NCBI RefSeq assembly: GCF_946463545.1
Contig: NZ_OX296583.1
Coordinates: 781,035 to 845,034 of the forward strand
Origin: Methanothermococcus thermolithotrophicus DSM 2095
GTDB lineage: Archaea; AGJL01; Methanococci; Methanococcales; Methanococcaceae
DNA length: 64,000 bases
Direction of reading: 5' to 3'
A program made the position numbers and the translations under genes. Of this stretch, positions 1-64,000 are shown one piece after another. The notes under the pieces were generated by a model. The model saw nothing but the letters and a program-made list of their open reading frames with translations, made no database searches and was not told the DNA's origin. Numbering within the stretch: the first letter of the stretch is position 1; each line of letters starts with the position of its first letter.

Positions 1-75
1 TACAAATCCGAAGGATTTGTTCAATTTCCTTGAAATTTGCTTCGACAGCGAATCATTCTGATTCGCTTCGATATT
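1..75. repeat. modular hairpin array (window edge)
   Basis: Chain of short hairpins: CAAATCC-GAA-GGATTTG (3-19), AATTTC-CTT-GAAATT (about 24-38) and GCGAATCA-TTC-TGATTCGC (48-66), joined by a TTCGACAGC linker. The same module style recurs at 15.2, 17.7, 24.7, 47.6, 50.1 and 60.8 kb. The array may begin before the window. The rest of the sequence up to the first gene (76-236) is AT-rich, with a weak module remnant near 165-187 and a TATA-like stretch near 190. Confidence 0.75.
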
Positions 76-236
76 ATATCAATTATACAATATATGATAT
101 TTTTTTAATACAATCCTCGAACATAGCAGAGGATATAATCTTTACTTTTAACACTCACCCGTTAAGAGATCTTCGGATTTTCTCGTAACATATATATACA
201 ATTAACTATACTTTCACTCAATTATGTCGTGATTTT

Positions 237-1334
237 ATGAAGGTACTTGTGGTAGGAGTTAACACTCGTCCAGTGGTTAATTCTGTTAAAAATTTAGGTT
301 ATGAAGTTTATTCTGTATCTTATTACAATCCAATGGATTTAAATGCAGATAAAAAGAAATATATTATAAATGACAAACAACACGGACACTTTAAAGATAA
401 ATACAATGAAAAAGAATTGATAAACCTCTCTAAAAATTATGTTGATGAGGTAGATTTAATTTTTGTTTGTTCAGGAATTTTTGAGAGCAAACATTCAAAA
501 ACGCCAGATTGGGACGTTGTTGGAAATTCACCAAAAAAGATTAAAAGGGTAAGTAACAAATATCATACTATACGAAAGTTAGAGAATCTGGGCTATAATG
601 TACCTATAACGTATATTGCAAATAATTTATTCCAACTTGAAAAGTACTTATCGGAGTTAAAATCTGTAGTTATAAAGCCCATCTCAGGTAGTGGCGGGAT
701 GGGTGTAGTTTCATTAAGTTATGATGGATTGGACTGGGAATTAAAACGAAGCAAAGATATTTTAAACATTAAGTTTCCAGTAATTGTCCAAGAGCTGATT
801 CAATCATATAGCTTTAGTGCATCATTTATTGATTTGAATTTCATAACATTCAATAAACAAATAATTGAAAACAACATGTATATTGGGAATATAACCCCTT
901 ACATGCCTAAGGATATATCAAAAGAAAGTACCGTATCCCAATTTAAAGAACTGATAGAGGCTTTTGATTTAAAAGGGATGAATGGTATTGATTTCATGAT
1001 TAGAGATGGTAATCCTTGTATTTTAGAAATAAATCCTCGAATTCTAGGGACATTTGAAACTATAGAAATGTCATCTAATGAGAACCTTGCAAGTGCTATA
1101 CTAACCAATAAGCCCGTAAAACCGAAATTCCAATTTTTTAAAAGAATTTTATTTGCAAAAGAAAAACTTGTAAGTTATATTAAAAAACAACCCCTTGTTT
1201 TTGATATTCCAAGGTACGGCGCAATAATCGAACAAAATGAGCCACTAACTACAGTAATTGGAAGAAACATTGATGAAATCAACAAAGTAACAGACCATGT
1301 TTTCAAGAGGTGCATCAGTTATGAAACTAAGTAA
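237..1334 (+). CDS. ATP-grasp family protein (predicted carboligase)
   Basis: 365 aa. An N-terminal pre-ATP-grasp Rossmann-like segment ([14 protein letters not shown]) is followed by an ATP-grasp core with the glycine-rich loop [11 protein letters not shown] near residue 147 and the metal-binding LEINPR motif near residue 265. Such enzymes join a carboxylate to an amine or thiol through an acyl-phosphate; the substrate cannot be read from the sequence. It resembles the ATP-grasp gene that precedes TFE in M. jannaschii (from memory). The end overlaps the TFE start by 14 bp, so the two are probably co-transcribed. It may belong to a methanogen cofactor or amino-acid-conjugation pathway, but that is inference. 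Confidence 0.75.
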
Positions 1335-1878
1335 GGGAGAAATTTATGACATGCTGGACAATCCCTTAGTTCAGCAAGTTATATTTGACATAGTGGAAGA
1401 GGATATGAGTGGATTCAATATTTTAACCATTCTTGTAGAATTAGAACAGGTTACCGATGATGAAATTTCAAGACAGCTCAATTTAAAACTAAACAATGTT
1501 AGAAAAATTTTATATAAATTGTATGAAGCAAGGCTGGTAAATTACGATAGAGAAAAAGATGAAGAAACCAACTGGTATATATATACCTGGAAACCAGCTC
1601 TTGAAAAACTACCTTATGTTGTAAAAAAGAAAATGGAGCAAATACTCGAAGACATGAAAAAACAACTCGATATTGAGGAGAATAATATTTTCTTTTACTG
1701 TTCCAGTTGTGAATTGAAGTTTACTTTTGAAGATGCCATGGACAATGGGTTTAGGTGTCCGCACTGTGATGAAAGACTTCACGAATATGACAATCGGAAC
1801 GATATTAAACTAATTAAGGAGCAGATAAAGTTCTTAGAGGATGAGTTCAAACTAAATCCTTTATTTTCTAATTTATAA
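1321..1878 (+). CDS. tfe: transcription initiation factor TFE alpha subunit
   Basis: 185 aa. An N-terminal winged helix (about residues 1-95) is followed by a zinc ribbon, CSSC near residue 128 and CPHC near residue 153, then a short helical tail. This is the layout of archaeal TFE, the TFIIE-alpha homologue that stabilises the open promoter complex with RNA polymerase. The ATG at 1321, preceded by GAGGTGC, is preferred over an in-frame ATG at 1297, because the extra eight residues lie inside the upstream gene and precede the conserved MKLSKGE start. It overlaps the ATP-grasp gene by 14 bp. Confidence 0.93.
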
Positions 1879-1893
1879 TTTTTTGGTGAAAGT

Positions 1894-2505
1894 ATGCACG
1901 GTGCTTTTTTAGATGGTTTAAATTTTAATTTTAAGGAATTGTATCCTAATTTAACAAGCATATTGGAACATCCTCAATCATACCGTGGCGATATGTATTT
2001 AAAATTTAAAGAATTATTATATTTCCTTTTAGAACACTGCGAAAAAAATGTTGTTTTACACTGTTTGGCAGTTTCAGATTATGTCTATGAGTTAGGAATT
2101 CAAATAAAAAATAAAGGAGTAGATTTTAACTTAGAATTGGCTGTTTTAGGTGGGCTTTTACACGACATTGGCCGGTGTAAAACACACGATATAACCCACG
2201 GTATTGTTGGGGCAAATATTTTAAGAGAAAATGGTTTTAAAGAAGAACTTGCATTAATTGCTGAAAGGCACATCGGTGCAGGAATTCCAAAAGAGGAGGC
2301 TTTTGAACTAGGTCTTCCCCCTAAAGATTATATCCCAATGACTTTAGAAGAAAAAGTAGTAGCACATGCTGATAACTTAATAAACGGTACAAAAAGAGTA
2401 GATATGGATTTTGTAATAAATAAATTTAGAAATAGGTTGGGAGATCATCCCTCTATAAACCGAATTATGGAGTTAGATGCTGAGATAAATAAATTATTAA
2501 TATAA
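1894..2505 (+). CDS. HD-domain (HDIG-type) phosphohydrolase family protein
   Basis: 203 aa. Metal-binding HD motif LLHDIGR near residue 89, with further histidines (THG, AERHIG) and a late AHAD motif, as in HDIG hydrolases of the archaeal TIGR00295 type. Predicted to be a metal-dependent phosphohydrolase on a nucleotide or RNA end; the substrate is unknown. GGTGAAAGT sits just before the ATG. It follows TFE by 15 bp and ends 17 bp before the convergent pilus membrane gene, the same neighbourhood as in M. jannaschii. Confidence 0.8.
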   Translation: MHGAFLDGLNFNFKELYPNLTSILEHPQSYRGDMYLKFKELLYFLLEHCEKNVVLHCLAVSDYVYELGIQIKNKGVDFNLELAVLGGLLHDIGRCKTHDITHGIVGANILRENGFKEELALIAERHIGAGIPKEEAFELGLPPKDYIPMTLEEKVVAHADNLINGTKRVDMDFVINKFRNRLGDHPSINRIMELDAEINKLLI

Positions 2506-2522
2506 CAAATATTTATCTTTTT

Positions 2523-3407
2523 TTAGCTAAACAACACTCCAGATAGGTATAATGTTCCATAGAATGCCGTAATTCCAAAAGTCATACAAAATGCACAAGT
2601 TATTACCATCCTATTAAGTTTTATGCCAAATAAGGGTATTGAAAATAAAAGACCAAATATGCCAGTTCCTAATTGAATAACTTCAACTGCCCTAGCGATT
2701 TGATCATGTGATATGGGGGGCATTGATGGTGTCAATTGTGACAATATAGATAAATAACCTCCAATTAGACCTGCAGTTGCCGGTATAACACCACAAAGGA
2801 TAATTAACCCAACTGCAAGACCGTTCGCTGTAATACTTAACAACTGGGCCTTTAAATTTTGTAAATCTTCGAGAGTTTTTGCCAAGGTTTTGAGTGTGGT
2901 TGCCAATTCCCCTCCATATTTTCTATTTTCAATTATCAACCTACCAAGTTGTCTGAATATCCTAGAGTCGATGGAGTTTGAGACTATTAACATAGCGTCT
3001 TCAAAACTTAGCTTTCTCTCAGTCATCAATACAATAACCTTTGAGAAAATGACATCGACTTCACGGATACCGCTGTTTATAACTTCGTTGATTGCATCTA
3101 TTACTGAACGTCCGGATTCTAATGATAATATCATTACATAAAGTGCTTTTGGAATGTTACGTTCAAATCTCTCAATTTTAGACTCATGGAGTAGGGAAGG
3201 TATTGATAACACAGAACCCAAATACACAAAAGTCAATATCAAAGTAGTTCGTGTTGTAAAACCCAATAATAATTTTAATATTGCCGGCATTATTGCTATA
3301 ACTAGTAATATGGCAATAAATATTCTCTCATCAATTTTCTTTCCAGCTTTTTTTAGTATTAATATATTACGCTTTACAATATAATTGTAAAGTTTTTGAA
3401 TGTTCAT
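2523..3407 (-). CDS. epdJ: type IV-pilus-like platform membrane protein (T2SF/TadC family)
   Basis: 294 aa with several hydrophobic helices: about residues 28-48 and 52-70 at the N-terminus, and 195-225 and 245-290 near the C-terminus. The central cytoplasmic region includes the T2SF-like ESGRSVIDAI segment. It is predicted to be an inner-membrane platform protein of a type IV pilus-like machine, working with the ATPase encoded upstream. In Methanococcus maripaludis the equivalent cluster beside TFB is epdJKL, needed for type IV-like pili (known work). The symbol is by position and family, and J versus K could be swapped. Confidence 0.7.
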   Translation of the reverse strand: MNIQKLYNYIVKRNILILKKAGKKIDERIFIAILLVIAIMPAILKLLLGFTTRTTLILTFVYLGSVLSIPSLLHESKIERFERNIPKALYVMILSLESGRSVIDAINEVINSGIREVDVIFSKVIVLMTERKLSFEDAMLIVSNSIDSRIFRQLGRLIIENRKYGGELATTLKTLAKTLEDLQNLKAQLLSITANGLAVGLIILCGVIPATAGLIGGYLSILSQLTPSMPPISHDQIARAVEVIQLGTGIFGLLFSIPLFGIKLNRMVITCAFCMTFGITAFYGTLYLSGVLFS

Positions 3408-3541
3408 ATTTTCACTTCACCTACTGGCGCTAGCTCCTTTTTGAGGATAATTCTAGACTAGACAATGGTAATATAATAAATATGGATAATAATAACATGA
3501 GGATGTCCCTATTTTACATAATATTAAAAGAGAGCTCTCAT

Positions 3542-4588
3542 TTATTCGATTTTCATTTTAATAAATATTGCGAATACCAGTGTGGATATAGGCCCTATTT
3601 TAGTTAGTACAAGGTCTATAGTGTTTATTATTCCATCAAATCCTTGTTGCCCCCCAAGGGCAGATTGCATCATCCCAGCAAATGGTAATATCATACCTAC
3701 CCCAAATACGAGGTTTCCTAAATTTGATATTTGGAATTTTGAAGAATCAATTTTTGATAATGACTCTCTAACGATTTCATTGTACAGATTTTCTAAAAGC
3801 AATTGCGTTCCCCCTTTATTTGCAGCAATTATAAGCTGATCGTAGAGTTTTTTCATTAATCCAATTTTTGTTCTTCTTTTTGCCCTCTCAATGGCCTCAA
3901 TAAAGTTATAACCCCCTCTGTTGATATCGTATAATATATTTCTAAATTCAAAATATGTTATCCCATATTCTGGATTGGTTGCGATATTTTTTAAGGCTTC
4001 TTGAATAGATGCTCCTGAGTTTAATAGAGATATAATGTGTAAAATAGATATCAATATTTGGATTTTTATCTCACCACGAAATAGTGTTAGTCTTATTTTA
4101 GGATATAAAGTCCCACCTAAGAGTATTAGTACTGCAACTATCAAACCATTAAATATACTTAAAATTGGATTTCCTGTAATTACACCATATATGGCGAACA
4201 AAACAATAGTTGCAATTGAACCCAATATCAACTTTAGAAAATATGCTCTTTCATCTGCTATTCCAGCATATTGGAAGTCCCTCTTTGAAGGTAAGAATGA
4301 TGTATGAGTCACCCAATAGGAAAATGACTTAGAATAATCATCTAAAACTCCAAAATCACCTTTAGATATTAAATCGTCAATATCGATCTTCATTACAGGT
4401 GTTTCATCAATATAGGGTTCGTAAAATTCCAATATCTCCTCTTCAGGATGCATCTTTTTTCCTAAAACTCTTTTTAAATACTGGGATCTTACAGTACGAG
4501 GTATTATACTTTTTTTCCGTTTAAATCCTAAACTACGTAAAATACTATTTAAACTATCGCGTAGCGAGTCATAAAGACTTTTTTTCAT
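3542..4588 (-). CDS. epdK: type IV-pilus-like platform membrane protein (T2SF/TadB-like)
   Basis: 348 aa. A basic N-terminus is followed by hydrophobic pairs near residues 120-165 and 285-345 around a cytoplasmic T2SF domain (NSGASIQEALKNIA). I start it at the ATG with an ideal GGTGATATT site; an upstream in-frame start at 4639 would add 17 residues without support. A 134-bp spacer separates it from epdJ, and the ATPase gene ends 85 bp upstream. It is probably the second platform protein of the same pilus-like system. The J/K assignment is by position. Confidence 0.68.
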   Translation of the reverse strand: MKKSLYDSLRDSLNSILRSLGFKRKKSIIPRTVRSQYLKRVLGKKMHPEEEILEFYEPYIDETPVMKIDIDDLISKGDFGVLDDYSKSFSYWVTHTSFLPSKRDFQYAGIADERAYFLKLILGSIATIVLFAIYGVITGNPILSIFNGLIVAVLILLGGTLYPKIRLTLFRGEIKIQILISILHIISLLNSGASIQEALKNIATNPEYGITYFEFRNILYDINRGGYNFIEAIERAKRRTKIGLMKKLYDQLIIAANKGGTQLLLENLYNEIVRESLSKIDSSKFQISNLGNLVFGVGMILPFAGMMQSALGGQQGFDGIINTIDLVLTKIGPISTLVFAIFIKMKIE

Positions 4589-4673
4589 AATATCACCAAT
4601 AGGGGGCAGAGAAAGCAGCAGGGAAAATGATTTTATCACACACCCAAAAGTTATAAAATGAAGCTCTCTTATT

Positions 4674-7628
4674 TTATTCTAAAATACTCTTTAACATGGC
4701 TTCCGGATTTTCTTGATATTTCTTAATTATTTCCCCTACTTTTGTGATTCCATTTATATTGTTGTTTATCATATACTTTAGAACTTTTTTCCTACTTATT
4801 CTATCGTCCATGAGTTCATCCCTTGTTATACCTGCAATATCACAAACTTCCTCTTCCCACATGCAAATTCCTGTTTTAACGATAGAATCGGTTACACCAT
4901 CGTATTTAAAATGTTCTGTTTTACTTATGTCTTCACCACTACCGCTAATTTCAACTACACCCAAAATTCTTCTTAGGGTTTTTTTATTTCTTTTAATTCT
5001 TTGCTGATTTATAATAAAATCCAATGAAGAAATCATGACCTTTGGAACATTCATCGGTGGGTTTATCAATCTCACAATGGCTTCATCAGCACTGTTTGCG
5101 TGAAGCGTTCCTGAGCAGTTTGAAACGATAAATCCACCATACTTACCTGCAATGTATGTGTGGTTGTCGTCAACTGTTAAATCATAAATATATCCTTTGT
5201 ATTCAATTTCTTCAACACTTACAACTTTATCCCAATATATGTCTGAATTCGCCAATATTTTTAAGTTTTCAGCATTTAATATTCCTGCTATTTCATTTAG
5301 CTTCGTTTTAGAAGGGTTTCTTACACCTGTTTCATAAGCTCGGATTAAACTTCTGGTTTTTAATCCGAGCTCCTCAGCTAATTCTTGCTGTGTTAGTTTA
5401 TTGTTTAATCGATAATATTTTATCAATTTTCCGATATTTGGTATAACATCTATGGAATTTTTGGATTTAAGCAATATGTTATTTAACTTTTCACGTTTTA
5501 CATGGTGTGTGAAACCAATATGTTTCCAGTATTTCCATATATTATCATGTCCACTAATAGTTATTTTATAGTATGGGCCGATATTTCCTTTTCCATCTAT
5601 TTTTTGTTCTGATTTATGAGATATAATCCCAAATCTTAGCAGTAAATATGGAAGAGTAATTGCAAGATTTTTGTTCGATGTTGCAAATTCAATACATCTT
5701 GTAGTTTCATTTACATGGCCATCAGAATCAAATAATCCTTGTATAAATTCTGATAAATAATCATCGTCTGATAGTAATACATCTCTTGGGATACTGAATG
5801 ATTTTGTTTTATTTCCAATTGGGATATATTTTGAAAGTTTACTGGCTGACTCTACTCCATACACTTTGGCTCTTGTGTAGTTGTTATATTTTAAACAAAC
5901 AACATTTCCATAATTACTCAGTTCACTTGAAACTTTTTCAATTACGTCGCTATCTTGATTTACAAAGTCAATGCAATATTTGCTTAAATGACCATCTCCT
6001 AATAAAGCACCAATTAAATATGGATTTTCAACATTTTTTCTTTCAACCGGGTGAAGCGTAGAGCTACAAAATCCATAAGAATTTTGTTCAACTTTTAGTT
6101 CTCTTGGGAGTGCAATATAATCGTTAATTTTAACCATTTCCGCATTTATCTCAAATATTTTATTATTTAGAGTATATATTGGATGGTCATGAGTAAGGAT
6201 TATTTCTTTACCACTTTTTGTTTTTATTTTCATCATCTTTCCAGAGTATTTTTTTCTCCAAACTCTTGATATTAATTTATCCTCAATTTTTAAAGTGGTT
6301 TTATTGAAACTTTTAATAAATGTGTTTTCATTAGATATGTCAATCCATTCGAATCCATTACTTTCTTTTACTTTCATTGAATTATACTTTTTAAAAAATT
6401 TATCAACAAATTCTCCGATACTAACAATATTTCCATTAGATAGATAAATAGGCTCATCTTCTGCTAATGCACCATCATGCCCCGTATTCATAGCAACTAA
6501 GAGAGATTGAGCTTCTGAACCTCTGACCTCTCCTACAAAGATCCTATCTGGCCTCATCCTCAAGGCGTTCTTAATTAAATCTTCCATAGTGATCTCATAT
6601 TCTGGAATTCCAGGTCTTGGTGGTCTTGTTATCATTTTGATAACATGCGTAAGTGGAATTTGCAACTCTGGAGTATCTTCAATAGTTATAATCCTGTCGG
6701 TGTACATTGAAAACATTGAAACTATGTTAAGTGTTGTTGTCTTACCTGAACCAGTACCACCTACAATCAGGGTGTTCGCAGGCTTTGCTCCAAAATAGCC
6801 TTCAATAGCCTGCCATAAAAAAGCAGCAAGTTCTAGGTCAAAAGTACCAAACTTTATTAAATCAACAATAGTTAGTGGTTCTGCCGAGAACTTACGGATT
6901 GTTAGGGTACTTCCATTTAATGTTACATCGGATGTTGTTGCGTTAACCCTACTACCATCTGGTAAAAAAGCATCTAACATTGGACTTCTGGAATCTATAG
7001 ATCTACCTGCTAGATAAGCTATACTTTCAATTATTCTAGTCAATTCACTTTTATCTAGTAATATGTTTGTTTCACACATTTGAAATTTTCTATGGAATAC
7101 AAATGTGGGATTATTTAATCCATTCACCATAACTTCTTCAAGGTTTTTATCTTTTAAGGGTATTTCTAAAAGCCCTAACTTTCCAATTGTAAGATAGAAG
7201 TATTTTGACAAATGAAGAATATCTATATCCCTAAGGCCCAAATTATTTTTTTCTGAATAGTTTTTTAAGTACCCTTGAATTTGGCCTAGTCTTTCAAATA
7301 AACCTTCTGAAAGATCTGATTTTATAGCTGCCAACTGATCTTCTGAAAGCTTGGCCAACGCTGAGTTTATCAACATGATTTCAGGTATTTTATAATAGGT
7401 TATCCCTTCTTTTTTTTCGATAATAACGTCAAACTCAACATCATCAACTTTTAAAAAATATTTATCCAATAAATTCGAACCTATGGATTCACTTATTTGT
7501 GATATATCGCTGATTAATGGGCCAGTAGTTTTTTTAATTTCAGGACTGGGTTTTTCTTCTTCTTTTTTTTCTTCTTTTTTAACGGGCTTTACTACTTCTT
7601 TTTTATGAATTCTATCAAAAAGACCCAT
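4674..7628 (-). CDS. epdL: KlbA/EpdL-type secretion ATPase, interrupted by an intein
   Basis: 984 aa precursor; removing residues 387-837 (intein) leaves 533 aa, normal for the family. A charged Lys/Glu-rich N-terminus precedes the T2SE/PilT-type hexameric ATPase domain, with Walker A GGTGSGKT at 290-297 and a Walker B/Arg-finger region DRIFVGEVRG at 361-370. The intein sits after MNTGHDG, just before CSGTLHANS, the His-box region. This is the same site as the KlbA intein of M. jannaschii. The protein should energise type IV-like pilus assembly with the two membrane proteins downstream. The ATG is preceded by GGTGGGGATCTT. Confidence 0.9.
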   Translation of the reverse strand: MGLFDRIHKKEVVKPVKKEEKKEEEKPSPEIKKTTGPLISDISQISESIGSNLLDKYFLKVDDVEFDVIIEKKEGITYYKIPEIMLINSALAKLSEDQLAAIKSDLSEGLFERLGQIQGYLKNYSEKNNLGLRDIDILHLSKYFYLTIGKLGLLEIPLKDKNLEEVMVNGLNNPTFVFHRKFQMCETNILLDKSELTRIIESIAYLAGRSIDSRSPMLDAFLPDGSRVNATTSDVTLNGSTLTIRKFSAEPLTIVDLIKFGTFDLELAAFLWQAIEGYFGAKPANTLIVGGTGSGKTTTLNIVSMFSMYTDRIITIEDTPELQIPLTHVIKMITRPPRPGIPEYEITMEDLIKNALRMRPDRIFVGEVRGSEAQSLLVAMNTGHDGALAEDEPIYLSNGNIVSIGEFVDKFFKKYNSMKVKESNGFEWIDISNENTFIKSFNKTTLKIEDKLISRVWRKKYSGKMMKIKTKSGKEIILTHDHPIYTLNNKIFEINAEMVKINDYIALPRELKVEQNSYGFCSSTLHPVERKNVENPYLIGALLGDGHLSKYCIDFVNQDSDVIEKVSSELSNYGNVVCLKYNNYTRAKVYGVESASKLSKYIPIGNKTKSFSIPRDVLLSDDDYLSEFIQGLFDSDGHVNETTRCIEFATSNKNLAITLPYLLLRFGIISHKSEQKIDGKGNIGPYYKITISGHDNIWKYWKHIGFTHHVKREKLNNILLKSKNSIDVIPNIGKLIKYYRLNNKLTQQELAEELGLKTRSLIRAYETGVRNPSKTKLNEIAGILNAENLKILANSDIYWDKVVSVEEIEYKGYIYDLTVDDNHTYIAGKYGGFIVSNCSGTLHANSADEAIVRLINPPMNVPKVMISSLDFIINQQRIKRNKKTLRRILGVVEISGSGEDISKTEHFKYDGVTDSIVKTGICMWEEEVCDIAGITRDELMDDRISRKKVLKYMINNNINGITKVGEIIKKYQENPEAMLKSILE
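5118..6470 (-). mobile_element. KlbA intein with LAGLIDADG endonuclease and HTH domain
   Basis: 451 codons, precursor residues 387-837. The first residue is Ala (ALAEDEPIYL), not Cys or Ser. Known KlbA inteins share this and splice by direct attack of the downstream Cys on the N-terminal junction. Block B is ILTHDHPIY (intein 91-99). Two dodecapeptide motifs follow: LIGALLGDGH (152-161) and FIQGLFDSDGH (242-252), each with its acidic residue. A Cro/C1-type helix-turn-helix with TQQELAEELGL lies at about 345-398. The C-terminal blocks are DLTVDDNHTYIAG and FIVSN, followed by extein Cys838. The penultimate intein residue is Ser, not the usual His. All key elements look intact, so it is probably active in splicing and possibly homing. 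Confidence 0.93.
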
Positions 7629-7688
7629 AAGATCCCCACCATAAAATAATATAATTAATTAAGCTTAAAATTAAATTGATTATATGAT

Positions 7689-7828
7689 GGTGTGCATTAC
7701 TTATTAAACTTATTATTTGGTAAATTTATTGTATCGCTGTCTTTTGTTAATTGTTAAATTGGAATTAGATAACATACGTCTTTTACTTCTATTTCATTTG
7801 GTAATTATTTTAAGTTTAATTGCACACC
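7689..7828. repeat. 140-bp segment bounded by inverted GGTGTGCA / TGCACACC ends
   Basis: GGTGTGCATTAC (7689-7700) and TTGCACACC (7820-7828) form inverted ends around an AT-rich stretch between the tfb stop and the pilus ATPase start. A second segment with the same ends in opposite orientation lies at 16601-16722. The interiors do not align by eye. This could be a miniature inverted-repeat element, a regulator binding pair, or chance. The segment also contains whatever promoter serves the ATPase gene. Confidence 0.35.
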
Positions 7829-7830
7829 TA

Positions 7831-8850
7831 TTATAATGTCACATCAATGTCTAAATGTTCTGTTAGTTCCTTGTATCTATTTCTTATTGTTACCTCAGTA
7901 ACTCCTGCAACATCTGCAACTTCGCGTTGAGTTCTTCTAGTTCCATGTAAAACGCTTGCAATATATATTGCTGCTGCAGCAACCCCTGTTGGACCTCTAC
8001 CGCTAGTTAAACCTTTTTCATTGGCTTTTTGGAGTATAGATATAGCCTTTGATTCAACTTCTCCCGGTAGCTTAAGTTCTGATGCAAATCTTGGGACATA
8101 ATCTATTGGGTTTGTTGGAGTTAGTCTTATGTTTAATTCCCTTGAAATAAATCTATAGGTTCTTCCAATTTCTTTTCTATCTACTCTGGATCCTTCTGCA
8201 ATTTCATCCAAAGTTCTTGGGACTTTACATCTTCTACATGCTGCATATAATGCTGCTGCAGCAACCCCTTCAATGCTTCTACCTCTAATCAGGCCTTTTT
8301 CAACAGCTCCCCTATATAAAACTGCTGCGTTTTCCCTAACGTTTCTTGGGAGACCTAATTTAGATGCTATCCTATCCAATTCAGACAAAGCAAACGCTAA
8401 GTTTCTTTCTGAAGCATCTGAAACCCTAATTCTTCTCTGCCATTTTCTTAATCTATAGAGCTGAGCTCTTTTATCGGCTGAGATATCCTTCCCATAACTA
8501 TCTTTATTTCTCCAGTCGATAACTGTGGACAGCCCTTTATCATGTATTGTGTAGGTCATAGGAGGTCCGACTCTACTTCTTTTGACGCGCTGTTCATGAT
8601 CAAAGGCTCTCCATTCAGGGCCTACATCAAATAAGTTTTGCTGCAAAACACACCCACAAGTTTCACAAACAATTTCGGCTCTTTCATAGTCCTTAATGAT
8701 ATTTTTACTGCCGCACATAGGACAAATAAGTTCTTCTTCTTTTTCAAGAATGACATTTTTATTTGATGAATCATTATGCTCTATTAATTTATATATTTCT
8801 TTCTTATTTTCTAATTTCTTTTTTTCCTTAACAACAGGTTTGGTAGCCAT
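7831..8850 (-). CDS. tfb: transcription initiation factor TFB (TFIIB)
   Basis: 339 aa. A Lys/Glu-rich start precedes a zinc ribbon (CPMC near 43, CETC near 61), the B-reader region ([11 protein letters not shown]) and two cyclin-like repeats of about 90 residues ([10 protein letters not shown]... and [10 protein letters not shown]...). It bridges TBP at the TATA box and RNA polymerase, and reads the BRE. The ATG is preceded by GGTGTAAATC. No intein is present, unlike M. jannaschii TFB as I recall it. The gene lies about 200 bp upstream of the pilus ATPase on the same strand, an order conserved in Methanococcales. Confidence 0.97.
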
Positions 8851-8865
8851 GATTTACACCATATT

Positions 8866-9135
8866 TTATCTTTTATTTTTAGATTTGGCCCCTTTCTTAG
8901 AATTTACGATAAAAGTTTCTTTACTCCCTATACATCCCTGAATATCCACGTTTTTAAGAGGTATGATCTTCACATATGGTTTATTAACCGGCCCAAAAAC
9001 ATCGTAAATTTTCCCAATCTTTATGATCTTATTTCTGGTTTTTAAAACAACAAAAGAATTTATCCGGGGCTGACGGTATGTTCTGCCTATTAATTTTCCT
9101 TTAGGAGTTTTATGTAAAATTTCTATTCTTTCCAA
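8866..9135 (-). CDS. gar1: H/ACA RNP protein Gar1
   Basis: 89 aa. Gar1-type small beta-barrel (LIGRTYRQPRINSFVVLKTR; IGKIYDVFGPVNKPYVKI) with a basic tail (KKGAKSKNKR). Gar1 joins Cbf5, Nop10 and L7Ae in H/ACA guide RNPs that make pseudouridine in rRNA. I choose the TTG at 9135, which has GGAGG seven bases upstream. The in-frame ATG at 9171 directly abuts a TATA-like TTTAAATAC, so transcription probably begins downstream of it. It is encoded just upstream of tfb on the same strand, with a 15-bp gap. Confidence 0.85.
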   Translation of the reverse strand: MERIEILHKTPKGKLIGRTYRQPRINSFVVLKTRNKIIKIGKIYDVFGPVNKPYVKIIPLKNVDIQGCIGSKETFIVNSKKGAKSKNKR

Positions 9136-9390
9136 AATGACGCCTCCAATATAAGAACTCCTTTTAACCATGTATTTAAAACAATTGATTTAAGATATGC
9201 CATTACAAGTACATTGCTATCTATATTTAATAGTATATAAATGTTTCGAAAACTATATATATCGCCTACTTAAAATCTGAATAAGTCTCATTTGAGGAAC
9301 ATATCTAAAATAATATAATGGATAGGATCAATAGGCATATAATGTATTAAATTGATAAATTAAAACCTGATTAATTAGGGGAGGGATTTT

Positions 9391-10668
9391 ATGGATTACG
9401 TGGAATTAGGGTACAAACCAAAAGAAAATGAATTATTATCATGCATCAAAATTAAAGCAGAAGATCTTGAAAAAGTTGCAAACGAAGTTGCAGCGGAGAG
9501 CTCTATAGGGACATGGACAAAGATTAAAACAATGAAGAAAGAAGTCTATGACAAACTCAAGCCTACGGTATATGAAATAAATGAGATAGGAACCGATGGA
9601 AAGGATAAGATAGGTATTATAAAAATAGCTTATCCATTGGATGCATTTGAACCTTCAAACATGCCTGGAACTTTGGCAGGAATAGCTGGGAACATTTTTG
9701 GAATGAAGATAGTGAAAGGATTAAGAATTTTAGATTTTAGATTCCCTGAAGAGTTTATAAAAGCCTATAAAGGACCAAAATATGGTATAAAGGGAATAAG
9801 GGATTTGTTAAAAGTTGATAATAGGCCTTTAGTAGGTACCATAGTTAAACCTAAGGTTGGATTAAATACCGAAGAACATTCAAAGGTAACCTATGAATCA
9901 TGGGTCGGAGGTTGTGATATAGTAAAAGATGATGAAAATTTAGTTTCCCAGGATTTTAACAAATTTGAAGATAGAATTTTTAAAGTAATGGAGTATAGAG
10001 ATAAAGCTGAAGATGAAACTGGAGAGAAGAAGATCTACATGCCAAATATAACTGCACCATATAAAGAAATGATACGAAGAGCTCAGGTTGTAAAGGATGC
10101 AGGTTGCGAGTATGCTATGCTGGATGTTGTGGTTCTAGGCTTTTCAGCGGTTCAGCAGTTTAGGGAAGAAGATTTTGACTTTGTAATTCATGCCCACAGG
10201 GCTATGCATGCGGCAATAACCCGTTCCAGAGAATGGGGAATTTCAATGTTGGCGCTTTCTAAAATATATAGACTTTTAGGTGTGGATCAGCTCCATATAG
10301 GAACTGTTGTTGGAAAGATGGAAGGGGAGCAGGATGAGGTTTGTGGAATAAGGGATGAAATTGTACAAGATAGTGTTAAAAAGGATGATTTGAATAAGTT
10401 CTTTGATCAAGAGTGGTATGGAATGAACAATGTATTCCCTGTTTCATCAGGAGGAATATATCCAAAATTAGTACCTAAAATAACAGATATGTTAGGAAAG
10501 GATGTTATACTACAGGCAGGTGGAGGTATCCACGGGCATCCAGATGGAACAATCTCCGGGGCAAAAGCTATGAGAGCAGCAGTTGAATCAGTAGCTGAAG
10601 GTATTTCACTGGAACAAAAGGCAGAAGAAGTTCCTGAGTTAAAAACAGCACTTGAATATTGGAAATGA
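9391..10668 (+). CDS. rbcL: form III ribulose-1,5-bisphosphate carboxylase large subunit
   Basis: 425 aa, typical of archaeal form III. The active-site loop with the carbamylated lysine is GGCDIVKDDE (about 173-182). Also visible are KPKVGL (about 153-158), the second catalytic-loop lysine in GTVVGKMEG, and SSGGI / GGGIHGHPDG phosphate-binding turns. In archaea it fixes CO2 on RuBP derived from AMP via ribose-1,5-bisphosphate, giving 3-phosphoglycerate, and is not part of a Calvin cycle. No partner genes for that route are nearby. A strong GGGGAGGG site precedes the ATG. The 219-bp upstream gap has a TATA-like ACTATATATAT near 9250 and a leader of about 100 nt. Confidence 0.96.
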   Translation: MDYVELGYKPKENELLSCIKIKAEDLEKVANEVAAESSIGTWTKIKTMKKEVYDKLKPTVYEINEIGTDGKDKIGIIKIAYPLDAFEPSNMPGTLAGIAGNIFGMKIVKGLRILDFRFPEEFIKAYKGPKYGIKGIRDLLKVDNRPLVGTIVKPKVGLNTEEHSKVTYESWVGGCDIVKDDENLVSQDFNKFEDRIFKVMEYRDKAEDETGEKKIYMPNITAPYKEMIRRAQVVKDAGCEYAMLDVVVLGFSAVQQFREEDFDFVIHAHRAMHAAITRSREWGISMLALSKIYRLLGVDQLHIGTVVGKMEGEQDEVCGIRDEIVQDSVKKDDLNKFFDQEWYGMNNVFPVSSGGIYPKLVPKITDMLGKDVILQAGGGIHGHPDGTISGAKAMRAAVESVAEGISLEQKAEEVPELKTALEYWK

Positions 10669-10929
10669 ATTATTCTAAAACATATGGCCTATAATTAATA
10701 TTTATTTTCAGTTTTGATAACTTCAATATATTATTTTTTAAATATTATTTTTTTATTGCACTATTTTTTAGGAAACTTTTTATTTTAATTAAACTGATCT
10801 ATACTTAGGTTTATAAGGGAATGAAATAAATGGAATTATGTTTTATACAACTTATAACTATTTTATGAAACTATCATATAATGCGGATTTCTCACGTATA
10901 TGGGGTTAATAATATATAGGTGATTGTTA

Positions 10930-12000
10930 ATGAATAATAACAACATCGAGTTTAGAAAGTTGGAACACTTACTTGTGTGTAACTACTGCGATGTAGAGTA
11001 TAAGAAAGGAACACTTTTTAGTGATGTAGAATTAATACATAGTGGAGTATCAAGATGTGACTTAGAGGATATAGACACATCAATTGAATTATTTGGAAAA
11101 AAATTGGGAGCTCCACTTATTGTTGCTGCCATAACTGGTGGCCATTCCAAGGCAAAGGAAGTAAATAAAAATATTGCAATTGCAGTAGAGGAACTTAATT
11201 TAGGAATGGGTGTAGGTTCTCAAAGGGCAGCAATAATGCACGATAATTTGATAGATACCTATTCGGTTGTAAGGGACCATACATCTTCTTTAATTCTTGG
11301 AAATTTGGGTGCTGTTAATTTTGTAGAAGACGGGTGGGATGTAGAGACCATTAAAAAATCAGCTGAAATGATAGATGCCGATGCAATGGCAATTCATTTC
11401 AATCCACTTCAGGAGGCTATTCAGCCAGAGGGAGATGTAAACTTTAAAGGAATGGAAGTTATAAAGGAGTTAATAGCCGATTATAAAAAAACTTACGGTA
11501 GTTTACCATTTGTTGCAAAGCAGGTTGGAGAAGGGTTTTCAAAGGAAGACGCCGTATTTTTAAAGAACCTCGGGTTTGATTCCATAGATGTGGGCGGAAG
11601 TGGAGGAACCTCCTGGGCAGCTGTTGAAATGTATAGGATAAAGGATGAAGAGATGAGAAGTTTCTCAGAACAGTTTGTAAATTGGGGTATTCCAACGGCA
11701 GCTTCGGTAATGGAGGTTAGAAGTGTCTTTAACGGTCCAGTGATAGCCACCGGAGGAATTAGATCAGGTATCGATATAGCCAAATCCATAGTTATAGGTG
11801 CAGATTGCTGTGGAACGGCGCTTCCTATTTTAAAAGCTGCACTGAAATCTTCAGATGAAGTAGTTAAAGTCCTTGAAAGGATGATAAAAGAGCTGAAAAC
11901 TAGTATGTTTTTGGTTGGAAGCAGTAATATTGAGGAGCTGAAAAAAACATCTTATGTGTTAAAGGATGATTTAAGAGAATGGGTTTCCCAAAGGATTTAA
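10930..12000 (+). CDS. fni: type 2 isopentenyl-diphosphate delta-isomerase
   Basis: 356 aa FMN- and NADPH-dependent TIM-barrel enzyme that interconverts IPP and DMAPP for archaeal ether lipids. Seen: RKLEHLLVC near the start, AAITGGH, GVGSQRAA, the FMN-binding NLGA segment, HFNPLQEAIQPEGD and the phosphate-binding VGGSGGTSW and ATGGIRSG. GGTGA six bases before the ATG fixes the start; an upstream TTG in frame is not needed. It heads the cluster with RNase J and the prenyl synthase. The 261-bp gap before it is very AT-rich, and I see only promoter-like sequence there. Confidence 0.95.
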   Translation: MNNNNIEFRKLEHLLVCNYCDVEYKKGTLFSDVELIHSGVSRCDLEDIDTSIELFGKKLGAPLIVAAITGGHSKAKEVNKNIAIAVEELNLGMGVGSQRAAIMHDNLIDTYSVVRDHTSSLILGNLGAVNFVEDGWDVETIKKSAEMIDADAMAIHFNPLQEAIQPEGDVNFKGMEVIKELIADYKKTYGSLPFVAKQVGEGFSKEDAVFLKNLGFDSIDVGGSGGTSWAAVEMYRIKDEEMRSFSEQFVNWGIPTAASVMEVRSVFNGPVIATGGIRSGIDIAKSIVIGADCCGTALPILKAALKSSDEVVKVLERMIKELKTSMFLVGSSNIEELKKTSYVLKDDLREWVSQRI

Positions 12001-12062
12001 TCCTTTTTCGTTTCAGCACGTGTAAAATCCGAAGATTTACAGCTGTCCTTGCTTTGCTTGGA
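12001..12062. repeat. degenerate hairpin modules after fni stop
   Basis: The stop codon sits inside a palindrome, AAAGGATT/AATCCTTT, followed by T5, which could act as a terminator. Two decayed modules follow: TGTAAAATC...GATTTACA around a GAA-type loop, and TCCTTGC-TTT-GCTTGGA with mismatches. They look like older copies of the modular elements described at 17.7 and 50.1 kb. Confidence 0.45.
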
Positions 12063-12136
12063 TATTTTATACTGTTGTTACTGTTAATCTTTGTTATAAT
12101 TATGTTGTTATTTATAACAACCAAGGGGCGGAAAAT

Positions 12137-12187
12137 ATGAAAAAACTACAGAACCTTTGGTTGTATCTAAAAAGAAATAGGATGTGA
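12137..12187 (+). CDS. possible 16-codon leader ORF before RNase J
   Basis: ATG at 12137 with a GGGGCGG-like site about 8 bases upstream, then 16 sense codons (MKKLQNLWLYLKRNRM) and a TGA ending four bases before the TTG start of RNase J. The peptide is basic with aromatic residues. The tight spacing would allow translational coupling to a weak TTG start. It may equally be a chance reading frame. Confidence 0.3.
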   Translation: MKKLQNLWLYLKRNRM

Positions 12188-12191
12188 TAAT

Positions 12192-13538
12192 TTGCAGTTA
12201 GAGGTTGTAGCTATAGGTGGATATGAAGAAGTTGGAAGAAATATGACTGCCGTCAATATTGATGGAGAGATTATAATATTCGATATGGGTATCAGGCTCG
12301 ATAGGGTTATGATACATGAAGATGTGGATATTTCAAAGATGCACAGTTTAAATTTAATTGAAATGGGCGTTATACCTGATGATACTGTAATGAAGAATAT
12401 CGAGGGTGAAGTTAAGGCTATAGTCATAACTCACGGACACCTCGATCACTTTGGAGCAATAACCAAACTGGCCCATAGGTACAATGCCCCTATAATTGGG
12501 ACGCCGTACACTTTGGAACTTATAAAAAGAGAAATTTTGAGTGAAAGGAAATTTGATGTCAGAAATCCATTAATTACCCATGAAGCAGGGCAGGTAATGG
12601 ATTTAACTCCAAATATTTCTTTGGAATTTATAAGGGTGACCCACAGTATCCCGGATGCAGTACTTGCAGTATTGCATACTCCATATGGGGCTATAATGTA
12701 TGCAAATGACTTTAAATTTGATAACTTCCCTGTTGTAGGTGAAAAACCAGATTACAAATCCATAAAGAGGGTTGGTAAGCAGGGAGTAATTTGCATGATC
12801 TCAGAGAGTACTAGGGTAGATTTCCAGGGAAAAACTCCATCAGAAGGAGTAGCTGCAAACCTATTAAAGAACGATTTAATAGGTTCAGATAATGAAGGTA
12901 ATGGTGTGGTTGTAACTACGTTCTCATCACATATAGCTAGAATAAAATCAATCACAGATATTGCCGTTAAGATGGGTAGGACTCCTGTATTGATAGGAAG
13001 ATCCATGGCCAAGTACTGCGGAATTGCGGAAGATATTGGTATTGTAAAATTCCCAAAAGAAACAAGAATATGTGGGGATCCTTCAATAGTAGATAGAACA
13101 TTACATAATGTAATGAACGAAGGTAAGGAAAACTACATGTTAATTGTTACTGGTCACCAAGGTGAAGAAGGGGCAGTTTTATCCAGAATGGCAACCAACA
13201 AAACGCCATATAGATTTGAAAAACATGATCAAGTAATATTTTCAGCAGATGTTATTCCAAACCCTATGAACTCAGCTCAAAGATACATGTTGGAAGCTAG
13301 ACTGGCTCTAATGGGTGTAAGAATATTTAAGGGAGCTCACGTATCAGGACACGCTGCCAAGGAAGATCATAGGGATATGTTAAGATGGGTAAACCCTGAA
13401 CACGTAATCCCATCACATGGTGATTTCAACCTAACAGCTACCTATGCAAAACTTGCAGAGGAAGAAGGTTATAGATTAGGTGAAGATGTTCACTTGCTAA
13501 GAAATGGCCAGAGTTTGAAATTTGAAAGGATACTCTAG
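12192..13538 (+). CDS. rnj: archaeal RNase J (metallo-beta-lactamase/beta-CASP)
   Basis: 448 aa. Metallo-beta-lactamase signature THGHLDHFGA (about residues 80-89), further metal ligands in THSIPDA and ANDFKFD, then the beta-CASP domain with TTFSSHIARI and the late HVSGHA and PSHGD motifs. It is a 5'-3' exoribonuclease/endonuclease acting in mRNA decay and rRNA maturation. The start is the TTG preceded by GATGTGATAA. It is 20 bp upstream of the prenyl synthase, so these two are surely co-transcribed. Confidence 0.95.
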   Translation: MQLEVVAIGGYEEVGRNMTAVNIDGEIIIFDMGIRLDRVMIHEDVDISKMHSLNLIEMGVIPDDTVMKNIEGEVKAIVITHGHLDHFGAITKLAHRYNAPIIGTPYTLELIKREILSERKFDVRNPLITHEAGQVMDLTPNISLEFIRVTHSIPDAVLAVLHTPYGAIMYANDFKFDNFPVVGEKPDYKSIKRVGKQGVICMISESTRVDFQGKTPSEGVAANLLKNDLIGSDNEGNGVVVTTFSSHIARIKSITDIAVKMGRTPVLIGRSMAKYCGIAEDIGIVKFPKETRICGDPSIVDRTLHNVMNEGKENYMLIVTGHQGEEGAVLSRMATNKTPYRFEKHDQVIFSADVIPNPMNSAQRYMLEARLALMGVRIFKGAHVSGHAAKEDHRDMLRWVNPEHVIPSHGDFNLTATYAKLAEEEGYRLGEDVHLLRNGQSLKFERIL

Positions 13539-13557
13539 TTTGGGTTGAGGTGGAACG

Positions 13558-14514
13558 ATGGACCTATTCGACAAAGAAATACTAGGAAAAATTGAAGAAG
13601 AACTGAAAAAGCATGTTGAAAAAGATGACGTCCTTTATGAAGCTTCTAAACACCTTTTATTGGCAGGGGGTAAAAGAATAAGGCCCTATCTGGCCGTTTT
13701 AACATATATGTTAAAAAAGGATAATATTGAAGAAGTTTTACGACCTGCAGCTGCAGTTGAGTTAATTCATAACTACACCCTGGTTCACGATGACATAATG
13801 GATAACGACGATGAAAGAAGGGGAAAACCAACTGTTCATATAGTTTATGGCGAACCAATAGCGATTCTTTCAGGAGATTTACTATATGCAAAGGCATTTG
13901 AAGCCTTGTCAAGTATTGAGGACCCTAAAAAAGCCCATGAAGTTTTAAAGGTATTATCAAAGGCATGTGTTGAAGTTTGTGAAGGTCAGGCCATGGATAT
14001 GGAATTTGAAAACAGGTTTCCAACCATGGACGAATACTTTGAAATGATTTCAAAGAAAACAGGTGCATTGATCGTAGCTCCTGTGGAGATAGGGGCCATT
14101 ATGTCTGAATGCAATGAAGAGGAAAGAAAATCATTATATGAGTACGCTAAAAGGATAGGTATGGTTTTTCAAGTGCAGGATGATGTTTTGGACTTAATAG
14201 GGGACCAGAAAAAAATTGGAAAGCCCGTTGGTAGCGACATAAAAGAAGGTAAAAAAACCTTAATGGTAATTCATGCAATGGAAACTCTCCCTGAAGATAA
14301 AAAGGAAAGACTAATGAATATTTTGGGCAACAGCGATGCTACAGATGAAGAAATTTCAGAAGCCATAGAACTATTGGGCGATTCAATTGAATATGCAAAA
14401 GAGCTCATGAAGAATGCAGTAAAAGAAGCCAAAGATTATTTAAAAATATTCGATAGTGAAAAAAGAAAGAGATTGGAAGACATTGCAGACTTTATAGTGG
14501 ATAGAATATATTAA
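13558..14514 (+). CDS. idsA: bifunctional short-chain prenyl diphosphate synthase (FPP/GGPP)
   Basis: 318 aa trans-prenyltransferase. The first Asp-rich motif is HDDIMDNDDERRG (about 80-92) and the second is QVQDDVLD (about 206-213); GGKRIRPYL lies near residue 38. It condenses IPP with allylic diphosphates to make farnesyl and geranylgeranyl diphosphate for ether lipids. It fits with the IPP isomerase two genes upstream. The start ATG is preceded by GAGGTGG. A 198-bp AT-rich gap follows, with no recognisable feature beyond T-runs. Confidence 0.94.
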   Translation: MDLFDKEILGKIEEELKKHVEKDDVLYEASKHLLLAGGKRIRPYLAVLTYMLKKDNIEEVLRPAAAVELIHNYTLVHDDIMDNDDERRGKPTVHIVYGEPIAILSGDLLYAKAFEALSSIEDPKKAHEVLKVLSKACVEVCEGQAMDMEFENRFPTMDEYFEMISKKTGALIVAPVEIGAIMSECNEEERKSLYEYAKRIGMVFQVQDDVLDLIGDQKKIGKPVGSDIKEGKKTLMVIHAMETLPEDKKERLMNILGNSDATDEEISEAIELLGDSIEYAKELMKNAVKEAKDYLKIFDSEKRKRLEDIADFIVDRIY

Positions 14515-14712
14515 TTGAATTTAACTTTTTTTAAAATATTTGCTTTCTTCAATGTTTTTGTTATTTTGGTAAACTGTAGTTTATCCAGGCATATGTCTAT
14601 ACTATATGTTAATAATTTTTTATAAATAAAAAATATATTATTGTTAACAAATTTATGTAAATTAGGGCAGTTATATAAAATTATAAGAATTAAATGGTAG
14701 GAGATGAGTTAT

Positions 14713-15165
14713 ATGAAAATACCTAGAGTTTATGTTGAAGGTAAAGGTGATGGGAGTAATAGGGTCGCCATTGAAAAAAACGGAAAAGTTATTATATTTT
14801 TAGATGAAGGGGAAGAGTATACCGGAGATGGTAAAATACTGTCCCAGATAGTTTGCGATGACTTAGAAAAATACATTATAAACTCCAAGTTTGTAAGGGA
14901 TGTTTTGATTAGGTACCCTGATAAAAGAACATTTACCTATTTGGAAAAGGGCACTGAGATTTTGCAAATACCTGCTGAAGGTTACAAAGTGTATCCAATT
15001 GTGGATTTTGGATGTAGGGTTTTAGAAGGTCACAGGCTTGCAGCTTTAGAGAGCAAAAAAGGAGATATGAGATTTGTGAATTCTCCTATAAATGGAACAA
15101 TAGTTTTTATGAAGGAAATACCCGGTAAAAGAGCCAACTATGTGTTTTACATATTGGAAGAATAA
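14713..15165 (+). CDS. DUF2118 archaeal conserved protein
   Basis: 150 aa. The C-terminal half ([20 protein letters not shown], then [11 protein letters not shown]) looks like a biotin/lipoyl-type hammerhead fold, but the position of the modifiable lysine motif (EAMKM in carriers) reads ALESKK, so carrier function is uncertain. The N-terminal half is a small alpha/beta region. I choose the second ATG because the GGAG lies too close to the ATG at 14704. It stands alone on the plus strand, convergent with the radical SAM gene. Function unknown. Confidence 0.6.
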
Positions 15166-15231
15166 TTATATACTTCCACAAGTTAAATTGAAATTATCTT
15201 TTTAAAATTTAAATTTAAATTAAAGAATGTA

Positions 15232-15357
15232 GAATCGAGACAAGTCTTTTTGTTTCTAAAAAGATTTGCTGACTTACGATCCACCGCAACATAGTTGCGG
15301 GGAAGTTGAATAATCTACGATTATTCAACTAAACCTGAAAGGTTTTCGTCGAGTTTG
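15232..15357. repeat. modular hairpin array next to radical SAM gene stop
   Basis: Hairpins CCGCAAC-ATA-GTTGCGG (about 15284-15300), TGAATAATC-TAC-GATTATTCA (about 15307-15327) and AAACCT-GAA-AGGTTT. The stretch 15268-15349 is an inverted copy, with one mismatch in 82 bases, of 50368-50449. The array ends directly at the stop codon of the minus-strand gene. Confidence 0.85.
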
Positions 15358-15358
15358 C

Positions 15359-16486
15359 CTATTTTGTGGAATCACCATATTTGTTTAGTTTTGCATATTG
15401 ATGCCCCCAAGAGCCGCTAATTTGACCTTTTTTAGCCATTTTTCCAAGGATTTTAAATGTATATGCATCGAGCTCTGTAGGTTTGCTATCTTCAAAATAG
15501 GTACCAGGTAATGGCATGAAATAGTGGGCATGGATTTTTCCATTCTTTTTTGATATATAATCCATTAAATCAATACTTTCTTTTCTTTGGTCTTCATTTT
15601 CACCAGGAAATCCAAAGATGAAATCTACCTTTGGAATAAGGCCGTATTCTTTGCACAAATCTACGGCGTTTAGTACGTCCTCTACTGTATGGCCCCTCCT
15701 AATAAATTTGAGTATTTCATTACTTCCACTCTGAGCTCCAAAGTGGAGGTATTTGTTATCACAGTATTTTACAAGAACTTCTAAAGTTTCCTTTTTAACA
15801 AATTCTGGTCTAACTTCAGAAGGAAATGTTCCAAAAAACAACCTATTTTTGATTTCATAAAGATTTTTTAGAAGTTTTTCTAGTTTTTCAATGTTTGGTT
15901 TTGTTCCGTCTGACGAACCGTAGCATAGTGCATTTGGGGTTACAAATCTTATGTCACCCATGGTTTTTACAGATTTTACAATATTGTCGATACTTCTGTG
16001 TCTAACTTTTTTACCAAATATTTGAGGGGTTTGGCAAAATCTACAGTTATAAGGGCATCCTCTGGTTATTTCAATTGGGGAGAGAGGATAGGTTTCATTA
16101 TAGTTGTCAAGATTTTCTACGGGTTCTCCTTTTATTATATTTTTAACATTCTCCCCTTTTTTTAAAGATTCTATTAATTTTGGTAGTGTTATTTCTCCTT
16201 CCCCAATAATTACATGGTTAAATCCTATTTTCAAAGTATCTTCCGGATTTCCAGAGGGATGAGGTCCTCCGGCTATCAATATAACATCTTTTTTAGTTTC
16301 TCTTATTTTTTTTACCTCTTCAATTACCTCTTCCCTCTGCAAGGTCATGAAAGAGTAGATAATTATATTAATTTCTTCAATACTATTAATTAATTCATCT
16401 AAATTCTTAAATAAATATCCACCAACAATAGGATAGATTTTTGAAATACTATATCTGTTTTTAGCAGTCAATCTAAATCCAATCAT
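15359..16486 (-). CDS. B12-binding-domain radical SAM protein (MJ1487-type)
   Basis: 375 aa. The N-terminal part (about 1-130) resembles a cobalamin-binding Rossmann domain (IAGGPHPSGNPEDTL). The radical SAM core carries the CPYNCRFC cluster motif near residue 145, then SAM-binding GAQSGSNEILKFI and FGFPGENEDQR. The family is found in methanogens (TIGR04013) and its reaction is unknown. An open frame begins at 16579, but a TATA-like TTTATATAC lies about 30 bases before the internal ATG of MIGFRLTAKNRYS, so I take that as a near-leaderless start. It shares its upstream region with the divergent small gene. Confidence 0.78.
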   Translation of the reverse strand: MIGFRLTAKNRYSISKIYPIVGGYLFKNLDELINSIEEINIIIYSFMTLQREEVIEEVKKIRETKKDVILIAGGPHPSGNPEDTLKIGFNHVIIGEGEITLPKLIESLKKGENVKNIIKGEPVENLDNYNETYPLSPIEITRGCPYNCRFCQTPQIFGKKVRHRSIDNIVKSVKTMGDIRFVTPNALCYGSSDGTKPNIEKLEKLLKNLYEIKNRLFFGTFPSEVRPEFVKKETLEVLVKYCDNKYLHFGAQSGSNEILKFIRRGHTVEDVLNAVDLCKEYGLIPKVDFIFGFPGENEDQRKESIDLMDYISKKNGKIHAHYFMPLPGTYFEDSKPTELDAYTFKILGKMAKKGQISGSWGHQYAKLNKYGDSTK

Positions 16487-16806
16487 AAGTTTAAATAATA
16501 ATTCTGTAGTATATAAAATTGTGGTGATTAATATAGTCGTTTTTGTTATAAGTCGCCATGCTTTATTTAAAAATGTCATGTTGAGTAATCGGTATATAAT
16601 GTGTGCAATTTTAGTTAAAACATACCATATTTAAAGTTAAAAAACCAATTAATACTGTTTAATTTACCTAATTAAAAGCAATTGAGGGCAATTTATTTAT
16701 CTCTGTGATGTAATGCACACCAACTATAAATTCGAAAACAACTATAATTTATATCATAATGAATATATGATGATCATATGAATAGATAAATACAGGGGTG
16801 TTGTAT
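16487..16806. other. 320-bp divergent intergenic region
   Basis: Contains the TATA-like box of the radical SAM gene (about 16508-16517, minus strand), GTGTGCAA (16601-16608) and its inverted partner GTAATGCACACC (16711-16722), and a TATA-like AACTATAATTTATATC near 16740-16756 that could serve the small plus-strand gene. The inverted pair matches the ends of the segment at 7689-7828 in opposite orientation. No gene is seen. Confidence 0.4.
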
Positions 16807-17073
16807 TTGACAAAGAAACCTACTTTGCGTGTTAAAATACACTATCCAGGAAGTATATTGGAAGGAGAGTTTGATTTTGACATTGTAGTTAAACTTAAAG
16901 ACAAATACATGAAATATCTTGAGACAGGTAGAGGTTTTGGGATGATAATATTCAATGAAGAGAAAAGAAGGTTCGCAGTAGTAAACTTTGAAAAGATCTG
17001 TGCAATAGAGGTCGAAAAGACATTGATATTTATGGACGAGTATGAAAGAAAATGGGAGCATGTCTCCAAGTAA
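16807..17073 (+). CDS. small conserved-type hypothetical protein (88 aa)
   Basis: Not recognised. 88 aa, soluble, mixed charge, predicted mostly beta strands with one helix (DIVVKLKDKYMKYLETGRG). It contains GMIIFNEEKRRFAVVNFEKI and ends in a charged helix. The TTG at 16807 has GGGGTG six bases upstream; GTG 16798 and TTG 16801 overlap that site and are less likely. Codon usage matches its neighbours. It lies 61 bp before the carbonic anhydrase-like gene and could be co-transcribed with it. Confidence 0.6.
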   Translation: MTKKPTLRVKIHYPGSILEGEFDFDIVVKLKDKYMKYLETGRGFGMIIFNEEKRRFAVVNFEKICAIEVEKTLIFMDEYERKWEHVSK

Positions 17074-17134
17074 TTTATTTAAATCCTTTATCACTTCGCT
17101 CGAAAACTGAAAATAAAGAGGAATTAATGGTACT

Positions 17135-17656
17135 ATGAAAAACGAGCAAAAACTGAACAAAAACAAAAAAGCGATTTTTATAGCTCACAGTGAGATTCGC
17201 TCACTACGAATAGCAAAAAATGCGGTTATTGTTGGGGATGTTGAATTGGGTGAAGATGTAAGTGTATGGTATGGGGCAGTTTTAAGGGGCGACGTTAGTA
17301 AAATAACGATAAAAAAAGGTTCAAACATCCAAGACAACTGTGTGATACATGGCTCAAAAGATTGTCCAACGATAATCGGAGAGTATGTGTCTATAGGCCA
17401 TGGTGCAGTTGTTCATGGCTGTAAGATGGGAGATAATGTTTTAGTTGGGATGAATGCCACTATTCTAAACGGTGCAAAAATTGGAAACAACTGCATCATC
17501 GGAGCAAATGCTTTGGTTACTCAAAATAAAGAAATACCACCTAATAGCTTAGTTTTAGGAGTTCCAGGAAAGGTTGTTAGGGAGCTCACAGAAGAAGAAA
17601 TAAAATCTATAAGAGAAAATGCAGTAAACTATATAAAATTATCAAAAGATTTATAA
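17135..17656 (+). CDS. gamma-carbonic anhydrase-like hexapeptide protein
   Basis: 173 aa left-handed beta-helix of hexapeptide repeats from about residue 28 (AVIVGDVELGEDVSVW). Candidate zinc histidines are in VIHG and SIGHGAVVHGC, as in Cam/CamH-type proteins; the Cam proton-shuttle acidic loop is absent, so this is the shorter CamH/YrdA-like type. Possible roles are CO2/bicarbonate interconversion or an unassigned transferase-like function. The first ~27 residues are Lys/Asn-rich and include a perfect AGTGAG...CTCACT inverted repeat in the DNA, suggesting a grafted N-terminus. RibH follows, as in M. jannaschii. Its last 26 bp are duplicated at 18090-18115. Confidence 0.82.
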   Translation: MKNEQKLNKNKKAIFIAHSEIRSLRIAKNAVIVGDVELGEDVSVWYGAVLRGDVSKITIKKGSNIQDNCVIHGSKDCPTIIGEYVSIGHGAVVHGCKMGDNVLVGMNATILNGAKIGNNCIIGANALVTQNKEIPPNSLVLGVPGKVVRELTEEEIKSIRENAVNYIKLSKDL

Positions 17657-18089
17657 CCGACCCTTTTAAAAAAAGTGTTGAATTAAATGAAAACCTAACG
17701 GTTTTCATAGCTCACCAACTTCGTTGGTGATTCCAAAATCCGATACCCCTTCACGAAGTGAAGGGGTATATTTGGAAACAACCTTTTAAAAAAAGTTGGA
17801 TCGAAATGATAAATACCTTTGGAATCCAAGCCTTCTCGACGAAACCTTTGGTTTCGTGAGTCCCAGCCGAGACCATAGGTCTCGTTGGACCCAGCAATTT
17901 TTAATTTGTTTGGGCAGCAAATCCGAAGGATTTGCTTCGACGACAAATCAACGATTTGTCTCGATTTTCTAAAAGGTTTGGCTTTTAATATTTACCAATT
18001 TATGGTTGGTGGGAAGTAATATATACTCACTCAACTTCGTTGGGTGGGTATCCGGTTTTGGAATCCAAACCTTTTTCTAAAAGGTTTGG
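17657..18089. repeat. large modular hairpin array flanked by 26-bp direct repeat
   Basis: At least nine distinct hairpins: 17687-17708, 17713-17729 (CACCAAC-TTC-GTTGGTG), 17743-17769 (12-bp stem, GAA loop), 17839-17857 (ACGAAACC-TTT-GGTTTCGT), 17868-17884 (CGAGACC-ATA-GGTCTCG), 17916-17936 (AGCAAATCC-GAA-GGATTTGCT), 17942-17960, about 18024-18050 and 18065-18089 (11-bp stem, TCT loop). Linkers TTCGAC and GTGAGTCC recur. A perfect 26-bp direct repeat brackets the block (17631-17656 and 18090-18115). It fills the 503-bp gap between the carbonic anhydrase-like gene and ribH; the ribH promoter follows the second repeat. Confidence 0.9.
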
Positions 18090-18159
18090 ATATAAAATTA
18101 TCAAAAGATTTATAATTTATAATACATATAATAAGGTAAAACCTAACGAGGATGAAAAA

Positions 18160-18573
18160 ATGGTTAATTTAGGATTTGTTATAGCAGAGTTTAACAGAGA
18201 TTTGACCTACATGATGGAAAAAGTTGCAGAAGAACATGCAGAGTTTTTAGGAGCTGATGTAAAATATAAAATTGTGGTTCCAGGGGCTTTTGACATGCCA
18301 CTCGCCATTAAAAGAATGCTTGAAAAAGATGATATTGATGCAGTGGTTACTATAGGATGTGTTATAGAGGGGGATACAGAACACGATGAGATTGTAGTCC
18401 ATAATGCAGCAAGAAAGATAGCTGATTTATCATTGGAGTACAACAAACCTGTAGCACTTGGAATATCAGGTCCTGGAATGACAAGATTGCAGGCAGAAGA
18501 AAGAATAGATTACGGTAAAAGGGCAGTTGAAGCTGCAGTTAAAATGGTAAAAAGATTAAAAAGTATTGAATAG
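18160..18573 (+). CDS. ribH: 6,7-dimethyl-8-ribityllumazine synthase
   Basis: 137 aa. Lumazine synthase hallmarks: [26 protein letters not shown] with the catalytic His region, and [12 protein letters not shown]. It condenses 5-amino-6-ribitylaminouracil with dihydroxybutanone phosphate in riboflavin synthesis, which also feeds F420 (the deazaflavin branch point). I start at the ATG giving [14 protein letters not shown]. The open frame upstream of this reads through repeat sequence. A TATA-like TTTATAATTTATAA at 18109-18122 is partly supplied by the direct-repeat copy. Confidence 0.95.
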
Positions 18574-18642
18574 ATTGTAAGCAACATTGAAGATCATTTT
18601 AATTGCAGAATAACTAAATTTTACACACAACTAAGTGATAAT

Positions 18643-18933
18643 ATGGACGTTTTAAAGGAAGTTTATAAAGTAGTTGAAAGTAGGATAAAAGAAAAACCTG
18701 AAAATTCCTATGTATCCAAATTAACAACAGACGATACTAAAAAAGCCATCAACAAAATTTGTGAGAAAATAGGGGAAGAAGCTGCCGAAACTATTATTGC
18801 AGCAAAAGATGAAGATAAACGTGAGATAATATATGAAAGTGCTGATTTAATATTCCATACAATGATTCTCTTAGCATACTTCGGAGTAGAGTATGAAGAG
18901 TTGATGGATGAGTTTAAAAGAAGAATGAAATAA
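18643..18933 (+). CDS. hisE: phosphoribosyl-ATP pyrophosphohydrolase
   Basis: 96 aa, all-alpha MazG-type fold. [15 protein letters not shown] and [13 protein letters not shown] carry the acidic metal-binding residues typical of HisE. It is the second step of histidine synthesis, removing pyrophosphate from phosphoribosyl-ATP. GTGATAAT precedes the ATG. It lies 69 bp after ribH on the same strand and ends one base before the convergent CBS regulator. It is separate from HisI, as usual in archaea. Confidence 0.93.
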
Positions 18934-18934
18934 T

Positions 18935-19864
18935 TTATTTATTCATTTTTTTATTTTCAATAAGTTTTTTTAATATTTTGGGAAACATAGTACCTTCAAT
19001 AAGTTCCAATATATCGGTTCTTGTAAGTATTCCAACGACTTTTTCGTTCTCATCAACAACTATCAATCTTCCTACATTGTTTTTTTCCATTAAAACAAGG
19101 GCGTCATATATGGCATCATTTACAGATACAGTATATGGGTTTTTTGCCATTATACTTTCTATCTTTTCGTTTTCCATTCCCTTTGCAACTGCCGTGGCAA
19201 TGTCATGAAGACTTAAAATCCCCAGGAGTTCCCCATCTTTCATTATTGGAAGCCCACTTATATTCTCCTTTGAAAGTAGTTCTGCGGCGTCCCTAATAGT
19301 TTTGTCAGGCTCTATCCAAAAAAGCTTGTCTTTAATTGCAATATCTCCTACCAAAATATTTGGAATACTTGCCACACCAATAACGTCGATTAAAAGGATG
19401 TGGTTTATATCGTCCCTTCCAATAACTTTACCCAATATTACGATTTTATTGTGGTGGGTAGGCCCTACTTTTACAATTTCATTTTCACTGAATTTTTTAG
19501 TGTCCCCTTTTATGTAAATCTTTGAAGAACATGATTTTTCATAGGTTACGGTATCAAAAACTATTTTTTCTACATAAACTCCTTCAACCCTCTCATCGCC
19601 CTTATATATTGGAACTATGATTTCTTCCTTAGACATCAATCCAAGGGTCCTATACGCTTCACTCGTTGGTACGTATCCCCCCTTTGGTCCAGGAACGCCA
19701 TCTACTAAATTTAAGGCCCTTAAAGCCTGCATCTGGTTCCTTATAGTTCCAGGATTTCTATTTAGTCTATTGGCTATTTCAGTACCCTTAACCGCACTAT
19801 TTTTTTCCCCATAAATTGATATTAATTCCTGTAATATTTCCTTCTGAACTACAGTGAGATCCAT
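18935..19864 (-). CDS. winged-helix regulator with paired C-terminal CBS domains
   Basis: 309 aa. An N-terminal winged helix (about 5-65: TEIANRLNRNPGTIRNQMQAL) is followed by a DUF293-like middle region (VPIYKGDERVEG, about 80-175) and two CBS motifs (about 185-245 and 250-305: TIRDAAELLSKENISGLPI; VSVNDAIYDALVLMEKNNVGRL). CBS pairs usually bind adenosyl ligands, so this is a likely energy- or SAM-responsive DNA-binding regulator. I start at the ATG after CCAGGTG, five codons inside the open frame. Targets are unknown. Confidence 0.83.
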   Translation of the reverse strand: MDLTVVQKEILQELISIYGEKNSAVKGTEIANRLNRNPGTIRNQMQALRALNLVDGVPGPKGGYVPTSEAYRTLGLMSKEEIIVPIYKGDERVEGVYVEKIVFDTVTYEKSCSSKIYIKGDTKKFSENEIVKVGPTHHNKIVILGKVIGRDDINHILLIDVIGVASIPNILVGDIAIKDKLFWIEPDKTIRDAAELLSKENISGLPIMKDGELLGILSLHDIATAVAKGMENEKIESIMAKNPYTVSVNDAIYDALVLMEKNNVGRLIVVDENEKVVGILTRTDILELIEGTMFPKILKKLIENKKMNK

Positions 19865-20057
19865 AAAAACACCTGGCACTACAATTTATGATAATTATAA
19901 ATTATGATATTCGCAACTATAAAAATGTTTTTATTTTTATCAAATTACAAATTTTGCACATATTATTTCTTAAAAGCACACCATATCAAAAAACGGTAAA
20001 TTGAAATAATTTTGGGGGTATTATCATAAAAATTCCATAGTTAAACCAGATCTAAAT

Positions 20058-20837
20058 CTAAGAAATTTTTTGCATATTTGGTGTTATCATTTTGAACCCC
20101 TCTTCATTCTCTTTAATGTCACATATGTTTCCATACAATGTTTTTAAAACTTCTTTTGTTAAAACATTGCGGGGTTCTCCACTGGCAATAATTTTCTTGT
20201 CATGCAACACAACAACTTTATCACAAAACCACATCATGTGGTTAGGGTCATGCACACTAACAACGATTGGCATCCCTCTTTTGGTGAGTTTTTTTAACAT
20301 ACTCCATATTTTCAACTGGTTTCTAAAATCCAATGCAGAAGTTGGCTCATCTAAAATCATGGCTTTTGTTTCTTGTGTCAATGCCCTTGCCAATAAAACA
20401 AGCTGTCTTTGACCACCGCTTAAATCTGTGTAAGGTCTATCTGCGAGATGGGATATGCCGATGACATCCATGGCTTCAAGTGCTTTTTCAACATCTTTCT
20501 TTTTTGGACCGAATATGCCCCCCAAATGAGGAGTCCTCCCCATTAAAACAACTTCTTTAACCAAGTACGGAAATGGTGGCTTATGTTCTTGGGGAACATA
20601 GGCAATTAGTTTTGCAATGTCCTCAACAGGCATTTTTAGTATGTTCCTTTCACCAATAGATACTCCTCCTTTTTTCGGCTTTAAAAATCCAATCATGCAT
20701 TTGAAGAGCGTCGATTTCCCTGCTCCATTAGGTCCAAATATTGCACATAACTCCCCTTTCTCCACCTTAAAAGAAACCCCTCTTAATATATCATGTTTTT
20801 CATCATAACCAAAGTGAAGGTTTTTAATTTCTATCAT
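20058..20837 (-). CDS. iron-siderophore/corrinoid-type ABC transporter ATPase
   Basis: 259 aa. Walker A GPNGAGKST (about 34-42), Q-loop VPQEH, signature LSGGQRQLVLLARAL, Walker B AMILDEPTSALD and H-loop SVHDPNHM. Sequence type is FecE/BtuD. It powers uptake of a metal chelate or cobamide together with the permease one base upstream and the binding protein beyond. GGGGATTAAT precedes the ATG. The family alone cannot separate iron chelates from corrinoids. Confidence 0.92.
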   Translation of the reverse strand: MIEIKNLHFGYDEKHDILRGVSFKVEKGELCAIFGPNGAGKSTLFKCMIGFLKPKKGGVSIGERNILKMPVEDIAKLIAYVPQEHKPPFPYLVKEVVLMGRTPHLGGIFGPKKKDVEKALEAMDVIGISHLADRPYTDLSGGQRQLVLLARALTQETKAMILDEPTSALDFRNQLKIWSMLKKLTKRGMPIVVSVHDPNHMMWFCDKVVVLHDKKIIASGEPRNVLTKEVLKTLYGNICDIKENEEGFKMITPNMQKIS

Positions 20838-20838
20838 A

Positions 20839-21876
20839 TTAATCCCCTCCGAAGAATTGAGTTTTCTTTGACCTCAGTAAATAGATTAAATACGGAGCTC
20901 CGAGAATTGATGTTATTATTCCCAGGGGGACTTCTCCAGTGGTTATTGTTCTTGAAATAGTATCACAAACAATTAAAAAAATCCCCCCCATTAATGCAGA
21001 TAGTGGGAGAAGAAATCTATGGTCTGGACCTACAATAAGACGAGAAGCATGGGGAATCATCAAGCCTACCCATCCGATAATTCCTGCAACAGAGACGGAT
21101 AGGGATGTTATGAATGTGGCAATGGTAATAAGGATGATTTTTAGTCTTTCAGTGTTTATTCCCAATGCCCTTGCTTCTTCATCCCCCATTGATATAATAT
21201 TTAATTTCCACGCATAAAGCATCAATGAAATTATCCCTAATGGTATCAATAATCCAACACCATACACTTCTTTCCACCCAATATGATAAAGACCCCCCAT
21301 CAACCAAAATACTATTGCTTTTAATTGAGATTCGGTGGCAACATATTGGAATACCGCAACCATTGCACTAAAAAATGAACCTAATATAATTCCTGCAAGC
21401 AACAGGGTTACTAATGGAGTTTTCCCCCTGACTCTTGCCAATGAATACGCCCCAAATACCGCAACCATCCCAAAAATAAACGCTGAAAATTGTATGGAGA
21501 ATGGAATTGATGAGAACATTATTGACAGAGCTGCTCCAAATGCCGCACCTGCGGAGATACCTAATATAAACGGACTAACGAGAGGGTTCCTAAATACGCC
21601 CTGATATGTAGCCCCCGATGTTGCAAGTGCCATTCCTATTAACATTCCTATTAAAACTCTGGGAATTCTTATGTCCCATACAATAGTGTCATAGATGTTG
21701 TTGGTAATATGGCCACTTCCTAAAATATGGTATTTCATAACCTCAAATACTTCAAACACTGGAACATTGTATGCTCCGATACTAATGGAAATTAACATTG
21801 TAGTTAACAACAAAAAACCAGTAAGACCAATAATAAAAATTTTTGATTTATATTCAAAATTAACATTGCCATCCAT
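20839..21876 (-). CDS. FecCD/BtuC-family ABC permease
   Basis: 345 aa with about ten hydrophobic helices. FecCD hallmarks are present: RIPRVLIGMLIGMALATSGATYQGVFRNPL, LLLAGIILGSFFSAM, and GLMIPHASRLIVGPDHRFLLP near the C-terminus (coupling helix). It forms the homodimeric membrane channel for the ATPase and binding protein of this operon. GGTGATAATAC precedes the ATG. It abuts the ATPase gene with a one-base gap. Confidence 0.93.
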   Translation of the reverse strand: MDGNVNFEYKSKIFIIGLTGFLLLTTMLISISIGAYNVPVFEVFEVMKYHILGSGHITNNIYDTIVWDIRIPRVLIGMLIGMALATSGATYQGVFRNPLVSPFILGISAGAAFGAALSIMFSSIPFSIQFSAFIFGMVAVFGAYSLARVRGKTPLVTLLLAGIILGSFFSAMVAVFQYVATESQLKAIVFWLMGGLYHIGWKEVYGVGLLIPLGIISLMLYAWKLNIISMGDEEARALGINTERLKIILITIATFITSLSVSVAGIIGWVGLMIPHASRLIVGPDHRFLLPLSALMGGIFLIVCDTISRTITTGEVPLGIITSILGAPYLIYLLRSKKTQFFGGD

Positions 21877-21914
21877 GTATTATCACCTTAAATTAAAAAA
21901 AGAAAAAAAGAAAT

Positions 21915-23105
21915 TTAGTGAGGATTGCCATAATATCTCTGTGCTTTTACAGCTTCTGCGATTTCATCATCATTTAATCCATAGATATTCTTATATAATT
22001 TAATCTCTTCTTTATCTGGGTCAATATCGGCAAATTTCTCTGGATATAATGTTTTTGCTTCCCTCAATAATCCAATTGGGAATTCAATGGTTGCTCTCCA
22101 TTCAGTAGTTCCTACACTACCAACTCTTTTTTCCTTAATTGCCTTAGCATTTTGAACTAATTCCCAATTAAAGCCCATATCTTTTCCGGCATATACATCT
22201 TCTGGACTTACATATCCACCATGTCCCAATATTATCATGACATCAGGGTTTAATTTTAAAACTTGTTCGGGGGCTGTTTTTACCCAGCTGCCTTCTTCAA
22301 GGACATTTTTCCCATGGACTATTTCCTCTAGGAAGTATGACTGAATTGTTTGAGGTCCCAACATATAATCAGGAGTTGCAAATAACATGACATTTGGTCT
22401 TTCATCTTCTGGAATATCTTTGGTTCTTTCTTTAACCAGCTGAACTTTTCCGTTGAGATAATTAATTAAATCTTTTGCTTCGCTCTGCTTGTCGAATATA
22501 TCTCCTAAAATTTCAATTTCTTGCCATACTGTATTTACATTTGGTTTTTCATAGGATGTTGGATGCAGTAGTAAAACAGTAGGAATTCCCATCTCATTTA
22601 ATCTATCTATGATTTTTTGATACCTATCCTGTCTTTCTTTGTCGGTGGCGAACGCCCTAATAATTACAACATCAGGGTTCGTTGCAGCGAGAGTTTCATA
22701 ATTTAACTCTTTTGAGCTACCGACATTGGTTATACTTTCAATTCTTGGGCATACAACTTTTAAAAATTCATTTTTCATTTGGGAATTATCAACTGCGACA
22801 ACTTTATCGTCAATTTTCCAAATTTTCATTATTTTTATATATGTTCCTGTGAAGTCGATTAAAGCAACATTCTTTACATCTTTTTTAATCTTAACTTCTC
22901 TATCCCACATATCTTTGATGGTCTTATATTCTACATCTTTATTTTCTGCGACATTGGACTTTTCTGCTGCTGTTGTAGGACTGCTTTCAGCTGTAGGTGA
23001 TGGATTTACTTCATCTGCAACAGTCTTTGATGTGCAACCACACATGCTTACCGTAAAAATCATCATCCCACATAATAATAAGACTCCTAATTTTTTTAGG
23101 TTCAA
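21915..23105 (-). CDS. FecB/BtuF-like substrate-binding lipoprotein
   Basis: About 396 aa. Signal segment LGVLLLCGMMIFTVSMCGC, with a lipobox-like Cys then a Ser/Thr/Pro-rich linker (PSPTAESSPTTAAE) and the bilobed class III binding fold (IESITNVGSSKELNYETLAATNPDVVI). It captures the chelated metal or cobamide outside the cell. I prefer the TTG at 23105, which has GGTGATATT directly upstream; the in-frame ATG at 23129 would add eight residues before that site. It is the first gene of the three-gene operon. A TTATTA-C-TAATAA palindrome at 23159-23171 overlaps the likely TATA box. Confidence 0.88.
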   Translation of the reverse strand: MNLKKLGVLLLCGMMIFTVSMCGCTSKTVADEVNPSPTAESSPTTAAEKSNVAENKDVEYKTIKDMWDREVKIKKDVKNVALIDFTGTYIKIMKIWKIDDKVVAVDNSQMKNEFLKVVCPRIESITNVGSSKELNYETLAATNPDVVIIRAFATDKERQDRYQKIIDRLNEMGIPTVLLLHPTSYEKPNVNTVWQEIEILGDIFDKQSEAKDLINYLNGKVQLVKERTKDIPEDERPNVMLFATPDYMLGPQTIQSYFLEEIVHGKNVLEEGSWVKTAPEQVLKLNPDVMIILGHGGYVSPEDVYAGKDMGFNWELVQNAKAIKEKRVGSVGTTEWRATIEFPIGLLREAKTLYPEKFADIDPDKEEIKLYKNIYGLNDDEIAEAVKAQRYYGNPH

Positions 23106-23158
23106 AATATCACCTAATTTAAATTTCATATTAGTTAATAATATAAATCATCTGAAAA

Positions 23159-23171
23159 TTATTACTAATAA
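23159..23171. promoter_or_regulatory. palindrome overlapping putative TATA box of the ABC importer operon
   Basis: TTATTA-C-TAATAA is a perfect 6+1+6 inverted repeat. On the minus strand a TATA-like CTTATATATTATT spans about 23167-23179, so a protein bound here could block transcription. A metal-responsive repressor (DtxR or Fur type) is a reasonable guess for an iron importer, but such palindromes also arise by chance in AT-rich DNA. Confidence 0.3.
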
Positions 23172-23291
23172 TATATAAGAGTTACGATTTGATTCTACAA
23201 TTAAAAATTTGCCACCATCAACTTGATTTTGATGACTATTGTATTAAAATCGATGACGGCATATTAATGAATTATTTGACAAAAAAAGAGA

Positions 23292-24044
23292 TTAAAAATC
23301 TAATGAAATTACCTCAATACCTAAGGCATCTTCCATATATTTTTTAAATAATTTCAATCCATAAACCTCAGTTCCATAGTGTCCCCCATCTATCACACAT
23401 AAACCGAGCTCCTCTGCAAGTATCTTTGAATGATGAATTAGGTCTCCGGAGATATAAATGTCAACACCTGCTACTTCTGATACATATTTTATAGAGCTCT
23501 GGGATAATCCATAACCAGAAAGTACAGCAACCTTTAAATCTTTTTTATCGTCAATTATTTCAGAATTTACAACTACTGGATTTTTTACAATATTTTCTTT
23601 GGTTATTTGTAGTAGTTCGTCAAAAGAACCATTAAATTTTCCTATTCTTCCCAAACCATTGGTATATAAGTTTTCAACGTTTTCAAGCTGATACAAATCA
23701 ACTAAAGCATCGTTTAAACCGTTTTTACATATATCAAGATTTGTGTGTGCTGAGTATAGAATTATCTCGTTATCCATTAATATCTTTAATTTTTTATAAA
23801 TAACTCCTGTAAAGGTTCTTATGGGATCTTTTAGTATTGGATGGTGGGTAAATAAAAAATCAACCTTCTCTTTTTTGGCTTTTTCCACAACATCTAAAGA
23901 TGGATCCAATGCTACACCTATTTTTTTAACTTCATTGTTTAAATCGTTTCCAACTTGAAGTCCTATATTGTCCCCTTCAATTGCGAGCTCCTTTGGAGCA
24001 AATTCTTCTATAAAATTTATAATATTCCATGCGTATGTCTTCAC
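23292..24044 (-). CDS. Nif3-like dinuclear metal protein (DUF34)
   Basis: 250 aa. Dimetal ligands are in FLFTHHPIL (about 60-68), SAHTNLD and the late IDGGHYGTE; the layout is that of the NIF3/YbgI/MJ0927 hexamers. Annotated variously as GTP cyclohydrolase I type 2 homologue, but the true reaction is unsettled. The GTG at 24044 overlaps the TGA of the methyltransferase gene (GTGA) and has GGTGGAG upstream, indicating coupled translation. An upstream GTG three codons earlier is possible. It is paired with the HemK2-type gene as in M. jannaschii. Confidence 0.85.
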   Translation of the reverse strand: MKTYAWNIINFIEEFAPKELAIEGDNIGLQVGNDLNNEVKKIGVALDPSLDVVEKAKKEKVDFLFTHHPILKDPIRTFTGVIYKKLKILMDNEIILYSAHTNLDICKNGLNDALVDLYQLENVENLYTNGLGRIGKFNGSFDELLQITKENIVKNPVVVNSEIIDDKKDLKVAVLSGYGLSQSSIKYVSEVAGVDIYISGDLIHHSKILAEELGLCVIDGGHYGTEVYGLKLFKKYMEDALGIEVISLDF

Positions 24045-24655
24045 TTTCTCCACCCTGTAATTACCTGTAGTTCTTCAAATGGAAATGCCATTGAGCCTGT
24101 TTTTTTGGCTTTAAATCCATATTTTTCAAGCATTCCAATAGTTTTATCTTCGCCAGTTAATGAGGATTGAACTATCTGAACAATACCATTTTCATTTAAA
24201 TAATCTCCAACTTCTTTGATAAATCTACCAAGAACTTTTCTTCCGTCTTCTCCCCCATCAAATGCGTAATTTAGGTATTCTTCAAGTTTTTCATCTTCAG
24301 AAGTTGGTAGATATGGGGCATTAAATAAAATAACGTCAAATCTTTCATTTATGCTGCTGAATAAGTCACTTTCTAAAAAGAAAATAGATTTATTCAATTC
24401 CAATTTATTCAATATTGCATTTTCCTTTGCAGTTTCTATTGAATAAGGGTTTATATCTATTCCAACAACCTTTTTAGCTCCTTTTTTTAATGCGTTAATG
24501 GCCTGAATTCCAGTACCGGTTCCAACATCTAGGACTGTTTTATCTTTTACATCCACCAAATTATCAATCAATAGTTCACTATCCTCTGCTGGTTCATAGA
24601 CCTTTGGATGAGTTTTTATTAGAATCCCTTTTATTTCAACTGTCGTAGGTGACAT
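24041..24655 (-). CDS. HemK2/Mtq2-type protein or small-substrate methyltransferase
   Basis: 204 aa class I SAM methyltransferase: VLDVGTGTGIQAINAL (motif I), VGIDINPYSIETAKENA, and the catalytic NAPYLPT, a variant of the NPPY motif of glutamine N5-methyltransferases. Archaeal members are thought to methylate the GGQ glutamine of release factor aRF1; some relatives also use arsenite, so the substrate is likely but not proven. The start ATG has only a weak GGA site. It overlaps the downstream Nif3-like gene by two to four bases. Confidence 0.85.
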   Translation of the reverse strand: MSPTTVEIKGILIKTHPKVYEPAEDSELLIDNLVDVKDKTVLDVGTGTGIQAINALKKGAKKVVGIDINPYSIETAKENAILNKLELNKSIFFLESDLFSSINERFDVILFNAPYLPTSEDEKLEEYLNYAFDGGEDGRKVLGRFIKEVGDYLNENGIVQIVQSSLTGEDKTIGMLEKYGFKAKKTGSMAFPFEELQVITGWRK

Positions 24656-24721
24656 AGTTATTCCGTTTTATTTTTTTTATTACCATTTATAGTGCTCGAC
24701 ATAACAAACTTAAATATATCC

Positions 24722-24796
24722 TTCAAAATATACCTACTCAACTTCGTTGAGTAGGTATCGGATTTTGGAATCAAAACCTTTTTTTAAAAGGTTTTG
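24722..24796. repeat. two-hairpin modular element
   Basis: A perfect hairpin around TTC (ATACCTACTCAAC / GTTGAGTAGGTAT) at about 24729-24757, linker CGGATTTTGGAATC, then CAAAACCTTTT-TTT-AAAAGGTTTTG at about 24772-24796. The same linker occurs at 18050-18065 (GGTATCCGGTTTTGGAATCC) and, inverted, at 17729-17747. It lies between the PUA gene stop and the methyltransferase start. Confidence 0.85.
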
Positions 24797-24810
24797 TCTT
24801 TGACTATAAT

Positions 24811-25287
24811 TTAAAATTTCCAGATTTCATCACCAATATAATGGATGGTCTTTATGGCTTTGCCCTTTTTTTCTTCCTTCATAGTTTTTCCATCCATTAA
24901 AGCTATTCCAACTGATAAAGGTTTTTGATGGGTTTCATCTACAACAAAAACAACATCTCCTTCTTTGATATTTTCGTCTGCATCGACTATTCCTGGAGCC
25001 ATTACATCGGCACCGTTTGCAAGGAATTTAACGGCCCCCATGTCTACAACGACTTTATTTTTATCCAAATTATGGTTTAATAGGGTTTTTAATGTTGGAT
25101 ATATCTTATCCTCTATTTTAACGGCAATAGGTTCGTTGTCTATTAAGATCATTTCATATTCATCAGTTATGGCGATTTCTGCATTTGCCTTTTTAGAAAT
25201 TATCTCCTTTCCAAATATGTTGTCCAATTCTTCTTTTAATTTTTTTAACTCCTTTTTTTTCATGCAGTATCTTCTTTTTATTTCCAA
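24811..25287 (-). CDS. PUA-domain RNA-binding protein (Tma20/MCT-1-like)
   Basis: 158 aa. An N-terminal pre-PUA region (EIKRRYCMKKKELKKLKEEL) is followed by a C-terminal PUA domain (about 75-150: VVVDMGAVKFLANGADVMAPGIVDAD ... VGIALMDG). Homologues bind RNA and the ribosome in translation initiation or recycling. The TTG at 25287 has GGTGAAATA immediately upstream; the ATG at 25305 lies before that site. No operon partner is evident: a hairpin element separates it from the methyltransferase gene. Confidence 0.85.
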   Translation of the reverse strand: MEIKRRYCMKKKELKKLKEELDNIFGKEIISKKANAEIAITDEYEMILIDNEPIAVKIEDKIYPTLKTLLNHNLDKNKVVVDMGAVKFLANGADVMAPGIVDADENIKEGDVVFVVDETHQKPLSVGIALMDGKTMKEEKKGKAIKTIHYIGDEIWKF

Positions 25288-25329
25288 TATTTCACCTAGA
25301 TTCACATATTAGCTAATATTATTATTATA

Positions 25330-26730
25330 TTATTTAATATCATTTAATGCTTTTGAAGCTATAAGTCCAAGAAATCTAGATAGTTCCAATTCAAATTCCC
25401 TACTTACATCTGATGCCCCACTTGTTGCATGTGCAGCTTCATGTAATAATGTGTTAGCATACAATTCTAAACTTTTTAATTGAGTTCTTTTTATTATAAT
25501 TCTTCCAAATAATGGTTCCCATACGCCTGCCGCTTCTGTAAAGCAAAGACCTTCTTTTTTCATAGTTTCAGATATTTTTATTTCCCGTACATTTTTAGGT
25601 TTCCCACCAATTAACTTAAAAATACCATCAGTCGTTTTAAAAATTTCCATTTCTTTTGGTGATAATTCATTTAACTCCACAAACTTATATTCAAAGCTTT
25701 CATTATATTCTTCCATAAATTGCTCTAAATCCCTAATGGCATTTCCTGAAACGTCTTTTAATCCGTTAATTTTACTTTTAAGGTTCTCGGGAATTGTTAT
25801 TATTTTATATCCTGATGATTTTGCTTCATCTACCATGTTGGTTGCATGTATTAAGTCATCATGAGTTAGAAATATTACTTTATCTAATGAATTTAATATT
25901 TTAACTGCATGTTTTTGGACATCTAACCAATGAAGTTCATCATGGATATTCCCAGTACTATAATTTTTTAAATCTTCTGCTAATTTTTCAGCCACTGTTT
26001 TACTACTGCATTGTAATATTATCTTCTTTATCCTATCGGAATATGCATTTCTTCCAACATTAGTCCTTTCCCTATTGAGTGCTTTTTTTATTTTCTTTGT
26101 TAAAGATGTTATATTATAACTAAAAAGAAAATTTTCTTCTTCTGATACCTTTACACCATTTATATATATTTTCCCTCGTTTTCCTTTTTTCTCTAAAATT
26201 TCCCCATATTTAGTTTTTTCAAGTATTCGCTCTCCAGAAAATTTTAAAAATAAATTCATGGCTTTTGTAATGTCTTTGTCATTAACTCCTGTTAAAATAA
26301 AGTCAGTTCCTATAAATTCAGGTTCTGATGGGGGGCTTATACATGCATGCAAGGTAATAATATCATCAAAACCGTGTTTTTGTGATTTTTCGATAGTTAT
26401 GTCTCCATACTTTGATTTTATAAACACATCTACTCCCTTTCTTTCAAATGTTGCAAGGGCATCTTTTAAACCTATTCCAAATTTTCCGATTACATTTGGG
26501 TTTCTTAGTTTTTCATCATTTTCATTTTGTGTCAAATGTTCATATTTAAGTCCTCTACCATAATCCCTAATATGCCACCTATCTTCATCATCTTTAAATA
26601 TCTCTATATCTTTTGTTTGTGTTAGCATTTGCTCATCGAGAGCGTTGGCAATAATTTCTCTGATTGCATGATAAAGTTCCCAATCTTCAAGAATTCGCTC
26701 AATATTTAAGTCAAATTTTTTAACACTCAT
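25330..26730 (-). CDS. GHKL ATPase fused to a C-terminal HExxH metallopeptidase-like segment
   Basis: 466 aa. The N-terminal GHKL/Hsp90-type ATP-binding fold carries EIIANALDE (N-box, about 24-32), IRDYGRGL (about 54-61) and IGKFGIGLKDALA (about 81-93). The middle (about 150-360) is mixed alpha/beta and unrecognised. The C-terminal LLHEAAHATSGASD (about 433-446) has a zinc-type HExxH, with nearby Glu residues (SREFELEL) as a possible third ligand. Likely cytoplasmic, no signal or membrane segment. ATP binding or hydrolysis may gate proteolysis, which would suit a stress or defence role; that is inference. GGGGTAAA precedes the ATG. It stands alone between housekeeping genes. Confidence 0.8.
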   Translation of the reverse strand: MSVKKFDLNIERILEDWELYHAIREIIANALDEQMLTQTKDIEIFKDDEDRWHIRDYGRGLKYEHLTQNENDEKLRNPNVIGKFGIGLKDALATFERKGVDVFIKSKYGDITIEKSQKHGFDDIITLHACISPPSEPEFIGTDFILTGVNDKDITKAMNLFLKFSGERILEKTKYGEILEKKGKRGKIYINGVKVSEEENFLFSYNITSLTKKIKKALNRERTNVGRNAYSDRIKKIILQCSSKTVAEKLAEDLKNYSTGNIHDELHWLDVQKHAVKILNSLDKVIFLTHDDLIHATNMVDEAKSSGYKIITIPENLKSKINGLKDVSGNAIRDLEQFMEEYNESFEYKFVELNELSPKEMEIFKTTDGIFKLIGGKPKNVREIKISETMKKEGLCFTEAAGVWEPLFGRIIIKRTQLKSLELYANTLLHEAAHATSGASDVSREFELELSRFLGLIASKALNDIK

Positions 26731-26788
26731 TTTACCCCTTTTATTATATATTTATTATTTAAAATGATGATACTTATATTTTCATTAT

Positions 26789-27868
26789 TTATTCTAAAAT
26801 CTCATATAAGGTATTTCTCTCCTTTGGGGCTCTTCCTATTCTTATAATAGCATCCCTTATTTCTTTGGAATTCATCGATACCCCGTATTCAGCTCCTGCA
26901 GCCTTTGAAATATTTTCTTCCATCAGGGTTCCACCGAAGTCATTTGCACCGCATTTTAGTGCTATTTGAGCCATTTTAAGTCCTAGTTTAACCCATGAAA
27001 CTTGTATGTTTTTTAAAGTATCCTTAAATAATATTCTAGATATTGCATATACCTTTAAGTCTTCAAGTCCCGTAGCTCCTCCTTTGGATGTTCCCATATT
27101 GTATATTGGAGCAAACTTATGCATAAAACTCAATGGAACAAATTCGGTAAAACCACCAGTTTCCTCTTGAATTTCTTTTATTACAAATAGGTGATTTACC
27201 ATATGTTTGTACTCCTCTATATGCCCGTACATCATTGTTGAAGTTGTTGGAATTCCAATTTTATGGGCAGTTTTTACTATTTTGACCCACTCGTTTGTTG
27301 ATAATTTACTTGGACATAGTTCATTTCTTATCTCATCATCGAGAATCTCAGCTGCAGTTCCTGGCATCGTGTTTAAACCATTTTCATATAATATATTAAG
27401 GGCTTCTTTTACATCCAATCCAGCATTTTCTGCGGCAAATTTAATTTCCATAGGCGAAAATGCATGTATGTGGATATCCCCATAAGGTTTTGTAATCTCA
27501 TGAACTTTTTTTAATATTTCAACTTGAAAGTAGGTATCTATATCAGGATGAAGTCCTCCTTGGATGCATACTTCCGTAGCTCCAATTTTTTTTGCTTCAA
27601 GAGCTTTTTTTGCTATATGGTCTGGATTCAAGAAGTATGCTTCTTTATCTCCTTTATCCACCTTAAATGCACAAAATTTACAATCTCCAACACATACATT
27701 TGTGAAGTTGATGTTTCTGTTTACCACATAGGTTACATCATCCCCTACAATTTCCCTCCTCATACCATCGGCAAGTTTTAAAATCTCAAAAAAGTTTTCA
27801 GTATTTTCAAACAGTTCAAGACACTCTTTTTTTGAAAGGTCTTTTTCCCAGTATTCCATTATATCCAT
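26789..27868 (-). CDS. cofH: F0 (deazaflavin) synthase subunit CofH
   Basis: 359 aa radical SAM enzyme. Cluster motif CVGDCKFCAF near residue 58, then EVCIQGGLHPD, the MPGTAAEI segment and FVPLSFMHKFAPI. With CofG it joins tyrosine and a ribityl-diaminouracil to make the deazaflavin ring of F420, the electron carrier used by Mer and Fsr in this window. It uses one substrate of the RibH reaction. GGTGATGCC precedes the ATG. CofG is not in the window. Confidence 0.95.
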   Translation of the reverse strand: MDIMEYWEKDLSKKECLELFENTENFFEILKLADGMRREIVGDDVTYVVNRNINFTNVCVGDCKFCAFKVDKGDKEAYFLNPDHIAKKALEAKKIGATEVCIQGGLHPDIDTYFQVEILKKVHEITKPYGDIHIHAFSPMEIKFAAENAGLDVKEALNILYENGLNTMPGTAAEILDDEIRNELCPSKLSTNEWVKIVKTAHKIGIPTTSTMMYGHIEEYKHMVNHLFVIKEIQEETGGFTEFVPLSFMHKFAPIYNMGTSKGGATGLEDLKVYAISRILFKDTLKNIQVSWVKLGLKMAQIALKCGANDFGGTLMEENISKAAGAEYGVSMNSKEIRDAIIRIGRAPKERNTLYEILE

Positions 27869-27930
27869 GGCATCACCGATTTCTCTTGAAATTCACATAC
27901 TTATATGTCATGTAGTATATAAATTAATAA

Positions 27931-29085
<1,155 letters not shown>

Positions 29086-29171
29086 ATGATTTAAGTTATT
29101 AAATTTTTTCTTATTTTCTTTTTTATTGGGTATAAAATAATTAAATAGATAATTTTTAAAATAGTTAATAC

Positions 29172-29591
29172 TTAGTTTTCTTCTTTTTCAATGTATTTTT
29201 CTATCAATTTGGCGTCAACTCGTGTTTTAATCCCTAACCTCTCTAAAATAATGTTGTTCAAAATTATTTTTAATATTTCCTTACCTTCTTTTGATTTGGT
29301 TATATTGTTTAATTTTCTCGTTGTTGAAGGGGACTTTAGTTTCATCAATACATTTGCAAGTTCATCCTCTTTAATTCGCCCTTTCTTTTTTGTGTAAATT
29401 TCATCTGCAATTTCTTCCAAAGCTTTCATGTCGAAAGGTAAAAATTGACCTATCTTATTGTGAGTAGTTTCGTTAATAGCTGCTAAAAGCCTTGCGATTT
29501 CAATATCTTCAGTTTTTTCATCGATATTCATTTTTTTAACAACAAACCATTTTCCTTTTTTTGCCATAAACTGTATTTTTTCCTCCTGCAT
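29172..29591 (-). CDS. DUF2666-like archaeal protein
   Basis: 139 aa, soluble and mostly helical. IQFMAKKGKWFVVKKM then EIARLLAAINETTHNKIGQFL resembles the repeat of the DUF2666 family from archaea, in which the function is unknown. The start is the ATG right after GGTGATATT; the longer frame adds eight residues without support. Downstream it is convergent with mer. Confidence 0.55.
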   Translation of the reverse strand: MQEEKIQFMAKKGKWFVVKKMNIDEKTEDIEIARLLAAINETTHNKIGQFLPFDMKALEEIADEIYTKKKGRIKEDELANVLMKLKSPSTTRKLNNITKSKEGKEILKIILNNIILERLGIKTRVDAKLIEKYIEKEEN

Positions 29592-29779
29592 AATATCACC
29601 GTTTAAACATGTCAATATTTATCATTTAATCAATCTATGATTTGCATGTAAAAACTATAAAAAATTTTCATAACTTTAAATTCCTAAAAAAAAGAACCGA
29701 ATAAATATTGATAACATATCAAATAATATATTTAAAAAATAAAAAAATAAAAAATAAGTTTAAATGAAATGAAAGAGAG

Positions 29780-30010
29780 TTAGTACATTTCAATTATTTT
29801 TTTCAAAACTGGATCTTTAATTTCATCTGCTGAAATTTCTTTAACTTCTTCAACTTTTATGAATGATCTTTTTACACGGTGTTTACTTCCAATTTCTGAG
29901 TACATTAATTCTAAAGCCTGGTTTTCGTTGAGTGTTCTGTATTCTTTTGTGAAAACCATAGGTTCGTCTTTTCCTGTTACTACTCCCCTTATGCTGAATA
30001 TTTTAACCAT
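29780..30010 (-). CDS. rpl18a: large subunit ribosomal protein L18Ae (LX)
   Basis: 76 aa. Archaeal LX/L20a type: MVKIFSIRGVV at the start and SKHRVKRSFIKVEEVKEI in the middle. A 50S subunit protein. It is downstream of aIF6 and L31e on the same strand (gap of 78 bp), the conserved archaeal order L31e-aIF6-LX. AAGGTGAGATC precedes the ATG. Confidence 0.93.
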   Translation of the reverse strand: MVKIFSIRGVVTGKDEPMVFTKEYRTLNENQALELMYSEIGSKHRVKRSFIKVEEVKEISADEIKDPVLKKIIEMY

Positions 30011-30088
30011 GATCTCACCTTTTAACCATTATGATATTTATAATGAGTATTTACAATACATAAGATAGATAAGATATATACTAACGGA

Positions 30089-30772
30089 TTAATCTATTAA
30101 ATCTAGGGCTTCTTCGATTTTTAAGACTTCCGGTCCTGTAGTGTCCCCACCGACAATAGCTCCTTTACTATTTGCCAACACACATGCTCCTACTGAGGTT
30201 ACACCCTTGTTTCCAGTACCTCTCCCGATACAATCTATTTTTAGAACATCTTTTATCCATTCGAGCTCTTCGTCTTTTGTGAGGGGATGAACCAGACAAC
30301 CTTTGTTTGTAGCCACTGCATTTGAGCCAACAGTGGGGAGCCCGGCAATGTTTCCTACCTCACCACTTACATTAAGTACATCTTCAATATCCTTCTTAAA
30401 ATGTTTTAATTCTTCAGAAATAATACAACCCTTATCGTTGGTTGTTATTAAGTTCCCAAGTGCCGTGTTTTTGACTTTAAGTTTTTTTATTTGAATATCC
30501 AAATCGTTTTCCTTTAAAAAATCTTTGATTAATTCTACTTCTTTATCCAAAACAATATCTGGAAGAAGTAGTCCGTAAGAATTTGCAACACATAAGGAAC
30601 CTATTAAAGAACTATTTGCAACGTTAAGTTGTTTACCTGGAATATCCAATACTTCTTCAATTTTACTTAATGGACCTTTTTCTACAATGTGTGGAAAAAG
30701 GCCAAATTTTTCAGTTACAAGAGAAAGCACACCTATTGTAGATATTCCAGAAAAGTACATTTTTATTATCAT
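30089..30772 (-). CDS. eif6: translation initiation factor aIF6
   Basis: 227 aa pentein fold of five repeats, each with an N-x-x-G-type turn ([43 protein letters not shown]). It binds the 50S subunit and prevents premature joining of subunits. GTGATATT precedes the ATG. It lies between L31e and LX. The 105-bp gap to L31e holds a hairpin module and a long stem. Confidence 0.95.
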
Positions 30773-30799
30773 AATATCACATAGTCAGAACCTATTGGG

Positions 30800-30875
30800 C
30801 GAAAACTAAAAGTTTTCGTTATCTCAAATTCCCGGAGTTTACAAGTTATTGTATGTAAAACTTAGTTCGGGAATT
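30800..30875. repeat. hairpin module plus long stem in the L31e-aIF6 gap
   Basis: CGAAAACT-AAA-AGTTTTCG (30800-30818) is a typical module of the family at 17.7 kb. Next to it AATTCCCG (30827-30834) pairs with CGGGAATT (30868-30875), with a weaker inner pairing. The second stem abuts the L31e stop codon region. In the mRNA (minus strand) both would fold between L31e and aIF6, and could affect termination or processing. Confidence 0.55.
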
Positions 30876-30877
30876 AA

Positions 30878-31129
30878 TTATTCTATTAACGTTGCTTTAA
30901 CAACGTCTCCTTCCTTAATAGCTTTTACCCTAATTTTTGCAGGGATTTTGTTTAAGCTTCTTTCCCATACTTTTTCGTTTATTGAGTTGTCCAATTTAAC
31001 TACATCAGATTTCATATGTCTTTTTAAGAACTCTCTGATTTTTCTTATAGCTCTTGGAGCTCTTTTTGTTGTTTTTGACTTGTTTATTACATCCCTTAAA
31101 GGTATTGTATATATTCTTTCATCTTCCAT
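30878..31129 (-). CDS. rpl31e: large subunit ribosomal protein L31e
   Basis: 83 aa. [20 protein letters not shown] and [16 protein letters not shown] are characteristic L31e sequence; the protein lies near the exit tunnel. The start ATG has a near-perfect GGAGGTG site; the extra 26 residues of the longer frame are hydrophobic and lie in promoter sequence. First gene of the L31e-aIF6-LX group, divergent from argB. Confidence 0.94.
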
Positions 31130-31244
31130 AATAGCACCTCCGAAAAAACTAAAAACAATAAATATTATCTTAATCAAATACAATATGGAAAAATTATATT
31201 TAAACATTATGGTTATTAATTATATCAATAATAAGGTGTGAAAA

Positions 31245-32129
31245 ATGGATAGAAGTTTGAAAGCTGAAGTTTTAACGGAAGCATTACCGTATATATGTAA
31301 ATTTCAGGATCACAAGATTGTAATTAAATATGGCGGTCATGCAATGGTAAACGAAGATGCTAAAAGATGGATAGCAAAGGATATTGTATTATTAAGATTC
31401 GTTGGGTTGAATCCTGTGGTAGTTCATGGAGGAGGGCCTGAAATAAATAAATCAATGGAGAAAATGGGTAAAAAACCTGAATTTATTCATGGTTTAAGAG
31501 TTACAGATGAAGAAACATTGGATATAGTTAAAATGGTCCTCATAGGAAAAATAAATGGAGACATAGTCTCAAAATTGGGAAAGTATGGAGGTAAGGCAGT
31601 AGGTCTTTCAGGAAAATCTGGGCAGCTAATTAAAGCTAAGAAAAAAATTCAGTACGTTATAAAAGATGATGAGAAGATTGAAGTAGATTTGGGAATGGTT
31701 GGGGAAGTTGAGCAGATAAATACAGAATTGATAGACATACTAATAGAAAAAAAGTATATTCCGGTTATTTCACCAATTGGAATTGATAGTCAGGGTAATG
31801 CTTTGAACTTAAATGCAGATATAGCTGCAGGAGATATAGCAGGGGCAATTAATGCAGAAAAATTAATTATGATCACTGATGTTGATGGTGTTATGGGAGA
31901 TATAAACGATCCATCGACACTTTATAAGAAGCTTACAGTTTCAGAAGTAGAAAAAATGATTGCAGATGGAATTATCGTCGGAGGAATGATACCTAAAATT
32001 GAAGCCTGCATAAATGCTTTGAATAAGGGGGTAAAAAGTGTCCACATAATAAACGGGAAAATTCCGCATTCAGTACTGCTGGAAGTATTTACTGAAGGGG
32101 GTATTGGTACAATGATTGTGAAGGATTAA
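31245..32129 (+). CDS. argB: acetylglutamate kinase
   Basis: 294 aa amino acid kinase fold. KYGGHAM (phosphate loop) near 25-31, [12 protein letters not shown] near 60-71, [16 protein letters not shown] and MITDVDGV. It phosphorylates N-acetylglutamate in arginine synthesis; ArgG is also in this window but 10 kb away. AAGGTGTGAAAA precedes the ATG. Monocistronic by layout. Confidence 0.96.
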
Positions 32130-32276
32130 TATCATACAATTTAATAACTTCATTTTTAATTTTAATTTCAACTCGATATACTAATGGATGTATTTATATA
32201 TATTATAAAATTAATTGATACATATTATTAAGGTCGATATCTAAAAAATAATAAAAAGACAGAAGAGGGGTGGAGA

Positions 32277-33320
32277 ATGAAAAAAATATTTGTATTGATC
32301 GGGCTAATGAGCTTAATCTTTGGTATCGTTTTTACCGGTTGTACAGAGCAAATCTCGCCAGAGCAGATCGCAAAAAAGATGGAAGAGAAATATAATTCAA
32401 TTGAAGACATGAGCGGTAAAATGGTCATGACAATAGATGTTCAGGGCAAATCTGAAACAATGTATTACAATTACAAATATAAAAAACCTAACAAATACGT
32501 GTATGAAAACGATGAAATTCTCATGATTTCTGATGGAAAAACAATGTACGTGTATAATAAAAAACAAAATCAATACACTAAAACGGATGTTTTCCCGCAA
32601 GATGATGTGGATTATTATGGTAGCGTTATAAAAACAAAAATTGTAAAAGACATGCTTAACATATACGACATAGAGCTCCTTGGAAGTGAAAAAGTTTCGG
32701 ATAAAGATTATTACATATTGAAATTAACTTCAAAAAATAAAACAGGGGTAGCAGCTCCTAAAAACATGAAAATATGGGTGGATAAAGAGTATTGGCAACC
32801 ATTAAAAATTGAAATGAGTGAAGACGAATTTAAAATCGTCGTAGAATATAGGGATGTGAAATTTAATACCGGCATTAGTGATGATGAATTTAAATTTACG
32901 CCACCAAAAGATGCAAAGTCACTAAAAGATACGGCAACTATTGAAGAATATAAAATGCCAAAAGAAATGACAATTGAAGAGGCACAAAAGGAAATTGAAT
33001 TTAAAATATTAGTCCCTAAATATACTGCAGGTTATGGGTTTAAGTCTGCAATAGTGAATAATCAAACAACAGATAAAATCGTAATACTTCAGTACTTAAA
33101 AGATTCAAAACCATTAATGATTGTGGAATTAAAAAAGGAAAATAAAACAGAAATTCCAAACGCTGAGAAAGTAAAAATAGCAGGTATTGAAGGAGAATAT
33201 ATTGAATCCATTGGAAGCAAAATGCTCGCTTTTAATAAAGATGGTATAAGAGTTATGATAATGGGCCAGATCGATAAGGATGAATTGATAAAAATAGCAG
33301 AATCAATGATTGAAAATTAA
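32277..33320 (+). CDS. LolA-like outer-surface lipoprotein with DUF4367-type C-terminus
   Basis: 347 aa. Signal peptide with lipobox (SLIFGIVFTGC, lipidated Cys near residue 22). An N-terminal beta-rich domain resembles LolA/LppX (MVMTIDVQGKSETMYYNYKYKKPNKYVYEN) and a C-terminal domain (about 235-345) resembles DUF4367. Such proteins probably bind hydrophobic molecules at the membrane face; the archaeal role is unknown. GGGGTGGAGA precedes the ATG. It overlaps the convergent SemiSWEET gene by four bases. Confidence 0.75.
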   Translation: MKKIFVLIGLMSLIFGIVFTGCTEQISPEQIAKKMEEKYNSIEDMSGKMVMTIDVQGKSETMYYNYKYKKPNKYVYENDEILMISDGKTMYVYNKKQNQYTKTDVFPQDDVDYYGSVIKTKIVKDMLNIYDIELLGSEKVSDKDYYILKLTSKNKTGVAAPKNMKIWVDKEYWQPLKIEMSEDEFKIVVEYRDVKFNTGISDDEFKFTPPKDAKSLKDTATIEEYKMPKEMTIEEAQKEIEFKILVPKYTAGYGFKSAIVNNQTTDKIVILQYLKDSKPLMIVELKKENKTEIPNAEKVKIAGIEGEYIESIGSKMLAFNKDGIRVMIMGQIDKDELIKIAESMIEN

Positions 33321-33607
33321 ATTTTTAATTTTTTGAAATAATCCTTTTTTAAATTCTCTTTTAATGATAGATACAAAAGCGGAATCCAAAACATCAACGA
33401 GATTATGTTAAAGATTATTATTGGGTAGTCGTTTTTCGAAATTCCATAAACAAGCCACAACGATAGTCCCAATGTAAATGTACTTACAAAATAAGGCGAA
33501 ATTCCATCCATATTTTTTGTTTTTAACGATTTAATAAGTTGAGGAAGGGTTGCAAAGGTTGTTAGTGCCCCAGCGATATATCCAATCATATCGAACTCCA
33601 ATGACAT
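33317..33607 (-). CDS. SemiSWEET/PQ-loop small sugar-transporter-like protein
   Basis: 96 aa with three transmembrane helices (about 7-25, 40-58, 63-83) and a PQ-like motif (TLPQLIKSLKTKNMDGISP) in the first. SemiSWEETs work as dimers for sugar movement; whether this autotroph-like organism uses it for sugar or another solute is unknown. GATGGTTTT precedes the ATG. It is isolated, with a 462-bp gap upstream. Confidence 0.82.
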   Translation of the reverse strand: MSLEFDMIGYIAGALTTFATLPQLIKSLKTKNMDGISPYFVSTFTLGLSLWLVYGISKNDYPIIIFNIISLMFWIPLLYLSLKENLKKDYFKKLKI

Positions 33608-34069
33608 AAAACCATCTCGTTTTTTAATACTTATTATTTATATTATGGTCGTTTTCGTTATAAATAATAAGTCCTTTTACGATTTTATATCTCCGCGAGC
33701 TCTGCTCACTTATTTTAATAAATCGAGTGTTAAACATTCGCAGAACTATTATAATAGCGATTAACAAAATTATGACATAAAAATGTTTTATTTAAATTTT
33801 ATACTTAATTTTCCTATTTTTTAAAAATTGTTTACTAATAACTAAAATAAATTCTGAAAACAGCTATATTTACGTGTTTTGAAGTAATGTACTTATTTTT
33901 AATTTTTCTTTTTTATAATTGTGGTTATTTTATTATCTTTTATAATTTGCACGGCTAAAAGAAGCCGGTTTCCGTTTTCCGTAATAAATTATTTATATAG
34001 GATATAGGAAGATGCATTCCTATTATTAATCCAAAGAAGTTGTATTGTTAAAGAAATAGCGGTGAAACA
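33608..34069. other. 462-bp intergenic region before amtB
   Basis: Mostly AT-rich. It contains a repeat-like fragment GCGAGCTCTGCTCAC (about 33697-33711), an imperfect stem CGAGTGT...ACATTCG near 33724-33740, a small GC-rich hairpin (GGCTAAAAGAAGCC, about 33954-33967), and then the amtB promoter with its NrpR-type operator. No coding frame or convincing RNA gene is seen. Confidence 0.4.
33990..34020 (+). promoter_or_regulatory. amtB promoter with NrpR-type operator
   Basis: TATA-like ATTTATATAG (about 33991-34000) is followed at once by GGAA-GATGCA-TTCC (34007-34020), an exact GGAA-N6-TTCC match to the NrpR operator known from Methanococcus maripaludis. Its position over the expected start site fits repression under nitrogen excess. 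Confidence 0.8.
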
Positions 34070-35221
34070 ATGAACGGAATCGATGTGTTTTTCTTTTTAT
34101 GGGCAGCATCATTAATATTCTTCATGAAAGCAGGGTTTATAGCGTTAGAAATAGGTCAGTTCAGCCATAAAAATGCAGCTTACCACTGTGTTTTAAAGTT
34201 GGTAGACTTGGCTGCAGTATTTATCGGTTATTTGGCAGTTGGTTATGGTATTGCATATGGGTTTGAATACATAACACCATTGGTATTTGGAGGCTTTGAT
34301 GCTGAGTTAGGGGCATGGTTCATGAAAATGGCAATGTTTGCTGCTGCAGCAGTAACCATTATCACAGGAGGAGTTGCAGAGAGAATAAAAATCCTTCCAT
34401 ACTTCATCGGAGCTCTACTTGTTGGTGGGGTATTGTACCCAGTAGTTGAACATTTAGTTTGGGGCGGAGGATTTGATGCATTGGGTATAGCATTCCATGA
34501 TTATGCAGGAAGTGGGGCAGTTCACTTGTTTGGTGGTTTAGTAGGTTTAATGGCAGCATGGGCATTGGGACCAAGACTTAGGAAGTATATAAACGGCATA
34601 CCGCAGGCCCTTCCAGGACACAACATACCATTGGCAGTTTTAGGGGCATTTATTTTGGCATTTGGATGGTATGGATTCAACATTGGAAGTGCTGCAGGTA
34701 TTGGAGATGGTTTAGAATTAACAATGGTGGCAGTGGCAACAACAATGTCACTTGCTGGTGGTATTCTTGGTGGAGCTCTAAGTTCAAAGAACGACCCACT
34801 CTATACAGCAAACGGTATGTGTGCAGGGCTTGTGGCAGTATGTAGTGGTGTTGATATATTCACACCAATAGGAGCTCTGATAGTTGGATTGATTGCCGGA
34901 TTACAGCAGCCATTTACATTTAGATTCATAGAAGAAAAATTGAAAATAGATGATGTATGTGCTATCGGCCCTGTTCACGCCATGAGCGGTTTAATAGGAG
35001 TAATCTGTGCAGGAATTCCATTCTTATTAAGGGATCCTTCAGCAACATCACTTGCTGGACAGGTTTTAGGTGCCGCAGCCATAGGTTTAGTCGCAATCGT
35101 TGGTGGGGCAATTATTTACAAAGGATTGGATGTAACCATTGGGTTAAGAGTTTCTGAAGATGCGGAAAAAGAAGGATTGGATGAAGGGGTTCTTCGTGTA
35201 AGTGCATATACTAAAGAATAA
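34070..35221 (+). CDS. amtB: ammonium transporter Amt (first copy)
   Basis: 383 aa with about 11 transmembrane helices. Conserved Amt sequence: the twin-His pore region (HDYAGSGAVHLFGG and the later GPVHAMSGL), GGVAERIK and FGWYGFNIGSA. It imports ammonium through the membrane and is gated by GlnK binding. An NrpR-type operator precedes it and a glnK follows 163 bp later. CGGTGAAACA precedes the ATG. The C-terminal cytoplasmic tail (RVSEDAEKEGLDEG...) is the GlnK-responsive segment. Confidence 0.96.
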   Translation: MNGIDVFFFLWAASLIFFMKAGFIALEIGQFSHKNAAYHCVLKLVDLAAVFIGYLAVGYGIAYGFEYITPLVFGGFDAELGAWFMKMAMFAAAAVTIITGGVAERIKILPYFIGALLVGGVLYPVVEHLVWGGGFDALGIAFHDYAGSGAVHLFGGLVGLMAAWALGPRLRKYINGIPQALPGHNIPLAVLGAFILAFGWYGFNIGSAAGIGDGLELTMVAVATTMSLAGGILGGALSSKNDPLYTANGMCAGLVAVCSGVDIFTPIGALIVGLIAGLQQPFTFRFIEEKLKIDDVCAIGPVHAMSGLIGVICAGIPFLLRDPSATSLAGQVLGAAAIGLVAIVGGAIIYKGLDVTIGLRVSEDAEKEGLDEGVLRVSAYTKE

Positions 35222-35315
35222 GTATATTATTCCTTATTTTTTAAATTTCTAGATTTTTTCTAATGATTTTTCTAGCTAAGGAATACGGTTCTTTTTAGTT
35301 GGAATAACAGAATGA

Positions 35316-35723
<408 letters not shown>

Positions 35724-35803
35724 ACAACCAATTTTTTTATTTTTTTAAATTTTCAGTTTTTAATGAGTTTATTCCTAATAATTTTTATAATTTATTAATT
35801 TAA

Positions 35804-36253
<450 letters not shown>

Positions 36254-36275
36254 AAAAATAAAACGGTGATTAATA

Positions 36276-37505
36276 ATGACTGCAGCAGAATTAAATTCAA
36301 TAGCAGATGCATTAACAAGTTTAGTAACTGCGGGCGATGTATTCTTCCTTGTTGTCATGGGAGTCCTCGTTTTCATGATGCAATGGGGCTTTGCAATGCT
36401 CGAAGGAGGACAGGTTAGGAAGAAAAATGTTAACAATGTTATGATGAAAAACATGGTTGATTGGTTGATTGGCTGTGTTTCATGGTTATTTATTGGTGGT
36501 GTTTTAGCAGTTTCAATAAATCCTGCTGATTTCATAAGTTGGTGGAGTAAAATATTTAGTGCAACACCGTTCCTAGTAGATAATGGTATTGAATTAGCAA
36601 ACTGGTTCTTTGGACTGGTATTCGCAGCAACAGCAGCTACAATAGTTTCAGGAGGTGTTGCAGAGAGAATAAAATTCGGTGCATATGTGTTAATATCCAT
36701 TGTAATAACAGCGTTATTATATCCTTTCTTCGTATACTTGGGTCCATGGGGTGCAGGTATCGTTTCATGGCATGATTACGCTGGAAGTTTAATAGTTCAT
36801 GCCCTTGGTGGATTCTTAGCACTAGGAGCTATTGCAGCATTGGGTCCAAGGGTTGGAAGATTTATGAATGGTAAATCAGTACCAATTTTAGGGCACAACA
36901 TACCAATGGCAGTATTTGGGGCATTGGCTCTAGCAATTGGATGGTACGGATTCAACGTAGGTAGTTCACTGGCGTTAGGGGATGTTTCAGGCCTTGTATG
37001 TGCTACAACAACACTTGCTATGGCAGGTGGAGGTATTGGGGCATTGTTAATGTCTAAAAAAGATGTATTATTTACTGCCAACGGTTTAGTTGCCGGGCTT
37101 GTTGCCATCTGTGCAGGTACAGATATAGTTAGCCCAGTAGGAGCTCTTATTATAGGTATCATAGCAGGAGCTCAGGTTCCTATAGTTTATAGATTATTAG
37201 AAAAAATGAAACTCGACGATGTCTGTGGGGTGGTGCCTGTCCATGGAACCGCAGGTGTTACTGGTGCAATATTGGCAGGTATTTTCGGAATGACCGCGTT
37301 TGGTGGAACAGGAGATGTAAGTCTTATGGAACAGATAATAGCATCAGTATTTGTTATTGTCTACGGAACAAGTCTAGGATATGTGTTAGGTAAGGTAGTA
37401 GGAATATTCACCGGCGGTCTTAGAGTATCCGAAGAGGATGAGAAAATTGGGCTCGATTTGGCAGAACACAAACTCTCAGCATACCCTGAGGAAGAAAGAG
37501 TTTAA
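36276..37505 (+). CDS. amtB: ammonium transporter Amt (second copy)
   Basis: 409 aa with about 11 helices. It has a longer N-terminus than the first copy, ending in a helix with MMQWGFAMLEGGQVRKKN. Pore histidine regions HDYAGSLIVHALGG and VPVHGTAGVTGA, GGVAERIK and AIGWYGFNVGSS are present. The C-terminal tail GLRVSEEDEKIGLDLAEHKLSAYPEEERV is the GlnK contact. It is more like canonical Amt with the long first helix than copy one, so the two pairs may differ in affinity or GlnK partner. Confidence 0.96.
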   Translation: MTAAELNSIADALTSLVTAGDVFFLVVMGVLVFMMQWGFAMLEGGQVRKKNVNNVMMKNMVDWLIGCVSWLFIGGVLAVSINPADFISWWSKIFSATPFLVDNGIELANWFFGLVFAATAATIVSGGVAERIKFGAYVLISIVITALLYPFFVYLGPWGAGIVSWHDYAGSLIVHALGGFLALGAIAALGPRVGRFMNGKSVPILGHNIPMAVFGALALAIGWYGFNVGSSLALGDVSGLVCATTTLAMAGGGIGALLMSKKDVLFTANGLVAGLVAICAGTDIVSPVGALIIGIIAGAQVPIVYRLLEKMKLDDVCGVVPVHGTAGVTGAILAGIFGMTAFGGTGDVSLMEQIIASVFVIVYGTSLGYVLGKVVGIFTGGLRVSEEDEKIGLDLAEHKLSAYPEEERV

Positions 37506-37676
37506 ATACCCTTTATAATTACTTAATTATTTTTTCTTTTCCATTTTTTTAATTTAAAGGAAATTTATGCCATTTGAATTATTTATTTAATTATGAGGTA
37601 TATATTGGACCCGTTTTTAATTTTATAATATATGTTATAGTATATTGTATCGTCTTTTAGGTATTTAGGGGATATA

Positions 37677-37997
37677 ATGTCCAGTTTTAGTAAAAGATGC
37701 TACAATCTCGTTAAAAAGATTCCAAGAGGATATGTAACCACATATAAAGAGATTGCGGAGATATTGGGAACTAAAGGATATAGGGCAGTTGGAATGGTAT
37801 TAAATAAGAATCCAAGTATTCCAGAAATCCCATGTCACAGAGTTGTTAAATCAAATGGTGAAGTTGGAGGATATGCCAAAGGAATAGAAAAGAAAATAGA
37901 GCTCTTAGAGAGCGAAGGAATACCAATTAAAGATAAAAAAATAATTAATTTTGAAAAATATTTTTTTAGATTTGATAGATCTAAAACCAAAACCTAA
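37677..37997 (+). CDS. ogt: methylated-DNA-protein cysteine methyltransferase (single-domain)
   Basis: 106 aa. Only the catalytic domain is present: helix-turn-helix with VTTYKEIAEILGTKGYRAVG and the acceptor motif PCHRV near residues 58-62. It repairs O6-alkylguanine by irreversible transfer to the Cys. It lacks the N-terminal RNase-H-like domain of longer Ogt proteins, but because the Cys is present it is not an alkyltransferase-like (ATL) protein. GGGGATATA precedes the ATG. It ends 51 bp before the GXGXG gene. Confidence 0.88.
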   Translation: MSSFSKRCYNLVKKIPRGYVTTYKEIAEILGTKGYRAVGMVLNKNPSIPEIPCHRVVKSNGEVGGYAKGIEKKIELLESEGIPIKDKKIINFEKYFFRFDRSKTKT

Positions 37998-38048
37998 TGA
38001 ATTTATATTTTTAAACATATATTTTTTAGTTGTATATTTGGTGATACT

Positions 38049-39002
38049 ATGGTTTTTGGATTATTTAAATCAAAGAAAAAATCTATCGATGATTTTTTAA
38101 AAAATAATGAAAATAATGTTCTAAAATTGGAACTAAATAAACCGCTGGACTGTATATGTGATTTTACGTATGATTTTGTTTGGCAAAGTAATTTTGACTA
38201 CAACCAAGAAGTTGTAGATGGCGTAACTTATAAAGGTTTAGTTGAGCATTTAAAAAACAAAGGAATAGTGTATATCAAGGGAAATATTGGCCATAGATTT
38301 TGCAGCTCTATGGGGGCAGATTTAAAATATTTTGGGGGAGATGGTGGAAAACTCAATGTTGGAATAGTAATTGTTGATGGAGATATTGATACAAGGTTTG
38401 GAATAAGCATGGTTTCAGGAACTGTCTATGTAAATGAGAAAAACAAGGTAAAAGAACCAATGGGAAATGTTATTGAAGTTGAAAGCGATATAAAAGGCTA
38501 TAAAAAATTTGTATCCATTACCGAATTTGTTGAAGGAAGATATAGCCAGGAAAAGCTCTTAAAACCAAATAAATTTAACAAAAGTGATTATAAATTAGTT
38601 TTAAATGATAAAATTGTCAGGGACACAGTCGGAGCTCGGTTGGAAAAAGATGCAACAATAGAAATAAATGGAAATACGGATTTAAGCACAGGAATACTGA
38701 TGAAAAAAGGAACAATTGTTGTAAATGGGGACGCAGGGAAAAATACTGGAGCAGTTTTAAACGGCGGGACTGTTGTAATAAATGGAAATACTGGAGACTT
38801 TACAGCATTCGAAATGAAAAAAGGAATTATAATTGTTGATGGAGATGCAGGGAAGTTTTTAGGTGCAAGGAGGAAAGGAGGAATAATTTATGCAAGGGAA
38901 GGTTCACCAACACCGCCAACTAAAAAGTATCCATTGGATGGTAAAGATAAAGAGTTTTTAAACAGTTTTGGTTTTGTGGGAGAATTTTATAAGTTTAAAT
39001 AA
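38049..39002 (+). CDS. GXGXG beta-solenoid protein (FwdC/GltB-C-like)
   Basis: 317 aa. Repeated glycine-rich solenoid turns ([37 protein letters not shown]; then from about residue 200 [21 protein letters not shown] and [16 protein letters not shown]). This fold occurs in FwdC/FmdC of formylmethanofuran dehydrogenase and at the C-terminus of glutamate synthase. Here it is a stand-alone protein with two solenoid halves and no catalytic partner beside it, so its role is open. GGTGATACT precedes the ATG. The 191-bp gap after it is AT-rich and empty. Confidence 0.7.
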
Positions 39003-39193
39003 ATGTTGGAATTTTATTCCCCCTTATCTATTTTCGCCCAATTACATATTTGAATTGATAAATTAATTTTGGAAGTAAAAAGTAATCTCTTGTAGGGTTA
39101 AACTGCCCCATTTTAGAAAAAAATACACTAAAAATAGTACATTATTTATATTTCGATTATAACGTCTTGTAAAGTTATACAACTAAAATAATA

Positions 39194-39267
39194 AGCCTCG
39201 GGCGGGGTTTGAACCCGCGACCTTCTGCTTACCAAGCAGACGCTCTACCAGGCTGAGCCACCGAGGC
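39194..39267 (-). tRNA. tRNA-Thr (GGT)
   Basis: Read on the minus strand: acceptor GCCTCGG/CCGAGGC, D-stem GCTC/GAGC, anticodon stem TCTGC/GCAGA around loop TTGGTAA (anticodon GGT), T-arm GCGGG-TTCAAAC-CCCGC, discriminator U. CCA is not encoded. No intron. Confidence 0.95.
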
Positions 39268-39294
39268 GCTTCTATACTTAAATTTGTAAACAGA

Positions 39295-39325
39295 TATATA
39301 TAGTTTTCGGCGAAAAGTTTATATA
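39295..39325. promoter_or_regulatory. mirrored bidirectional tRNA promoter
   Basis: The plus strand has CGAAAAGTTTATATA (39311-39325) and the minus strand CGAAAACTATATATA (39309-39295). These are two BRE-plus-TATA elements back to back, one base apart. They drive tRNA-Gln to the right and tRNA-Thr to the left, each starting roughly 25 bases away. Confidence 0.85.
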
Positions 39326-39366
39326 TTAGAACGGTAGTATTAGAGTGTGGTAAAACCTGTGATTGA

Positions 39367-39442
39367 AGCCCGGTGGTGTAGCGGCCAATCATCCGAGGCT
39401 TTGGACCTTGGGACTGCGGTTCGAATCCGCACCGGGCTACCA
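39367..39442 (+). tRNA. tRNA-Gln (TTG)
   Basis: Acceptor AGCCCGG/CCGGGCT, then U8 and G9; anticodon stem CGAGG/CCTTG (one G-U) around loop CTTTGGA (anticodon TTG); T-arm TGCGG-TTCGAAT-CCGCA; discriminator A and an encoded CCA (39440-39442). The D-stem is weak, as usual for archaeal tRNA-Gln. No intron. Confidence 0.93.
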
Positions 39443-39528
39443 TTTTTATTTTAGGCATGTTAATCCATAAATTTAAATAAATGATTAATTAGTTTAATTA
39501 TTTAATTATTAAATTAATGGTGAGTTTT

Positions 39529-40191
39529 GTGAATATTGCAATAGTTTCCGAAGGAAAATACGGGAATAGGGCCTATGAGGTCATAGGTAAAAAATACAAC
39601 TGTGATTTTATTAAAATTAAATATTCTGGAGAATTCGAAGATATTGAAATCGATAAAAATCAACTAAAAGAACTTGAAAAATACGATTTATTTATAACCT
39701 ACACCATTAATCCAGATTTGACATATGAACTTGTATATCAAATCAGCAAAATAAATAAAAATGCCTTTGTTATCGTTGGAGCATGGAATGGGGAAGGGTT
39801 TAAAAATCAATTGGAGAGTTTTGGCAATGCTTTTTGCCCAGATTTAATGTGTGAGATTGATGAAGAAGTTTTAAAGGATTATGTTGAAAAATATCCTCAA
39901 TTTAAGGAGTTCTTGAAATATTTCGGAAGGCCGAAGGTTAAAATTTATTTAGAAGATAACAAAATTAAGGATATTGAAGTGTTAAGTGAGAGCCCTTGTG
40001 GTTCAACCTCTGAAACTTTAAAGGAATTTGTTGGAAAGGAATTTAATGAAAATACCTTAACTGATATTGGTTTGAGGGTTCAGCACTTTTGTAGGGCTGG
40101 AAAGTTAAGGGTTTTCGTTGAAAAGGAGTGTAAAAAAACTAAGGCAGGGAAAATTCTGGTGGACGCAGTTAAGAAAGGTTTAGTACAATAA
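39529..40191 (+). CDS. DUF166 family protein
   Basis: 220 aa. A Rossmann-like N-terminus (NIAIVSEGKYGNRAYEVIGKKY) precedes a Cys-containing C-terminal half (FCPDLMCEID, ESPCGSTSETL, VQHFCRAGKLR). The DUF166 family occurs in methanogens and a few other archaea; the conserved cysteines suggest metal or cluster binding, but function is unknown. The GTG at 39529, preceded by GGTGAGTTTT, is a better start than the ATG at 39517, which overlaps that site. It is convergent with priS, two bases apart. Confidence 0.7.
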   Translation: MNIAIVSEGKYGNRAYEVIGKKYNCDFIKIKYSGEFEDIEIDKNQLKELEKYDLFITYTINPDLTYELVYQISKINKNAFVIVGAWNGEGFKNQLESFGNAFCPDLMCEIDEEVLKDYVEKYPQFKEFLKYFGRPKVKIYLEDNKIKDIEVLSESPCGSTSETLKEFVGKEFNENTLTDIGLRVQHFCRAGKLRVFVEKECKKTKAGKILVDAVKKGLVQ

Positions 40192-40193
40192 AA

Positions 40194-41270
40194 TCATTCA
40201 ACAATTTCAAAATCCACATTATGCCCAAATAAAAACAACAAAAAACTTGCAGGAATCTCGGAGCTCCGGTGGTCATAAATTTCATTTTTTATTCTTAAAG
40301 AATCAATTTTTTGATTTATTTTAACAGTATAGAATTTTTTATTTAATTTAGAAAATACTGCATGATCAAGAGGATCAAAATGTTCCAAGGAGTTATATTT
40401 TATTTCTTTAACTATAAATCCTGTATAGCCATGCAATGAGCCTATAACCCTCAGTAGTCTTATATCGTCGTCCATAACTTTTTCATCTAATTCAAGCCTA
40501 TTTTTCGTTTCTTCGATAATGGATAGGATTTTTTCCTTATTTTTTCTTTTGTCAATTATACTCTTCCAGTTTGATGTTTTTTCAAACTGTCTTATACCTA
40601 TTTTATTTTTTTCAAAATGTTTTAAAAATCTTCTCTTCCATCCGCTACCTACATAGTTTAAATTTAAATTCTTGCCAAGTATGTACTCTATAAAAAATCT
40701 TCTTTGGGGTTTGTCCCATTTTTCTATTCTTTCCCTTAATTCTAAATCCTGTGGTTTTATATAAATGTGGTATCCCCTATTTCCACTAAATACTATTTTT
40801 ATGTCTTTATCGGATAGTCCAAAATCTGGAAAAAGGAACTCTTCTGCCAGTATATGGACTTGATTTTTTGCCACATCTAAACATTCCTCACATATCCACT
40901 CATCGTCATGGTCGCATCCTTCAGTTTTATGGACATCTATATCAAAAGCCACTTCTCTCCTAAATATTTTCTTTTTAGCAGCTCCCCCTGGTGAATTGGG
41001 GTATTCCATATATGAAAGTGATTTATATAGATGAAATGGAGCATTTTTTAGAACCCATTTAAGATATTCTACTTCTGTTTCAAAGGATAGGTTTCTATTA
41101 TCTACCTTCTTTGTATATCCGTATCCAATTTCCTTGTGGGGAATATCATCAGGGATTTCAAGCCACTTTCTTTTAATAGAGTAAATATAGTATTGTTTAT
41201 ACAGGTTTTTTATTTCATCCATTATTATGTTTCCATAGGGGTTTGTGTCTGTGTAGTGTTCAACTACCAT
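40194..41270 (-). CDS. priS: DNA primase small (catalytic) subunit
   Basis: 358 aa archaeo-eukaryotic primase. Catalytic acidic motif FDIDVHKTEGC (about 109-119), a zinc-binding cluster CDHDDEWICEEC just after it, SGNRGYHIYI (about 160-169) with the nucleotide-binding His, and a late acidic motif (FDPLDHAV). With PriL it starts DNA strands. The start is uncertain: ATG 41270 has a weak GTGGAATT site, and ATG 41222 (MDEIKNLYKQYY) would remove 16 residues and give the usual N-terminus. PriL is not adjacent. Confidence 0.92.
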   Translation of the reverse strand: MVVEHYTDTNPYGNIIMDEIKNLYKQYYIYSIKRKWLEIPDDIPHKEIGYGYTKKVDNRNLSFETEVEYLKWVLKNAPFHLYKSLSYMEYPNSPGGAAKKKIFRREVAFDIDVHKTEGCDHDDEWICEECLDVAKNQVHILAEEFLFPDFGLSDKDIKIVFSGNRGYHIYIKPQDLELRERIEKWDKPQRRFFIEYILGKNLNLNYVGSGWKRRFLKHFEKNKIGIRQFEKTSNWKSIIDKRKNKEKILSIIEETKNRLELDEKVMDDDIRLLRVIGSLHGYTGFIVKEIKYNSLEHFDPLDHAVFSKLNKKFYTVKINQKIDSLRIKNEIYDHRSSEIPASFLLFLFGHNVDFEIVE

Positions 41271-41496
41271 AATTCCACTACATTGGTTTGTTGTTTGTTA
41301 AATTAATTAAAATAAATCTCTTTTAACAGGAGGTAAATTCTTAAATAAAAAAGAACGTACTATGCTATTGATTTAAAATATTTTTTATTTGTTGTTAGTA
41401 GATATATTTCTTACTAATAATTAAATTTTTGCAATGTAATCCAAAGGCAAATAATATGATAATAATTATGCAGTATGATGGTTTAAAGGTGGAACT

Positions 41497-42495
41497 GTGA
41501 TTTTAGGCATTGATATCGGAGGAGCAAACACAAAAATTACTGAAATAGATGATAATGGTGATTTTAAAGTTCATCACATGTATTTTCCAATGTGGAGAAA
41601 CAGTAATAAGTTAGCAGAAGTTTTAAAAACATATGGCAAAGGTGGTGAGGATATAGCCCTTGTAATGACTGCAGAACTTGCAGATGCATATGAAACCAAA
41701 AAGCAAGGTGTAGATGAAATTTTAAAAGCTGTTGAAGATGCGTTTGATGGAGATATTTACGTTTTTGATGTTGATGGGAACTTTTTAACAACTGAAGAAT
41801 CCAGAGAAAACTATTTAAAAGTTTCAGCTTCAAACTGGCGCGCAACTGCTGAATTCGTCTCTAAAAATATATCAAACAACTGTATTCTTGTGGACATGGG
41901 TTCAACAACTACGGATATAATTCCAATTAAAGACGGGAGAGCTCTGGCAACTAAGACTGATTTAGACAGACTTATGAACAACGAACTGGTTTATGTTGGT
42001 ACTTTAAGAACTCCACTTTCGTTCCTATCCAATAAGGTTTCATTTAGGGAAAAAGAAACAAATGTTTCTTCAGAATATTTTGCAATAACTGCAGACATTT
42101 CGGTGGTTTTAGATAAAATAAAACCTGAACAATACACCTGTGATACACCGGATGGAAAATCAACAGATAAAAAAAGCTGTATGGTTAGACTGTCCAGGGT
42201 TCTATGCGGGGATTTAGAAATGATGAATGAAGAGGAAGTTTTAACAATTGCTGATCAATTTTATAACAAACTGACGAATCTTATAAAACAGAACGTCGAT
42301 AAAGTTGCAGAAAAATATGATTTAACTAATGCCACCGTAGTTGTTACAGGACTTGGAGAGGAAATATTAAAAGATGCTTTAAAGGATTATAACATAGTAT
42401 CAATTAAGGAAAAGTATGGAGAGGATGTCTCTTTAGCTACTCCAAGCTTTGCAGTTGGTATGCTGTTGAAGAGCGAACTTAATTCCGGGAAATAA
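41497..42495 (+). CDS. mfnF: methanofuran biosynthesis protein MfnF-like (actin-fold)
   Basis: 332 aa. Sugar-kinase/actin-like ATPase fold: ILGIDIGGANTKI phosphate-1 motif, SNNCILVDMGSTTTDIIPI phosphate-2, ATVVVTGLGEEIL adenosine motif. This is the family called H4MPT-linked C1 transfer protein; in M. jannaschii the homologue joins the furan and tyramine parts of methanofuran. The start is the GTG after GGTGGAACT. A cluster of cysteines (YTCDTPDGKSTDKKSCMVRLSRVLC, about 215-240) could bind metal. Single gene. Confidence 0.82.
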   Translation: MILGIDIGGANTKITEIDDNGDFKVHHMYFPMWRNSNKLAEVLKTYGKGGEDIALVMTAELADAYETKKQGVDEILKAVEDAFDGDIYVFDVDGNFLTTEESRENYLKVSASNWRATAEFVSKNISNNCILVDMGSTTTDIIPIKDGRALATKTDLDRLMNNELVYVGTLRTPLSFLSNKVSFREKETNVSSEYFAITADISVVLDKIKPEQYTCDTPDGKSTDKKSCMVRLSRVLCGDLEMMNEEEVLTIADQFYNKLTNLIKQNVDKVAEKYDLTNATVVVTGLGEEILKDALKDYNIVSIKEKYGEDVSLATPSFAVGMLLKSELNSGK

Positions 42496-42640
42496 TAAAA
42501 AAATGGATAATTAACCAACACATTTTTAAACTAAATGTTTAGTACAACACGATAATAAAGTTTATAATATGTTAGGGGTATTTACTTGAATATAATTGAT
42601 GCATATATTATGATATTAATCCAATCATAATGGTGAAAAC

Positions 42641-43837
42641 ATGGAAAAAGAAAAAATAGCAGTTTTAGCATACAGTGGTGGGCTTGATACAAGCTGTTGT
42701 TTGAAGTTATTAGAAGATGAGTACGATTATAAGGTAGTTTCAGTTTGCGTTGATGTTGGACAGCCAGAGGAAGAATTAAAGGAACCAGAAGAAAAGGCTA
42801 AGAAATTTGGGGTTTTAGAACATTACACAATTGATGCAAAAGAAGAATTTGCAAAGGATTATGTGTTTAGGGCCATTAAGGCAAATGCACTTTATGAAGG
42901 TTATCCACTTTCCACAAGTTTGGCAAGACCTTTAATTGCATTAAAGATTGTGGAGTTGGCAAAAAAACTAAATGCAGAGGCAATAGCACACGGATGTACT
43001 GGAAAGGGTAATGATCAATTTAGGTTTGAAACAATAATGAGAGCAAAAGCCCCGGATATTAAGGTAATAGCTCCAATTAGGGATTTAAACTTAACAAGAA
43101 ACGAAGAAATTGAATATGCAAAAAAGAAAGGAATCCCAATCCCAACAGAGAGTAAATCATTCAGTATTGATGAAAACCTTTGGGGAAGAAGTATTGAAGG
43201 CGGGATTTTAGAAGATCCAATGACAGAAACTCCTGAAGAAGCATTTGCATGGACCGTAAGTCCGAAAGAAGCAAAAGATGAAGAAGAAGTTGTTGAAGTA
43301 GAGTTTGAAAATGGTGTTCCAATTGCAATAAATGGGGAAAAATTAGATCCTGTAAGTTTGATTAAAAAGGCAAATGAAATAGCAGGAAGAAACAGCGTAG
43401 GTAGAATTGATATAATCGAAGATAGAATCTTAGGATTAAAATCAAGAGAAAACTACGAATGTCCTGGAGCTGTTTTATTAATAACTGCACATAAAGCTCT
43501 TGAACAACTTGTACTTACAAGGGAAGAAATTAAATTTAAAGAAATTGTTGATGCAATGTATGGGGATTTAATCTACAAAGGATTATGGCATGAACCATTA
43601 AGAGAAGACTTAGATGCCTTTATAGACAAAACACAGGAAAGAGTAGCTGGAAAAGTTAGATTGAAGTTGTACAAAGGTTCAATTAGAGTCATAGGAAGAG
43701 AAAGTCCTTATGCACTATACAGTCAAGAGCTCGTATCATTTGAAGATAAAGAAATGGATCAAAGAGAAATTGTTGGAATGGTTAAATTCCATGGGTTACA
43801 GGCAGCACTTTATGAGCAGGTTAAGAACAAAAAATAA
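42641..43837 (+). CDS. argG: argininosuccinate synthase
   Basis: 398 aa. ATP-pyrophosphatase motif [12 protein letters not shown] near residues 9-20, then [26 protein letters not shown], and citrulline/aspartate-binding [17 protein letters not shown]. It joins citrulline and aspartate in arginine synthesis. GGTGAAAAC precedes the ATG. It ends in T-rich sequence. It is not clustered with argB. Confidence 0.97.
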
Positions 43838-43946
43838 TACAGATAATACAAAATTTTTTTTCTTTTACAAAATACGTGTGTAGATATGCTTTCTTTTTGG
43901 GCCAATTGTCATTTCTTTTTTAATTTTTAATTACTGGGGGGAGATT

Positions 43947-44306
43947 ATGGGTATTTTTAATTCAAAACAAAAGGTTTTAAAATATGATCGGGAAAGGGTT
44001 ATTAAAATAAGTAATGAATTATTTCCAGATGAATTATGTGAAAGATGTGGACGATGCTGTATTGTTCATGTTTTTAATTCCGGAGACTCTGAAAAGCCCC
44101 AAATAATTTACTGCACACATTTGGATAAGGAAACTAAACTTTGCAAAATATACAAAGATAGATTTAAAAAAGAAGACGAATGTCTTACAGTCATGGAGGC
44201 CATAATGGTTAGTGCACTACCTAAGGACTGTCCTTATGTTAAGAATCTTAAAAACTACGAGGAACCCAAATTTTACAACATAGTACGAAATTTAGATATG
44301 TGGTAA
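43947..44306 (+). CDS. YkgJ-type cysteine-cluster protein
   Basis: 119 aa. CERCGRCCIVHV near residues 33-44, CTHLDKETKLCKIYKDRF near 67-84 and late DECLTV and KDCPYV. This is the YkgJ/UPF0153 pattern, thought to bind zinc or an iron-sulfur cluster. Function unknown. GGGGGGAGATT precedes the ATG. The 269-bp gap after it is AT-rich, with no feature I can support. Confidence 0.75.
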   Translation: MGIFNSKQKVLKYDRERVIKISNELFPDELCERCGRCCIVHVFNSGDSEKPQIIYCTHLDKETKLCKIYKDRFKKEDECLTVMEAIMVSALPKDCPYVKNLKNYEEPKFYNIVRNLDMW

Positions 44307-44575
44307 ATATTTTCTATTTTTCGAATTGCATATAACTAAAAATAGCTACAAAAATCGTGTATATGTATATGCACTATAAAAAAGCAATAGAAATGATTCC
44401 GATTATAAAATTAAAATTTTAATACCTTTAATATTTCTGGAGCTCTCAAATACGTGTTTTGAAAATGCCAATAGCATTTCACTATATACCTATATATTCA
44501 AGACCTTACAAAAAAATCGTTAACTTAAGAATTTAGGAACATTTATAAAATAAATAATGAGAGAATAGAGAATAA

Positions 44576-44797
44576 TTATATTCTTTCAGCAAATGCAAAT
44601 TTTTCTTTTACTGAAGTAACTTTAATGTTTATTGTTTCACCCTTGGTAGCGTTAGGGACGAATATAACAAATCCATCGAGTCTAGCTATTCCGTCTCCCC
44701 CCCTACCGACATCTTCAACAGTTACTTGGTATTCTTTCCCTTGTTCTACAGGGATATTTCTTCTTGTATTTCTTTCAGTTCTTCCAAATGTATTCAT
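44576..44797 (-). CDS. TRAM-domain RNA-binding protein
   Basis: 73 aa, a single TRAM domain: VEQGKEYQVTVEDVGRGGDGIARLDGFVIFVPNATKGE, five predicted beta strands. Small archaeal TRAM proteins act as RNA chaperones with cold-shock-like roles. A basic N-terminus (RTERNTRRN) precedes the domain. CTAGGTGAATAACT precedes the ATG. Divergent from queE. Confidence 0.88.
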   Translation of the reverse strand: MNTFGRTERNTRRNIPVEQGKEYQVTVEDVGRGGDGIARLDGFVIFVPNATKGETINIKVTSVKEKFAFAERI

Positions 44798-44954
44798 AGT
44801 TATTCACCTAGTATTAGAGAAGTTGCACCATATTTTGATGCTCATAAATAGTTGTATTCTAAGTATATAAACATATCTATTGTTCATTTTTTAAGAACTA
44901 AGTATAAATATTCGTTTCGTTTTTAATATAATGAATGTTAAAAGGAGGATTATG

Positions 44955-45683
44955 ATGATAAGAGAAGTATTTTCATCCATCATGGGTGAAGGAAAATTCA
45001 TAGGTAGAAGATTCATATTTGTTAGGTTTAAAGGTTGTCCTTTAGATTGTGTATACTGTGATGAAGCCAAAAAAGTAGAGGGAATATGTGAGGTAGAGAA
45101 TGTACCTGGAACCGGAAATTTTGAAGAGTGTCCAAACATAAATGAGGAGTTAATAAATGTTATAAATAGGTTAAAAACCCCTGATTTGTTTGCCGTGTCA
45201 TTCACTGGGGGGGAACCTTTACTTTATTCAGATGTAATAAAAGAATACTCTGAGCTCCTACATGATTTGGGTTATAAAACATTCTTAGAAAGTAACGGCA
45301 TGTATCCAGACAAGGTAAATTTTTTTGATTATGGTTCGATTGATATAAAACTCCCCGAACATTTTAAAAGTAAAGACGTAAATCAGTGGAGAGATTTATA
45401 TAAAAATGAGCTTAAAACAATAGAGAAACTCCACAACATGGGTTCTGATGTTTATGCAAAAATAGTTGTTATGGAAAAAACTCCAGAAAGCCTAGTTGAA
45501 GATATAGCAAAAGATTTATCTGATATAGGGGACATAACATTATGTATTCAGCCATTAACTCCTTACGGGACTGCCAAGGATGTTCCTTCACAAGAAAAAA
45601 TATTTAATATAATGTCTCTCTGTGGAAAGTATGTGGATGTGATGTGTACACCCCAAATCCATAAAATAATGGGGATATTATAG
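44955..45683 (+). CDS. queE: 7-carboxy-7-deazaguanine synthase
   Basis: 242 aa radical SAM enzyme of the short QueE core: GEGKFIGRRFIFVRFKGC, cluster motif CPLDCVYC, SFTGGEPLLY and SIDIKLPEH. It makes CDG, the precursor of archaeosine in tRNA. There is an insertion with two more cysteines (GICEVEN, FEECPNI) after the cluster. The second of two adjacent ATGs lies six bases after AGGAGG and is chosen. It stands alone; the rest of the archaeosine pathway is not in the window. Confidence 0.9.
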   Translation: MIREVFSSIMGEGKFIGRRFIFVRFKGCPLDCVYCDEAKKVEGICEVENVPGTGNFEECPNINEELINVINRLKTPDLFAVSFTGGEPLLYSDVIKEYSELLHDLGYKTFLESNGMYPDKVNFFDYGSIDIKLPEHFKSKDVNQWRDLYKNELKTIEKLHNMGSDVYAKIVVMEKTPESLVEDIAKDLSDIGDITLCIQPLTPYGTAKDVPSQEKIFNIMSLCGKYVDVMCTPQIHKIMGIL

Positions 45684-45798
45684 TCGTATGACAAAATATG
45701 GTATCGATTAGTCAAACAATCATAATAAGACTTAATCATAGTTTATCAAAATATAAAAATACTAGGAATGTATATTATTATGCTAAGATGGTGATAGT

Positions 45799-46416
45799 AT
45801 GAAGAAAGAGCTCATATTGAAAGTCCTCAAATTAAGGGATATGGGTTTTAGGGCAGGAGACATTGCGGATGAATTGAATGTTTCAGTAGATACTGCTCTT
45901 TACTTGGTTCTAAATGGGGAAAAGCTTTTAAAAGAATCTGAAAAACTCAAAGAAGAACATAAAGAAATAGATACATTTGTTGAATGGGACAATGTCAGAG
46001 CTTCATCAAGACGACTAAAAAATATATCCCAAATAATGTGCGATATGTTAAAAGATACTGAGTTTGACGGTATAGTAGGAATTTCTTCAGGAGGTATTCC
46101 TCTGGCCACTTTAATGTCTGATGAGATGGGAAAATATTTTGCAATATATGTGCCTAAAAAGCATATTCACACTGAACAAGAGAAAAGTACCGGGTTTATA
46201 GGTCAAAATTTCTCGAGCATTGAAAATAAAGATGTTGTTATTGTAGACGATGTTATAACTTCAGGTAACACTGTAAGGGAGACCGTAAAACATTTAAAGG
46301 GAATTGCAAACCCAAAAAAAGTTATAGTAATGGTTGATAAAAGTGGCATAAATGAAGTTGAAGGAGTTCCTGTAATCCCGCTATTTAGAATAGGTGTCGT
46401 TGAAATAAACAAATAA
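45799..46416 (+). CDS. gfcR: GfcR-type PRTase transcriptional regulator
   Basis: 205 aa. An N-terminal helix-turn-helix (about 10-35: [22 protein letters not shown]) is joined to an orotate-PRTase-like domain with [14 protein letters not shown] and the PRPP motif [17 protein letters not shown] (about 147-163). The family was annotated as PyrE-like, but in haloarchaea GfcR regulates sugar-pathway genes; the targets in a methanogen are unknown. GATGGTGATAGT precedes the ATG. Not clustered with pyrimidine genes. Confidence 0.83.
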
Positions 46417-46563
46417 CTAATTACAGTGGATTTAAGATGAAGATTATCGTTATATCACCCTTAATTCAAGGAATAATCTTAATTTTTTAATTTTAGCATA
46501 TATTCAATAAATTATATAAATAACTTTTTTCATATTATAATAACTCACGTCAGGAGGATTATC

Positions 46564-47649
46564 ATGTGCGGAATTATCGGTTTTATGAGTAGGACAAAGA
46601 GAATGATAAGTGGAGAGAAAATAGCCATAGCTCTAGATAGTTTAAAAGAAAGGGGCAACGGGCAAGGTTCTGGATATGTAGGATATGGTATTTACCCAAA
46701 ATATGCTGATAAGTATGCCATACATGTTTTCTTGGATAATACAAGAGATTATGATAAAATAAGAGAAAAAGTTCAGGATACACTTCAGTTATATGGTTAT
46801 GTACTTAAGGATGAAGAGATCCCTACAGAAGAGGGGATTATAAATAAAGATTACATCTCCTGGAGATTCTTCTATGAATTTGATGAAAAATACAGAAACT
46901 CCGAAGAAGACAAGATGGTAGACATAGTAATGGATATCAACGATAAAATCGACGGAGCATTTGTATTTTCAAGTGGTAAAAACTTAGGTGTATTTAAAGC
47001 TGCAGCATGGCCTAATGAAGTTGCAGAGTACTTTAAAATTGATAAATATAAAGGATACATGTGGTTATCCCATGCAAGATACCCAACAAATACCAGAGGA
47101 TGGTGGGGAGGAGCTCACCCATTCAACTTACTCAACTGGTCGGTTGTTCATAACGGAGAAATCACAAGCTACGGAACAAATAAAAGATATGTTGAAAGTT
47201 TTGGCTACAAGTGTAAGTTGTTAACAGATACTGAGGTTGTAGCTTATCTCTTTGACTTGTTGGTAAGAAAACATAAAGTTCCAGTTGAATATGCTGTAAG
47301 TGCACTTGCTCCTAGATTCTGGGATGAAATAGACAACCTGCCTGAAGAAGAAAGAAAAATCCATGAAGCAATCAGAATGACCTACGGAAGCGCAATGATG
47401 AACGGTCCATTTGGAATTATAGTGGGAACCCATGAAGGAATGGTTTTCATGAATGGAGATGTTGAACAAGGTAATGCAATGCTTGGTTTAACAGATAGAA
47501 TAAAACTTAGACCACTTATAGCAGCTGAAAAGGATGATTTAGTATTTGTTTCAAGTGAAGAAGCTGCCATAAGAAAGATATGCCCTGAATTGGATAGGGT
47601 ATGGATGCCTGATGCAGGAAGAATGGTTATTGCGAGAATAGAAAAATAA
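46564..47649 (+). CDS. gltA: glutamate synthase, glutamine amidotransferase subunit
   Basis: 361 aa class II (Ntn) amidotransferase. Cys2 follows Met (MCGIIGFM) as the processed nucleophile. [32 protein letters not shown] is the glutamine-binding region. It releases ammonia from glutamine for the FMN subunit downstream. In archaea the glutamate synthase large chain is split into separate proteins, as here. CAGGAGGATTATC precedes the ATG. A 136-bp gap holding two hairpin modules separates it from the FMN subunit. Confidence 0.9.
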
Positions 47650-47653
47650 TAGA

Positions 47654-47694
47654 CGAAAACTGAAGTTTTCGTTGCTCGCTTACTTCGTAAGCGA
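47654..47694. repeat. two hairpin modules inside the glutamate synthase cluster
   Basis: CGAAAACT-GAA-GTTTTCG (about 47653-47671; the AGTTTTCG stem base pairs with CGAAAACT) and TCGCTTAC-TTC-GTAAGCGA (about 47675-47693). They start within five bases of the gltA stop codon. They match the module style of the arrays at 17.7 and 50.1 kb. Confidence 0.8.
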
Positions 47695-47784
47695 ATTCAT
47701 AATTCATTTCTGGATGATGCAGTAAGATCTTAAGGTTTTTACCTTTTTTAATTTACAATTTTACAAATTTAAGGGAGTGAAAAT

Positions 47785-49317
47785 ATGATACCTTCAACAG
47801 TTCCTCCAAAGTACAAGGTAGTGGTGGATTCTGATAGATGTATGTTGTGTGAGAGATGTGTAACTGAGTGTTCTTGGGGAGTATATAGAAGACAGGGAAA
47901 TAAGATAATAGCCTATTCAAATAGATGTGGTGCCTGTCAAAGATGTGTTTCAATGTGTCCAAGGGATGCAATAACTATTGAAGAAAAAAGAGTTAGCTGG
48001 AGAAGCCATCCATTATGGACCGCTGAAGCCAGAGAAGATATTATAAACCAGGCAAGAACCGGATGTATATTATTGAGTGGTATGGGTAACGCCAAAGAAT
48101 TCCCTATATACTTCGACAATATAGTTTTAGATGCTTGCCAGGTTACAAACCCTTCAATTGACCCATTAAGGGAACCTATGGAACTAAGAACATACATAGG
48201 TAAAAAACCTAAAAAATTGGATTTTGATTTTGTAGAAGAGGAAATAGATGGTAAAAAAGTTAAAAAGGCCAAATTAAAAACAAAAATATCACCAAATTTA
48301 AAGTTAAAGACTCCAATTATGATTGCACACATGTCATACGGTGCGTTATCCTTAAACTCACATAAGGCCATGGCTAGAGCTGTTAAAGAATGTGGAACCT
48401 TTATGGGTACTGGTGAAGGAGGATTGCATAGAGATCTCTACCCATATGCAGATAGTGTAATTACCCAGGTTGCAAGTGGTAGGTTTGGAGTAAATGAGGA
48501 GTATCTGTCAAAAGGAGCTGCGATTGAAATTAAAATAGGTCAAGGTGCAAAGCCAGGTATCGGTGGACACTTGCCAGGGGAAAAGGTTTCAGCAGAAGTT
48601 TCAATGACAAGGATGATTCCAGAAGGCTCTGACGCGATTTCTCCAGCACCTCATCACGATATATATTCAATTGAAGATCTTGCCCAATTAGTCAGAAGTT
48701 TAAAAGAAGCTACAAGATGGAAGATTCCAGTATTTGTTAAAATTTCCGCAGTTCATAACGTGGCAGCTATTGCAAACGGTATTGCAACATCAGATGCAGA
48801 TGCTGTTGTTATAGATGGATTTAAAGGAGGTACCGGAGCTGCACCTAAGGTATTTAGGGACAATGTAGGTATTCCAATTGAAATGGCTATTGCTGCAGTT
48901 GATGATAGATTGAGGGAAGAAGGAGTAAGAAATGAAATAAGTATTATCGCAAGTGGTGGAATTAGGAACTCTGCAGATGTATTTAAATCTATAGCACTTG
49001 GAGCAGATGCGGTCTATATAGGTACTGCAGTAATGGTTGCAATGGGCTGTAGAGTATGTGGAAGATGCTACACAGGACAGTGTTCATGGGGTATTGCAAC
49101 TCAAAAGCCAGAACTGGTCAGTAGGTTGGATGTGGATGAAGCAGCCAAGAGAGTGGCAAACTTAATACATGCATGGACCCATGAAATTAAAGAATTACTT
49201 GGTGCTGCAGGAATAAACTCAATTGAAAGTTTAAGAGGAAATAGAGATAGATTAAGAGGCGTAGGGTTAAATGAGGTAGAATTGAAGACATTAGGAATAA
49301 AGCCTGCAGGGATGTAA
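47785..49317 (+). CDS. gltB: glutamate synthase, FMN/Fe-S (GltB) subunit
   Basis: 510 aa. Two N-terminal 4Fe-4S motifs (CMLCERCVTEC and CGACQRCVSMC, about 19-60) lead into the FMN-binding TIM barrel: MIAHMSYGALSLNSHKAMA, GTGEGGLH, GQGAKPGIGGHLPG, KISAVHNVA, GFKGGTGAAP and SGGIRNSADVFK. A late cluster motif CRVCGRCYTGQCSWG follows. It reduces 2-oxoglutarate plus ammonia to glutamate. GGGAGTGAAAAT precedes the ATG. The stop overlaps the next frame (TAATG), so it is coupled to the GXGXG subunit. Confidence 0.95.
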   Translation: MIPSTVPPKYKVVVDSDRCMLCERCVTECSWGVYRRQGNKIIAYSNRCGACQRCVSMCPRDAITIEEKRVSWRSHPLWTAEAREDIINQARTGCILLSGMGNAKEFPIYFDNIVLDACQVTNPSIDPLREPMELRTYIGKKPKKLDFDFVEEEIDGKKVKKAKLKTKISPNLKLKTPIMIAHMSYGALSLNSHKAMARAVKECGTFMGTGEGGLHRDLYPYADSVITQVASGRFGVNEEYLSKGAAIEIKIGQGAKPGIGGHLPGEKVSAEVSMTRMIPEGSDAISPAPHHDIYSIEDLAQLVRSLKEATRWKIPVFVKISAVHNVAAIANGIATSDADAVVIDGFKGGTGAAPKVFRDNVGIPIEMAIAAVDDRLREEGVRNEISIIASGGIRNSADVFKSIALGADAVYIGTAVMVAMGCRVCGRCYTGQCSWGIATQKPELVSRLDVDEAAKRVANLIHAWTHEIKELLGAAGINSIESLRGNRDRLRGVGLNEVELKTLGIKPAGM

Positions 49318-49334
49318 TGGCCATAGGTGAAAAC

Positions 49335-50117
49335 ATGAGCAAAAGGGAAGCTATAATTGATGCCATAGACATGGATTATAGGGAGTTAAACGAAAAAATA
49401 CATGAAATTTTGAATGAAAATCCGAATTTGGAAAAGATAGTATTGAAAAACGTATTGGGACAAAGATTTATAGGTAATGGAGTTCAAAGAAAGGATTTAA
49501 CAATTGAGATTCATGGAATTCCTGGTGGAGACTTAGGAATGTTTATGAATGGTCCAAGAATTGTAGTTTATGGAAATGCCGACCATGCGCCTGGAAATAC
49601 CTTAGATGATGGTGTTATTGTTATCCACGGTAGTGGTGGAGATGTTACCGGCCACTCTATGAGAGGAGGAAAGGTATTTGTTAGAGATAATGTAGGTTAT
49701 AGAAGCGGTATTCACATGAAGGAATACAAAGATAAATTTCCAGTCTTAGTTATTGGTGGCGAGGCTAAGGACTTTTTAGGAGAGTACATGGCTGGAGGAA
49801 TAATTATAGCTTTGAATATTGATAATGAAGGAAATGATTTAGGTAAAATTCCAGGAAGAATGATTGGTACCGGAATTCATGGTGGAGCCATCTATATAAG
49901 GGGAGAAGTTGAAAAATCCCAGCTTGGAGTGGCAGCAGATATTAAGGAATTTACAGAAGAAGATAGGGATAAAATAAGACCACATATTGAGGAATTCTGT
50001 AAGGAGTTTGGATTAAGTGATGAAATTAAGGAAAAGTTAATTAATTCAGACTATACAAAAATAGCTCCAATATCAAAGAGACCATTTGGAAAATTATATA
50101 CTCCTGATTTAAGGTAA
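49335..50117 (+). CDS. glutamate synthase GXGXG-domain subunit
   Basis: 260 aa. Right-handed beta-solenoid of GltB C-terminal type: GNGVQRKDLTIEIHGIPGGDLG, GNADHAPGNTLDDGVIVIHG, GDVTGHSMRGGKVFVRDNVGYRSG and GTGIHGGAIYIRGEV. It is the structural C-terminal part of bacterial glutamate synthase, encoded separately. GGTGAAAAC before the ATG at 49335 is decisive; the ATG at 49317 overlaps the gltB stop and lacks such a site. The 447-bp region after it is a modular hairpin array. Confidence 0.93.
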   Translation: MSKREAIIDAIDMDYRELNEKIHEILNENPNLEKIVLKNVLGQRFIGNGVQRKDLTIEIHGIPGGDLGMFMNGPRIVVYGNADHAPGNTLDDGVIVIHGSGGDVTGHSMRGGKVFVRDNVGYRSGIHMKEYKDKFPVLVIGGEAKDFLGEYMAGGIIIALNIDNEGNDLGKIPGRMIGTGIHGGAIYIRGEVEKSQLGVAADIKEFTEEDRDKIRPHIEEFCKEFGLSDEIKEKLINSDYTKIAPISKRPFGKLYTPDLR

Positions 50118-50129
50118 ATAAGGTAAGTA

Positions 50130-50510
50130 AGTATGCCTTTGGATCCAACCCAAGCCTTTTTAAAAGGCTGGATGCCAAATATATCTCTTCATGAAGTTAA
50201 GAAGTATTCTATTGGGGATCATTGAGCGAAGCGAGATGAGCTCTATGAAAACCACTGGGTTTTCATTTAATCCAACACCTCTCGACGAAACCAAAGGTTT
50301 TCGTGAGTCTCTACAAAAATTCGAAGAATTTTTGTGAGTCAGCAAATCTTCGATTTGCTTCGACTTAACGAAAACCTTTCAGGTTTAGTTGAATAATCGT
50401 AGATTATTCAATTTCCCCGCAACTATGTTGCGGTGGATCGTAAGTCAGCGAATCCTTTGGATTCGCTTCGACGATAAATTGAAGATTTGTCTCGATTTTT
50501 AAAGGGGTTG
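50130..50510. repeat. large modular hairpin array within the glutamate synthase cluster
   Basis: Hairpins in order: ATGAAAACC-ACTG-GGTTTTCAT (50245-50266), CGAAACC-AAA-GGTTTTCG (about 50285-50303), CAAAAATTC-GAA-GAATTTTTG (about 50313-50333), AGCAAATC-TTC-GATTTGCT (50341-50359), TGAATAATC-GTA-GATTATTCA (50390-50410), CCGCAAC-TAT-GTTGCGG (50417-50433), CGAATCC-TTT-GGATTCG (about 50449-50465). Linkers GTGAGTC and TTCGAC recur. 50368-50449 is repeated inverted at 15268-15349 with one mismatch. The array fills the gap between the GXGXG subunit and its FrhB-like partner. Confidence 0.92.
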
Positions 50511-50564
50511 GAAATAAAGGTGCTGGATTTAATTATCTTTTTTAAATGAATAGAAGGTGGAATT

Positions 50565-51647
50565 ATGAAGTCATACTTGAATTTAAAGGAAGAAGTTTGG
50601 GATAAGAACATCTGTTCTGGATGCGGAGCTTGTGTTGCAGTCTGTCCTACAGAAAATATTTATTTCAAAGAACAAAGCCCTGTAAAATTTGTATGTGATG
50701 AGTGTGCATGTATAATTGCTCCTACCCAAAATGGAGAACACCCGATATCTGCGGAATTCTGTAAAGTTACCCTTTATGATGTCCCATGTGGGGCCTGTTA
50801 TGATGCATGTCCAAGAACCTCTGAAGGAAAATTGTCTCAAATTGAAAATGGGCTGGACAATATAATAAAGGCAGTAAAGGCCAAGTCCAAGCTTAATACA
50901 AAGGGAGTCCAAAGCGGTGGAGCAGTTACTGCGATTCTGGCGAATGCATTTGATGAAGGGATTATAGACGGAGCTCTTGTAATGATGGAGGATAAATGGA
51001 CAATGAAACCTGAGTCCTATTTGGCAACTTCAAAAGAAGATGTTTTAAAATCTGCAGGAAGTAGATACAACTGGAATGCTCCTATATTGGAGGCTTTAAA
51101 AGAGGCTGTAATGGATAAAAAATTGAATAAGTTGGCAATTGTGGGAACACCTTGTGTTATTAACGCAGTTTATCAAATGATGTCATCTGATAACGACCTT
51201 GTAATTCCATTTAGAAATGCCATAAGGTTTAAAATAAGTCTTTTCTGCTTTGAAACATTCGATTACTCTAAGATGACTGAAAAGCTTAAATCAATAAATG
51301 TAGATCCGTGGGAAGTACGTAAAATGGATATTGATAAAGGTAAACTAATCGTCGAGCTCTTAGATGGGACAATCCATAGCTTCCGATTAAATGAAGTAGA
51401 AGATGTCGTAAGGTCTGGATGCAATGTATGTACAGATTTCACAGGTATAACTGCTGATATATCAGTTGGAAATGTTGGATCTCCTGAAGGATATTCAACA
51501 GTGCTTATAAGAAACAAGTGGGGCAAAGGCCTCTTTGATAGGGCAGTTATAAATGGATATTTAGAAGCTGAAGAAGGAGTTGACATAAAACCAATTGAAA
51601 GTTTAGCTGAAAAAAAGGCTAGACGAAAAGATGGTTCTGAAATTTAA
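50565..51647 (+). CDS. F420-binding FrhB/FdhB-like partner of glutamate synthase
   Basis: 360 aa. An N-terminal ferredoxin-type motif (CSGCGACVAVCP, about 18-29) with further cysteines (CDECACI, CGACYDACP) precedes the F420H2 dehydrogenase beta-subunit domain: TKGVQSGGAVTAIL, KSAGSRYNWNAP, AIVGTPCVINAV and RSGCNVCTDFTGITADISVGNVGSPEGYSTV. This family binds FAD and oxidises F420H2. Position after the split glutamate synthase suggests it supplies electrons from F420H2, replacing the NADPH-dependent small subunit of bacteria. AGAAGGTGGAATT precedes the ATG. It is separated from the other genes by a repeat array. Confidence 0.88.
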   Translation: MKSYLNLKEEVWDKNICSGCGACVAVCPTENIYFKEQSPVKFVCDECACIIAPTQNGEHPISAEFCKVTLYDVPCGACYDACPRTSEGKLSQIENGLDNIIKAVKAKSKLNTKGVQSGGAVTAILANAFDEGIIDGALVMMEDKWTMKPESYLATSKEDVLKSAGSRYNWNAPILEALKEAVMDKKLNKLAIVGTPCVINAVYQMMSSDNDLVIPFRNAIRFKISLFCFETFDYSKMTEKLKSINVDPWEVRKMDIDKGKLIVELLDGTIHSFRLNEVEDVVRSGCNVCTDFTGITADISVGNVGSPEGYSTVLIRNKWGKGLFDRAVINGYLEAEEGVDIKPIESLAEKKARRKDGSEI

Positions 51648-51676
51648 TATATTTTATAACTTTTATTTTTGTTCAG

Positions 51677-52492
51677 TCATAATTGGGCCTGAACTTTCTG
51701 TTTTACATAGTCAATACCGAGTTCTTTTATAAAATCGTAAATTCTCCCTTTTCCAAATTTTGAATACATTTCAATTAAAATATCGACAACTTCTAAAACT
51801 TCATCCTCTGTTTTAACATCTATTAGATGCTTAGCAGCTTTTGGAAACTTCCCGCCTTTACCGCCTATATTTATGGATATTGCCTTATCTACCACATTTA
51901 TGGCATCGCATAATTTAAGACAGTCTCCCTTTCCAATACAGTTTTCTTTTATAGCTTTATTTTTCCAATCTATTGCATTTATTTCACAAAAATTTTCACA
52001 TTTTCCACATTCTATGCACTTTTCTTTGTTGATTTCTAATATATATCTGAAGTATATCCCAATATCGCAAAATTGATGATGAGTACAGTTGTTTGGACAT
52101 CCGCTAACATTTATTTTTAATTTTTTTGGGACCCAAATACCTTCAAATTCATCATGTAGCTTTCTAGCCAGGCTTACAGAATCACCAATTGAGCTATAAC
52201 ATTCGGATCCAATACAGCATACGATTTGTCTAATCCTTGTTCCGGTGGACCCTATTTTAATACCTTCTTTTTCAAGGAGCTCTTCAACTTTTTCAAGATT
52301 TTCATATTTTATTTTAAACTCTAAACCCTGCCTTGTAGTTAAATGAACCTTTCCAAAACCATATTTCTTAGCAATTTTTCCGATTGCAATCAGCTGTTCA
52401 CAACTTAGATAACCTGGCTTTAGGGATAATCTTACCATAAGTCCGTCTTTTTTAGGAATAACTCCCATCTTATAATTGTTCCTACATGCCAT
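51677..52492 (-). CDS. small dissimilatory sulfite reductase-like protein (Dsr-LP)
   Basis: 271 aa. Nitrite/sulfite reductase ferredoxin-like N-terminus (LKPGYLSCEQLIAIGKIAKKYG, HLTTRQGLE) and siroheme/4Fe-4S ligands CCIGSEC (C-x5-C, about 97-103) and CPNNC (C-x3-C, about 135-139). An inserted ferredoxin pair follows (CIECGKCENFCEIN and CIGKGDCLKLCD). Such small Dsr-like proteins are known from methanogens; the natural substrate is unsettled. Divergently transcribed from fsr with a shared 133-bp promoter region. GTGAAAAA precedes the ATG. Confidence 0.88.
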   Translation of the reverse strand: MACRNNYKMGVIPKKDGLMVRLSLKPGYLSCEQLIAIGKIAKKYGFGKVHLTTRQGLEFKIKYENLEKVEELLEKEGIKIGSTGTRIRQIVCCIGSECYSSIGDSVSLARKLHDEFEGIWVPKKLKINVSGCPNNCTHHQFCDIGIYFRYILEINKEKCIECGKCENFCEINAIDWKNKAIKENCIGKGDCLKLCDAINVVDKAISINIGGKGGKFPKAAKHLIDVKTEDEVLEVVDILIEMYSKFGKGRIYDFIKELGIDYVKQKVQAQL

Positions 52493-52536
52493 TTTTTCAC
52501 TTTAAAAATTATTGCATTTATATTCTATTACAGGAC

Positions 52537-52575
52537 GTGTGCAAAACTCATGCACACAATAAATAGTATTATATA
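52537..52575. promoter_or_regulatory. fsr / Dsr-LP divergent promoter region with inverted repeat
   Basis: Perfect inverted repeat GTGTGCA-7 bases-TGCACAC (52537-52557) lies just upstream of TATA-like TTATATA (about 52568-52575) for fsr. A TATA-like GAATATAAAT for Dsr-LP lies on the other strand at about 52517-52526. The repeat sits between the two TATA boxes, where one bound regulator could affect both genes. Confidence 0.5.
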
Positions 52576-52625
52576 CTATCATGCTCAAGTATAATGTGTG
52601 AATAAATTAATCACAGGTGGTATTG

Positions 52626-54482
52626 ATGTACGAATGGAAATTGAATGATATTGTGGATAATGGGATATGTGCTAAATGTGGTACATGTACAGTAGTATGT
52701 CCTAATGGTATATTAACTTTTGAGGATAGGCCAAAATTAACTGAAGAATGTCTAAGAAAAGGAAATGGGATGTGCTTTGAGGTCTGTCCAAGAGTTTCAT
52801 CAGGAAAGTATCAAATAAAAATCAGAGAAAAATTTAAAGAAGAATACTACTATGGAAAAGGAGACGTAGAAGGGCAGGACGGGGGAGTTGTAACAACATT
52901 CTTAAAGTATCTCTTAAAAAACAAAAAGATAGACGGTGCTATAGTAGTTGGAGATGAATGCTGGAAACCAGTTTCATTAATCGTTCAAAATGAAGAGGAT
53001 TTAATGAACACTACAAAATCAAAATACACTGTATCAACACTTGAAGCTTTAAAAACTGCTGGAGAAATGGGCTTAGAAAAAGTCGCAGTTGTTGGATTAC
53101 CATGTCAAATCAACGGTCTTAGAAAACTTCAGTACTTCCAGTACTTGGCAAAGCACGATGGAGAACTAGGTAAAAACGGAAAACCAGTTAAACTTCCAAA
53201 AATAGAATACCTAATCGGATTGTTATGTACTGAGAAGTTTGAATACGACGAATTAAAAGAAACCCTTGCAAAATACAACATAAACATGGACGATGTAGAG
53301 AAGTTTGACATCAAAAAAGGAAAACTACTCGTCTATGTTAATGGAGAAGAACACAAAATACCTTTAAAAGAGATTGAACTAAGTGCAGGCTGTAAAATGT
53401 GTAGAGACTTTGACGCTGAAATGGCTGATGTGTCAGTCGGATGCGTTGGAAGTCCAGACGGCTATTCAACAGTTATAATAAGAACAGAAAAAGGGGAAGA
53501 GATTAAAAACGCCATAGAGTTAAAAGAAGGCGTAAATTTAGAAGCTATTGAAAAATTGAGAGACTTAAAACTCAATAGATTCAAGAAAGAAGTTGAAAGA
53601 AGAAAAGCAGAAGATGAAAAAGTATCATTCTACTGGACCGCTGACTATGGTGGAGTAGGTAAAAGAGCAGATGGGACCTACTTTATAAGAATTAGAGCAA
53701 AACCTGCTGGATGGTATAGTATTGATGAAGCCAGAGAAATACTGGAAATAGCTGAAAAATACGATGGTAAAATAAAAATGACAAACAGAGGTGCATTTGA
53801 AATCCATGGTATAAGTGGATTTGATGTTGAAGCTATGGTTTTAGAGCTCATGGAAAAAGGATTCATAACTGGTTCAGAAGGGCCACTGGTTAGGGCAACA
53901 CTGGCATGTCCTGGAGAAGGAAACTGTGGAAGTGGATTAATAAATACCACCGAACTATGCAAAATACTTGAAGATAACTTCAAAGAACATCCTGCACCAT
54001 ATAAATTCAAAATTGCAATAAGTGGATGTCCAAATAAATGTGTTAGACCACAAATCCATGATATAGGTATAGCTGGAGTTAAGTTCCCAGTAGTTAATGA
54101 AGAAAACTGTAACGGCTGTGGAAGATGTGCAGAAGTTTGTAAGATTGAGGCAATAGATATTAGGGGAGAAACATCATATACAAACTACAATGTATGTATT
54201 GGATGTGGAAAATGTATAAAGGCATGTCCAAATGAAGGTAGGGATGTTAAAGAAGAAGGATTTATGGTGTATGTTGGAGGTAAGACCGGAAGGGAGGTAA
54301 TAGAAGGAGTAAGCATGAAATTAATGAGTGTTGAAGAGATACTCAATTTAATAGATAAGGTATTGATAGTATACCACAAATACGCTAAAAAACCACAAAG
54401 AGAAAGATTGGCCGCAGTTATGGCAAGGATTGGAAAAGGAAAGTTCTTAGAAGAAGTTAAAGAACTTATGGAACAAAATTAA
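52626..54482 (+). CDS. fsr: F420-dependent sulfite reductase
   Basis: 618 aa fusion. The N-terminal half (about 1-310) is an FpoF/FrhB-type F420H2 dehydrogenase: CAKCGTCTVVCP, GQDGGVVTTFLKYL, VVGLPCQINGLRK and CKMCRDFDAEMADVSVGCVGSPDGYST. The C-terminal half is a Dsr-type siroheme sulfite reductase: TNRGAFEIHGI, CPGEGNC (C-x5-C), CPNKC (C-x3-C) and a ferredoxin insert (CNGCGRCAEVC, CIGCGKCIKAC). It reduces sulfite to sulfide with F420H2, detoxifying sulfite and giving sulfur for growth. Length matches known Fsr (about 620). GGTGGTATTG precedes the ATG at 52626. Confidence 0.96.
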   Translation: MYEWKLNDIVDNGICAKCGTCTVVCPNGILTFEDRPKLTEECLRKGNGMCFEVCPRVSSGKYQIKIREKFKEEYYYGKGDVEGQDGGVVTTFLKYLLKNKKIDGAIVVGDECWKPVSLIVQNEEDLMNTTKSKYTVSTLEALKTAGEMGLEKVAVVGLPCQINGLRKLQYFQYLAKHDGELGKNGKPVKLPKIEYLIGLLCTEKFEYDELKETLAKYNINMDDVEKFDIKKGKLLVYVNGEEHKIPLKEIELSAGCKMCRDFDAEMADVSVGCVGSPDGYSTVIIRTEKGEEIKNAIELKEGVNLEAIEKLRDLKLNRFKKEVERRKAEDEKVSFYWTADYGGVGKRADGTYFIRIRAKPAGWYSIDEAREILEIAEKYDGKIKMTNRGAFEIHGISGFDVEAMVLELMEKGFITGSEGPLVRATLACPGEGNCGSGLINTTELCKILEDNFKEHPAPYKFKIAISGCPNKCVRPQIHDIGIAGVKFPVVNEENCNGCGRCAEVCKIEAIDIRGETSYTNYNVCIGCGKCIKACPNEGRDVKEEGFMVYVGGKTGREVIEGVSMKLMSVEEILNLIDKVLIVYHKYAKKPQRERLAAVMARIGKGKFLEEVKELMEQN

Positions 54483-54509
54483 ATATTTATTCATATTTTT
54501 TAATTTAAA

Positions 54510-54857
54510 CTACTGTTTTTTTAACCATTCTTTTACACCCATATACCAATCGTCCAAAAGTTTTTCCATGATATCCTTAACTTTTTCAAATTCTACAGGT
54601 CGGTATATGTATTTATATCCAAAAGTCTCTGTTACTTTTTCTCTCTCTACCAATCCACAGTTTATTAAGCTTCTTAAACCTTTCTGCACCGTTGTTCTGT
54701 CTCGTCCAATTTTTTTGGCTATTTCATTTACTGGAGCTTCCTCAAGATTTAGGAGCTCAAAGTATATTCTAATCTCTATTTCTTGCAGGCCCAAAATACA
54801 TCTCATTAAATCCTCTATTGTGAATTTCTGCATTCTAGCTACTATTAAGTTATTCAT
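54510..54857 (-). CDS. TrmB/MarR-type helix-turn-helix regulator
   Basis: 115 aa. Winged helix with LNLEEAPVNEIAKKIGRDRTTVQKGLRSLINCGLVERE (about 36-74) and a helical C-terminus (FEKVKDIMEKLLDDWYMGVKEWLKKQ). A single cysteine lies near 68 and another near residue 21 (LMRCILG). It is convergent with fsr, 28 bp apart, so it is a candidate regulator of fsr and Dsr-LP, by position only. GGAGGGATTTA precedes the ATG; an internal ATG at 54833 is possible. Confidence 0.75.
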   Translation of the reverse strand: MNNLIVARMQKFTIEDLMRCILGLQEIEIRIYFELLNLEEAPVNEIAKKIGRDRTTVQKGLRSLINCGLVEREKVTETFGYKYIYRPVEFEKVKDIMEKLLDDWYMGVKEWLKKQ

Positions 54858-54922
54858 TAAATCCCTCCAATATTTTACTAAAATATTATTTTATAGGGTG
54901 GATAAAATTACAAAAAACTGTT

Positions 54923-55969
54923 TCATTCTATTGGAAACCTTAAAAGTGCTCCCACGCCTCCCAACGCCTTTAACTGCTTTCCGGCATCATGTTCGGTAGA
55001 TATAATTACAACTTTTCCGCCTATATTTTCAACTGAGTTCATTAGGTCTTCAACAGCCCTTCTATTTTTTCTTATAAACTCGTCTGTAACTAAAAGGGTT
55101 TCAATTGCAGAATAGTTCATGGCATTTTTAACATCCTCGATACCATAGGATGCAAGTCCTTTTTTTGAAATTTCTTCCAAGAGTTTATTTACGAGTTGTG
55201 TTTCCTTGCTAACTCTTGCTTCTCCATATATTCTGTCAATTATCCCTGATTTTAAAATCTCGCTTAATCCGAGTCTTCCAGTATGATTTGTAGATTCAAC
55301 AACCACCCTTGGAACTAAATCCCTATGCTTTTCAGATAGGTACTTTTGAAAGTTGTTTTTTCCAAATCCAGGACCTGCAACAAGGATTTTACCTTCAAAT
55401 TCAGATATTGCGTTTACTATTTCATGATAGTAATTAAGTTTAGCCTGTTCATTCTGTTTATAGTCCAATTTTTTTGATACTCCTGATTTTATACTTACTA
55501 GTTCTTTTATTCCGTACTCTCTGACTAAAAATATATCAGCCTCACTATCATCCATAATTACTACCACAACTTTTGGTTTCTTTGAAGAATTCTCTGCATC
55601 TTTTAATCTCTCTAAATCCCACTTTTTCCAGTTCTTTTGAATTGAAACGTCCGTAAATGGTTCTATATCTATTGTATGATATGAACCAATTGGAATATCA
55701 TCTGGAGCGTGAATTATCTTACCGCTGACTCTTAATCTATTGGTATCTTCGTGAAAATTTACCTTTTCAACTTTAATTCCTAGGAATACCTTTTTTTTAG
55801 CTCCCCTGTCTGCCCTTAACTTATCTCCCTTATCTTCAACTCTTCTTTCTGTAACTGCAGATACTACGTTGTATTTTCCGATAATGTGTGATAGGTGCCA
55901 TAGATCATCAAGGTTTTCTGGCATCACCTTTATTATATTTTTTTCAGGAATTTCTTTAAGTATTCTCAT
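54923..55969 (-). CDS. pelA: mRNA surveillance protein Pelota
   Basis: 348 aa. Three domains: the Sm-like N-terminus (MRILKEIPEKNIIKVMPENLDDLWHLSHII; basic stretch RRVEDKGDKLRADRGAKKK), a central eRF1-like domain (VVVVIMDDSEADIFLVREYG) and a C-terminal eRF1 domain 3 (YSAIETLLVTDEFIR). With aABCE1 it rescues stalled ribosomes. It starts one base after the Tfx-like gene stop. I choose the ATG with GGGATAAT before it, 14 codons inside the longer frame. Confidence 0.95.
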   Translation of the reverse strand: MRILKEIPEKNIIKVMPENLDDLWHLSHIIGKYNVVSAVTERRVEDKGDKLRADRGAKKKVFLGIKVEKVNFHEDTNRLRVSGKIIHAPDDIPIGSYHTIDIEPFTDVSIQKNWKKWDLERLKDAENSSKKPKVVVVIMDDSEADIFLVREYGIKELVSIKSGVSKKLDYKQNEQAKLNYYHEIVNAISEFEGKILVAGPGFGKNNFQKYLSEKHRDLVPRVVVESTNHTGRLGLSEILKSGIIDRIYGEARVSKETQLVNKLLEEISKKGLASYGIEDVKNAMNYSAIETLLVTDEFIRKNRRAVEDLMNSVENIGGKVVIISTEHDAGKQLKALGGVGALLRFPIE

Positions 55970-55970
55970 A

Positions 55971-56390
55971 TTATCCCTTATTTTCAGATGGATAGATGTT
56001 AATATCCCCATTTTCGAGGATGTTTATTATAAAAGGTTCCTTAACAATCCTATTTTCAATATATTTTTTCGCATTTTTATTGATAAATTCTATTACCTCT
56101 AATGCATTGTAGTTTACGTGGATGTTCTTTTCATCAGACTTCGTGAATACCATCTCTGGAATTTCCAGGACATCAGTGCCTGGGCTAACTTCTATCTTTA
56201 ATGGAGCTATAATGTTACAATATATCCTCAAAGTGTTTTTTGCCTTCTCTACGTTTTCCCGGGCCCGCTTCTCTATCATACTTATGTTTGCCCGACTTGT
56301 GCCCATAACTTTTGCAATTTCATCTTGGGTGTATCCCTTTTTCCTCAATTCTAAAATTTTAATCTGAATATCTGTTAAAAACGAATCCAT
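55971..56390 (-). CDS. Tfx family DNA-binding protein
   Basis: 139 aa. An N-terminal sigma-like HTH ([39 protein letters not shown], about 4-42) precedes a C-terminal domain of unknown fold. Tfx was described in Methanothermobacter as a DNA-binding protein at the fmd operon promoter (molybdenum formylmethanofuran dehydrogenase). The role of this member is unknown. GGTGGGACACT precedes the ATG. It is co-transcribed with Pelota, one base apart. Confidence 0.85.
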
Positions 56391-56683
56391 AGTGTCCCAC
56401 CTTATATTTTTAAACAATTAAACAAGTTATATATGGAAACCTATATTATTTGTACAATAAAGTCATTCTAAAACACATATATTTATTTAAATTTTTTTAG
56501 TTTTGGATAATATTATATTAATTTAAATATATTATATTAATACTTATAATTGAGGTAGGAGTATACTGGATCTCGATGAAAACCTTTAATCTCTGATTTG
56601 TTAGGTTCCCTTGGATTTGCTCTGATTTCAATAAAAAATAATAAAATAAATATGAGCAATAGTAAGGGATAAAATATTGGTTC

Positions 56684-57904
56684 TTATCTGCCTAATTGGG
56701 CATGAGCTCTGGCTAGATGACCTACTGATAGAGCTCCTATTAAAGATAGTTCTCCAGCTAAAACTGTTGCACCAACTATTTCGGCGAACTTCAATGCCTT
56801 ATCTCCACCATGGCATCCCAACAGTTCTAAACATTCCTTCTGAGTTTCTACCCTTGTACCCCCTCCAACGGTTCCAACCGGTACGTCAGGAAGTGTAACT
56901 GAGAAATAAACTCCATCTTCGGTACATTCTGCAACAGTTATTCCTAAACTACCTTCAACTATATGGGCTTCGTCCTGGCCAGTTGCCAAAAACAGAGCTC
57001 CTATTATATTTGCATAGTGTGCATTGAAACCCATTGAATTACTTATTGCAGAACCTATTAGGTTTTTGTACATATTTACCTGTTCGATCGCCTTTGATGT
57101 TGTTTTTAAGTATTTTTTTATCTCTTCTTCTTTTAAAAATACCTCTGCGATTATACTTTTTCCCCTACCTTCTATTAAGTTTATTCCAGCAGGTTTTTTG
57201 TCCACACAGGCATTCCCACTTAATGCCACAGTATGGATGTTTATATTTTCCTTTTTAAGTTCTTCTTCAATGAAATTACAGGCTTTTTCTGTGGCAATTG
57301 TCACCATGTTCATGCCCATGGCATCCCCGGTTTTATAAACAAACCTTGGATATACATATCTTCCAACTATTAAAATTGGATTTATGTCTATTAATTTACC
57401 ATGTCTGGTGGTACTTTCTGCAACTTCTTTTATTCTTTGGAAGTTTTCTTTTATCCACTCCTTTAGTTTAACCGCATCAATTACAGATTCTGTTTTTATA
57501 ACTGGAGCTCTGGTCATCTTGTCATCTATCACTCTAACCGTTACTCCCCCACATTTTGTTACAATACTGCACCCCCTGTTTACAGAAGCTACAAGAGCTC
57601 CCTCTGTTGTAGCTAGGGGCACATAAAACTCTCCGTTTGCATATTTTCCATTTATCTTTAAGGGACCTGCAAAGCCAAGCGGAATCTGAACTGCCCCAAT
57701 CATGTTTTCAATGTTCTTCTTCATGGCTTCTTTTTCATCGATAGTATAGTGCCCAATGTGTTTGGTTTCCACTTGGGAGATTTTTTCAATGTATTTTCTT
57801 CTTAACTCAATGGCTTCTTTTTCCCCTACAAGGTCATCCAGTTGATATGGTTTTATTTCTTTTTTTAAAAGTTTTTCAAGTATTTCGTTATTTCCTTTTT
57901 CCAT
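56684..57904 (-). CDS. hmgA: HMG-CoA reductase (class I)
   Basis: 406 aa. [31 protein letters not shown] (catalytic Glu), DAMGMNMVT, the catalytic Lys in [23 protein letters not shown] with catalytic Asp and the C-terminal GHLARAHAQ with catalytic His. NADPH-dependent enzyme that makes mevalonate for isoprenoids, feeding the IPP isomerase and prenyl synthase at 11-14 kb. It overlaps the hemA end by 17 bases. GGTGGAAAA precedes the ATG. The 293-bp gap after it is AT-rich, with a possible decayed repeat near 56570-56630. Confidence 0.96.
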
Positions 57905-59048
57905 TTTTCCACCACATAGAGTTTGTTAAATCATCCTTGGAAACACAATGAGAGTAGTTAACAAAATCATGAATTATTCTCTTTGCGAATGCCTTTGAAA
58001 AATCCTCCAATACTTTTTCCGGATCTTTGCAATTTAACATTCTTAAAGCCTTTTGGAGTTCCCTTTCCCTTATATCCTCAATGTAGCTGTTAAAGTCTTT
58101 TACTATATCTTCGACCTTCATCTTTTCGAGCTGAGATATTAGGAGCTCATACTCCTCTTCAATAATTTTTTCAACCTTCGGAATTTCACTTTTTCTTTTT
58201 TTCAGATTTTCATCTGAAACAAGCCTTAAATCATCAATCGTGTAAAGTTTTATATTGTCTAGTTCCTTAACATCATCTTTAACATCCCTTGGATTGGCAA
58301 TATCTACAATTACCTTTTCCCCCACATCTTCAAGGTCCTTCTTTTCCAATATGTAGTGTGGTGAAGCTGTGGCACATATTACAATGTCGCTGAAGTTAAT
58401 GGCTTCTTTAAGCTTGTCGAAATGCACTGCCATACCTTTTAACTCTTTTGAAAGACGTTCTGCCCGTTCATAGGTTCTATTTGCCACTATGATAGCTTTA
58501 ATGTTTTTTTCAATCAGTGCCTTTGCAACAAGTGTGCCGATTTCCCCTGCCCCTACCAGCAATACTTTTTTTCCACAGAGTCCAACGGTTTTTTCCACGA
58601 GCTCAACTGCAGCACTTCCTATCGATACTCCGCCTTCATTTATTTTTGTTTCCTTTCTAACCCTCTGTCCAACATGAATGCTTTTTAACAAAATGTTGTC
58701 CAGATATTTTGTAGTTTTTTTAAGTTCTCTAGCTTTAATGTAACTTTTTTTTATTTGGCCAAGAATCTGGTCCTCACCTACTATCATGGATTCAAGACCA
58801 CAAGATACTCTTAAAAGGTGAATTATGGCTTCTTTTCCAGTTAAGGTATCAAAATATTTAAAATCCTCGACTAGCTTTTCTTCCTCTTTTTTATCGATAC
58901 AATAGTTATCAAAATAGACCTCTATTCTGTTACAGGTCTGAATTAAAACACATTTATCGTATTTTTTATAAAATTCCTCTTCATCGAATCTCATCTTTTC
59001 AAGTAGGGGAATGGAGTATTTTTTATAATCAGCTTTGAACAGTAGCAT
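57888..59048 (-). CDS. hemA: glutamyl-tRNA reductase
   Basis: 386 aa. [12 protein letters not shown] (catalytic Cys in the C-N-R-x-E motif), [19 protein letters not shown], the NADPH domain [18 protein letters not shown] and a helical dimerisation domain from about 290. It starts tetrapyrrole synthesis from Glu-tRNA, leading to siroheme, F430 and cobamides. The ATG after GGTGAAGGT is preferred to the longer frame. It starts four bases after the precorrin-2 dehydrogenase gene and overlaps hmgA. Confidence 0.95.
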
Positions 59049-59052
59049 ACCT

Positions 59053-59661
59053 TCACCTATACCTCTCAATCAGCTTTAGGAGCTCTTCTCTGAATCTTTC
59101 GTTGTCGAATATTTTTTCAAGAATTTCCTTCCTAACCCTCTGATCAGAAATTGAATTTATGTTTTTCAAAAAATCCCGTACTGAGCTCTGAAGAATTAAC
59201 TGGTCCTCATGATGTGTTAAGTAATTTTCAACAAGTTTTCGTACTTCTCTGGCTATTAATGGACTTTTTCCCTTGGTGTAAATGGCAAAAGACACGTCAT
59301 CAATCTCACAATAGGCAGGTATAATTAGATTGATATCGTCCTCAAATGTGGAAGAATTAACGAGTTTTCTTAGATCCCTTGCAATTTTAACAATTCTTTC
59401 GTTGTTTGCTTTATCTATTGCAGTTACAATAATATCATAATTCTTAATTATATTATATAATTCTTTATAACTTAAGCTGTTTACATCGCAGTTTATAAAT
59501 TCAACTTTTTCGTATTCCTTTTCTATATCGATTACATCCTTTGAATAAACGGTTATACTGGCACCAGATTTCAATAACTTTTTGACTCTTCTTTTTCCAA
59601 CGTTTCCAAATCCAAAAACTAGGGCCTTATATCCTTCTAAATTAACAAAAATTGGTATCAT
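59053..59661 (-). CDS. precorrin-2 dehydrogenase / sirohydrochlorin ferrochelatase-type protein
   Basis: 202 aa. The N-terminal NAD-binding domain ([25 protein letters not shown]) matches Met8/CysG-N proteins, followed by a dimerisation domain ([32 protein letters not shown]). It oxidises precorrin-2 to sirohydrochlorin. Chelation is less certain. Sirohydrochlorin feeds siroheme (Fsr, Dsr-LP), F430 and cobamides. Start at ATG 59661 with GTGAGC before it; a GTG three codons upstream overlaps that site. Confidence 0.9.
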
Positions 59662-59683
59662 GTTGCTCACGTATTTAGTAGAG

Positions 59684-60790
59684 TTAATGCATGGTTTTTA
59701 ACATACTATTGTATATCCTATCGATTTTTTCAGCAGTATTTTCCCATGAAAAGTTTTTGGAAAATTCCTTACCGTTCTTACCTATTTTTTTTCTTAATTC
59801 ATTATTGTTTATTAATATTTCTATTTTTTTTCTTAATTCATCAGGATTATTTGGCGGAACTAAAAATCCGTTGTATTCATCTTTTATTAATTCAGGAATT
59901 CCTCCAACCTTCGTGCCTATAACTGGTTTTCCACATGCCATAGCTTCAAGTAAAACCATGCCCAAACCTTCGGATATTGACGGGAGAACTAAAAAACTGC
60001 AGTTTCTGATATATTCGGCTGTTTCGTTCTGATTCTTCTTACCTAAGAGTTTGATGTTTTCAATACCCTCGTTGTTAATCTTATCTGAAAAATTTTTAAA
60101 GAGCTCCCCATCCCCTATTAATATAAATTCAAAATCCAAATCTTTAACACTCTCAATTAAAATTTCAATCCCCTTCTGCTTTACAAAAGAACCTACAAAC
60201 AACCCGTAATTTTTATCATTTCCATTTTCGTAAAATAAATCAGTATCTACTCCATTATATACTACATCTATTTTTTTAGTTTTACAAGTGCATTTGCTTT
60301 TAATCAGCTCGTTTTTTAAGTAGTTGCTGACACATACCAAATTGTCACAATTTTTAACTGCATAATTAAAAAAATATTTTCCTACGGGGTTTTTAGATAA
60401 TCTTAAAACATCACTACCGTGTAGGGTTAAAATATGGGGAATATCAAATTTTTTACTTAAAAAAGCACCTAAAAAGCCTTGAGGAAATGCATAGTGGCTG
60501 TGTATTAAGTCTATACCTTCATTTTTAATTATCTTTTTTCCAAGCTGATAACCTTTGGTAAAATAGCTTGGACCGCGGATTTTAGAGATATACGGAACTT
60601 CATAAACATAGACATTGTCAAAATAATACTTATTAAATTCATCTTCAGAGTGGGTATTGCCCTCACTCTTATAGTTTAGAATATGAAATTCGTAATCTCC
60701 AATTTTATTTAGGTTTTTTATTAAATTTTCAACGTGAATAGTTATTCCGCCCATATATGGATGATAAATAGTTGGCATCAAAATCTTCAC
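59684..60790 (-). CDS. GT4-family glycosyltransferase
   Basis: 368 aa GT-B fold. N-terminal acceptor domain with YHPYMGGITIHVENLIKNL, HSHYAFPQGFLGAFLSKK and ILTLHGSDV; C-terminal donor domain VGSFVKQKGIEILIES and SISEGLGMVLLEAMACGKPVIGTKVGGIPE (the EX7E motif). It transfers sugar from a nucleotide donor to an unknown acceptor, perhaps in surface glycan or archaeal lipid. The GTG at 60790 has GGTGATACA before it; the longer frame to 60850 reads through a hairpin module. Just after this gene on the minus strand lies precorrin-2 dehydrogenase, 22 bp away. Confidence 0.88.
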   Translation of the reverse strand: MKILMPTIYHPYMGGITIHVENLIKNLNKIGDYEFHILNYKSEGNTHSEDEFNKYYFDNVYVYEVPYISKIRGPSYFTKGYQLGKKIIKNEGIDLIHSHYAFPQGFLGAFLSKKFDIPHILTLHGSDVLRLSKNPVGKYFFNYAVKNCDNLVCVSNYLKNELIKSKCTCKTKKIDVVYNGVDTDLFYENGNDKNYGLFVGSFVKQKGIEILIESVKDLDFEFILIGDGELFKNFSDKINNEGIENIKLLGKKNQNETAEYIRNCSFLVLPSISEGLGMVLLEAMACGKPVIGTKVGGIPELIKDEYNGFLVPPNNPDELRKKIEILINNNELRKKIGKNGKEFSKNFSWENTAEKIDRIYNSMLKTMH

Positions 60791-60808
60791 TGTATCACCG
60801 AATGAAAT

Positions 60809-60898
60809 GAGGTGAGCTACAAAATCCCGGTAGGGATTTTGTTCAATCACCGAGTGTAACGAGGTGAGCTATGAAAATCATGAAGTGATTTTCATCCA
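60809..60898. repeat. hairpin modules in the glycosyltransferase leader
   Basis: CAAAATCCC-GGTA-GGGATTTTG (about 60821-60842), an imperfect CACCGAGTGTAACGAGGTG stem, and ATGAAAATCA/TGATTTTCAT around TGAAG (about 60870-60894). Linker GAGGTGAGCTA occurs twice. The array sits 20 bases upstream of the GTG start on the minus strand, in the leader of the mRNA. Confidence 0.8.
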
Positions 60899-60953
60899 AT
60901 CACAGGAAATAAAAAAATTAATGTAAAGTGTTTCGCTATAATTAATATATGAA

Positions 60954-61547
60954 TTATTTAACATGGAGTCCTTCCTTCCATTTAACAAATAGGTAGTATT
61001 TTTGAGGCTCTTTTAACTCCCCCTCAATTCTCTTTGCTATGGCATCTATAATGTTTTTATGTACTCTTTCTTCAAAATCCTTGAAACTTTCGAAAGGTTT
61101 TACTTCCCTTTCCTCAATGATTTTCCACATGGATGTTTTTCCAATCCCAGGAATAAGTTGAAGGGAATGCAGTCTTGAGGTTATTGGGCCACATTCATTT
61201 AGGAATTTTATGAATCTATCTTCATCCTGTTTAACAGCTTCTTTTATTACATAAAGTAGTTCTGTTTTTGCAGTTGGTGTTAGTTCATTATATTTTAACA
61301 TTCTTGAGACGTGGTCTACTTTATCTCGTTTCCCCTTCCCTATATAGACTTTTTCGGCCAATTCGGCAGAAACTTCATCTTTAAATACTAATTCCATGAG
61401 TACAAATTGTTTTTCACCAAACGCCTGCCCAATAGGCTTTCGTTGGTGAATTGGTCTTTTATCATCAGAATACCCGTACTCAAGATAGTCTAGAATATAG
61501 GCATAATCTTCAAATTCCATCTTCTTTTTACGGGCAGTGGTTCTCAT
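60954..61547 (-). CDS. DUF655 RNA-binding-type protein
   Basis: 197 aa. An N-terminal beta-rich region (YAYILDYLEYGY..IGQAFGEKQFVLMELVF) precedes a helix-hairpin-helix region (RLHSLQLIPGIGKTSMWKIIEERE). The family is conserved in archaea next to Rpo4 and ribosomal genes; suspected nucleic-acid binding, function unknown. GGTGTAATT precedes the ATG. It ends before the glycosyltransferase leader. Confidence 0.82.
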   Translation of the reverse strand: MRTTARKKKMEFEDYAYILDYLEYGYSDDKRPIHQRKPIGQAFGEKQFVLMELVFKDEVSAELAEKVYIGKGKRDKVDHVSRMLKYNELTPTAKTELLYVIKEAVKQDEDRFIKFLNECGPITSRLHSLQLIPGIGKTSMWKIIEEREVKPFESFKDFEERVHKNIIDAIAKRIEGELKEPQKYYLFVKWKEGLHVK

Positions 61548-61639
61548 AATTACACCTTGTATATTTAATATTTGTAAATTAATTTAAAATAATAATTAAT
61601 ATAAAATATCCCTTTAACACATAAAAAATTAATGACTTA

Positions 61640-61805
61640 AATTTAAAATAGCGAATCGTGTCGCAAATATTGAGATTTCAAGTATTCTATTTATTTAAGT
61701 TCCTTTACAATATTTGAGATCAACTATCTTATGACTGTGCCAAGAGTATGTAATCAATATGGCCAGCAATTCTTGCAAAGAGGCCATTTAGTTTTTAGTT
61801 TTTGT
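61640..61805. other. structured gap between Rpo4 and DUF655 genes
   Basis: ATGGCC (about 61759-61764) pairs with GGCCAT (about 61783-61788), enclosing GCAA-TTC-TTGC, followed on the plus strand by T-runs. Two similar AATATTGAGAT/AATATTTGAGAT stretches lie near 61665 and 61710. This could be a processing signal or small RNA, or chance. No box C/D or H/ACA pattern was found. Confidence 0.3.
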
Positions 61806-61811
61806 GATTGT

Positions 61812-62135
61812 TTACTTGTATTTGCATACTATATCAAGTATTTCTTCCATATTTTCTGGTAAATCTGATCTGTAAAATATCAATTTTAGATCCTCAACAT
61901 CTTCAGGTAGTATATCGACTATTTTGAGAACAATTTTATCATCTAACCCAAGTTCTTTTAATTCATTAGCTAGTTTTTCAGCATCTTCTACGCTTAGTTT
62001 ACTGAATTTTTCCAAGTAATCCAATGCACATCCATGTTCGTAAGATAAATCGTCAAAATTCGCTCTATTATTCATTATTTCTTTTGCATGAGCTATTGTA
62101 GTATATCTTTCGGAAATAATTTCCTTTCCTATCAT
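61812..62135 (-). CDS. rpo4: RNA polymerase subunit Rpo4 (RpoF)
   Basis: 107 aa all-helical, Rpb4-like: ISERYTTIAHAKEIMNNRANFDDLSYEHGCALDYLEKF and PEDVEDLKLIFYRSDLPENMEEILDIV. It forms the stalk with Rpo7. GGGGGATATT precedes the ATG at 62135; the frame starting at 62147 contains that site. It follows L21e with a 98-bp gap that contains one GAAACC/GGTTTC stem. Confidence 0.93.
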   Translation of the reverse strand: MIGKEIISERYTTIAHAKEIMNNRANFDDLSYEHGCALDYLEKFSKLSVEDAEKLANELKELGLDDKIVLKIVDILPEDVEDLKLIFYRSDLPENMEEILDIVCKYK

Positions 62136-62233
62136 AATATCCCCCAAAAAAGTAGTTGGACGAAAAGAGACTAAATGAAATCTGAAACCATTAAAAACGG
62201 TTTCAATACGTATTTAAAATAAATATATTGTAA

Positions 62234-62530
62234 TTATGCTTTACATTCTCTTAAGTGCTGTGGTCTTACAATGATGTCTTTTAATTTTCCACCGTCTCTT
62301 ACTCTAACTAAGAATGCTCTTCCTCTTTGTCCTACAACCATTCCAGTTTTACCGTGGAATTTTGGATGTGGCATTCCTTTCTGTACTGATGGGTCTAATA
62401 TAACGTGTACTATGTCCCCTTCTTTGTACTCTTTTAAAGCTCTTGTGATTGGAAACAATCCTTTAGCTCTAGGGTGTTTTTTGAGTTTGTATCTTGTTTT
62501 ACTTCTAAATCCTTCACTTTTTTGTGCCAT
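62234..62530 (-). CDS. rpl21e: large subunit ribosomal protein L21e
   Basis: 98 aa. Typical L21e: SKTRYKLKKHPRAKG, DPSVQKGMPHPKFHGKTGMVVGQRGRA. AGGAGG lies seven bases before the ATG at 62530; the ATG at 62536 is too close to it. It precedes Rpo4 on the same strand, and Pus10 lies upstream, as in M. jannaschii. Confidence 0.96.
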   Translation of the reverse strand: MAQKSEGFRSKTRYKLKKHPRAKGLFPITRALKEYKEGDIVHVILDPSVQKGMPHPKFHGKTGMVVGQRGRAFLVRVRDGGKLKDIIVRPQHLRECKA

Positions 62531-62554
62531 AATCATTCCTCCTAAAAGTGTTTC

Positions 62555-62690
62555 ATAGGGTGAAACCTGTAAAGGTTTCCATACTCACCTTAGCTTATGC
62601 TTAGGTGTTAATACTAATTTCTATATTTTTGCAGTAAAAACCTTGGTTTAGATGAGTATTCAAAAACCTTCGGTTCTCGACATATTTTCT
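62555..62690. repeat. hairpin modules in the L21e leader region
   Basis: GAAACC-TGTAAA-GGTTTC (about 62562-62579), an imperfect CACCTTAGC/GCTTAGGTG stem (about 62586-62607), and AAAACC-TTC-GGTT followed by CTCGAC (about 62670-62684). They lie between L21e and Pus10. They look like decayed copies of the module family. Confidence 0.55.
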
Positions 62691-62723
62691 TTTTTACATA
62701 TATAATTATTTCTATTAATAAAT

Positions 62724-64000
62724 CTATTCTTTATCATGGACGTCTAAAACATCCAGTACCTTACAAATGCACTTTTTACCTAAAATTTCAGAAACAGACG
62801 GGGATGTTCTTCCATCATCTCCACTTATGAGCTCCTTAATATACAAGCCGCCATCACAAAATATTTTGAGTTCAAAATTATGGTTATCTATTTTATGTGC
62901 CCAAACTTTATATACCTTACGGACTCTTACCAGATCTGCCCTTCTATGTGATACCCTTTTTGGAGTTCGCTGGTTAATGGTTAGGTTTTCGAGTTTTTTG
63001 GTCAACTGTGTTAACTCATCGTTACTAACTTCGTCCTCACATTCGACAAGTGCCAGGTAGGTTTTTTTATGAGCTTCGTTTTTGAAGAACACCACATCCT
63101 TTCTAACACCGTAAGATACATCGAGAATTTCGACTTTTCCACTTTTATTTACTTCTTCTGCAAGCTTTTCTAAATCTATTTTTCTTATTTTAGGTTCTTT
63201 TATTTCAAGTACAAAGGGCCTTCCATTCCCTAACATTTTTACATCTATATCTTCACGACCGGCTCCATGGAATGACTCACCACTGCCCTTTGTAGCCTTC
63301 ATAAAAGGCTCTGCAACAATCTCTTCAACTGATGTTGGGTACTGCTTTCCTGTAAAGTCACATTTAGGACATCCTTTTCCCCTACAAGATCTACAATGCC
63401 AATGGGTTTGTGGAATTCCCCTTACTAACTTTCTATACCTTCCTTTAATAAAAATAGGGTTTACCTGTAGGTTTATCTTTTTATTGTACGGGTTTATTAA
63501 TACCACAATATCTGGATTAACCTTATCGACTCTTTTTCCAGTTTTCGCAACTAGACGTTTTCCAATTTCTCTTCCGAATTCTTGCCTTATACTTTCAATA
63601 AATGGTGTTTCAAGTTCCTTCTCTAACTCTTTTATCTTTTTAGGTAATGTAGTACCAACTAAAAAAGCGTCATATTCATATTCTTTTAGGAGCTCAGCGG
63701 CTTTTTCAGATATTTCATTTAAATTTTCCTCATCAAAGATGTTTTTACACCAAGGGCATTTTTCCGGTTCCACATCCAAATTTACTTTTATTTCAGTTAA
63801 CCCACTTTTGTAGACCTCTTTTAGTTCTTCTTTAATTTCCGTTATCTCCTTCAGTATTTCATCAGTTTTGGTTGTTATTTGATCTTCTTCGTTTTTCTGT
63901 TCGTCGTCATCTTTATTTTCTATATTTTTAGTATCTTTAATGTCATCATTTTTTTCAATACCTTCTATTTCCTCATTTATTTCACTCTTTTCAAGTTCTT
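62724..64000 (-). CDS. pus10: tRNA pseudouridine synthase Pus10 (5' end outside the window)
   Basis: At least 425 codons, open to the window edge. A zinc-type CPWC motif near 63750, a second Cys set (CRSCRGKGCPKC), a pseudouridine synthase core with GAGREDIDVKMLGNGRPFVLEI (catalytic Asp in GREDID) and a C-terminal KIFCDGGLYIKELISGDDGRTSPSV. Archaeal Pus10 modifies U54 and U55 of tRNA. A TTG at 63779 could start it, but no stop occurs upstream and a charged Lys/Glu/Asp-rich segment of more than 70 codons leads into the zinc motif. Whether that belongs to Pus10 needs the sequence beyond 64000. Confidence 0.9.
   Translation of the reverse strand, partial: ELEKSEINEEIEGIEKNDDIKDTKNIENKDDDEQKNEEDQITTKTDEILKEITEIKEELKEVYKSGLTEIKVNLDVEPEKCPWCKNIFDEENLNEISEKAAELLKEYEYDAFLVGTTLPKKIKELEKELETPFIESIRQEFGREIGKRLVAKTGKRVDKVNPDIVVLINPYNKKINLQVNPIFIKGRYRKLVRGIPQTHWHCRSCRGKGCPKCDFTGKQYPTSVEEIVAEPFMKATKGSGESFHGAGREDIDVKMLGNGRPFVLEIKEPKIRKIDLEKLAEEVNKSGKVEILDVSYGVRKDVVFFKNEAHKKTYLALVECEDEVSNDELTQLTKKLENLTINQRTPKRVSHRRADLVRVRKVYKVWAHKIDNHNFELKIFCDGGLYIKELISGDDGRTSPSVSEILGKKCICKVLDVLDVHDKE

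Follow-up and report, generated by a model that had tools for sequence, protein, structure and literature searches.

What fills the intergenic gap at 17.7 kb in a 64-kb stretch of Methanothermococcus thermolithotrophicus DSM 2095 DNA (hereafter the window, meaning the whole stretch analysed), and how do structures of this kind arise and persist? The initial annotation, made by eye from the letters of the window, had described this gap and several others as chains of differing short hairpins with perfectly paired stems and recurring linkers. The results showed that such chains occur far above chance: GC-containing hairpins (stem ≥8, loop 3-5) numbered 20 in the window against 0-3 in five first-order Markov shuffles, and hairpins with a stem of ≥10 numbered 7 against 0-1 in five shuffles of the same type. 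Hairpins with a loop of 3-4 were concentrated in the non-coding 13% of the window (18/20), and folding of positions 17657-18089 against 100 dinucleotide shuffles gave z values of -11.4 with DNA and -12.0 with RNA parameters. When sequences were selected by their linkers only (CTCG...GAGT and GAGTC...TCGA), they were mostly perfect hairpins whose stems differed from each other, while shuffles yielded about 41 linker pairs per replicate with none paired; what lay between the selected linkers was either unpaired or a near-perfect hairpin, with little intermediate. The gaps at 1-71 and at 15.2, 17.7, 24.7, 47.6, 50.1 and 60.8 kb are genuine members of this group. Among the weaker copies proposed earlier, the one at 62.6 kb could be recognised by eye as a decayed unit, while those at 12.0 and 30.8 kb each amount to one weak hairpin; a further copy inside coding sequence (6035-6094) had been overlooked. 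A search of the window against Rfam at the gathering score returned two tRNAs only, with no family match to any array, and the plasmid and phage collections gave no DNA match to the arrays.

The order of units was read from all retrieved copies after turning them to one orientation. Two double-hairpin units recur. The canonical AB unit is 57 bp long and has the form CTTG-hairpin-AAGTC-hairpin-TCGA, with linker variants that can be written as CTCG or CTTG - A - GAGTC or AAGTC - B - TCGA. The XY unit is about 45-58 bp long and reads AATC-X-GAGCT-Y-TTCAAT. Both are borne by a host element, bounded by TATAGT ends, whose two hairpins (HP1 and HP2) come in the order TATAGTnnnnGACATAACAAACTTAA... HP1[CCTACTCAAC nnn GTTGAGTAGG] TATCGGATTTTGGAATC HP2[AAAACCT^TTTTCTAAAAGGTTTT] ...ACTATA, and the minimal copy of the element (at L149) is 72 bp long and contains HP2 only; the terminal TATA could be either the element end or a target duplication. 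XY lies between HP1 and HP2 or stands alone, often in tandem, and AB is cleanly inserted in the HP2 loop at the position marked ^, HP2 being found both simple and loaded with AB. AB also occurs within the central linker of another AB (GAGT^C or AAGT^C, at L118, L133 and L206), so that chains of the form A-A-B-B result. In addition, an extra two-hairpin module (AGTTGAATAATC / CCGCAAC) is inserted in A hairpins at 15.2 kb, at 50.4 kb (within the second AB of the 50-kb array, 50364-50471), and at L143 and L144. The locus at 17.7 kb is a composite in which two host-element halves in opposite orientations flank an array-loaded HP2. It had first been taken to extend to 18115, but since that stretch closes with an exact 26-bp repeat of 17631-17656, the insert is 17657-18089. 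The hairpin chains are stacks of a few mobile units, not free mosaics; their stems do differ between modules, as had been noted, and fall into a few classes instead of being unrelated. The features of the window are listed in Table 1.

Table 1. Hairpin units, arrays and flanking repeats in the window (positions counted from its first nucleotide).
Feature	Position	Strand	Details
Tail of array starting left of window	1..71	+	XY remnant, B hairpins
XY unit in intein of type II/IV secretion ATPase gene (4674-7628, minus)	6035..6094	+	open frame VEQNSYGFCSSTLHPVERK
Reversed AB-type array	15235..15353	-	same inserted module as 50-kb array (CCGCAAC / AGTTGAATAATC)
Exact 26-bp direct repeat, left copy	17631..17656	+	last 26 bases of upstream gene, including stop codon
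Reversed host-element half	17657..17776	-	degenerate HP2, Y 17687-17708, X/D 17712-17730, HP1 17743-17769
HP2 arms with A/B-type array in loop	17827..17983	+	A 17839-17857, extra hairpin 17868-17884, B 17916-17936, B 17942-17960, end TCGATTTTCTAAAAGG
Second host-element half	18026..18091	+	degenerate HP1, linker GGTTTTGGAATC, HP2 18063-18091
Exact 26-bp direct repeat, right copy	18090..18115	+	
Two-hairpin host element	24688..24808	+	TATAGT end, HP1 24730-24758, HP2 24772-24796, ACTATA end
Two-hairpin remnant	47653..47694	+	starts 3 bases past stop codon of upstream gene (46564-47649)
Large nested array	50118..50520	+	XY 50215-50273, AB 50309-50363, second AB 50364-50471, HP2 remainder
Two tandem XY units	60791..60902	+	at ribosome-binding site of minus-strand glycosyltransferase gene
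Decayed XY unit	62562..62605	-	by eye; no match to model R1

The units are not confined to the window. In the genome of the strain (1.71 Mb, single contig, with the window at 781035-845034), a model of XY (R1) matched 95 places and a model of AB (R2) matched 88, the most copies among the genomes compared. R1 also matched 29-31 places in two relatives and 2-15 in thirteen others, and gave 0 matches in seven genomes of genus g3 and in five outgroups, so XY is patchily distributed across Methanococcales. R2 matched 27 places in G004, 10 in G009 and 1-3 in several others. We take G004 to be M. aeolicus, G009 M. okinawensis and G028 M. jannaschii. Seven of the AB copies in G009 had equal scores, and the one retrieved lies inside a repeated ORF; identical copies in one repeated gene family may reflect hitchhiking rather than movement of their own. 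In that gene family (L243 1210-1785 and others), which had no hit in Pfam and might belong to an insertion sequence, every copy seems to hold one and the same in-frame AB.

The evidence for movement comes from filled and empty sites. The leucyl-tRNA synthetase of G015 is longer by 19 residues (LDKNSSSFCKSANSKNSLR), the product of an AB of 57 bp that keeps the reading frame (19 codons); the site is empty in 12 relatives, one of them 91% identical. The junction reads ATGAAA|CTTG...TTCGA|AAT when filled and ATGAAA|AAT when empty, with no target duplication in this one AB case. Likewise, an XY of 45 bp lies in frame in an intein of G028, with ATTG on both sides as a 4-base repeat, and the G004 intein has none. 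In the strain itself an XY lies in frame in the intein region of the secretion ATPase gene, an intein that has LAGLIDADG and HTH domains (window 4674-7628). The in-frame copies encode a recurring peptide, LDENSSSFRKSANPSDSLR, together with three variants. Hairpin modules also interrupt a CRISPR repeat at L140, and copies of a second MITE family harbour arrays at L138, L147 and L148. The interrupted repeat is the last of a CRISPR array at L140 1520-2400; the second MITE-like family is about 130-150 bp long with TATAGTGGTGTGCA ends, occurs at window 16595-16728 and in at least 16 places in this genome, and no autonomous copy of it was recognised. The initial annotation had proposed a comparison of orthologous intergenic regions, and this bears the mobility out: in three relatives (L009, L011 and L012), the two genes on either side of the 17.7-kb array are joined by a short gap without hairpins. 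Filled and empty sites, nesting and patchy distribution all support the idea of mobile elements.

Flanking direct repeats were compared over all clusters. Long ones are few (26 bp at 17.7 kb and 16 bp at L126), the remainder being accounted for by internal repeats or by a tRNA end, and a common target duplication for the clusters was ruled out on this ground. The two exceptions are composites that start exactly past a stop codon and are flanked by exact repeats of the gene end; these 26-bp and 16-bp repeats do not fit clean insertion. At L126 (2037-2052 and its repeats) an 84-bp unit is then repeated three times in tandem, and at L128 an array lies beside a tRNA gene with 15 bp of the tRNA 3′ end repeated on its far side (2080-2094 and 2322-2336).

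XY units sit after AAT(C), Shine-Dalgarno sequences included. Context counts, taken in this genome from the window and the stretches around matches, showed that the ATCACC end of 10/57 XY units lies at the start of an opposite-strand gene, against 1/57 on the other side, and in these units that end reads as the Shine-Dalgarno sequence of the opposite-strand gene. Judged from the sequence, an X hairpin in such a place would hide the ribosome-binding site and might thereby affect translation.

The claim that folding is kept while sequence varies was upheld by the linker-only selection described above, by the alignments and by counts of near-perfect hairpins. In the A/B alignment 92.9% of cells were paired, and 40 cells were changed on both sides against 15.5 in shuffles. 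In the Y stems double changes were present and one-sided changes were none, although the rows of this alignment (A1) were picked for perfect Y stems and its pairing percentage is accordingly biased; selections by linkers only are free of that bias, and among near-perfect hairpins chosen in that way 90/111 were perfect. The mismatches in near-perfect hairpins (n=22) comprised 12 G.T, 5 A.C and 5 others. Since a perfect hairpin reads alike on both strands except in its loop, loop orientation was counted with the linkers, and with orientation fixed in this manner a given stem is seen with GAA in some copies and TTC in others, or likewise with AAA and TTT; both senses occur. The clearest case is an AB at the same site in L226 and L228, where 51/57 positions are identical and the six differences are the inversion of both loops (TTC to GAA); between the two, 12% of host-gene positions differ, while stems and linkers of the AB are identical at all 51. 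This points to flipping at the DNA level, or to independent arrival of flipped copies.

Taken together, we consider it probable that the arrays consist of stacked palindromic DNA that is mobile but non-autonomous, with AB and XY double hairpins as core units and with pairing maintained from arm to arm. AB and XY (~45-60 bp) insert at sites that are empty in relatives, and AB inserts into HP2 loops and into the central linkers of other AB units, by which the arrays are built. The moving form may be a single DNA strand that forms hairpins, and such a strand could be captured at breaks or replication forks and above all at other hairpins. The arms would stay complementary by template copying from one arm to the other (quasipalindrome correction), and the loops would flip through recombination or copying between arms. 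No mobilising protein was identified, and the enzyme, if any, would be supplied by the host or another element. More tentatively, and with less than an even chance of being right, the arrays might represent a class of mobile DNA in archaea whose hairpin pairs transpose as folded single-stranded DNA into other hairpins, with arm-to-arm copying, loop flips in place, self-nesting arrays, protein inserts of 15-19 residues and no dedicated enzyme.

These observations have to be weighed against other readings. If the hairpins were functional RNA structures under selection for processing, stability, termination or translation control, the arrays being regulatory, then the covariation of stems would be explained, as would the position of XY at opposite-strand gene starts with its potentially buried Shine-Dalgarno sequence and the excess of G.T over A.C mismatches, a lean that RNA-level selection would also produce. 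However, upkeep of the DNA itself can also hold palindromes perfect, so that covariation alone is no proof of an RNA function in this case, and selection of this type is hard to reconcile with patchy presence, the lack of a common gene context, an orthologous gene pair without the array, and insertions in coding sequence, a CRISPR repeat, MITEs and one another; we hold it to be unlikely. For the termination or protein-binding role raised in the initial annotation, which may still apply, no support was found. An RNA intermediate, in which structured transcripts are copied back and then inserted, has been suggested for the double-hairpin elements of Allomyces mitochondria (PMC2800124), and it would agree with AB insertion without target duplication and with the strong RNA fold of 17657-18089. 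We rate it as rather unlikely, given that DNA offers an easier route to exact loop inversion and that a reverse transcriptase domain was found in this genome only, among 35 Methanococcales genomes, so that the other element-bearing genomes lack one at the sensitivity of the search. The sole gene was rejected as the mobiliser, being restricted to this genome and of the UG5-nitrilase defence type; its product, of 1110 residues, matches the DRT defence family of UG5-nitrilase reverse transcriptases, and it lies at L264 2155-5487 (25654-28986 in this genome).

That a DDE transposase moves the TATAGT-ended host element as an ordinary MITE, with the hairpins as mere filling, is suggested by the TATAGT...ACTATA ends, the minimal copy at L149 and the existence of the TATAGTGGTGTGCA-ended MITE family. 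Yet isolated AB and XY units, also within coding sequence, lack TATAGT/ACTATA ends, and these insertions show the reading to be incomplete, while it could still fit the outer shell; as a full account we regard it as quite improbable. Least credible, with a very small chance of being right, is mobilisation of REP/BIME-like elements by a TnpA-REP (Y1) transposase: palindromes that are extragenic, come in pairs and bear recurring tags recall such elements, but the stems are not conserved, the genome richest in copies lacks a Y1 transposase, and only 5/35 relatives have one. This transposase was rejected as the mobiliser, being absent from this genome and sparse in the relatives.

The preferred reading, movement as palindromic DNA, bears on how very small gene-less hairpin elements spread, an old question in mitochondria and Rickettsia. 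Here a tiny two-hairpin jumping DNA lands between genes, inside proteins and inside its own kind, and its exact ends, filled and empty sites, nesting order and loop-inversion signature make the mechanism testable in an order with culturable, genetically tractable methanogens among its members. The in-frame insert in an essential synthetase also shows that protein change by tiny mobile DNA can be tolerated in archaea.

The initial annotation had recognised no described family, a judgement that holds only in part. The 2005 study of M. jannaschii by Suyama reportedly counted about 141 elements in three groups, a few of them in genes. It is cited in PMC2229807 as a paper on palindromic repetitive elements with coding potential, and these resemble the present ones as repetitive, short palindromes of the same size order that are intergenic, with some copies in genes and the frame unbroken. 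Both R1 and R2 match G028, in-frame copies included. The M. jannaschii repeats very probably belong to the same class in a wide sense, likened by description and not by sequence groups. In contrast, the AB/XY double-hairpin grammar, self-nesting, loop inversion and order-wide distribution were not met in the accessible literature, where we found no description of arrays in other Methanococcales and no worked-out account of the modular two-hairpin build with self-nesting; we take the nesting, the canonical units, the inversion of loops and the targeting of Shine-Dalgarno sequences to be apparently new. Prokaryotic MITEs share with the outer host element the terminal inverted repeats and the lack of coding capacity, whereas AB, which in its one compared case left no target duplication, lacks MITE-type terminal repeats. 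REP/BIME elements are alike in being extragenic paired palindromes and differ in that here there is no Y1 transposase and the stems vary rather than being conserved. Rickettsia palindromic elements also insert in frame in genes and give a recurring peptide; compared by size and build, they are ~150 bp long (PMC10969869) versus 45-57 bp here, where the unit has two hairpins and a different peptide. Similar in build are the double-hairpin elements of Allomyces mitochondria and the repetitive hairpin elements of sponge mitochondria (PMC2800124), likened by structure and not by sequence, which share two short hairpins, a short linker and scattered presence; ours reside in an archaeal chromosome, enter coding sequence in frame and nest in themselves very regularly. 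These mitochondrial elements also lack flanking duplication, as does the AB in leucyl-tRNA synthetase (one case), while XY has a 4-base repeat, and the Allomyces insertion unit of two hairpins plus a short linker is the one seen in that synthetase.
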